From NCBI GenBank assembly GCA_028291345.1, contig JAQGIF010000173.1:1-32506 (forward strand): a stretch of 32,506 bases of DNA, read 5' to 3'. Made by a program: the position numbers and the translations under genes. The stretch comes from Rhodospirillales bacterium (lineage in GTDB: Bacteria > Pseudomonadota > Alphaproteobacteria > BOG-932 > Roseiterribacteraceae). Shown here in pieces: positions 1 through 32,506 of this stretch; position 1 is the first letter of the stretch, and every line of letters begins with the position of its first letter. The notes under the pieces were generated by a model that saw nothing but the letters and a program-made list of their open reading frames with translations, had not been told where the DNA came from and made no database searches.

Positions 1-10
1 GACCTATGCT

Positions 11-24
11 TTGATCGAGATCAA
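11..24. promoter_or_regulatory. Perfect FNR/FixK-type box
   Basis: TTGATCGAGATCAA matches the FNR/FixK/ANR consensus TTGAT-N4-ATCAA at all ten defined positions. No gene starts just to its right: 25-172 is non-coding and the next gene, a USP, ends at 173 on the minus strand. The box therefore probably serves a promoter that reads leftward out of the window, or is left over from a deletion. The site is seen directly; its function is inferred from the known family consensus. Confidence 0.6.
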
Positions 25-172
25 ACCGCGACTGTGGGTTAAGAAAGCTGTCGGCAATCGGCGCCTCCCAGAAATCGCGTCCTAACCCAGACGAGAACAG
101 TCTCGGCGGAAGTATTGATCTGCTGAATGCCGCCGACCCGACGACTCTGCATGTCCCCGCCGGCTGGAAATC

Positions 173-1033
173 CTAGTGCGCTAACAGGACGGGAATTTTG
201 CAGGCGAATATGACGTCTCGAGTGGCTCCGCCGAATAGCATTTCCCGGGTTCGGCTATGGTGGTAGCCCCCCATCACCACCAGGCCAGCTTCGATTTTAC
301 TTGCCTCACTCAGCACCGACTCTCCGATAGTAGCCGATCCACGAACCGCGTCGTGAACGTCAGCGTGAACTCCGTGCCAAGCAAGATATAAGGCGAGTTC
401 CTTTGCCTTCGTGCCTGCATCTCCGTCGATGGTGAGAATGCGCACCGTTCCCATTCGGGCGAGAAGAGGCAGGGCGGCCGTCACGGCTCGCAGCGCCTCC
501 CGGCCGCCATCCCAGGCGATAAGGGCCGTTCCTGAAAAGTTATCGACCGGCTTGCTGGGAACAATGAGGACGGGTCGTCCGGAGTCGAATAATGTCGCCT
601 CCAGAATTTCATCCCCCTCGATCGAGCCGTACCCGGCGAGGCTGCGCGTCACCACGATATCGGTGAAGCGCGATAAATCGCGCAACACGGGTCCGGGTGC
701 GCCGACATGTTCTTGCCAGGAGACAGAAACTCCGTCCCCAATCGATGGCGCGGCGGATATCGGCAGCTCATGAGACGACCGCCAACGCTCGAACATCGCT
801 GACGCCTTACGGCCAACCTTAGCTGAGTGGAGCTCGGCTGCCGCCACCGCTTCATCCATCATGATCGGAAACGACCATTCGACCGCATACTGGACCACGT
901 CTGTTGGGTCGGGGCGAATGCATAGTACTGAAATGTGCGCGTCGGAGTTGCGAGCAAGCGAGAAAGCTGCGTGGAGGACCATTTCATCCCCGGTTTGGCC
1001 GGTGACCGGAACAAGTAAAGATCGCAATGACAT
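173..1033 (-). CDS. Universal stress protein, two tandem UspA domains
   Basis: A 286-residue protein with the length and layout of tandem-domain universal stress proteins. The N-terminal half starts MSLRSLLVPVTG and lacks an obvious nucleotide motif. The C-terminal half starts near LIAWDGG and ends with MGGYHHSRTREMLFGGATR, which fits the G-x2-G-x9-G-(S/T) ATP-binding pattern of UspA. The open frame extends upstream to 1345, but the start at 1033 is preferred: GGGAG lies about 8 bases before the ATG, and the alternative would overlap the divergent cytochrome gene. In alphaproteobacteria such two-domain USPs often sit with anaerobic or stress genes under FNR/FixK control, and an FNR-like site lies in the shared intergenic region. 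Its role is inferred to be stress tolerance in the cytoplasm; the exact client is unknown. Confidence 0.9.
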   Translation of the reverse strand: MSLRSLLVPVTGQTGDEMVLHAAFSLARNSDAHISVLCIRPDPTDVVQYAVEWSFPIMMDEAVAAAELHSAKVGRKASAMFERWRSSHELPISAAPSIGDGVSVSWQEHVGAPGPVLRDLSRFTDIVVTRSLAGYGSIEGDEILEATLFDSGRPVLIVPSKPVDNFSGTALIAWDGGREALRAVTAALPLLARMGTVRILTIDGDAGTKAKELALYLAWHGVHADVHDAVRGSATIGESVLSEASKIEAGLVVMGGYHHSRTREMLFGGATRDVIFACKIPVLLAH

Positions 1034-1090
1034 GAGACAGCTCCCTTTTGATGGAGCCCAATGAAAGCGTCTGCCTGCCGCATCTGTCTT

Positions 1091-1104
1091 TGATCCATCG
1101 CAAA
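1091..1104. promoter_or_regulatory. Degenerate FNR-like site in divergent promoter region
   Basis: TTGATCCATCGCAA keeps a perfect left half (TTGAT) and the core TTG-N8-CAA, but the right half is CGCAA instead of ATCAA. It lies between the divergent USP (start 1033) and cytochrome c (start 1154), centred about 56 bases before the cytochrome start codon. One site could serve both genes. The sequence is seen directly; function is inferred and weaker than for the perfect boxes at 11 and 2221. Confidence 0.35.
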
Positions 1105-1153
1105 GCCGCTCAGTTCGGCATGGGTCACTCTGGCCGGAGACCGGAGGGAAGAC

Positions 1154-1504
1154 ATGCGACGGACATTTGTTATTGCGCTGACCGTGGTTGGCATTGCTTT
1201 GCCCGCGACAGCTCAAAGGCAGCAGACGGCCCCAGGACTGCAGCCAATCAAGATTATCGGCGATGCTGCGCGGGGGCGAGTCCTCGTCACGCACTGGTGC
1301 GCCGATTGTCATGGGCCCGGCGGCAACAGCGCCCTGACGGATCAAATCCCATCAATCCTTTGGATTGCTGAACGGACTCAGAAAAATCCAGACTACATCC
1401 GTGTATTTCTCAATCATCCGCACGCTCCAATGCCTCCACTCGATCTTGACCGATCTGAGATCGCAGATGTCGTTATTTATCTTCGGGGATTGGGGACGCC
1501 ATAA
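1154..1504 (+). CDS. Small periplasmic c-type cytochrome
   Basis: A 116-residue protein with an N-terminal signal peptide (hydrophobic stretch about residues 5-19, ALPATA-Q cleavage region). It has a single heme c site, CADCH, at residues 49-53. M93 in HAPMPPLDL is the likely sixth heme ligand, and the C-terminal helix SEIADVVIYLRGL is typical of class I cytochromes c. The ribosome site GGAGGG sits about 5 bases before the ATG. It should act as a soluble electron carrier in the periplasm. It is divergent from a USP gene with an FNR-like site between them, which suggests low-oxygen expression. The exact redox partner cannot be told from the sequence. It is short for a class I cytochrome but complete. 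Confidence 0.88.
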   Translation: MRRTFVIALTVVGIALPATAQRQQTAPGLQPIKIIGDAARGRVLVTHWCADCHGPGGNSALTDQIPSILWIAERTQKNPDYIRVFLNHPHAPMPPLDLDRSEIADVVIYLRGLGTP

Positions 1505-1616
1505 CCATCTCCGCATCATCCCCTACTTCTTAGCGCAGCAGGGCACGTAAGCCGAGATTATCGCTCAAGACGCACGGTTTCTCACCCGTCGTGGGCCAGG
1601 GATCCACGCTAGGGCG

Positions 1617-1820
1617 CTAACTAAGCGCGTGTTCCTGCATTTGGCAAATTATCGAGACTATCCGCTCCCAAGTCCGACGCGCGTCTAACGCCTCGTCGCC
1701 AAGATTTCGTGCCCTTTTCATCGCAATCTCGGCTGCAAAGCGTCCATGGTTGTCGATCATGGAATAGGCGGCCCGTTCAATTGCCAGGTGGTCGAATGTC
1801 TTTTGCTTCCGAGCGGCCAT
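1617..1820 (-). CDS. Small helical protein of unknown function
   Basis: A 67-residue open frame starting MAARKQKTFDHLAIERAA with a good ribosome site (GGAGG about 6 bases before the ATG). It appears mostly alpha-helical and charged, with no signal peptide, membrane segment or cysteine motif. The pattern (HG, AA-x2-A, R-x3-W near the C-terminus) resembles the many short uncharacterised alphaproteobacterial proteins found near stress and respiratory genes, but I do not recognise a named family. A small hairpin (GCGCT, 5-base loop, AGCGC; 1614-1628) overlaps its stop codon. The upstream region to 1926 contains no gene, only a half FNR site near 1878. It is probably a real gene because of the ribosome site and composition. 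Confidence 0.55.
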   Translation of the reverse strand: MAARKQKTFDHLAIERAAYSMIDNHGRFAAEIAMKRARNLGDEALDARRTWERIVSIICQMQEHALS

Positions 1821-1926
1821 TGCAACCTCCGTCTTGATGTTAGCGACGGAATTGTTTCTATTCGATTAAACTGACGATCAATATTCGGAATGCTCCCTAC
1901 GCAGAATTACTTGTGCGAGCCGCATC

Positions 1927-2161
1927 CTATAACTGCCCCTTCAAGGAGACGATATAGGTCACGATATCCTCCTGGTCTTTTTGAGGGCGTCGGCTTCACC
2001 GGCCACTTGCCATCGGCGGCATGAAGATCGTTATGACACACGCCCGTGACGATAATTTTGACCAAGACCTCGCCTGGGTCGGGCGTAGGGATCGGAACGT
2101 CTTCAATCGTCAGAGGCTGTCCAAATTGGCGCACGACCGCCGCCTTCATCATCTCCGCCAT
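1927..2161 (-). pseudogene. Chimeric scar: alcohol dehydrogenase 5' end joined to cytochrome-like 3' end
   Basis: The minus strand starts [17 protein letters not shown] and continues through [20 protein letters not shown]. This is the N-terminal part, including the first zinc ligand Cys and the following HNDLHAADG, of AdhA-type zinc alcohol dehydrogenases. It stops matching after about 63 residues, where the usual GHEG motif should follow. From about 1992 to the stop at 1927 a different frame reads [17 protein letters not shown], which looks like the last helix of a c-type cytochrome. A deletion appears to have fused the two genes out of frame. A GGAG ribosome site and a perfect FNR box (2221-2234) remain upstream, so the relic may still be transcribed. 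No enzyme activity is expected. Confidence 0.65.
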
Positions 2162-2220
2162 CACCGGGTCTCCAATCTGATCTACCGGTCGGATACTCGA
2201 TGTTGGCGGCATTCAGAACA

Positions 2221-2234
2221 TTGATACGAATCAA
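2221..2234. promoter_or_regulatory. Perfect FNR/FixK-type box upstream of adh relic
   Basis: TTGATACGAATCAA is a perfect TTGAT-N4-ATCAA match. It is centred about 66 bases upstream of the likely adh start codon at 2161 on the minus strand and overlaps the last codons of the P-type ATPase relic at 2231. Its position suggests it once drove the alcohol dehydrogenase under oxygen limitation. The match is seen directly; regulation is inferred. Confidence 0.6.
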
Positions 2235-2446
2235 AGTGGTCGGCGCTTTGGCATCCTGTCCGTCCCGACCATTGGCGCGACCGGGCGCTGGACCGAACCA
2301 ACGAAGTGGTAGAAAATGCTCTTGGTGACTTCGACAAGAGCCAAATAAACGGCCGTCGCGACGATCAAGTAGACAAAGAAAAGGGCCGGTGGCGCGACGC
2401 GGACATGCCTGCGCAAGGTGGCAAATCCGCACCCGACCCAAACCAC
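2231..2446 (-). pseudogene. C-terminal remnant of an Mg-type P-ATPase
   Basis: The frame reads APPALFFVYLIVATAVYLAL then VEVTKSIFYHFVG. This matches the layout of the last transmembrane helix and tail of MgtA-like ATPases: in the intact copy at 4220-6760 the corresponding part is AAFLVMTELVKRAFYARM. Only about 50 codons of recognisable sequence remain. All catalytic domains are missing, and the DNA to the right belongs to something else. It is on the opposite strand from the intact mgtA, so it is a separate decayed copy rather than part of it. No function is expected. Confidence 0.55.
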
Positions 2447-2460
2447 GACTTCGTTCTCCT

Positions 2461-2577
2461 CTAAATGCTCAGGTTGCTTCGGTCGGCTTGATTTAGCGCA
2501 AGGCGGTCGATCTCGGGCGTGCTATCCAGGATCTCGTCCTCGGGCGGGCTCGGCAGACGTTCCGTTCTACGTCGCAT
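2461..2577 (-). CDS. Possible short ORF, 38 codons, unrecognised
   Basis: A minus-strand frame MRRRTERLPSPPEDEILD... ends at a TAG at 2461. It is hydrophilic, with an acidic stretch and no motif I recognise. The ribosome site is weak and the frame stays open a little upstream, so it could equally be the tail of a lost gene. It lies between the ATPase relic and the divergent mini-USP. Low confidence that it is expressed. Confidence 0.15.
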   Translation of the reverse strand: MRRRTERLPSPPEDEILDSTPEIDRLALNQADRSNLSI

Positions 2578-2601
2578 GGCGGACAGCTTCGGAGACTGGA
2601 C

Positions 2602-2856
2602 ATGTACTGCGACTTACTAGTGCACGTGGATGGAGGTGGAGCTGGGCGCCGAAGGGTGCAATTCGCTGTCGACCTGGCGATACGCACTGGCCCACGGCTC
2701 AGCGGACTACACGTGACTCCGCCAACGGAGGTGCCGCCCCATGATTTATTAGTGATGGGGGGTTACTCGCACCCCCGGTGGCTGGAATTCATCTTCGGTG
2801 GCGCCACTCAGTCGATTCTCCTGTCGTCGAAAATACCGGTGCTCGTCTCGCACTAA
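2602..2856 (+). CDS. Mini universal stress protein (internal deletion)
   Basis: An 84-residue protein. Residues 1-40 (MYCDLLVHVDGG ... GLHV) are the first strand-helix-strand of a USP domain. Residues 47-84 (HDLLVMGGYSHPRWLEFIFG, then GATQS ... SKIPVLVSH) are the ATP-motif loop and last strand of a second USP domain. A typical two-domain member has about 280 residues, so roughly 200 central residues are missing without breaking the frame. GGAG lies about 8 bases before the ATG. The stop is 6 bases before the Nramp gene, so translation of the two may be coupled. It could be a relic or a functional half-size nucleotide binder; the intact G-x2-G-x9-G motif and good ribosome site leave the second possibility open. 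Confidence 0.55.
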   Translation: MYCDLLVHVDGGGAGRRRVQFAVDLAIRTGPRLSGLHVTPPTEVPPHDLLVMGGYSHPRWLEFIFGGATQSILLSSKIPVLVSH

Positions 2857-2862
2857 CCGAAA

Positions 2863-4188
2863 GTGAAGCGCATGCTGCTCTCTCAACGTGACGCCAACGG
2901 GCTGCCGCGCGCGACCACCCTTCGGATCCTCTGGGCCCGTTTGAAGGAGCACCCGCTAGCGCGGCTCGGACCGGGGCTGATCACCGGGGTGGCCGACGAC
3001 GATCCGAGTGGCATAGCGACATATTCACAGGCTGGCGCTCAATTCGGTCTCAACATGCTGTGGACGATGCCGCTGGCCTTCCCGCTGATGGCTGCGATTC
3101 AGTCCATGTGCGCGCGCATCGGCCGGGTCACCGGGAAAGGTCTTGCCGCTAACATCAAGACCACCTTCCCTCCTGCCATACTCTACGGTGTCGTGCTGCT
3201 GCTCTTGGTCGCCAATATCCTCAATATCGCCGCGGACGTCGCGGCCATGGGGGAAGTGGCGGAACTGGTCAGCGGGTTCAACCGCCATCTTATGACGCTG
3301 TTCTTCGTGGTCGGGACGCTGTTGCTGCAGGTGTTCGTCCCCTATCACCGCTACGTCTTTTTCCTGAAGTGGCTGACGCTCTCGCTGTTGGCCTACGCCG
3401 CGGTGCTTTTCACCGTCCACGTCCCTTGGGGTCAGGTGGCGCTACGAACCGTCTGGCCCCACTTCACGCCGAATTCCGAAGCCGCCACTGTTGTGGTGGG
3501 CGTCTTCGGCACAACCATCAGCCCTTATCTCTTCTTTTGGCAGGCGTCGGAAGAGGTCGAGGACATGCATAGCCACCGAGGCAGCAAGGCGCTCGTTCGG
3601 GACAAGGGCGCCGCGGGTCCGGAGCTCCGCCGCATCCGGTGGGACACTTGGAGCGGCATGTTCTACTCCGACATCACGGCCTACTTCATCATTCTGGCGA
3701 CCGCGGTCACCCTCAACGCGGCCGGTGTTAAGGACATCGAAACGGCGGCGCAGGCAGCGAGCGCGTTGCGGCCCCTGGCCGGCAATTTCGCGTTCATGGT
3801 TTTTGCCCTTGGTATTCTCGGCGTCGGCCTGATCGGCGTGCCTGTGCTCGCGGGCTCCGCCGCCTATGCCCTTTCCGAAACCATGGGCTGGAAATCGGGC
3901 CTCGAACGGAAGGCGACCGACGCGCGCGGGTTCTATGGCGTCATCGCAGTCAGCGTGCTCGCCGGACTCGTCATCCAGTATTCGCCGATCAATCCGATGA
4001 AGGCTTTATTCTGGAGCGCGGTCATCAACGGGGTCGTGGCCGTGCCGCTCATGGTCGTGATCATCCTGCTGGCCTCCAAGAAATCCGTGATGGGCGCCTA
4101 TACCGCGAGCCGAACCCTCGTCATCCTCGGCTGGATCGCGACAGCAGTCATGGGCGCGGCGGCCGTGCGGATGTTCATGCCCGGTTAG
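2863..4188 (+). CDS. Nramp-related divalent metal transporter (possible Mg2+ type)
   Basis: A 441-residue integral membrane protein with about 11 hydrophobic segments and the LeuT-fold signature of the Nramp family. The TM1 site reads GVADDDPSGIA (residues 42-52) in place of the canonical DPGN. The TM6 region reads TISPYLFFWQASEEVED (residues 218-234) without the metal-binding Met of classical Mn/Fe Nramps. Known Nramp-related magnesium transporters also alter these residues, and this gene is directly followed by an Mg-type P-ATPase, so Mg2+ or a broader divalent-ion substrate is inferred. The start is GTG 2863 or ATG 2872; the ribosome site is weak and coupling to the mini-USP 6 bases upstream is likely. 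The next gene starts 31 bases downstream, consistent with one operon. Confidence 0.88.
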   Translation: MKRMLLSQRDANGLPRATTLRILWARLKEHPLARLGPGLITGVADDDPSGIATYSQAGAQFGLNMLWTMPLAFPLMAAIQSMCARIGRVTGKGLAANIKTTFPPAILYGVVLLLLVANILNIAADVAAMGEVAELVSGFNRHLMTLFFVVGTLLLQVFVPYHRYVFFLKWLTLSLLAYAAVLFTVHVPWGQVALRTVWPHFTPNSEAATVVVGVFGTTISPYLFFWQASEEVEDMHSHRGSKALVRDKGAAGPELRRIRWDTWSGMFYSDITAYFIILATAVTLNAAGVKDIETAAQAASALRPLAGNFAFMVFALGILGVGLIGVPVLAGSAAYALSETMGWKSGLERKATDARGFYGVIAVSVLAGLVIQYSPINPMKALFWSAVINGVVAVPLMVVIILLASKKSVMGAYTASRTLVILGWIATAVMGAAAVRMFMPG

Positions 4189-4219
4189 ACCGCCGTAAAG
4201 GCGCAGCAGAAGGTCGTCG

Positions 4220-6760
4220 ATGACCGAGACAGCATTTTGGAGACAGTCGACGGCGTCGCTGCTAGCGGAGCTGGCCAGCGCAGAGAGCGGTCTGGCGGCG
4301 AAAGAGGCGGCGCGGCGGCTGTTGCGCGACGGCGGCAACGATGCCGCTGCTCCCAAGCGAACACCGGCCTGGCTCCAGCTCACGCGGCGCCTAGCCAACC
4401 CGCTGGTCATCATCCTGCTGCTCGCGAGCGCGCTCTCAGCAGCCACGGGCGATGTCGCGAGCTTCGTCATCATCACCGGAATCGTGGTGCTCTCGGTTCT
4501 GCTGGACTTCGTGCAGGAGAGCCGGGCTCAAAATGCCGTCGATGCGCTGCGCGAACAGGTGGCGCTGCGGGCAGATGTGCGCCGCGATAGTGCCGAAATC
4601 AGGCTGCCGGTCGCCCAGCTGGTACGGGGCGATGTCGTTCGGCTTACGGCGGGCGACATGGTGCCGGCCGATGGGGTGCTATTGTCGAGCCGCGATTTCT
4701 TCGTCAACCAGGCGCTGCTGACCGGCGAATCCTACCCCGTCGGGAAGCATGCGGCCGAGCAGGGCGACCCGGCGGCCGAAGTCAGCGAAGCGGGCAATGT
4801 GGCGCTCGCCGGCACCTCGGTGATCTCTGGCAGCGCAATTCTGCTCGTCTGCCAGACCGGGCGCGGCACGACGCTCGGCCAACTCGCCGATACGCTGATC
4901 GCGAAGCGGCCGCCGACGTCGTTCGAAATTGGGCTGCGCCGGTTCAGCATGCTGATCTTGCGCATAACGCTCGTACTCGTCCTTTTGGTGATGGCGGAGA
5001 GCATGGCCTTCCACCGGCCATGGATCGACTCCCTGATCTTCGCGCTCGCGCTCGCAGTCGGGTTGACGCCGGAACTTCTGCCGATGATCATGACCGTTAC
5101 CTTGGCGCGCGGCGCCGTCCGGCTGTCGCAGCGGCGCGTAATCGTGAAGAGCCTGCCAGCCATCCACAATCTGGGCGCGATGGATGTGCTCTGCACGGAC
5201 AAGACGGGCACCCTGACCGAGGCGCGCATCGCGTTGACCCGGCATGTCGACATGTTCGGCAACAACAGCGAGCGCGTTCTTACCCTGGCCTGGCTGAACA
5301 GCCATTTCGAGAGCGGCCTGAAAAGCCCTCTCGACGAAGCCATACTCGCGCATGGCACGATCGACCCTTCGCCTTGGAGGAAGATCGACGAGGTGCCCTT
5401 TGACTTTGAACGGCGACGCGTCTCGGTGCTCGTCGAACGCGACGGCGCCCGCATGCTGATCCTCAAGGGCGCGCCGGAGGAGGTGATCCGGATCTGCAGC
5501 TCGGTGGAGACGCCGGACGGCGCCAGCAAGGATTTGACGGACGATCTTCGCGCCGAACTGCGGGCACGCTTCGACGAGTTGAGCGGGCAAGGCTTTCGGC
5601 TCCTCGGTATCGCGAGCCGAGCTGAGCCGGTCGATCAGACGAAGTGTGTGCTCGCCGACGAGAAGGACCTAACCTTTGCCGGCTTCGCCGTATTCCTCGA
5701 CCCTCCCAAGCTGTCCGCCGGCGCGGCGCTTGCCGCCCTTGCCGCAGCCGGGGTGGCGGTGAAGGTTCTGACCGGGGACAATGAACACGTGGCGCGGCAT
5801 CTTTGCGCCGAACTCGGCTTCGATGCGGGAAACGTGATCACCGGAACTGAGCTGACGGCGCTGAGCGACGAGGCTTTGATTGGGCGCATGGGCGATGTGC
5901 GGCTGTTCTGCCGTGTGACGCCGCAGCAGAAGCTGCGCGTAATCATGGTTCTGAAGCGGACGGGCCAGACCGTCGGCTTCCTCGGCGACGGCATCAACGA
6001 TGCCCCCGCGCTGCACGCGGCGGATGTCGGCATTTCTGTCGACAGTGCCGCGGACGTCGCCAAGGCAGCAGCGGACATCATCCTGCTGGAGCAGGATCTG
6101 GGCGTGGTGCATGAGGGCGTGATGGAGGGGCGCCGCACGATCGTCAACACCGGCAAATACATCTTAATGGCAAGCAGCGCCAATTTCGGAAACATATTCA
6201 GCATGGTCCTGGCCGGGCTGATCCTGCCCTTCCTCCCACTCCTGCCGATTCAGGTGCTGCTGACCAACCTGATCTACGATTTGGCTCAGACCGGGTTGCC
6301 GTTGGACAATGTGGACCCAGAGGCCGTCGAACGGCCCATCCATTGGGAGATGCGTCTAATCGAACGCTTCATGATCGTCATGGGCCCGATCAGCACGCTG
6401 TTCGACGTGGCAACCTTCGCTGTGCTGCTACTGCTGTTCCGCGCCGACGAGTCTCTGTTCCGCACCGGCTGGTTCGTCGAATCGCTGGTGACACAGATCC
6501 TCATGATTTTCGCCGTGCGCACGCGCCGCCATCTGTTCGCCAGCCGGCCCCACAAGGCCGTGGCCGCACTTGCGTTCGGCACCGCGACGCTCACCCTCGC
6601 GCTGCCCTTCCTGCCGGGCATTAGCGGCTGGTTCGAATTCGTGCACCCGCCTGCCGCATATTTTGCATTTTTACCGGCCGTGGTGGCGGCCTTCCTGGTG
6701 ATGACCGAACTGGTGAAGCGAGCCTTCTACGCTCGTATGGCGCGGATGCCGGGGAGGTAA
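4220..6760 (+). CDS. mgtA: Magnesium-transporting P-type ATPase (type IIIB)
   Basis: An 846-residue inner-membrane pump that moves Mg2+ into the cytoplasm with ATP. The domains follow P-ATPase order: N-terminal cytoplasmic segment (1-55), TM1-2 (about 58-95), actuator domain with TGES at 168-171, and TM3-4 with PELLPMI. Then come the phosphorylation site DKTGTLT (Asp at 327), the nucleotide domain with KGAPEEV, TGDN at about 518, GDGINDAP at about 589, and a C-terminal block of six helices typical of MgtA/MgtB. All catalytic motifs are intact. An AGAAGG ribosome site precedes the ATG. It pairs with the Nramp-like gene 31 bases upstream. No long Mg-sensing leader of the Salmonella type is visible, as the gene is internal to an operon. 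An IS6 element begins 22 bases after the stop. Confidence 0.93.
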   Translation: MTETAFWRQSTASLLAELASAESGLAAKEAARRLLRDGGNDAAAPKRTPAWLQLTRRLANPLVIILLLASALSAATGDVASFVIITGIVVLSVLLDFVQESRAQNAVDALREQVALRADVRRDSAEIRLPVAQLVRGDVVRLTAGDMVPADGVLLSSRDFFVNQALLTGESYPVGKHAAEQGDPAAEVSEAGNVALAGTSVISGSAILLVCQTGRGTTLGQLADTLIAKRPPTSFEIGLRRFSMLILRITLVLVLLVMAESMAFHRPWIDSLIFALALAVGLTPELLPMIMTVTLARGAVRLSQRRVIVKSLPAIHNLGAMDVLCTDKTGTLTEARIALTRHVDMFGNNSERVLTLAWLNSHFESGLKSPLDEAILAHGTIDPSPWRKIDEVPFDFERRRVSVLVERDGARMLILKGAPEEVIRICSSVETPDGASKDLTDDLRAELRARFDELSGQGFRLLGIASRAEPVDQTKCVLADEKDLTFAGFAVFLDPPKLSAGAALAALAAAGVAVKVLTGDNEHVARHLCAELGFDAGNVITGTELTALSDEALIGRMGDVRLFCRVTPQQKLRVIMVLKRTGQTVGFLGDGINDAPALHAADVGISVDSAADVAKAAADIILLEQDLGVVHEGVMEGRRTIVNTGKYILMASSANFGNIFSMVLAGLILPFLPLLPIQVLLTNLIYDLAQTGLPLDNVDPEAVERPIHWEMRLIERFMIVMGPISTLFDVATFAVLLLLFRADESLFRTGWFVESLVTQILMIFAVRTRRHLFASRPHKAVAALAFGTATLTLALPFLPGISGWFEFVHPPAAYFAFLPAVVAAFLVMTELVKRAFYARMARMPGR

Positions 6761-6781
6761 GAGGCTAGCATGCCCAGCGCC

Positions 6782-7569
6782 GGCCCTGTCACATAAGCGG
6801 CAGAATTTGATAATGGCGAGATGCAGTCGATTTCGTATGCCGGTCACCGCTTCCCCCTTGACCTGATCCGCCACGCTGTCTGGCTTTATCTTTGCTCCAC
6901 GTTGAGTTGTTGGGATGTCGAGGATCTGCTCGCAGAGCGCGGCATCGACGTGAGCTATGAGACGGTCCGTCGTTGGGTTCTGAAGTTCGGTCCCACGATT
7001 TGCCGCCATCTGCGGGAGCAGCGGCCGAGGCCGACGGCTCAGCGGCATCTCGACGAAATGGTTGTGTCGATCGCCGGACGGCGGATGTATCTCTGGCGGG
7101 CGGTCGACAGCGAAGGGGAAGTTCTGGACCTGCTTGTTCAAACCAGGCGCGACCGGGCGGCAACCTTGAAGCTGTTGCGCAAACTGCTAAAGCGTCGAGG
7201 CTGCGCGCCACGCATCGTGGTGACCGACCTGCTGAAATCCTATGGCGCCGCTCTGCGTGAGCTTGGCTTTGCCGGCCGACATGAACAGGGACTTCGCGCC
7301 AACAATCGCGCTGAAAATTCCCATCGTCCGCCGCGAAGGCGCGAGCACAAGATGCAACGCTTCAAGTCGGCCGGATCCGCTCAGCGCTTTCTTGCTGCCC
7401 ATGCCATCGGCTATAATGTCTTCAATGTTGAACGCCACCTGGTCGCGAGTCCGACCCTCAAACGATTCCGTGGCGCTGCTCACCGAGCTTGGGAGACGCC
7501 CGCCGCCGCCGCATAATTGAAACGCGCCCCCGATCTTCCACGACCAACGCTGAACAACGTGACAATGCC
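6782..7569 (+). mobile_element. IS6-family insertion sequence, complete, no target duplication
   Basis: A 788-bp element with terminal inverted repeats GGCCCTGTCACA (6782) and GGCATTGTCACG (read inward on the minus strand from 7569), which agree at 9 of 12 positions and resemble other IS6 ends (GGCACTGTCGC). It carries one transposase gene. The 8 bases outside each end (CCAGCGCC on the left, GCACCAAT on the right) do not match, so no target-site duplication is present. IS6 elements move by replicative cointegration and make adjacent deletions, so the mismatch suggests that DNA next to one end was lost or rearranged. Confidence 0.8.
6821..7516 (+). CDS. IS6-family DDE transposase
   Basis: A 231-residue transposase with the usual IS6 length (about 230-240). 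It has an N-terminal helix-turn-helix region (ISYETVRRW-like DVSYETVRRWVLKFG, about residues 43-57) and an RNase H-fold catalytic core. The DDE residues are D78 (HLDEMV), D136 (VTDLLKSYG) and E165 (NRAENSH). The C-terminal QRFKSAGSAQRFL motif is a family hallmark. It appears intact and probably active. A second element with a related but different N-terminus (MMQPISYARHQFPP) is present only as a fragment at 16310-16426. The ATG lies 39 bases inside the left inverted repeat. Confidence 0.92.
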   Translation: MQSISYAGHRFPLDLIRHAVWLYLCSTLSCWDVEDLLAERGIDVSYETVRRWVLKFGPTICRHLREQRPRPTAQRHLDEMVVSIAGRRMYLWRAVDSEGEVLDLLVQTRRDRAATLKLLRKLLKRRGCAPRIVVTDLLKSYGAALRELGFAGRHEQGLRANNRAENSHRPPRRREHKMQRFKSAGSAQRFLAAHAIGYNVFNVERHLVASPTLKRFRGAAHRAWETPAAAA

Positions 7570-7658
7570 GCACCAATAGGCATGCATCTTTCGGAGGAGA
7601 TCGGGTGACAATGGGTTGGTGATCGGTGTCTCCACAATCGGTTGCAACGTAGGTTTGG

Positions 7659-8696
7659 TCAGGCTGTGATGATCACCTTGAGCGCCTTGGTGTCGCCGGC
7701 ATGTGCAAAGGCTTCATAGGCATCGAGGATGCAGTCGAGCGTAAAGCGATGTGTAATCAGGAGGGTTGGATCGATCTTGCGCGACCGCAGGCTGTTCAGC
7801 AGCATCGGCGTGCTGACCGTATCGACCAGGCGGGTGGTGATCGTGATGTTCCGGTCCCACAGATTCTCCAGATGGAGATCCACTTTGGTGCCATGCACGC
7901 CGATATTGGCGATGGTCCCGCCGGGCGCGATGATTTTTTCGCAGAGTTCGAACGTGGCTGGGATACCGACCGCTTCGATAGCCGTATCCACGCCCCGCCC
8001 GGCGGTCATCTTCATAACCGTCTCCGCGGCATTGCCATCGACGCTGTTGATGGTCCCCGTGGCGCCGAAGCGCTTGGCGGTTTCAAGACGATTATCATCG
8101 AGATCAATCATGATGATCTCAGCCGGCGAAAAGAACTGGGCAGTCAGTAGCGCGGCCAATCCGATCGGACCCGCGCCGACGATTGCCACGGCGCCGCCGG
8201 GTTGGACTTTTCCATTCAACACCCCGCATTCGAATCCCGTTGGCAGGATGTCGCTCAGCATCACCAGCGCCTCTTCACTGGCACCCTCGGGAATTGGATA
8301 AAGACTCGTGTCGGCGTGGGGAATGCGCACGAACTCGGCCTGCGTGCCGTCGATCGTGTTGCCCAGAATCCAGCCGCCGGTGGTGCAGTGCGAATACATC
8401 AGCTTGCGGCAATAGAAGCATTTGCCGCACGCGCTGATACAGGAAATCAGGACCCGGTCTCCCGGCTGAAAGGTCGTGACGGCCGGCCCGACGGAATCGA
8501 TGACGCCGACGCCCTCATGACCTAGGATACGGCCCGGCTGGCAGGTCGGAACGTCACCTTTAAGGATATGCAGGTCGGTTCCGCAGATCGTCGTCTTTGT
8601 GATCCTGACAATCGCATCTGTGGAAGTCGCGATTTCAGGCTTTGGGCGGTCTTCAAAGCCTTTTCTTGTGGGACCCAAATAAACCAAGGCTTTCAT
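7659..8696 (-). CDS. Zinc-dependent alcohol dehydrogenase (MDR family)
   Basis: A 345-residue medium-chain dehydrogenase. The catalytic zinc ligands are C38 and the H60-E61 pair (GHEGVG). The structural zinc loop has C90, C93, C96 and C104 (CGKCFYCRKLMYSHC). The Rossmann motif is GAGPIG near residue 173, followed by an acidic residue in MIDLDDNR that favours NAD over NADP. It would oxidise a primary or secondary alcohol, or reduce an aldehyde, in the cytoplasm. The substrate is not evident. It stands alone: 90 bases of non-coding DNA separate it from the IS6 element downstream, and there is a 363-base gap upstream. It is intact, unlike the AdhA relic at 1927-2161, which belongs to a different subgroup. 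Confidence 0.9.
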   Translation of the reverse strand: MKALVYLGPTRKGFEDRPKPEIATSTDAIVRITKTTICGTDLHILKGDVPTCQPGRILGHEGVGVIDSVGPAVTTFQPGDRVLISCISACGKCFYCRKLMYSHCTTGGWILGNTIDGTQAEFVRIPHADTSLYPIPEGASEEALVMLSDILPTGFECGVLNGKVQPGGAVAIVGAGPIGLAALLTAQFFSPAEIIMIDLDDNRLETAKRFGATGTINSVDGNAAETVMKMTAGRGVDTAIEAVGIPATFELCEKIIAPGGTIANIGVHGTKVDLHLENLWDRNITITTRLVDTVSTPMLLNSLRSRKIDPTLLITHRFTLDCILDAYEAFAHAGDTKALKVIITA

Positions 8697-9059
8697 CTTT
8701 AATATCTCGATTCATTGGACGTGATAATGGCCCCCTCGCGCAACCCGAGACGAGTCCTCATAAACACACTGAATTTCCGGCTGATGTCCGAAACGACATC
8801 CGAGGCGTGATATCCTCGGAAATTACTTACTATGGTAGCCCATCCCTTACCCAGGATAGGAACTGCGCTGAAATCGCTTGAGTAGAACGACCTTCAACAC
8901 CCTCGCAACGAGCGGCATTGGCGATCTCGAGCGTTAACGATACACCGGAAAAGCTACCTCCGATGCTTAGAATGCCGCAGTTCGCGGAATAGCAACAGGC
9001 GAAACAACGTGTTGTTCCACCAACGAGTCCAAACGCCTATAATTTTCCCTTAGAGCCGT
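8697..9059. other. Non-coding stretch with two small inverted repeats
   Basis: No gene is convincing here. It holds the promoter region of the minus-strand alcohol dehydrogenase. Two inverted repeats are visible: TCCGAGG/CCTCGGA with an 8-base loop (8799-8820) and AACAAC-GT-GTTGTT (9003-9016). The first is about 100 bases upstream of the dehydrogenase start and could be an operator or RNA hairpin; no U-run follows, so it is not a standard terminator. No FNR box is present. Confidence 0.3.
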
Positions 9060-9233
9060 TCAGCCCACACGTGAAATCTGAATAATCCGATCGTTCACGT
9101 CAGATCGGCACTTGATCAGTGCTGCTAATTCTACGGATGACGCCACGCCGCGTAGTTTAACGACTACGATAGAACGATCGAGATTTTCTCGCTCCTGAAC
9201 CCAGCCCCCAATTATGTGATTCATGTCTTGCAT
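9060..9233 (-). CDS. Small hypothetical protein
   Basis: A 57-residue open frame starting MQDMNHIIGGWVQEREN. The frame opens further upstream to 9263, but the start at 9233 has a GGAG ribosome site 7 bases ahead. It is soluble, with a hydrophobic strand SIVVVKLRGVASSVELAAL and no recognised motif. It is isolated, with non-coding DNA on both sides. Its existence as a gene rests only on the ribosome site and a plausible composition; no function is assigned. Confidence 0.35.
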   Translation of the reverse strand: MQDMNHIIGGWVQERENLDRSIVVVKLRGVASSVELAALIKCRSDVNDRIIQISRVG

Positions 9234-9408
9234 TGCTATTCTCCGCGATCTCCCACTCTCCACTATTTGGAGATCCGAGCATCGATATACCAGCCAGAGG
9301 GAAATAAAGCCCGCTTAGTTCGACGCGGATCAAGTTTCGTCGAATCTCTCAAACCAGACGGTCGAGTTCCATCAACTCAACGATGTTGGCGATGATTTTC
9401 GCCAAGCC

Positions 9409-9780
9409 TTGGGCGACGAGCAACTGGCCCTAGTGGACAAACCTACACTCGCGAACGAGCGCGCAGTTCAAAATTGGTTTGAAGGGAAGAAGGGGCGCAA
9501 CGGCGAATACCTCGTGAAGCTGATCAGGCATTCCGACGTTGTGCTTGAAGCTGTTCTCGCCTTAGAACCTCAGAGCGATCGCGCTTTGGCTGTCAGCCTC
9601 GATGGCCTCAGACTTCACCTGATTGAGGCGGTCGCAGCCATTGATCAGTTGCAGCCACCGGATCATAGCGATCTTGCACTGGCCATACGCGGTCCAGCCC
9701 TTGCGCCTACTGCTGAGTTAAAATCCCTGTTGGATCGAATTTCGTCCCTGTTCGGCCGAATTAATTCCCTGTTAACCTGA
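9409..9780 (+). CDS. Helix-turn-helix-like protein, possibly 5'-truncated
   Basis: The region RQALGDEQLALVDKP ... RAVQNWFEGKKGRNGEYLV fits the small HTH proteins common in alphaproteobacterial mobile DNA, where an NWFEGK-type turn lies in the recognition helix. The frame is open from 9319 and reads sensibly before the first usable start (TTG at 9409, no ribosome site), so the original start was probably lost. The C-terminus, SLLDRIS-SLFGRIN-SLLT, is encoded by a 21-bp tandem DNA repeat. Such repeats, together with a serine recombinase, recur in rhizobial and sphingomonad genomes (recalled, not checked). It is probably a DNA-binding relic of a mobile element. Confidence 0.45.
   Translation: MGDEQLALVDKPTLANERAVQNWFEGKKGRNGEYLVKLIRHSDVVLEAVLALEPQSDRALAVSLDGLRLHLIEAVAAIDQLQPPDHSDLALAIRGPALAPTAELKSLLDRISSLFGRINSLLT
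9721..9773 (+). repeat. 21-bp tandem repeat (TCCCTGTT units)
   Basis: TCCCTGTT occurs at 9724-9731, 9745-9752 and 9766-9773, exactly 21 bases apart. The linkers are also similar (GGATCGAATT and CGGCCGAATT). The period equals seven codons and gives the heptad SLxxRIx at the C-terminus of the overlapping gene. A further copy at 9863-9870 and inverted versions at 9783 and 9885 lie outside the gene, so the unit is not simply a protein-coding repeat. Confidence 0.75.
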
Positions 9781-9853
9781 GTAGGGAATTGCGGTGCAAG
9801 CGATTGAGAACGCGTTACTTTCTGCGCCTCCGAGTGCACGCTTTGCCCGGAAT

Positions 9854-9887
9854 CTGCTAAATTCCCTGTTATTTTCTCTTTTAGCAG
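9854..9887. repeat. Perfect hairpin CTGCTAAA/TTTAGCAG
   Basis: An 8-base perfect stem (9854-9861 with 9880-9887) encloses an 18-base loop that itself holds a TCCCTGTT unit. A competing pairing of TCCCTG with CAGGGA is also possible. The rest of 9781-10137 has no convincing gene. It is probably the non-coding end of the element that supplied the HTH gene and the recombinase fragment. Confidence 0.55.
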
Positions 9888-10137
9888 GGATTTTCGACCG
9901 GAGAGCGGTTCGCAGTGGACTGCGTGCACCGCCAGCCAGTCACGCGTCAGAGAGAGCTTCCAGCAATCTCGCCGAAATGCCCCGGTTTCCGGCCTTTCCC
10001 GTGTCAGAACCGCACCAGAGAAACTGGAAATTGAGCCATCATTGACAGCCTCGACCCATTTCTCTCTGCGGCCGATTTCCGCGGCGCGGTTCTCTAATTG
10101 ATGTAGTGTGAATGATCGGCCGACTAGCCGGTGGCCG

Positions 10138-10914
10138 TTAGACGAATCCGAGATGCGCCTTTTGCGCCGACCGCTCGATCGGCATAGCCGCAGGGTAAGT
10201 CAGGATGTCGGCGGTCAGTTCGATCGGCTGACGTCCGGTGGCGATCGCTGCGACGATGTCGGGCGAGAGCAGTGCGAGCCGCATCAGCCGGCTGACATAA
10301 CGGGGTTTGAGACCATCGCGCTGCGCAAGCTCATCGAGCGATGATACCCGCCCGGAGACCAGTTCATCGAACCAGCGGTTACCCCGCGCCACCGCTTTGA
10401 GCAGGACCGGATCAACCGCATGGTTGGTGCCATCCGATCCATCGATCACCAGCCGCATCTCTTCGCCGCGGCGTTTCATCTGGATCGGGTGGTGGCGCGT
10501 GACCGATAGTGGGTTGCTATCCAGCGGCAATCCCGGTGCAAGCCTTATGGTCAAAATGATCCCATCCGGTTGAAGGGTGATCCGATCGACCATCTGCTTT
10601 GGGAATTCGATTTCATCATCGAGGCTGATGCTCAGCCGTTTTGCCTGGTCAAGAATTCCCGGAAGCTGGGTGCTGCCGATACCGACCTCCTGGGCAGCAT
10701 GAACGATCGCCGTTTGATCCTGCAGGGTCAGGTTGATGAGCCGACGGACGGTGCGCTCCAGTTCGGCAGCCGGGATCCGCCAGCCCGATCCCTCCGGCCG
10801 CTCCTCACCGGTCAGCAGGGCGGCTGACACATAGTAGCGGTACCGCCGGCCCTGCTTGGTGGCATGATGTGGAACGAGCCGCTCGCCTTGATCATCGACC
10901 AGGGCACTGCACAC
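10138..10914 (-). pseudogene. C-terminal half of a large serine recombinase
   Basis: The frame reads ALVDDQGERLVPHHATKQGR, then RYRYYVS, the region around the zinc ribbon of large serine recombinases. It continues with the helical coiled-coil part (RTVRRLINLTLQDQ) and the typical C-terminal block VTRHHPIQMKRRGEEMRLVI and DGLKPRYVSRLMRLALLSPD. The N-terminal resolvase domain with the catalytic serine is absent: beyond 10914 the sequence no longer fits. The full protein would be about 500-600 residues or more. It should be inactive. A 57-base piece of the same gene type is repeated at 23660-23716. The frame ends 358 bases from the HTH gene, and the two probably came from one element. Confidence 0.8.
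10444..10500 (-). repeat. Dispersed 57-bp repeat, copy 1 (inside recombinase fragment)
   Basis: This stretch matches 23660-23716 at 55 of 57 bases in the same orientation, with sequence diverging at both edges. It encodes VTRHHPIQMKRRGEEMRLVI of the serine recombinase C-terminus. The two copies bracket about 13.2 kb that includes the nuclease pair and the whole catabolic cluster. Confidence 0.85.
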
Positions 10915-11093
10915 CCGAACATCAGAGAGAGGTTAGCGTTGGACTGCCAGCAGTGTCCGGGCCATGAGCGGCAATGGTGTTCACGCACCGACCCCATATT
11001 GGCGGTTATGAGAAATCGGCAAGCAACGTTCGCGGTGATCAAGGCCGATTTGCACTCGAATCGATGGATCACGATATTTCGCCGCCCACAATC

Positions 11094-12194
11094 TTAGTGA
11101 AGCGGCAACGTGCCAACAAATTGCGCGTCGCGCGGAAGCGCCAGCGCGTAATTCGCTCGCTCTTTGACAGACTCGTGGATCCAGGCTCCGCTGGGGATCG
11201 TCCGGCGCCGAAAAAGATTCATGCGCCAACCCGTCTTCTTGGTTACGGCGTTGTAGTGTTTCTTTGGGACAAACTCGCCCAGCCACCAGCCGATCGTCAG
11301 AGACTCATGCATGATCGCATTTGCGTCCGGCGAAACCATCGACGGGGTTCCGCCGAGGATAAGATCCGTGCGAACCTTATCCAGCAGAAGCCCGTGGGCA
11401 TTGGCTTCCGCGAGCATCCATCTGAGCGCGCCTTTGGCAAGGCCGCTCTCCACCTCGGGATAGCCACCGCCGACGTCGCAGTGGACACCAGGAAACCACA
11501 CCTGCTTCAAGTCTATCGGCCCACCTGCCTCATGCGTTTGAGATGCAAGCGTCGGATGCCAAAGGTTTTGGCGGAAGAATGCGCGGCGTTCGTCAATCGC
11601 TACCGCGTGCCGACCAACAGCAATGCCAGGATTGCTCGCCGTATAGGGAAGCTTGAGAGGATTTGCTATCCAACCCACCGAACTCACCGTGTCCCAAACG
11701 CCCACAAAATGAATTGGGCAAGGCTGGGGAGAAAATGTGAGCGCAAACTCCTCTGCTAACGCAAAGACGTCATGTGGCCGGTCCTTCTGAATCGCCATCA
11801 GCATCCGGATGGCATACGGGACGAGCGGCTCGTTGCCTCGTGGAATAAGACCATACATGTGAGCGAGGGCAGCCAGAGCGCGGACCGTATAGGCTCCGCG
11901 GCTAAATCCGAAGAGAAACACTCGGTCTCCGGGTTCATAGGTATTCATCAAAAAGACGTAAGCGTCCCGGATATCGGTTTCGAGGCCATACCCGATTGCA
12001 AGGCCAAGCAGCTTGGTGACTTTTCGAGAAATGCTTGTGAGCGCTCCGACGGCTTCCATGGTCCCCACACCCGGGTGGTAGTAGGTGACCTGACCAGCAT
12101 TCTGCTGGATCGCGGCATAAAGTTTAACGACGTTCGTCCGATCCTTTTTGAACTCGTTCGCCGTTCCGTCACAGCAAAGGACGATATTTTTCAT
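11094..12194 (-). CDS. DUF2235 (Tle1-like) alpha/beta hydrolase
   Basis: A 366-residue protein with the full DUF2235 signature. It opens IVLCCDGTANEF, has the nucleophile elbow GFSRGA with S98, the GVWDTV motif with D168, and GVHCDVGGGY with H238. These three would form the Ser-Asp-His triad by analogy with Tle1 phospholipases. No signal peptide or membrane segment is seen, so it is cytoplasmic unless exported by another route. At 366 residues it is shorter than T6SS-linked Tle1 proteins and is like stand-alone members. GAAGG sits before the ATG. It follows the secreted nuclease gene by 40 bases on the same strand, so both are probably co-transcribed. A lipase or esterase role is inferred; no secretion genes are in view. 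Confidence 0.88.
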   Translation of the reverse strand: MKNIVLCCDGTANEFKKDRTNVVKLYAAIQQNAGQVTYYHPGVGTMEAVGALTSISRKVTKLLGLAIGYGLETDIRDAYVFLMNTYEPGDRVFLFGFSRGAYTVRALAALAHMYGLIPRGNEPLVPYAIRMLMAIQKDRPHDVFALAEEFALTFSPQPCPIHFVGVWDTVSSVGWIANPLKLPYTASNPGIAVGRHAVAIDERRAFFRQNLWHPTLASQTHEAGGPIDLKQVWFPGVHCDVGGGYPEVESGLAKGALRWMLAEANAHGLLLDKVRTDLILGGTPSMVSPDANAIMHESLTIGWWLGEFVPKKHYNAVTKKTGWRMNLFRRRTIPSGAWIHESVKERANYALALPRDAQFVGTLPLH

Positions 12195-12234
12195 GGCTTC
12201 CTTCGAGTCCGACGACCCAACTGTTGTCGAGCGT

Positions 12235-13062
12235 CTAGTTCGCAGCGGTCACTGGGTGGCACTTGCGCGTTTTCATCTTCGCGAACCCAGCCAGGTCCGC
12301 CGGCCAAATGACACCCAGCTGTACGCGATTGACCCCTGCCGGTAGCGGGAGCGAAAACCCGACCGCCTTCTCGATGTCATTGATACTTACAAGATAGGGC
12401 GTTAAGTCCCCCTTTGGCGTGGGCTCATTCTTCATGACGAATGCAAGGGTGTCATTCGTGTCGGGATCTACGATCACCTTCCAGTAGGCAACCGGCACCG
12501 CAACGTTATCGTCGCCTATTGTCTGCGGCGCGCCATCCCAGATCGGACCATCCATTACAATCAAAGCCGCGTGGGTCAGGGTCCATGCGCGCGTCACCGC
12601 TTCGAGTTGTTCCCACTCCCACTGGTTTAGGTGCGACGCCTGAGGGCTCATATTCGAGAGATAGAAACTTTCCCTCTCGACGTCTGCGTCCCATTCAAAA
12701 TCCGAGTTGGGAGCAAAATGGCCACGATCAAAACCCGGGTGGTTTTTATAATCCGCCAACTCGGCACGATGTCCAGGCGCCAAATCGGGATCCGGCGCAA
12801 ATGAATTCTTCCGCGGAAAACAACCTAGGGAGTGATCCCGCGTCAGCTGCCATGACACGAAGTCTGGAACGAGCTTTCTTGGATCATGAAGTGCGATGTA
12901 AGCGGTCCGGCATAGTGGCGTGAGGGCCGGCTCGCCATTTTCCCAAGTCGGTGCGCCCCACGGCGCTTGCGATGCGCAGGCCGCCGGAATCTCTACAGCA
13001 CTCGCCAGACCACTCAGAAGTCCGCCTATACAAAATGCCAGCCCGCATAAAATATTGCGCAC
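12235..13062 (-). CDS. Secreted DNA/RNA non-specific endonuclease (EndoG/NucA type)
   Basis: A 275-residue protein with a Sec signal peptide (MRNILCGLAFCIGGLLSGLA, then SA-VE). The beta-beta-alpha metal nuclease core has DRGH at 112-115 with catalytic H115. The magnesium ligand N146 lies in SHLNQWEW, a spacing of 31 that agrees with the Serratia nuclease pair H89/N119. It should degrade DNA and RNA in the periplasm or outside the cell. The start is GTG 13062 with GAGGG very close upstream; an in-frame stop lies just before. A strong hairpin (13084-13106) sits in the leader. It is the first gene of a two-gene unit with the DUF2235 hydrolase. No dedicated inhibitor gene is seen. Confidence 0.9.
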   Translation of the reverse strand: MRNILCGLAFCIGGLLSGLASAVEIPAACASQAPWGAPTWENGEPALTPLCRTAYIALHDPRKLVPDFVSWQLTRDHSLGCFPRKNSFAPDPDLAPGHRAELADYKNHPGFDRGHFAPNSDFEWDADVERESFYLSNMSPQASHLNQWEWEQLEAVTRAWTLTHAALIVMDGPIWDGAPQTIGDDNVAVPVAYWKVIVDPDTNDTLAFVMKNEPTPKGDLTPYLVSINDIEKAVGFSLPLPAGVNRVQLGVIWPADLAGFAKMKTRKCHPVTAAN

Positions 13063-13083
13063 GTTCCCTCGCAGTCATCTGGC

Positions 13084-13106
13084 ATAGCTCCTGTTGCGGG
13101 AGCTAT
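13084..13106 (-). promoter_or_regulatory. Leader hairpin upstream of the nuclease
   Basis: ATAGCTCC and GGAGCTAT form a perfect 8-base stem with a 7-base loop, 21 bases upstream of the nuclease start. On the minus-strand transcript the 3' arm contains AGGAG, so a ribosome site could be masked when the stem forms. Short alternative ATGs at 13085 and 13078 lie in other frames. No U-run follows, which argues against a terminator. Function is inferred only. Confidence 0.4.
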
Positions 13107-13265
13107 TCTCCATACATGATTACACACATTTCATTTGTGCTTATTTCAGAAGTGGATACCAATACCGAGAAAATCGATAATTGAGCACCGTGTCACGGAA
13201 CAACACCCAGAGCAAGGCGAACAAATACCGTAAGGGTATACATGCCCCACTTTTCGGGATGAAAA

Positions 13266-13299
13266 TAATGGTGGACGCCCTATTCAGCACCCACCATTA
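13266..13299 (-). terminator. Probable terminator of the surface-protein fragment
   Basis: TAATGGTGG and CCACCATTA form a perfect 9-base stem with a 16-base loop, about 15 bases past the stop codon at 13313. On the minus strand the stem is followed by TTTTC. The loop is long and the U-run short, so it would be a modest intrinsic terminator. The region 13107-13265 has no other gene. Confidence 0.45.
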
Positions 13300-13312
13300 A
13301 CCCGCAAGACAA

Positions 13313-13669
13313 CTACTGGCGAGCCCAATCGCCTGCCGAAGTCCGGCAAACGACGCCGGAGTCACCAACTACAGGAGAGTGATCTTTCATGTAGTAATTG
13401 GCAGAAATCTTGCGACAGACCCTGCCGTCGGCTTGGGTATAGCGATCTGAGACCGGGACAAATGCCCCATAACTACCACTTCCTGGATTGTTCCAATCTA
13501 CAGGTCGTCCGGTGGGCTGGCTTTCGAGCTGTTGCAATGCCACCTGCGCTTGCTGGCAGTCATTTTGATCTAGCTCGTGACCTTTCGCCATTCCGGCAAT
13601 TAGGCCGACTAGCAGGCCCGCTCCGGCACCAATAGCGGCATTTCGCCCATTGCCGGTGGCCCCACCCAA
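13313..13669 (-). pseudogene. C-terminal part of a glycine-zipper surface lipoprotein
   Basis: The frame reads GGATGNGRNAAIGAGAGLLV, a glycine-zipper membrane segment as in 17-kDa/RT0821-type surface antigens. It is followed by a soluble domain with QQLESQPTGRPVDWNN and a cysteine-containing C-terminus (CRKISANYYMK ... GVVCRTSAGDW). The expected signal peptide and lipobox cysteine are missing: at about 13672 the sequence changes into the divergently oriented fragment at 13678. The only start, TTG, has no ribosome site. It is therefore a 5'-truncated gene. The C-terminal domain is intact and its own hairpin terminator follows. Confidence 0.55.
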
Positions 13670-13677
13670 TCCTGCTC

Positions 13678-14088
13678 TTGTCCAGCGCCACCATAGCGAC
13701 TCCCGACATCGTGGCGCTTGTCGCTACCGTCAGCAACGACGGCATTGTGAGCGTTCCAGGCGACACCGGCACGGGCGCTTTTGCCGTCGCTACCGCTAAT
13801 GTTGGCGCATCTGGAGTTGTCGTGGTATCGGCTGATACAGGGTCGGCGAGCCTGCCTGTCGCCACCTCGATCTGCCAGACAAATCCTATATCGGGTCAGT
13901 GTCTGGCCGACCCCGCCCCTCAGGTGCAGACTTCAATTCCAGCGGAGACAACACCGACCTTTGCTATTTTTGTTGAGGGCGGCGGCAATGTTCCATTCTC
14001 TCCAGGCACCAATCGTATCTTCGTTCGCTTTCAAGACGGCAGCGGAGCGATTCGCGGATCGACCAGCGTCGCAGTGCGCACCCAATGA
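13678..14088 (+). pseudogene. C-terminal fragment of a low-complexity secreted protein
   Basis: A 136-residue frame rich in Ala, Val, Thr and Ser (ATIATPDIVALVATVSNDG, then GTGAFAVATANVGASGVVVV). It ends with a beta-rich domain containing two cysteines and the tail RIFVRFQDGSG. The composition resembles the end of an extracellular or cell-surface beta-repeat protein. There is no signal peptide or ribosome site, and the fragment begins exactly where the opposite-strand lipoprotein fragment begins, so it is a broken gene. The family is not recognised with confidence. Confidence 0.4.
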
Positions 14089-14150
14089 TCGAAAACGACA
14101 TCGGGCCGACTGTCAGCCACCTCCCCGCGCCTTATTAAAATAGGCGTGAT

Positions 14151-14176
14151 GGATTTTTTCTCCGGAGGAAAAAACC
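14151..14176. repeat. Imperfect palindrome centred on TCCGGA
   Basis: GGATTTTTTCTCC followed by GGAGGAAAAAACC is an almost perfect palindrome with one extra base. It lies between the end of the secreted-protein fragment and the truncated IS110-type transposase. It could act as a bidirectional terminator (the T-run and A-run fit) or mark an insertion target. IS1111-type elements are known to prefer palindromic targets such as REP sequences. Confidence 0.4.
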
Positions 14177-14184
14177 TCCCATAG

Positions 14185-14883
14185 TTTATCTATCGCCCCG
14201 AACGTCAAAGCGTGCTGGTGCTGCACAAGACCCGCGAGTTGTTAGTGCGTCAGCGCACGATGCTGATTAATGCCATCCGCGGACACCGCGCCGAGTTCGG
14301 GATCATCGCCCCGCAAGGCGCTCGTCGAACGGGCGAACTCATCGAGCAAGTGCGCAAGGCTGACAGATCAGTGCTTCCAGAACTAGCCCGCTCCACGCTG
14401 TCATTGCTCACTCAGCAGCTCGCGGCCCTGGCTACACAGATTCGTACGCTCGAAAGGCACTTGCTTGCCTGGTATCACCAGGACAAGGCAAGCCAGCGGC
14501 CAGCGACAATCCCGGGCGTTGGGATTATCACGGCCACAGCTTTGTCGGCCGCCGTCACCGATCCCGCTGCCTTCCGCTCCGGTCGGGAGTTCGCCGCCTT
14601 TCTAGGGCTAGTCCCACGGCAAAACTCTTCCGGCGGCAAAGAACGGCTGGGTCGCATCTCGAAGATGGGCGACGGTTATCTCCGCAAGCTTCTGGTCGTC
14701 GGCGCAACCTCGGTGATCCGCAGGGCTCGCACCGGCACCGTCGGTGCTGCGCCTTGGATCCGCGCGCTTCTTGAGCGCCGACCCGCCCGCGTCGTGACCG
14801 TCGCTATGGCGAACAAGACGGCCCGAATCGTCTGGGCCGTGCTGGCGAGCGGCGACGTCTATCGCCCGCCGGTGACCGCCTAA
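14185..14883 (+). pseudogene. IS110/IS1111-family transposase, 5'-truncated
   Basis: The frame begins FIYRPERQSVLVLHKTREL and continues LLVRQRTMLINAIRGHRAEF. This is the linker and coiled-coil region that normally lies about 100 residues into IS110-family transposases. The C-terminal Tnp_IS110 domain is complete: IPGVGIITATAL, then FLGLVPRQNSSGGKERLGRI and KMGDGYLRKLLVVGA, which contain the conserved serine-type catalytic region. The N-terminal RuvC-like DEDD domain is missing, so the protein should be inactive. The stop is followed by about 260 bases of non-coding DNA of the kind expected at the 3' end of an IS1111-type element. Confidence 0.8.
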
Positions 14884-15145
14884 TTTAGACAGCGGGGCCC
14901 ACGTCACCGCTCAAGACTGTAAGGGTGCAGAAGAACTGATGATGATCTAAGCGCGGCCTCAGGACCGGATAACCCGTGGTGGTGTCGGAGCTTCGAGCTC
15001 GATGGACTGAAAGGGACCGGATCAGCGGACTCCATCAAGGCCCGCGGCCAACTGCGCCGCACCGAGAGGCCGGACAGATGACCGCATCCCGACAGATCAA
15101 TACATCAGATCAACTTTATCCTTGCACACTGGGGGCCATTCACAG
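14884..15145 (+). ncRNA. 3' non-coding end of IS1111-type element, possible bridge RNA
   Basis: About 260 bases without a gene follow the transposase and end near GGGGGCCATTCACAGATG, after which a different sequence starts. IS110-family elements encode a bridge RNA that specifies donor and target; in the IS1111 subgroup it lies in the 3' non-coding end. Position and length fit that known arrangement. I cannot fold the RNA here, and the exact element end is uncertain. With the transposase truncated, any RNA would have no partner in cis. Confidence 0.35.
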
Positions 15146-15150
15146 ATGAC

Positions 15151-15447
15151 ACCACCCTCCTACACCTCCGTTTGCTATTCACAGTTTTCGGGGCAATTTT
15201 TTTGTTAGTCACCGAGCCCATAATTTGGCCAGCGTTGATTTTATGGCTGCTTGCCTTTGTCACAACGTGAATCCTGTTGGCCTATGCGATGACGGTCCTC
15301 GTCGATGAACCATCCGCGAGAATGGTTCGTTTTCGGTATAGACTTAACTACGCTAGGCTAAGCTATCGCAAATGGGGCCCAAATAGAAACGGAATTTGCC
15401 GAATGAGACATGGAGTACCGCAACAGATTCCGTCCATCGCGAGGTAG
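15151..15447 (+). pseudogene. Membrane-protein remnant with internal stop, possibly acyltransferase
   Basis: One frame reads RLLFTVFGAIFLLVTEPIIW, then PALILWLLAFVTT, a TGA stop at 15268, and ILLAYAMTVLVDEPSARMVR. Two hydrophobic helices followed by a basic tail with DEPSARM resemble the last helices of acyltransferase-3 type membrane proteins, but the match is loose. The start is missing, cut off by the IS110-type element. A second stop lies at 15445. This stretch is clearly AT-richer than the rest of the window. Confidence 0.3.
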
Positions 15448-16312
15448 TGGGCGGCTTTCATCGCCATAACGGTAGCCCTGGTAAATCCCTCTGTTATTAA
15501 GCGCGGTCCCACCTCTGTTGGACTACCCAAACCATTTAGCGCGAATGTATATTCTTGTACACGACCAGAAAGATACCGCGCTATCACGAATGTATCAGGT
15601 TAAATGGCACATTGTTCCAAATATTGGCATCGATCTGACCCTTCATCTTCTCGGTAAAATATTACCACTAGAAGATTGTGGAAAGATATTTATCGCGCTA
15701 TCCCTCCTCCTTTCGTTTTTTGGCACAGTTCGTCTTCATTATGAAATTTTCAACCGATATAGTTACTGGCCACTTTCAGTGGCATTGATCGCATATAATC
15801 GACTATTATTTACCGATTTCTATACTTCCTGATTGGAATTAGCCTGGCTCTCCTGGCCGCGTCTCTTTGGCAAAAAAATCGTGAGAAGGCCTTAACCATC
15901 CGTCTGATTCCAGCAATCGTCGCGGCAACATTGATCTTTTTCTGTCACCTCATTGCTGTGGCATTCTATGGTCTTCTATTATTATGCCTAGAATTGCGCA
16001 CATGCGGAAACTGAAATCATTCGATCGTGTTTCTGCGCTAATTATTATTCTTCCTTTCCTGATTCCATTCGTACTTTACTTAACCTCACCGTTCGCTCAA
16101 GAGCCATCCACTAGCTTCACGAGCTCCACTGGCGTTGCCGACGGATTGCGGCGCTACTATTTGGCGTTCGTGGCGGAGCGCCATCTAAAGGTCATTGGGC
16201 TTGCCGGGCGCATTTCTCACATATGATAGAGTGCTGGATTTCACAGCACTTTTCACAATAGGCCTGACGACCGGGATTTGTTTATTCATGCGCTGGGGAA
16301 AGGGGTCGTTTG
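15448..16312 (+). pseudogene. Multi-frameshifted integral-membrane glycosyltransferase relic
   Basis: Successive frames give a continuous hydrophobic protein: WAAFIAITVALV, shift near 15482, PPLLDYPNHLARMYILVHDQ and more to 15826, shift, FLIGISLALLAASLWQKN and more to 15990, shift, MRKLKSFDRVSALIIILPFL and more to 16205, shift, FLTYDRVLDFTALFTIGL to about 16312. The DYPNHLAR motif and several helices resemble uncharacterised GT-C-like membrane proteins of polysaccharide clusters. At least four frameshifts make it non-functional. It is cut at about 16312 by the IS6 fragment. AT-rich codon use suggests a foreign origin. Confidence 0.55.
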
Positions 16313-16426
16313 ACCGATAATACAGCCAAACCGCATGACGGATGACGTTCGGCGGAAACTGATGGCGAGCGTACGATATCGGTTGCATCACCTATTACCC
16401 AGGCAGCTCGTTCCCGTGACAGTGCC
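16310..16426 (-). mobile_element. IS6-family end fragment with intact inverted repeat
   Basis: Reading on the minus strand from 16426, GGCACTGTCACGGGAACG is an IS6-type terminal inverted repeat. About 38 bases later a transposase starts MMQPISYARHQFPPNVIRHA, then VWLYYR. The match ends after about 26 codons at 16310, where the glycosyltransferase relic begins. It is related to, but not the same as, the full element at 6782-7569 (MQSISYAGHRFPLDLIRHA). The rest of this IS was deleted. It marks the left edge of the catabolic cluster; 16427-16551 beyond it shows no gene. Confidence 0.75.
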
Positions 16427-16551
16427 GGTCGCAGCCATCGATCACCTTCAACCTCCCGATTCCTAGCGCCTGAGGGCGATGTGCTGTTGGTTCATTCAGC
16501 CGACGAGATCGATTCCCCGTTCATGAAACATCGATGCGCGATGTGTTCCCG

Positions 16552-17034
16552 TCATTCCTCCTTAAGCCCATCGTCGGGTATCCCTTGCTCGTTCCCATAG
16601 TACCGATAGGGAAGAAACTTACCGGACATCGTCAGCTGGACGCGGTCGCCCTTCGGATTCGGGAGGCGGTCGAGTTGGAGGTCGAAGTCGATCGCAGACA
16701 TGATACCGTCGCCGAACTCCTCTTCGATCAGCGCCTTCCAGGCTGGTCCGTTCACCATCACCATTTCATAGAAACGATAAAGAAGCGGGTCAGTCGGCGG
16801 CATCGGCATACCGCGCATAGGGACTTCGTTGAGCATGCGTTTTTCTATATCGGACAAGCCGAACAGGGTTGCCGCTTTCTCCGCCAGCGCTTTGGGCAGC
16901 TTCATCTGGCCCAGCAGGGCGCCAACGACCAGTACCGGTGACATGCCGCCGATCTCATCGGTAATGTATTTCCAGGTCCAGTCCTTCTCACGCTTCATGT
17001 CCAGAAGCTTTTCGGTGAGATCTTCGCGCTTCAT
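16552..17034 (-). CDS. cynS: Cyanate hydratase (cyanase)
   Basis: A 160-residue cyanase, which converts cyanate plus bicarbonate to ammonia and CO2 as a cytoplasmic homodecamer. The catalytic residues are in place: R87 and E90 in LLYRFYEMV, and S113 in FGDGIMSAIDF. The N-terminal helical bundle (KREDLTEKLLDMKREKDWTW) is also typical. AGGAG lies 7 bases before the ATG. Neither a cynT carbonic anhydrase nor a cynABD or cynX transporter is in view. It follows a TetR gene by 130 bases on the same strand and looks like the last gene of a catabolic operon. Its presence could mean that the substrate pathway yields cyanate or carbamoyl groups, or it could simply supply nitrogen and CO2. Confidence 0.95.
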   Translation of the reverse strand: MKREDLTEKLLDMKREKDWTWKYITDEIGGMSPVLVVGALLGQMKLPKALAEKAATLFGLSDIEKRMLNEVPMRGMPMPPTDPLLYRFYEMVMVNGPAWKALIEEEFGDGIMSAIDFDLQLDRLPNPKGDRVQLTMSGKFLPYRYYGNEQGIPDDGLKEE

Positions 17035-17164
17035 TGTCTGTCTCCTCGGAATGCAGGGATTTCATATCAAGGGGCACCCGCTGCTTTGTGGATACAGCCA
17101 CATTTGGAATCGTCCGCCGCAAAGAGAATTTTCAGGCGATCGGCGGCGGCCGGACGCAGCGGTT

Positions 17165-17821
17165 CTAGCTGGCGGGCGCCGGTTCCTTCGACGCTTTGAT
17201 GCCGAAAACGAAATGCTCGACCACGTCTTCGACGTAAGCGTCGATCTCCTCAACCAACGGCATAGTGAGATCCATCATCACGCGCCTGTTCAGGTCGGAA
17301 AGGACGAGATCAATGAAAAAGCGAGCCGATCGCACTGGATTAACGGGGCGGATTACACTCGTCTCACGTAGCGCATAGAGATAGTTCACCAAGGCCTTGG
17401 AGATCACCATCGTCGTGGTGCGATCGATCGCGCGCAGTAGTTCCGGAAAACGCTGACCTTCGCGATACATCAGCCGGTGCAGGATCAAACACTCGGCGCG
17501 AAGCGAGTATTGAATCAGGCTGCGGGCCAACAGTCGCAACCCCGCATCAAGCGGCAATTCGCGCAGTTCCGAGAGAAACAACTCCTGCGGCAGTTGGCGA
17601 TGTAAGTGGCTTAAGACTGCCGAGAATAATAGCTCCTTATTCGGATACCAAGCATAGAGCGTCGGCTTAGTGATGCCAGCGTCCAACGCCACCTTTTCCA
17701 TCGTGGTGCCATCATAGCCGCAGGAAAGAAAAATGTTTGCCGCAACGACGAAGAGCGTTTCGGCGCGCAACGCCGCCTGCTCTCGCGTCGGTCGGCCGCG
17801 CCGGCTCGTCCTTGTCGTCAT
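17165..17821 (-). CDS. TetR/AcrR-family transcriptional regulator
   Basis: A 218-residue regulator. The N-terminal TetR DNA-binding domain contains AANIFLSCGYDGTTMEKVAL and DAGITKPTLYAWYPNKELLF, the standard helix-turn-helix signature. The C-terminal helical domain would bind the inducer. A start at 17845 in the same frame would add eight residues. The arginine-rich RRGRPTREQ lead is typical of the family just before the first helix. It lies within the operon, 74 bases after the SDR gene, and probably represses the receptor and hydrolase promoters until substrate binds. No operator is proven; candidate palindromes lie upstream of the receptor. Confidence 0.92.
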   Translation of the reverse strand: MTTRTSRRGRPTREQAALRAETLFVVAANIFLSCGYDGTTMEKVALDAGITKPTLYAWYPNKELLFSAVLSHLHRQLPQELFLSELRELPLDAGLRLLARSLIQYSLRAECLILHRLMYREGQRFPELLRAIDRTTTMVISKALVNYLYALRETSVIRPVNPVRSARFFIDLVLSDLNRRVMMDLTMPLVEEIDAYVEDVVEHFVFGIKASKEPAPAS

Positions 17822-17895
17822 GATATCGTTCTCAGAGCATGTCACCCGGTTCAGCCGTTACAGGGTCCGGCTGCCGACTTCTACCGGAAACCGGG

Positions 17896-18666
17896 TCAGA
17901 TCGTAAATGTGGCACCGCGATAGCGAGTAGCCCCAGCCATTCCGCCGCCATCGATCGGAATGTCAGCCCCGTTGATGTAGGCAGACGCGTCGGATGCCAA
18001 GAACAACACTAACGCCGCAACGTCCTCAACGGAGCCGGCGCGGCCCATCGGATTATTATCGATCCCGGCCTGGACATAAGGCTGTCCAGCGTTGATCTCG
18101 GTCGGTACCAAACCAGGACAAACTGCGTTGACGCGAATCTGCCACGGCGCCAATTCGAGAGCCGCACATTTAGTCAGGCCGCGTAATGCCCATTTGCTGG
18201 TTGCATAGGCGGTGAACGGGCCACCGGCTAGGCTGTTGGTCGAAACGATGTTAACAATTGATCCCTTGCCCGCCGCTTTCATGTGCGGCGCAACCGCTCT
18301 AATGCCATGCAGCGGACCGTAAAGATTCGTCGCCATCACGTCCTCGAAATGGTCGATTTGGGCGTCGAGCAGTGACTCTCGGATATTGATGCCAGCGTTG
18401 TTAACCAAGATGTCAACCCGGCCGTACCAGCCAATCACTTGCGCAATCGCCCCCGCCCATGCCGAGACATCTCGAACGTCGCAATTCAGGTATCGTGCGG
18501 CACCGCCGGCCTGTACAATCTTTTCCATCGTAGCTTGGCCGCGTTCGTCCAGAATATCGAGAATTACAACCTCGGCACCCTCCGCGGCCAGCAGCCGCGC
18601 ATCGGCGGCGCCGAGGCTGCGGGCGCCGCCCGTAACTATCGCGATTTTATTTTCGACGGCACCCAT
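17896..18666 (-). CDS. Short-chain dehydrogenase/reductase (classical SDR)
   Basis: A 256-residue SDR. The cofactor motif is TGGARSLG (residues 12-19), with D37 at the end of the second strand (VVILDI), which favours NAD. NNAG is at 89-92 and the catalytic residues are S142 (or S145), Y154 and K158 (YATSK). The start at 18666 has AGGGAGG about 6 bases upstream; a longer frame to 18750 would overlap the receptor gene and is rejected. It begins 37 bases after the receptor stop. It should oxidise a hydroxyl group of the imported compound in the cytoplasm. The substrate is unknown; sequences of this type include 3-alpha-hydroxysteroid, cyclohexanol and sugar dehydrogenases, so the name cannot be narrowed. 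Confidence 0.92.
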   Translation of the reverse strand: MGAVENKIAIVTGGARSLGAADARLLAAEGAEVVILDILDERGQATMEKIVQAGGAARYLNCDVRDVSAWAGAIAQVIGWYGRVDILVNNAGINIRESLLDAQIDHFEDVMATNLYGPLHGIRAVAPHMKAAGKGSIVNIVSTNSLAGGPFTAYATSKWALRGLTKCAALELAPWQIRVNAVCPGLVPTEINAGQPYVQAGIDNNPMGRAGSVEDVAALVLFLASDASAYINGADIPIDGGGMAGATRYRGATFTI

Positions 18667-18703
18667 TATTGCCTCCCTATACATACTTCTTGGTGAGCTA
18701 ACG

Positions 18704-20998
18704 TTAGAAATTGTACCGAGCCCGCGCGCCGAAAGTCCTCGGTTCGCCATATGTGTAGGTGTCGAGCCCGAGCAGATTGTAATACGGAAATCCGTTGATA
18801 CGGTAAGTCCGGTCCAACAGATTGTTGACGTAAACCGACAGATCGAGCTGACTGCCGAACATGCTGGCCCACTTAACGGATAGATTGGTCAGCGCGTAGT
18901 TGCCGTAGTCGGCAACTGTCGGATCGCCCTGCGTGTCCTGAGCCCGAAACCGTGATTCGTAGAACAAATTGCCGGTGACAGATATATCCCCGAGGGACTC
19001 ATCGACCGGAAGGTAGTACGTCGCCGATAGCGAGATGCTGTGACGGGGGGCATTGGGCAGGAGCTGCCCCGAATAGTTGGGATCGCCCGGATTGGGACCA
19101 CCAAGGAACTTCCCGTACACTGCATAGAGGAACGCGTAGCTGCCTGTCAGTTCTAGCCCGGCGGTGGGCCGTATCGTGCCCTGGAACTCTAGGCCCTGGA
19201 TCGAGGCGGAGGCAGCGTTGACCGTATAGCTCGAAACCACCCTGTTGACGGTGTTTAGCACGGACCGTTGGATGTCGCTGTATTCGGTATTGAACAGTGC
19301 CAGATCAGCGCGAACCGGTATACCTGCGATGGGGAAATCCGCCTTTATCCCAATCTCTTCGTCCTCGACACGTTCTGGACCAAAAGCCGCGAATGGATTT
19401 GACGGATCGCCGATTGTATTAAACCCGCCCGCCTTATAGCCGGTCCGGTTCGTCACATACACGAAGGTCTTTGGATCGATCTGGTATTCCAGGCTGAGTG
19501 TTCGCGTGCTAGCCGAGAAGTTCTTGTCGAAATTGACCAGACAGTTGCGTCCGGCCGAGGCGAGGTAGGAGCAGTGCTCTGGTGCAAGCGTATAGGAGTT
19601 CGTGAACGACGATTTGTGGTCCCGCGTGAAGCGATAGCCTCCGGTGAACTTTAGCCCCTCCAAGGCCGGGGAGAACGTTCCGAGATCGTATGTCCCCTGC
19701 GCATAGAGTGCACGGCTGAGGCTGCTGATTCCTTGTTCAGATTCAATCACGGAGCCGAATTGAAGTACGTCGCTCTGCTGATAGCCCGCGGGTGTGTAAT
19801 ACTCATAGTACATGCCAGCTACCCAGGTGAGCGCATCGCTTAACGCTTTGCCTGAGAACTGCAGTTCGTCAGTGAAATATTCTTCGAACGATAGCTGCTG
19901 CTCAGCCAGGTTGGCGGGGTAGGGCGTATCGACCGACTGGAAAATCGGGGCAGCGCTACCATCAACATCGATCCGGTTGTCGACACGTGTGTTGGTGTAG
20001 CTGAAGATGTTTTTCAGGTGCAGATCGTCGCTGAAGTCGTAGGTCGTGGTGTTGACGATAGCCCAGGTGTCAGCCTTGAACCGAGTGCCAGAATCAGAGG
20101 TTGTGTAGCGCGGGCCAAGCGCTTTCTGCTTAGCAAGGGATGATTGGGCGGTGGCCAGCAGTCCGGGGAAAAACGTCCAAAATTGAAAATTGGGATTGAC
20201 GGCTGAAATCTCGTAGCCCGTGCCGTTAGGATGAGAATAGAGGTTTTGAAACACGAACTCGTTGCGCAGTTGATCGGTCGGCTTGAATTGGATCGACAGT
20301 CGCGACGACCAATAGCGGGTGTCATCGTAAGTCTTGCCGTTCGTCACATCCTTGGTAAAGCCATCGCGATAGCGAAATGTGCCAGCAGCGCGGACGTTCA
20401 GCTTGTCTTCGACGATCGGGATGTTAATCATCCCAGTGCCTTCCCGGTTATCGTAATTACCGTAGCCTAACTCGCCAAAGCCTCCGAAGTGGTCCGTTGG
20501 TCGTTGCGGTTGGATGAGCACCGCGCCACCCGTCGTATTCCGACCAAACAGGGTCCCCTGTGGACCATTCAGCACCTGAATGTTGGCCACGTCGTAATAG
20601 AGACCCGGTCCGCCCACGACGCCCGATGGAACCGGCGCTTCCGCGAAATAGGTGACGACTCCTGGGCCGGCACCAAGTGTCTGGCCCTGGCCGCGTAGCG
20701 TGAAGCTGCTCATCTCCCGGGCGCTCGGTGAACTGACCGTGAGCGAGGGAACGAGGCTTTGCAAATCCTGGGCGTCGATCACACCACGCCTATCGAGGGC
20801 GGCACCAATGACTGCGGTCGCCGAGATCGGGACGGACTGTAGATTTTCTGTGCGGCGGCGGGCTGTCACTACGACCTCTTCCAGGGCCCCTGCGCTGGCT
20901 GTTGGCTGATCTTTTTGTGCTGCCGATTGATGAGCCCAAAACGTTGTCGGCAAAATGATGATGGCCAGCGCTGACGCGCCCAAATATCCCTTCCGCAT
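18704..20998 (-). CDS. TonB-dependent outer-membrane receptor
   Basis: A 764-residue receptor. It has a signal peptide (MRKGYLGASALAIIILPTTF ... SAAQ) and a TonB box/plug start (EEVVVTARRR), as is usual for sphingomonad receptors. The plug core reads VLNGPQGTLFGRNTTGGAV, and the 22-strand barrel ends with aromatic-terminated strands up to the final ARYNF. The ATG at 20998 has GGGGGAGG about 5 bases ahead. It imports a substrate too large or too scarce for porins, using the proton motive force through TonB. It is the first gene of a run receptor-SDR-TetR-cyanase. Siderophore versus carbon-source uptake cannot be told from the sequence, but the enzyme neighbours argue for a carbon source. Confidence 0.95.
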   Translation of the reverse strand: MRKGYLGASALAIIILPTTFWAHQSAAQKDQPTASAGALEEVVVTARRRTENLQSVPISATAVIGAALDRRGVIDAQDLQSLVPSLTVSSPSAREMSSFTLRGQGQTLGAGPGVVTYFAEAPVPSGVVGGPGLYYDVANIQVLNGPQGTLFGRNTTGGAVLIQPQRPTDHFGGFGELGYGNYDNREGTGMINIPIVEDKLNVRAAGTFRYRDGFTKDVTNGKTYDDTRYWSSRLSIQFKPTDQLRNEFVFQNLYSHPNGTGYEISAVNPNFQFWTFFPGLLATAQSSLAKQKALGPRYTTSDSGTRFKADTWAIVNTTTYDFSDDLHLKNIFSYTNTRVDNRIDVDGSAAPIFQSVDTPYPANLAEQQLSFEEYFTDELQFSGKALSDALTWVAGMYYEYYTPAGYQQSDVLQFGSVIESEQGISSLSRALYAQGTYDLGTFSPALEGLKFTGGYRFTRDHKSSFTNSYTLAPEHCSYLASAGRNCLVNFDKNFSASTRTLSLEYQIDPKTFVYVTNRTGYKAGGFNTIGDPSNPFAAFGPERVEDEEIGIKADFPIAGIPVRADLALFNTEYSDIQRSVLNTVNRVVSSYTVNAASASIQGLEFQGTIRPTAGLELTGSYAFLYAVYGKFLGGPNPGDPNYSGQLLPNAPRHSISLSATYYLPVDESLGDISVTGNLFYESRFRAQDTQGDPTVADYGNYALTNLSVKWASMFGSQLDLSVYVNNLLDRTYRINGFPYYNLLGLDTYTYGEPRTFGARARYNF

Positions 20999-21137
20999 AA
21001 TATCCTCCCCCACGTGATTTCTTCGACTTGAGTCGGCGCCTTAACCTTAGGTTGGCGTCTTAATTAAACACAGTCGTATAATTAAATAAGGTGGTCAAGC
21101 GGGAGAATTAAGCCTGCCACAGGCCACTATCCTAGGC
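20999..21137 (-). promoter_or_regulatory. Promoter region of the receptor operon
   Basis: An AT-rich island in otherwise GC-rich DNA. It holds TTGACC (on the minus strand), a near-palindrome AACCT-T-AGGTT (21043-21053), and two TAATTAAA boxes 18 bases apart (21061 and 21079). Such symmetric elements are the size of TetR operators. A perfect CTAACGTTAG also lies at 18698-18707, in the receptor-SDR junction. Regulation by the cluster's TetR is inferred. Confidence 0.4.
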
Positions 21138-22109
21138 CTATGTGTTTCCATCGCGTTGGCTCAAGGCATTGGCGAAGAAGCGGCGTGGGTTGGCGGCGAC
21201 AATCGCATCGATGTCCTCCTGAGTAAGGCCGGCACTCCGGAGTTGCGGGATTACCCGCTTAAAGACGTGAGACACTTCCCATTCCGGCATCTGCTCCTTG
21301 ATCCTCGCTGCGGGTCCCAGCAAGCATGTGCAGGAATCGGCCGAGATCAGGATCTGATCGCGAAATCCGGCGCGAACCAGCTGGACGAGATTTTTGACTC
21401 GTAGTGTGTCGGATAGCTCCAAGGCGAACCCGAAGCGGTCGAGCCCGACATAGGCACCGCGCCGCGCGATCGCGCTATGGAGATCGTGGTCATCCCGGTC
21501 ACCAAGATGGCCGACCAACAGGCGGGCAGGAGACAATCCCTCCTTTATCACGAGGTCGACTTGCTCATGCCCACAGGTCGCGCCCTCGGTGTGCGAAATG
21601 ATCGGCACCCGAGTTGCCCTGGCCGCCCGGGCGCCGGCGGTGATCATTTTCCGCTCGTAAGGCGAAATCTCGTTAAGTCCTGTCGCGATTTTTACGACGC
21701 CGGCTCGGATCCCGGTGTCGCCGATTCCGTCTTCAATTTCCTGTACATAAAGATCGACGAGCTGTTCTAGGGGAGTATCTCGAAACAGTTCCGGAGCCCC
21801 GCCGGTTTCCGTATATATTCCGGTCGCGCAGACCACAGTCACGCCGCTCCTTGCCGAAGCTTCAGCAACGAACTCGACGTCACGCCCGAGATCGATAGGA
21901 CAGGGATCCACGATTGTGGCGCAGCCATAGTCGCGAAGTTCTTGAAGCTGATCGACAGCATGCGCGAGCCAGTCGCGTCGGGTGTGCGCAGGAGGTGTCG
22001 GTTCGCGATCCCATCCCGGAGGAGCTAGAAATACGTGCTCGTGAATCAGGGTGGGACCGAGGCCATCAATCCGCACGGCTCCGTTCGCGGCGGCAATCAA
22101 ACCTGACAA
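21138..22109 (-). CDS. Phosphotriesterase-family metallohydrolase
   Basis: A 323-residue member of the PTE family (amidohydrolase superfamily). All six metal ligands of the binuclear site are present: H23 and H25 (LIHEHVF), K140 as the carboxylated lysine (GVVKIATG), H173 (ISHTEGA), H201 (VGHLGDRD) and D258 (ISADS). Family members hydrolyse lactones, phosphotriesters or related esters and amides. No signal peptide is seen, so it is cytoplasmic, unlike secreted parathion hydrolase. The start is TTG 22109 with GGGAGG 8 bases upstream. It is co-directional with the receptor operon (139 bases between) and divergent from the FAD oxidoreductase. A lactonase step after the dehydrogenase is the most economical guess. 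Confidence 0.93.
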   Translation of the reverse strand: MSGLIAAANGAVRIDGLGPTLIHEHVFLAPPGWDREPTPPAHTRRDWLAHAVDQLQELRDYGCATIVDPCPIDLGRDVEFVAEASARSGVTVVCATGIYTETGGAPELFRDTPLEQLVDLYVQEIEDGIGDTGIRAGVVKIATGLNEISPYERKMITAGARAARATRVPIISHTEGATCGHEQVDLVIKEGLSPARLLVGHLGDRDDHDLHSAIARRGAYVGLDRFGFALELSDTLRVKNLVQLVRAGFRDQILISADSCTCLLGPAARIKEQMPEWEVSHVFKRVIPQLRSAGLTQEDIDAIVAANPRRFFANALSQRDGNT

Positions 22110-22280
22110 AGAACGTTCCTCCCATATCGCAATAGCGCCGGATCACCGAACGAATTGCCACCAGCGACAGCGCACCATCACCTGTATATGAACGTTACCG
22201 TAAATATATTAGTGGTCAACCTCGCAAATTCAAAATTTGGATAGAATGGCCCGAGAGATGCGAAGAGAGGGCACCAGGAG
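22110..22280. promoter_or_regulatory. Divergent promoter region of hydrolase and FAD oxidase
   Basis: This intergenic stretch separates the minus-strand hydrolase from the plus-strand small ORF and FAD enzyme. It contains GAACGTTAC (about 22190) next to TTACCGTAA, an AT-rich stretch TAAATATATTA, and no gene. The AACGTT core also occurs in the palindrome at 18698-18707. Shared control of both directions by the cluster's TetR is plausible but not shown. Confidence 0.3.
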
Positions 22281-22400
22281 ATGACTGATGAAGTGTTCCG
22301 GGCAATTAGTCCGACTGCGGATGATGGCATTAACGACCCTTGGGAACCCGTCGCGGTGGGTCTCGCCACGGCCAACTGCCTCGATGGACTTCTGAACTGA
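22281..22400 (+). CDS. Possible 39-residue leader ORF coupled to the FAD enzyme
   Basis: An ATG at 22281 opens MTDEVFRAISPTADDGIND, ending WEPVAVGLATANCLDGLLN. Its TGA overlaps the next ATG (TGATG), which would couple translation to the FAD oxidase; that gene has no ribosome site of its own. Against it, AGGAG lies directly against this ATG. A second ATG at 22288 in another frame has better spacing but does not reach the junction. The sequence is not recognised. Confidence 0.35.
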   Translation: MTDEVFRAISPTADDGINDPWEPVAVGLATANCLDGLLN

Positions 22401-23515
22401 TGGATGACATTGATTGCGTAGTCATCGGAGCAGGTGTTGTCGGTCTCGCCGCGGCACGCGCGCTTGCTTGCTCCGGCCGCGAGGTCATCATCGTCGAAAC
22501 TGAGACCGTGATTGGATCTGGTATCAGCTCGCGTAACAGCGAGGTGATTCATGCTGGAATCTACTACCCAGAGGGGTCATTGAAGGCGCGGCTTTGTGTT
22601 TCCGGTCGGACCCATCTTTACGGCTATTGCATAGGCCGGCACATCGCCCATCAAAATTGCGGCAAACTGATCGTCGCCACGTCTTCCGGCCAGATCAGCG
22701 AACTTGAAGCCATTAAACGCGCTGCCGAAGCTAACGGCGTTGACGATCTGATTTGGCTGGATGGCGACCAAGTCAAGCGACTAGAACCGGCCATATCTTG
22801 CGTATGTGCACTATTGTCGCCTTCGACCGGGATCGTAGATTCTCATAGCCTATTGCTGTCATTGCTGGGCGAGGCCGCGGACGCAGGAGCTGTGATAGCG
22901 TATGCTACGACAGTCACAAAAATTGTTCTGGAAGATGATGGCGCAGCGATTTGGGTTAACGGGGAGCGCGAGCCGTCGCTGCGCGCCCGCCTCGTAGTAA
23001 ACGCTGCCGGGCTTGGCGCAATTTCCGTTGCGCGAAAGATGCGAGGCTTTCCCGCGAAATACATACCTCAACAATGGCTAGCGAAGGGCAGCTATTTCAC
23101 GCTATCCGGAAGTTCACCATTCAGCCGGCTAATCTATCCTGTTCCGGACCCCGGTGGTCTAGGAGTCCATGTCACTATCGATCTTGGCGGGCAAGTGCGT
23201 TTCGGCCCCGACGTGGAGTGGACCGATCGCCTCGACTTCAGCGTGGATCCGCAGCGTGCTGTGCAATTCTACGATGCAATCCGTGCATATTGGCCCAATT
23301 TGCCGGCCGGTGCCCTCGAGCCCGGCTATGCCGGCATCCGGCCGAAACTATCCGGTCCGGGGCATCCGGCCGCCGATTTCTGTATTGACGGTGCTTCCAC
23401 TCACGGTATGCAGGGGATCATCAACCTATTCGGGATTGAATCGCCAGGTCTGACCGCAGCGCTCGCGATCGCTGACGAAGTCGTGCAGCTGAGTGCGGAA
23501 GCTCGCCGCGCTTGA
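22400..23515 (+). CDS. FAD-dependent oxidoreductase, L-2-hydroxyglutarate oxidase-like
   Basis: A 371-residue DAO-type flavoenzyme. It has the FAD dinucleotide fold VVIGAGVVGLAAARAL with an acidic end (IIVETE), the RNSEVIHAGIYYP motif shared with LhgO/L2HGDH enzymes, and the C-terminal GYAGIRPKLSGPG and HGMQGIINLFGIESPGLTAA blocks. Family members oxidise 2-hydroxyacids to 2-oxoacids, passing electrons to quinone or oxygen. The start at 22400 is chosen over 22340 because the protein then begins MDDIDCVVIGAG with the fold in register. It could act on the hydroxyacid formed when the hydrolase opens a lactone. The true substrate may differ from 2-hydroxyglutarate. Confidence 0.9.
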   Translation: MDDIDCVVIGAGVVGLAAARALACSGREVIIVETETVIGSGISSRNSEVIHAGIYYPEGSLKARLCVSGRTHLYGYCIGRHIAHQNCGKLIVATSSGQISELEAIKRAAEANGVDDLIWLDGDQVKRLEPAISCVCALLSPSTGIVDSHSLLLSLLGEAADAGAVIAYATTVTKIVLEDDGAAIWVNGEREPSLRARLVVNAAGLGAISVARKMRGFPAKYIPQQWLAKGSYFTLSGSSPFSRLIYPVPDPGGLGVHVTIDLGGQVRFGPDVEWTDRLDFSVDPQRAVQFYDAIRAYWPNLPAGALEPGYAGIRPKLSGPGHPAADFCIDGASTHGMQGIINLFGIESPGLTAALAIADEVVQLSAEARRA

Positions 23516-23518
23516 GCT

Positions 23519-23794
23519 TTACCGCGCAGTTGCTTCGTGCTTCCGAATTTGGCGTCCGAGTCTTTCACGATGTAAGAAGCAAGTCGGTTCGTGGGGACGC
23601 CCTTTATTGGAAGAATAGTTGTCCGGATCAGCCGGATGGCTCGTATCGCCCTCACCTTTGATCACCAGGCGCATCTCTTCGCCGCGGCGTTTCATCTGGA
23701 TCGGGTGGTGACGCGTCACTAGCTCTAAGTCATCGTTCGAGCCTGCTCTGCTGGACACATTTACGATGCGCCCCCAACGGTTGGCGCGCATCAA
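23519..23794 (-). pseudogene. Scar: SDR fragment fused to serine-recombinase fragment
   Basis: One open minus-strand frame begins MMRANRWGRIVNVSSRAG, the strand before the catalytic site of an SDR. It switches to VTRHHPIQMKRRGEEMRLVI, the C-terminal block of a large serine recombinase, then runs into unrecognised sequence (CFLHRERLGRQIRKHEA). Neither part is functional. It shows at least two deletion or insertion joints at the right edge of the catabolic cluster. The SDR piece may be what remains of another cluster gene. The rest of the interval to 23907 has no gene. Confidence 0.65.
23660..23716 (-). repeat. Dispersed 57-bp repeat, copy 2
   Basis: This matches 10444-10500 at 55 of 57 bases in the same orientation. 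The matching stretch ends sharply on both sides, inside the SDR/recombinase scar. The two copies flank a 13-kb segment as direct repeats. Confidence 0.85.
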
Positions 23795-23907
23795 CGGGAC
23801 GTTTGCGCGAATAGCCTACCAAGCGCACGAAGTTGCATCGACATCATGAACATGATTGCTTTTTTTGCAGATGCGCCTCGAACAGCTGGCTTTACAGCGC
23901 AACGATC

Positions 23908-25521
23908 TTATCGCGGATCGCGGCCGCTCAGGATCGACCCTGTCGAAAACGCCAGTGCGGCAGCGGCCGAGAACGAATTGGCGCGGGCGTCCTCGAATTC
24001 CGATTCCGCCTGCGTCAACGACGTTTCGTCGTGCACGAGGTCGGTGTAGGTGCCGACGCCGTGACGATAGGCGTCGAGGGCGGCGTCATAGGCTGTCTGC
24101 GCCGCGGCACGCAAGGCGATCGCCGCGTCGTGCTCGGCAAGACCAGTCTTGAGCGCGTCATAGGCATCGTTCACCTGCTTGACAGCAAGGTCGCGCGCCT
24201 GGTTGAGCGAATCGCGCGCCGCGGAAACCTCCGAACGCGCGGCCGCCGTCCGCGCCGCGCGCGCGCCCCCGTCGAAGAGGGGCCAGCTCAACTGGAGCAG
24301 AATGTTGCCGCCGGTCTCGTTCACCGAGTAGTACCGGCTGCTCTGCACGCTGAGGTCGCCGATATTGCGGTAGGCCTGCGCCGAGAGCGAGATCGTTGGA
24401 TAATAATCCGCCTGTTTCTCGCGCAAGGTCGCCTCGGCGCCCCGGATCTTGGTGGCGGCGGCGATCACGTCGGGCCGGCTCGACAGCGCCTCGTCGACGA
24501 AGCGATCCACCGTCTGGCTCGGCATGGCCGGCAGTTTGACTTGAGAACTGTCGGCGACGGCCAGCCGCACGGCCGATTCGATCCCCATGCTGGCGATCAG
24601 CGCCTGGTAGGCGGCACGTTCGGCACCCCGCGCCCGCTCAAGGTTAAAGCGCGCCTCCGCGGACTGGCGCCGCGCCTGTGCCACCTCGACCACCGTTGCA
24701 AGGCCATGCGCGCGCCGTGCCATGACGGCATCGTCGACCACCGTCGCGCTTGTCAGCGCCTGCTCCGCGGCGCGCAGCTTGCCGCGCGCCGCGCCCAGTG
24801 AGAAGTAGTCGCGGCTGACATTGAACATCAGCCTCTGGTGAGCGCCGGTAAATGCGACGTTCGCGACGAAGGAATTAGCCCGCGCGGCATCCTCGGCGCC
24901 GGACCGGCGGCCGAAATCGAACAGCAGCCATTTGACCGCCAGGGTCGGCAGCAGCTCGCGTGTATCCGCGGTGAAATAGCCCTGTGCTATGAGGTTGGGA
25001 GGTATGGGGAGCGGCGTATGCTGGAAGCCGCCCAGCACTTCCGCTGAGATCTGCGGTACGTACGTGCTTTCGACCAGTCCGACGGCGAGCGCCGCTTGCC
25101 GTGCCTTTTCCCAGGCCTCATGGGTCTCGGGATTGTTCCGTTCCGCCAGATCAACCAGTTCCGCCAGATCGTAGCTGTCCTTGGGGTCGATCACGACAGC
25201 GTTGGTCGCGCGCGGCGTCTGCGTATCAGACTCGGCCTGGGGCAGGGTGGAGTCGGGAGACCCCAGCGCCGGCCTGTCCGCGAACGGCGCGATCACGCCA
25301 CCAGCTCCAGCAGCTTGCGGCACGGTTTGATGATCTGTGAGAACAGGCGAAGGCGGTATCCGGAAAGGTGTCGCCGGGTTGGCTTCGACGCCGGGAATGG
25401 GCCAGGGCTTTGCCGGACTGGGCGGCGCAAGGCTGATTTCGTCGGCAGCGCACGCCGCCAGCACCAGAGGCGCGGCTAACCAAGCTCCCCACCATGCGGC
25501 GCGCAACCGGTCAGGCGTCAT
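23908..25521 (-). CDS. Outer-membrane efflux factor, NodT/MdtP-type lipoprotein
   Basis: A 537-residue TolC-family outer-membrane channel. It starts MTPDRLRAAWWGAWLAAPLV, then LAAC, a lipobox with C24, so it is lipid-anchored. Two repeated OEP domains follow with long helices (LVDLAERNNPETHEAWEKAR; SEVSAARDSLNQARDLAVKQ). An unusually long proline-rich stretch (about residues 30-105) lies between the lipobox and the first domain. The ATG overlaps the stop of the upstream FUSC gene by 11 bases, so translation is probably coupled; the frame's extension to 25713 is rejected for that reason. It is the last gene of the efflux operon and the exit duct of the pump. Confidence 0.92.
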   Translation of the reverse strand: MTPDRLRAAWWGAWLAAPLVLAACAADEISLAPPSPAKPWPIPGVEANPATPFRIPPSPVLTDHQTVPQAAGAGGVIAPFADRPALGSPDSTLPQAESDTQTPRATNAVVIDPKDSYDLAELVDLAERNNPETHEAWEKARQAALAVGLVESTYVPQISAEVLGGFQHTPLPIPPNLIAQGYFTADTRELLPTLAVKWLLFDFGRRSGAEDAARANSFVANVAFTGAHQRLMFNVSRDYFSLGAARGKLRAAEQALTSATVVDDAVMARRAHGLATVVEVAQARRQSAEARFNLERARGAERAAYQALIASMGIESAVRLAVADSSQVKLPAMPSQTVDRFVDEALSSRPDVIAAATKIRGAEATLREKQADYYPTISLSAQAYRNIGDLSVQSSRYYSVNETGGNILLQLSWPLFDGGARAARTAAARSEVSAARDSLNQARDLAVKQVNDAYDALKTGLAEHDAAIALRAAAQTAYDAALDAYRHGVGTYTDLVHDETSLTQAESEFEDARANSFSAAAALAFSTGSILSGRDPR

Positions 25522-27514
25522 GGCCGGCCATTCCTTCGATCTCAGCGCGCAGTAGCATCCGCGCCGCAATCGCCGATCGGTCGAGAAGCGGTACGTCGGG
25601 GCGGGGGTCGTTGGCAGCCGCCACTGGCGCTGGAAGCCAAGGTATCGGCCGCCGGTCGGTTGCGAGACCCTCCGCATAGGCGGCAAGCCACGCAGCCGCG
25701 GCCTCGTCCTCAATCCGGCACGCCTGCGCCGCTCGGGCAGTGGCGGGCTGTTCGATCACCACAAAGACTTTCGCCGCCAGCCGGTCAACGGTATCGAATG
25801 TCGCATTATGGTGCGCCGGAGCGCCTGGCAGTGCAACGGTTTCGAAGAAGCCGATCGAGGCGAGCTGCCTGGCTTTGCCGAAGGCCTGGGCCACCGCGAG
25901 GCGTGCTCCAGACTGGCTCACCCCCCCACCCTCTAGCAGCGCGCCGAGCTTGCGGATTGCCCCGGCCAAGGCGCCCTGCGCCTGAGTCCGGGCGCTAACC
26001 GGCCAGATCGTGCTGAACACCAGCGACATCAGGACGTTGCCGAGCAAGATGCCGGCGATCCTGTCTCTCAGCACGGTGAGGTCGGTCGATGGTCCGTAGT
26101 CCTGGAGCACGCCCAAATAAAAGGCGAGTGCCATCTGCATACCGGCATAGGCAAGACGTTCTGAGCTCGTCGCCACCCAGGCGAATAGCGCCGACGCGGC
26201 AGCGATGAGCAGGCTGAGATCGCCGATATCTTCCATCCGCGGCAGAAGGTAGACAACCGCCAAGCCGCCGATCAGGCCGCCGATAAGCGCGCCACTGAGG
26301 CGGAGCGTCAGCTTGTGCATCGTTTCGCCGAGACTGCCGAGCGCAACGAAGAAGCAGGTGATGAGCGCGGTGCGGATACCCGGCCAGTCGAGCTCGGAAT
26401 AGATGATGTAGGCTGCCATGACTGCAATCGTCGTCTTGAGCGCGAAGCGGACATGATCCGAGTTGCTGAAGGCGTCTGGGACGAATAACCCTCGGCCGGC
26501 AGGTGCCGACGCCTTGTCGGGAGGACCCGCCCGCTGAGCGAGGCCGGCGCCGAGCCGGTCCAGGGTAGTCGTAATCGCCGTGACCGTCGGCAATTCCGTT
26601 AGCCCCAGGCGCATCAGACCCGTCTCGGAAATGCAATCACGCGCAGAGAACGAAGGCGCCGTCCCCTCCTTCAGCGCATCGCGACATGCGTCGCAGGCGT
26701 CGGCGAGCTCGCGGCAAATTTCGGCGTCCAAATCCGCGGGCAACACCGACGCAATGGCCAAAAGCTCCTGCAGCGTCTCGATCAGTGAGGTATCCAGCGC
26801 GCCGCGCGAACGCAATTGCCGGTCTAGCATTCCCGCATGCTGCCGCAATTCGATCAGTTCAAGCGCCTCCGCACGTGAGCGCGCAGCTAAAGCCGCGTCA
26901 CCGGTTCGAATCGAAAGGGCCAGAGCGTCGAGCAGCCGGAGGCTCGCGCGGCGCGTGAGCTGCACAGGGTTCTGACCGGCCAGCAGATTGACCAGAACCG
27001 TCACGACATCCGGGAGCAGAACGACGAGCCACAGCCACATGACGAACCTGATCAGCGTCTCCAGATTGGGCATGACATCGATGATCGACTGCGTCACGAC
27101 CAGCAGGAATCCGACGAGGAAAGCGACCGGCCCGAGGCTCATCGTACGCAGCAAAAACATGCCTAGAAAGGCCGAACCCGCCATCAGTGGCAGCCGCAGG
27201 GCTGGCTCCCCCGCGTCGAGCGAGTACAGCACCAAGGTTAGAGCCGTCGCGAGCGTCGCCGCCAGCGCGCCGACCACCCCCGTCATTACCGTGATCGCCT
27301 GATCGCCCCGTCCCAGGAAGAAGACAATGTAGGCGGCGTAGGCGGGCTCCGGAATTTTATAAAGCATTGCGATGAAGACGACGACCGTGCAGCAGATCGC
27401 GATCCGCACGACCGCGGCGAGACGCCCGGGACGTGGCGCCAGCTCCCGAGTAAGGAAAGCCAAGAACGGCGACTGGAACGCCGGCCGGCGGTCCAGCGTG
27501 CTAGCGGGTGTCAT
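25511..27514 (-). CDS. FUSC-family inner-membrane efflux protein (MdtO/AaeB-like)
   Basis: A 667-residue protein with two blocks of about six transmembrane helices (residues 35-180 and 360-510), each followed by a cytoplasmic helical region. This is the FUSC layout of MdtO, AaeB and related aromatic-compound exporters. Motifs include RLAAVVRIAICCTVVVFIAM at the first helix and the repeated RLSGALIGGLIGGLAVVYLL before the second loop. The ATG overlaps the stop of the membrane fusion gene by 14 bases. With its neighbours it forms a tripartite pump. Substrates of such systems are aromatic acids or dyes, but the specificity here is unknown. Confidence 0.92.
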   Translation of the reverse strand: MTPASTLDRRPAFQSPFLAFLTRELAPRPGRLAAVVRIAICCTVVVFIAMLYKIPEPAYAAYIVFFLGRGDQAITVMTGVVGALAATLATALTLVLYSLDAGEPALRLPLMAGSAFLGMFLLRTMSLGPVAFLVGFLLVVTQSIIDVMPNLETLIRFVMWLWLVVLLPDVVTVLVNLLAGQNPVQLTRRASLRLLDALALSIRTGDAALAARSRAEALELIELRQHAGMLDRQLRSRGALDTSLIETLQELLAIASVLPADLDAEICRELADACDACRDALKEGTAPSFSARDCISETGLMRLGLTELPTVTAITTTLDRLGAGLAQRAGPPDKASAPAGRGLFVPDAFSNSDHVRFALKTTIAVMAAYIIYSELDWPGIRTALITCFFVALGSLGETMHKLTLRLSGALIGGLIGGLAVVYLLPRMEDIGDLSLLIAAASALFAWVATSSERLAYAGMQMALAFYLGVLQDYGPSTDLTVLRDRIAGILLGNVLMSLVFSTIWPVSARTQAQGALAGAIRKLGALLEGGGVSQSGARLAVAQAFGKARQLASIGFFETVALPGAPAHHNATFDTVDRLAAKVFVVIEQPATARAAQACRIEDEAAAAWLAAYAEGLATDRRPIPWLPAPVAAANDPRPDVPLLDRSAIAARMLLRAEIEGMAGHDA

Positions 27515-28526
27515 GGCGCACCTGGATCGAAACTGTTGCGCCGATCCGCATGGCGTCCTGGGGCGGGCTGTCGAGCAGGATTCGCACCGGGAAGCGCTGG
27601 GCGACGATCACCCAATGCAGCGTGCGCCCGACCGCGGGCAGGCCGGGGCCGCCGCCATCTTCGGGCCGCACGCCCCAACCGAGGCTTTCGACGTGGCCCT
27701 TGAGCGGATGGCTGCCGTCGGCCATCAGCCAGACGGTCGCTGGATCGCCGATCCGAATCTCGGGGAGCTCGGTTTCGCGGAAATTGCCCACGGCATACCA
27801 TCGGTCGGTCTTGATTACGCTGAAGAGCGGATGCCCCGCGATAGCGAATTCGCCCTCGGCTATCTCCAGCCCGACGACCACCCCATCGACCGGCGCGCGA
27901 AGCGTCGTATTGCGCATGTCGCGTTCGGCAAGGGCAAGAGCGGCCTCGGCGCCGGCCAGCTGAGCCTGCAGGCTCTCCGTGTCGCCAACCGCCTGACGCG
28001 CCTGGGTTGCCTGTTGAAGCGCCGCATCCAGCGCAACGTCCGCGCTGCGCGCATTGGTTCGGGCCTCGTCGACTTGCTGTTCCGTGACATAGCCCTTGCC
28101 GAGTAGCGGCTCCAATCGTGCCAGCGTGTCGTGCGCCAGCGCCAGCTGGGCTCGCGCCCGGCCGACCTGCGTCGTCGCCACATCAGCCCCCGACGTCTGG
28201 GACGCCACCTGTCGGGTTGTGAGGTCGATCTGCGCCTGCAGCGCGCTGATCTGGGCGCGGGCCTGCCGGAGCCTGAGCTCGAACGGCTCGGAATCGATCA
28301 CAACCAGCGGGTCGCCCTTGGCCACGCGCTGATTGTTACGAACGCTCAGCGTGACGATCCGGCCGCTCACTTCGGGCGCCATGCCGGCGGTATCGGCGAA
28401 CAGGAAGGAATCATGGGTGCGCGGACTGCGGTCCAGCCGATACAGCGTGTATGCGCCGATCCCGATCGTGGCCACAATGGCGCCGATTGCGATAAGGCGG
28501 CCGACCAATGCTTGCGGAAACTTCAT
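27501..28526 (-). CDS. HlyD/EmrA-type membrane fusion protein (MdtN-like)
   Basis: A 341-residue periplasmic adaptor. One N-terminal transmembrane helix (LIAIGAIVATIGIGAYTLYR) is followed by the lipoyl half-motif with VSGRIVTLSVRNNQRVAKGD and PLVVID. A long alpha-hairpin (about residues 80-175, rich in Ala, Gln and Arg) comes next. The second lipoyl half has RAPVDGVVVGLEIAEGEFA, and the beta-barrel contains FRETELPEIRIGDPATV. The start at 28526 is chosen over the longer frame to 28679, which would overlap the small lipoprotein gene. It links the FUSC protein to the outer-membrane channel. Gene order and overlaps agree with the E. coli mdtNOP arrangement. Confidence 0.92.
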   Translation of the reverse strand: MKFPQALVGRLIAIGAIVATIGIGAYTLYRLDRSPRTHDSFLFADTAGMAPEVSGRIVTLSVRNNQRVAKGDPLVVIDSEPFELRLRQARAQISALQAQIDLTTRQVASQTSGADVATTQVGRARAQLALAHDTLARLEPLLGKGYVTEQQVDEARTNARSADVALDAALQQATQARQAVGDTESLQAQLAGAEAALALAERDMRNTTLRAPVDGVVVGLEIAEGEFAIAGHPLFSVIKTDRWYAVGNFRETELPEIRIGDPATVWLMADGSHPLKGHVESLGWGVRPEDGGGPGLPAVGRTLHWVIVAQRFPVRILLDSPPQDAMRIGATVSIQVRHDTR

Positions 28527-28551
28527 CGCGGCGCGCCTTTCGTTACTCTCA

Positions 28552-28857
28552 TCAGCCGAGCCATACGAGCCAAGTCGCAAAGCTGAAGAAGACGGCGAAG
28601 GCGAGATAGACCAGCAGCGGAACCGGAATGAATTTGTCGACTCCGGCGAACGCCAATCCCTGCCGCGCCAGGACCGCAAGCCCGATCCCTACCAGCGCGC
28701 AGATCATCCAAGATGGGAAATAGGAGCCGAGAATGTTCTGCGACGGGGCACCGCTGCAGCCTCCCAGGAGGGGCAGCACGGCTGCACATGCCCACGCGGC
28801 GGTTCGGCCACGCCTTGCCCCCGAGCTTGACCGCCGGTCCAGTTTCGACTCAGCCAT
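28552..28857 (-). CDS. YtcA-like small lipoprotein with two membrane helices
   Basis: A 101-residue protein. It has a basic N-terminus (about residues 5-18), a signal anchor AAWACAAVLPLLGGC with lipobox C34, and NILGSYFPSWMICALVGIGL starting the first helix. A second helix follows near IPVPLLVYLAFAVFFSFATW. The layout matches YtcA, which precedes mdtNOP in E. coli. AAAGGAGCGGAA leads into the ATG. It is the first gene of the efflux operon, 25 bases before the membrane fusion gene. The family has no assigned function; a role in pump assembly is a guess from its constant position. Confidence 0.8.
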   Translation of the reverse strand: MAESKLDRRSSSGARRGRTAAWACAAVLPLLGGCSGAPSQNILGSYFPSWMICALVGIGLAVLARQGLAFAGVDKFIPVPLLVYLAFAVFFSFATWLVWLG

Positions 28858-28897
28858 TTCCGCTCCTTTTGAATCCTGGGCATTTGGTCAAATTCAG

Positions 28898-29762
28898 TTA
28901 CGCAGACAGTAAGACTGGAAGTCGGCTCCGAGTATGGACGTACCGCGTGTTTCCGCCGATGAGGAGTTCTGCGGTTCTCGATCTCTCATAAGCTCCCATA
29001 CAGATGAGCGACACTCCGCGGCTCTTGGCAGTCTCGAGCATCGTTCTCCCAATCCGGTCAGATGCGTGATCGTCGACCATAAACTCCGCTGTGATTCCAT
29101 TGCATCCGAGATAGTCTCGCAGAAGTGCATGCTCGCCTTTAAGGGCCCTGGAATTCTGAGCTGTGTAGACAGTTATCCGCTGAGCAATGCTAATGATGGG
29201 CATCGCTAACCCGGCCGTCGTGCTCGCCTGCACTCCGCCATCCCACGCAATCAGTACATGCGTGAGGATGTTTTCCCGCAGGCGGAGGATCATTCGGCGC
29301 AACGAGGACCATTCGGCCACTTTCCATCACGGAGAGCTTGTTGATCTCACGCTCCATTAGCTCCATGCCTCGCTCGGGCTGCCCGATTACAATCAGGTCC
29401 GATGTCCGCCCGTGATCCTGCAAAGCTTGTGCGTAATCTCCTCTAATGTCGAGGAATGTAACATTCGCCCGGCTTCCGCTTACGGCAGCGCTATCGCGCG
29501 CACCCTCTCTTGCTTTTGACCACCGTTCGACCCGGGTTATCACATTCGAGAGCGCCGGTCCTTCCTCAGACCATTGGATCTCGGCTGCATCCCAGTCAGT
29601 CTCGAGAAAAGGATTGTACTCGATGCTTTGAGGATCCACTGCACCGTGGAAGAATAGCACATCGATTCTTGAGCCAAAGTGCCCTGCTAGAGCGAAGGCG
29701 TGATCGAGCTTACTCTCGAGTTGGCGAGTTCCGCTCACCGGAACAATGATCCTTCCGATCAT
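28898..29762 (-). pseudogene. Universal stress protein, two domains, frameshifted in the middle
   Basis: From 29762 the frame reads MIGRIIVPVSGTRQLESKLD and continues to VMESGRMVLVAPNDPP near 29275. The frame then continues into unrelated sequence to 29190. The next domain, HVLIAWDGGVQAST to the final LPVLLSA, resumes in another frame ending at 28898. It includes the ATP motif MGAYERSRTAELLIGGNT. The full length of about 287 residues equals that of the USP at 173-1033. A single-base change within GCGGGAAAACATC would explain the break. AAGGAG precedes the start. It is either a recent pseudogene, a sequencing error, or (less likely) programmed frameshifting. Confidence 0.75.
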
Positions 29763-29788
29763 TACAGGTCTCCTTCAGACCGACGGTT

Positions 29789-30178
29789 TCAACTCGGTTT
29801 CGTGATGAGGTGCTCGGTGGTGATGTGGTGCCGGTACGTCCGCTCGGGACGCGGCGGAAAGTTCTCCATGTGACGTCGGAGCCGTTCCGCGCCGATGACG
29901 GGTTCGACGGCGAGCCAGTATATCATCCGGAAACAGCCCTTGCGCAGCGAAGCCCCGAGCTGCGGCTGGCATAGGACCGCAGCGGAGATACCGGCCCAAA
30001 ACGGGTTGTCGAGCTGGAGCCAGAACGCGACGAACAGCGCGAGGCAAACGGAAGCCCAGAGCCTGACACCGAAGAGCAGCGGGGCGCGAGCACTGGCAAG
30101 CGTGTCCGCCGAGCTCCTTCCAAGGCCCGACGACATCGCATCCGCATGCATCGCAGTGTGGTGCGTGATCATGGGCAT
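29789..30178 (-). pseudogene. N-terminal fragment of a second FUSC protein
   Basis: The frame starts MPMITHHTAMHADAMSSGLG and reads LWASVCLALFVAFWLQLDNP, then FWAGISAAVLCQPQLGASLR, a hallmark of the first helices of FUSC-family exporters. After KGCFRMI the expected continuation (GTVIGA-like) is missing. About 45 unrecognised residues (EPVIGAERLRRHMENF ... LITKPS) follow to the stop. So about 85 residues of a protein of about 650-700 remain, joined to other DNA. It lies 40 bases after ctaB and 26 before the frameshifted USP on the same strand. Confidence 0.65.
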
Positions 30179-30218
30179 GCATGTGTTTTCTATTCCTGCC
30201 GCGTCATCCCGAAGCTGC

Positions 30219-31136
30219 TCAGTGCTGTATCGCGTGGTCGGCCAAGAGCACCGCAAACAGCAAGAACAAATAGGAAATAGAGAAGCCAAACAGGCGATGC
30301 GCGGCGCGCCGATCAGCCCCGCGGCTCCTGCTCAGCCGGGCCGCGAGCACGATGAAGACCGTTCCGCCGATGACCGCCGTTGCACCATAGATCGTCCCGC
30401 AAAACCCGAGTGCCCACAGGAGCAGGGCCGTCGGGACGAGGAGGACGCTGTAGGTGAGGATTCGTCGTGCTGTTATAGCCCTACCAGCAACGACCGGCAG
30501 CATCGGGACGCCCGCACGCGCGTATTCATCCACGCGATTGAGCGACAGCGCCCAAAAGTGAGGCGGGGTCCACAGGAAGATGATCAGGAACAGGATGAGG
30601 GGCTCGAGCCCGACGGTACCGGTGGCGGCCGCCCAGCCAACCACCGGCGAAAGAGCGCCCGCAGCGCCACCGATCACGATGTTTTGAGCTGTCCGCCGCT
30701 TCAGCCAGATCGTGTATATGACGATGTAGAAGAAGATCGTGAAGGCAAGCAGCGCCGCCGCTGTGGCGTTGAGCGCGAACGCGAGAACGGCCACTGCGAT
30801 GCAGGCGAGAGCAAGTCCGAATCCAAACGCTTCGGCTCGCGAAACTTTGCCTTCAGGGATCGGACGTCTGGCCGTGCGTGTCATCACGGCGTCGATGTCG
30901 GCGTCGTACCACATATTGAGCGCACCGGCCCCGCCGGCGCCCACAGCGATACAGACGATCGAAAGGGTTCCGAGGAGCGGATCGAGCTCGCCCGGGGCAA
31001 TGATCAAACCAACAACGGCCGTGAAGACCGCCAGGAGCATCACGCGTGGTTTCAGGAGCGCGAAGAAATCCGGTACGCGCGCCGCCAACGCGGACGGTGA
31101 TTGCTGACGCAGGATAGGAAGCGTTGTCGTCTTCAT
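30219..31136 (-). CDS. ctaB: Heme O synthase (protoheme IX farnesyltransferase)
   Basis: A 305-residue UbiA-superfamily membrane enzyme that adds a farnesyl group to heme b to make heme O for heme-copper oxidases. The first Asp-rich motif [15 protein letters not shown] has N74, D78 and D82. The second conserved block around PHFWALSL is present, with eight to nine hydrophobic helices. ATG 31136 is preferred over TTG 31142; AAGAGGAA lies upstream. No oxidase subunit genes are next to it, which is unusual, since ctaB commonly lies in a cox or cyo cluster. It may be a second, accessory copy. Its place beside USP genes agrees with a respiratory stress setting. Confidence 0.93.
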
Positions 31137-31447
31137 CCTCAATTCCTCTTATGGGCGGCAGCGCTCTGCGGCCCGGTCAGCTCGGTAAGTCGCCGCGCCA
31201 CACATGCGCCCGTCAGCGTCTTCTCGCACTCTTGATGTCGCCCAAACCCACTCCTCGCACGAGCCCCCGGATGGGGGATCGAATCGTTTCGGCGGGGGAT
31301 GCGCAGGAACACTGCGAATGCATCCTCTCGTTGACCGGAGCGTCGGCAAGGCAAAGCTCATGCCCATCGGATAAGGCAAGGTACTCGCGCAGCTCGTCGT
31401 TGTGTTCCGGAACGTGTCAACGCTTGTGAGACAGCGGGTTTGATAAT
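31137..31447. other. Region without a recognised gene
   Basis: Between ctaB and the IS3 relic several short frames are open on both strands. The most protein-like, on the minus strand, reads NDELREYLALSDGHELCLAD and ends IKSARRR, about 65 codons with no clear start. It vaguely recalls the C-terminus of a MerR-type regulator, but the resemblance is too weak to assign. It may be a truncated gene cut by the IS3 insertion. Confidence 0.25.
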
Positions 31448-32456
31448 TTAGGCTCTACTTATTTGCACTTTTGTCGGCGGATTTATCCAGGCGGCGGTTG
31501 GTTTTGCCGGTGGTTGTGGCGGTTTGTGAACGAATCGGTCAGGGTTAGCGCGAAAGGCCTGATCGAGGGTTTTCTGGCGCGCTGCATAGATCGCATCTGC
31601 CTGGCCGTATGGACCTGATCTGGGGTCATGAGGCCGAGGCCGGCATGATGGTGATCCTGATTGTACCAATCGAAAAAGCTGCGGCAGAACATTTTCGCGT
31701 CCTCGATGCAGCCGACACGCTTGGGGAATTCCGGTTAATATTTGAGGGTTTTGAAATGGCTTTCCGAGAACGGGTTGTCGTTTGAGGTGTAGGGCCTGGA
31801 GTGCGATTTGGTGACGCCGAGATCGGCGAGCATGAGGGCGGCAGCCTTGGCCTTCATGGCAGCACCCCGATCGGCGTGCAGCGTCAGCTGGCCCGGCGCA
31901 ACGTGATGCTTGCCAGGGTCTGCTCGAACAACGGCTTGAACAGACTGGCCGTTTCCGCGTCGGCGACACACCATCCAACGACCCGCCGGCTGAAAATGTC
32001 GATGATTCCGTAAAGGTAGAAGTAGGTCCATTTGGCCGGCCCCATCAGCTTCGAGATGTCCCAGGACCAGACCTCGTTGGGACCTTCGGCCAGCAATTCC
32101 GGCTTCTGATAGACGGGATGGCGGAGCTGCTGGCGGCGTTCGCGGACTTCATCATGCTCGTCGAGGATCCGATACATGGTGCGGATCGAGCAGTGGTAGA
32201 CGCCCTGGTCGAGCAGGGTGGCGTAGATTTCTGCCGGGGCCAGATCGACAAAGTCCGGTTCGCGCAGAATATCGCGCACCGCGAGGCGTTGTTCGGTGCT
32301 CAGCGCCCGTTTCGGCTTCGGCCGTGGTCGCGGGACGACAGGCGGTCGGATCAAGCGCCCCCGGTGACGGTGAACGCTGGCGCGCGAAACCCCGAATGCT
32401 GCACAGGCAGCGGCGGCGAGGCCGCCCGCTGGTGCCAATGCGATGACCGCAGTCAT
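31448..32456 (-). pseudogene. IS3-family transposase, several lesions, element runs off the window
   Basis: Reading leftward, the frame from 32456 carries the HTH segment and the first DDE aspartate (EVWSWDISKLMGP, then DIFSRRVVGWCVAD) to about 31884. A shift moves to a frame with the second aspartate (LTLHADRG) and the glutamate region (NDNPFSESHFKTLKY). It is interrupted by TAA at 31735 and continues with FFDWYNQDHHHAGLGLMTPD. A second shift gives the usual C-terminus RFVHKPPQPPAKPTAAWINP ending at 31448. All DDE parts exist but in different frames, so it is inactive. The short frame ISALLGIPPVASDAEP just upstream ends in TGA overlapping this ATG and may be the end of orfA. Confidence 0.8.
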
Positions 32457-32506
32457 CAGGGCTCTGCGTCGCTCGCCACGGGGGGGATCCCCAGCAGGGC
32501 TGAGAT

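Follow-up and report, generated by a model that had tools for sequence, protein, structure and literature searches.

The stretch of DNA analysed here, 32,506 nucleotides of a contig from a Rhodospirillales bacterium (the window), carries a small gene, an array of short repeats and, on the opposite strand, the remnant of a large serine recombinase (LSR). Copies of TCCCTGTT recur in the array at exact 21-bp steps, run beyond the open reading frame in which they begin and close with an inverted copy. The three copies at exact 21-base spacing that had been described in an initial annotation of this DNA are present as ATCCCTGTT at 9723–9731, GTCCCTGTT at 9744–9752 and TTCCCTGTT at 9765–9773, all on the forward strand and the first two each one base off TTCCCTGTT. 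These iterons lie 139, 118 and 97 bp, respectively, upstream of another forward copy of TTCCCTGTT at 9862–9870, which was recovered by motif search and by the profile described below. This core-proximal copy is followed by a second and decayed one, TTCTCTTTT at 9874–9882 (+), seen in alignment A1, and by the inverted copy, AGCAGGGAT at 9883–9891 (−), seen in repeat searches and the same alignment. The further direct and inverted copies reported earlier could thus be located, as could a perfect 8-base hairpin between AATTCCCT at 9763–9770 and AGGGAATT at 9783–9790; the second arm of this hairpin is an inverted half copy (−) after the third iteron and is kept in most rows of alignment A1. There are also 10-base arms, AAAATCCCTG and CAGGGATTTT, at 9720–9729 and 9885–9894. 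The array was picked up by TRF with a score of 58. Taken alone, the 9-mer shows no clear enrichment across the entire window, with 9 occurrences at one mismatch versus 4.3 expected and 9 or more in 5 of 100 shuffles. The significance of the repeats therefore rests on their arrangement, as measured by the profile match.

The first three copies are crossed by an open frame. The remnant of a gene for a small helical protein occupies 9409–9666 (+), and comparison with relatives places its ancestral end after the residues QPPDH. The frame continues as a read-through extension at 9667–9780 (+) that passes through the three copies and, since 21 bp equal seven codons, gives the appearance of a heptad tail. 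In the paralogs of the same genome (contigs C252 and C218), a TAG stands immediately after QPPDH in the sequence CATTAG. The window lacks one T at this point, so its frame reads on into the array. Seven of eight other family members terminate within about 17 residues of the QPPDH point, and the C-terminus of the eighth (L008) is longer. The heptad tail proposed in the initial annotation is therefore an artefact of a lost stop and is not ancestral. The designation of the gene as HTH was not confirmed either, as the protein has no Pfam match above the cut-off and its helical model is of low confidence (fold P0001, mean pLDDT 61). All three copies of this gene family in the window genome look decayed. 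At seven loci of the family in six other genomes, no array was found within up to about 1.5 kb on either side, and the gene's supposed ownership of the array was abandoned. Approached from the array, a relative of the small gene was found beside it at two loci, L111 and L187, in the latter with its stop 98 bp from the array, and another sits within an interval bounded by array and LSR in genome G040. The small gene can therefore be cargo of an element. The small protein of the window had no relative in a search of assembled genome contigs and no match in phage records, and partial relatives of it occur in 22 plasmid records.

On the other side of the array lies a feature that the initial annotation did not contain. 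The sequence that follows the inverted copy is a conserved and predicted recombinase-type half-site. In the window this P half-site reads GGAGAG-C-GGTTCGC-AGTG-GACTGC at 9900–9923 (+), as indicated by the profile, alignment A1 and a fuzzy half-site test. It is followed at 9927–9934 (+) by a putative attachment core of the tRNA 3'-end type, CACCGCCA, which is assigned from the profile, from alignment A1 and by analogy with seven paired elements. A spacer at 9935–10137, with the same layout in 20 other rows, leads to the 3' end of the recombinase. The serine recombinase fragment had been correctly noted as a neighbour of the array. It is the C-terminal part of an LSR at 10138–10914 (−) and matches residues 338–612 of a 614-residue relative, which means that the catalytic domain is absent. 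The search for tRNA genes in the window found none. Since only a C-terminal LSR part is left, one of the close copies is decayed and no tRNA was detected, the window copy is most likely a relic in which element ends are joined, and no longer a functional site.

Directly past the truncated recombinase, at 10921–10951 (+), we observed a possible remnant of a second half-site, GAGAGAGGTTAGCGTTGGACTGC. The match is marginal (nhmmer 9.1 bits, E 0.016) and may point to an additional recombination or deletion event. Genes for a Tle1-type phospholipase, of the T6SS effector kind, and for a DNA/RNA non-specific endonuclease follow the recombinase remnant at 11094–13062 and are possibly island cargo. 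The region is flanked by transposase genes of the IS240 type (DDE_Tnp_IS240) at 6821–7516 and of the IS110 type at 14212–14883.

Recurrence of the module in other genomes

We compared the window with a profile made from 72 loci outside the window genome. The profile matched positions 9720–9938 with 135.9 bits (E = 2.9e-41) over 219 ungapped bases, while its best match in 50 block-shuffled windows reached 8.2 bits. In the window genome it also matched contigs C218, C252, C229 and part of C27. The 72 input loci, out of 198, consisted of 50 from named genomes, 13 from viral contigs and 9 others; only arrays with n ≥ 4 whose tail, as defined by a regular expression, measured 180–300 bp were admitted. 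The GACTG...CCA ends in alignment A1 were thus selected for, and the iterons and the close pair were partly so by the search patterns. Alignment A1 holds 39 of 49 non-redundant loci plus the window, and alignment A2 holds 34. The conserved module is about 220 bp long, with two to four iterons at 21–22 bp, a step of about 97 bp, two copies about 12 bp apart and an inverted copy. It continues as GAGAC-N-GGTTCGC-N4-GACTGC and then a core of the CCRCCA or CAGCCA type.

The spacing of the upstream copies was not imposed by the search. Further upstream copies occur in 96 of 107 unique loci with peaks at 96–99, 116–120 and 138–142 bp, versus 2 copies in 102 loci for a control stretch. Among the 107 other loci, the window steps of 97 and 118 bp are the commonest of their peaks and 139 bp is one of the three common values within its own. 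The profile and these spacing peaks at other loci indicate conservation of the DNA unit irrespective of coding, in agreement with the earlier suggestion that the unit itself seems selected or amplified.

Genome-wide repeat searches, which had been suggested as a check, showed that arrays at 21–22 bp recur, many of them beside serine recombinases. Two exact copies within 30 bp were found in 35 of 385 genomes of the class, which was taken as Alphaproteobacteria on the basis of alpha_tmRNA, versus 5 of 385 for a reversed control pattern. The pattern of a close pair plus inverted copy returned at least 116 stretches in named genomes. Nearly all of the named-genome matches listed are from alphaproteobacteria; three are from MAGs of Deltaproteobacteria, Rudaea and Bacteroidetes and may be misbinned. 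A shorter core-proximal model matched 18 of 200 genomes of the phylum, namely the window genome, 15 others of its class and 2 of another class. The close-pair and iteron patterns also yielded 24 viral contigs with the array. One module searched against 50,697 phage records gave no match, and plasmid records gave one weak and partial module match.

The half-site was examined with the fuzzy test at all unique arrays. It follows the array in 98 of 177, compared with 3 of 167 at the mirror position and 1 of 141 farther downstream; the 79 that fail the test include arrays of the second layout (see below), contig ends and divergent tails. The half-site to the left of the core is conserved, and the right flank is only weakly dyadic with it, with a best mean of 6.8 of 24 matches. 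GGTTCG is the tRNA T-loop motif, and it is visible in the tRNA ends compared here. From the start of GGTTCG to the end of CCA, the distance is 28 bp in 66 of the 98 tails, 25 bp in 22, 27 bp in 9 and 32 bp in 1, and the tRNA-Val counterpart has 25 bp. We infer that this spacing would be compatible with an LSR recognising attP as well as the T arm of the tRNA. At one locus (L242), the spacer from core to LSR contains the half-site motif GAGACCGGTTCGCA two further times.

Two RNA interpretations were tried and rejected. A structured RNA is not indicated, as none of 8 pairs shows a compensatory change. Rfam found no family at gathering score in the window and one weak match at a lax threshold, and a lax scan of 13 of the 30 loci L041–L070 returned one tRNA and two matches below gathering scores. 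The tail is also not a fragment of tmRNA (ssrA), since it lies outside ssrA in two loci by BLAST and in 28 listed loci by motif; alpha_tmRNA was present in 28 of 29 genomes.

Recombinase, tRNA ends and element genes

The relatives of the window recombinase are LSRs, and the two examined carry the Resolvase and Recombinase Pfam domains (PF00239/PF07508). Arrays and LSRs occur in two layouts. In the first one, the array is followed by half-site and core, spacer and an LSR on the opposite strand. The LSR match lies 237–581 bp past the array in 21 rows, which include the window (274 bp) and list one place twice. In the second layout, the LSR precedes the array, which is followed by a spacer of mostly about 175 bp and, in many cases, a tRNA on the opposite strand. 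With duplicates counted, 33 rows of this kind place the LSR to the left; in 24 of them, no more than 60 bp separate the end of the LSR match from the array, too little to fit a further gene. Members of the main LSR cluster are within 4 kb at only 45 of 137 genome loci. In these 21 and 33 rows and at 12 tRNA junctions, the recombinase that adjoins the core is an LSR. Read from these arrangements, the array points at the core from either side. Several loci of the second layout, L126, L132, L165 and L217 among them, have a further inverted copy of the AACAGGGAA type about 40 bp before the tRNA end.

In 22 of 29 tRNA rows near arrays, with two places doubled, the tRNA is on the opposite strand with its 3' end 94–261 bp past the array, and 14 of these 22 ends fall at 174–178 bp. 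A protein search found the LSR in 16 of 23 genomes, most of which had been chosen for holding arrays. At 12 of 30 LSR loci found in this manner, a tRNA 3' end (Ser, Gln, Val, Met or Tyr) lies 168–420 bp after the LSR stop. The core equals the 3' end of the occupied tRNA in all seven elements whose two ends could be paired, with 6–12 bp common to both junctions. The Val core in G199 and the Tyr core in G156 are both CCACCA. The Gln core is CAGCCA in G156, G253, G069 and G040, with 12 bp in common in the last two, and the Ser core in G208 is CTCCGCCA. The closed genome G199 has elements of 48.7 and 10.4 kb in tandem at a tRNA-Val, with CCACCA at all three junctions, and G069 has two arrays in line with CAGCCAACCACC in both; as judged from such junctions, a single tRNA can host elements in tandem. 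At locus L326 of G069 (C1:3872600–3873500), TTCGCTGTT replaces TTCCCTGTT in all three iterons, which are 21–22 bp apart, and the core still matches the tRNA. The repeat unit seems to have changed in concert there.

Where array and LSR were found on one contig, 15 pairs have the expected polarity (three each in G199 and G069, two each in G156 and G208, and one each in G253, G040, G547, G506 and, with a weak array match, G089) and one in G284 does not. The paired spans range from 10 to 87 kb. In G288, two arrays directly adjoin the LSR. Of 37 array matches in 15 genomes, 19 had no LSR partner among the matches of the LSR search. Within 120 kb, a second core or array was not found in G060 and a second array was not found in G185. 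Taken as sequence comparisons, these data establish the location and polarity of the array, the identity of the core and the adjacency of the LSR. One end of an element, as delimited by the alignments, consists of iterons, two close copies, inverted copy, predicted half-site and a CCRCCA or CAGCCA core. The other end, as read at the paired junctions, consists of the tRNA 3' end with the core, a spacer of about 200 bp and the 3' end of the LSR.

The 24 viral contigs with the array served to survey the accompanying genes. An LSR was found in 18 of them, a ParB-domain methyltransferase in 20, DUF5681 in 16, DUF2924 in 16, TerL in 14 and DUF3489 in 12, with query proteins drawn from these same contigs. 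The methyltransferase combines ParB_N with an N6/N4 methyltransferase, and the TerL assignment was confirmed by Pfam. The DUF3489 gene is located upstream of DUF2924 and the LSR. Its product is modeled as a winged helix whose core is predicted confidently (pLDDT ≥ 90 at 52 of 96 residues). The model is similar to many DNA-binding proteins of the winged-helix class (best Foldseek E 3.5e-3); the best Z score was 9.4 over 71 residues, to DriD. The modeled fold makes the DUF3489 protein a candidate for binding the array. As for a recombination directionality factor, DUF3489 and DUF2924 are candidates only. The 48.7-kb element of G199 (L287–L288, 3677620–3726400) contains MzaB, MzaC, Vsr and a cytosine methylase by PADLOC, which is cargo of an anti-phage type, and two of its genes are SbcC/SbcD-like by eye.

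Interpretation and rival explanations

We propose that the array belongs to the attachment region of LSR integrative elements that target tRNA 3' ends, mainly in Alphaproteobacteria, and that it has a role in controlling recombination. We give this proposal, control role included, a probability of roughly 0.6. Weighing against it are the arrays that fail the half-site test, the loci and array matches without an LSR partner, the G284 pair of unexpected polarity and the weak symmetry around the core. The LSR would recombine within the CCA core of the tRNA such that the tRNA stays whole. The array would be bound by a DNA-binding protein encoded by the element, for which the winged-helix DUF3489 protein is the best candidate, and the copies are about two helix turns (21–22 bp) or one (11–12 bp) apart. 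The bound array may form a complex beside the core that controls integration versus excision. The decayed junction in the window would then comprise the end of one element and, after it, the core with the spacer and recombinase remnant of a second element or of the same one circularised. A more specific version holds that the array is a multi-site, helically phased accessory array, bound by a DUF3489 protein that decides between integration and excision at tRNAs; it would do for a serine recombinase what the arm sites do in lambda attP. We offer this version tentatively, as somewhat more apt to be wrong than right.

The same features were weighed against other functions. Repeated sites together with a dyad resemble cosB and cosN of lambda, and TerL and DUF5681 are found in 14 and 16, respectively, of the 24 viral contigs. 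Several elements carry a terminase gene. The array could accordingly be a packaging site of the cos or pac kind, with terminase binding the iterons during phage-satellite packaging and its place beside the att site being incidental. We consider this unlikely, because the position of the array is fixed relative to the core whereas terminase genes occur on either side and in either direction, the 10.4-kb element of G199 has the array without a TerL match, and the module searched against the phage records found no counterpart. Replication origins typically have iterons that, at 21–22 bp, share one face of the helix, and the ParB_N methyltransferase gene is a frequent neighbour of the array, as in 20 of the 24 viral contigs. 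An origin of replication or transfer of the excised circle, akin to plasmid iterons, or a partition site for the methyltransferase is nevertheless less probable still, since the methyltransferase cluster is within 4 kb at only 26 of 137 genome loci, and pointing at an attachment core from either side is not required of an origin. No Rep-like cluster stood out among the gene clusters surveyed around the arrays.

It is improbable that the array is an operator for the neighboring small HTH-like gene or for the methyltransferase. The small gene runs into the array in the window and ends close to it at L187, but its family is without a nearby array at the seven loci in other genomes, and in the LSR+ layout the array stands after the LSR stop with only spacer and tRNA beyond. 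There is next to no chance that it is a codon-level protein repeat or a product of coincidence. The 21-bp period of seven codons and the open frame over three copies would suit such a repeat, yet the profile extends across coding and non-coding parts at its E value of 2.9e-41 and the paralogs stop before the array, which rules out a repeat at the codon level alone.

Relation to known systems

The phages phiC31, Bxb1 and A118 exemplify integrative elements and prophages of the LSR type. The elements described here resemble these in the Resolvase and Recombinase domains, in a recombinase gene adjoining the att site and in a short core. They differ from known LSR elements by having the 3' ends of several tRNA species as targets and a multi-copy array beside the core. 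LSRs are valued for needing only short attP and attB sites. To our knowledge, known LSRs work without such arrays, and this counts against the control role. The array recalls the arm-type accessory sites present in lambda attP. Targeting of tRNA 3' ends is usually a habit of tyrosine integrases, and a serine integrase at a tRNA has precedent in phiRv2 of M. tuberculosis. Phage satellites such as PICI and tycheposons are similar in having an integrase, a terminase in some elements without an evident virion set, and, in one element here, anti-phage cargo. Our elements are unlike them in the serine recombinase, the ParB-methyltransferase and the DUF3489 and DUF2924 genes.

Several published systems share individual traits. 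In a report on phage WO of Wolbachia, a DUF2924 gene is adjacent to the LSR gene (PMC11376236), as in our elements. According to a study on Sinorhizobium meliloti, tRNA-integrated islands insert at tRNA 3' ends, leave the tRNA intact, accrete in tandem and carry cargo, and their enzymes are tyrosine integrases with one doubtful exception (PMC11476347); the enzyme beside the core is a serine recombinase in our case. The tRNA sites described for M. abscessus likewise belong to tyrosine integrases, and a reported satellite with a serine integrase is not at a tRNA (PMC10654092). We found no literature on the array or the element family, and none that pairs DUF3489 or DUF5681 with our other search terms, in searches of a largely open-access library in which part of the motif matches was screened, by title. 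The genes of the elements belong individually to public families, and the family of LSR elements with the array is apparently undescribed.

The profile and the adjacent LSRs bear out the core of the initial guess: the array is part of a mobile element, apparently undescribed, that has a serine recombinase. That annotation as a whole was right about such an element and about a repeat unit independent of coding; the HTH gene as owner was not supported, and the heptad tail was mistaken. Should the array be a packaging site instead, a large class of phage satellites would be recognisable by it. If the proposed role is true, an LSR family that is aimed at tRNAs and carries a conserved array would represent a different way of controlling LSRs. 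The array is in addition a sequence handle for the ends of genomic islands in alphaproteobacteria, including at least one with anti-phage genes.
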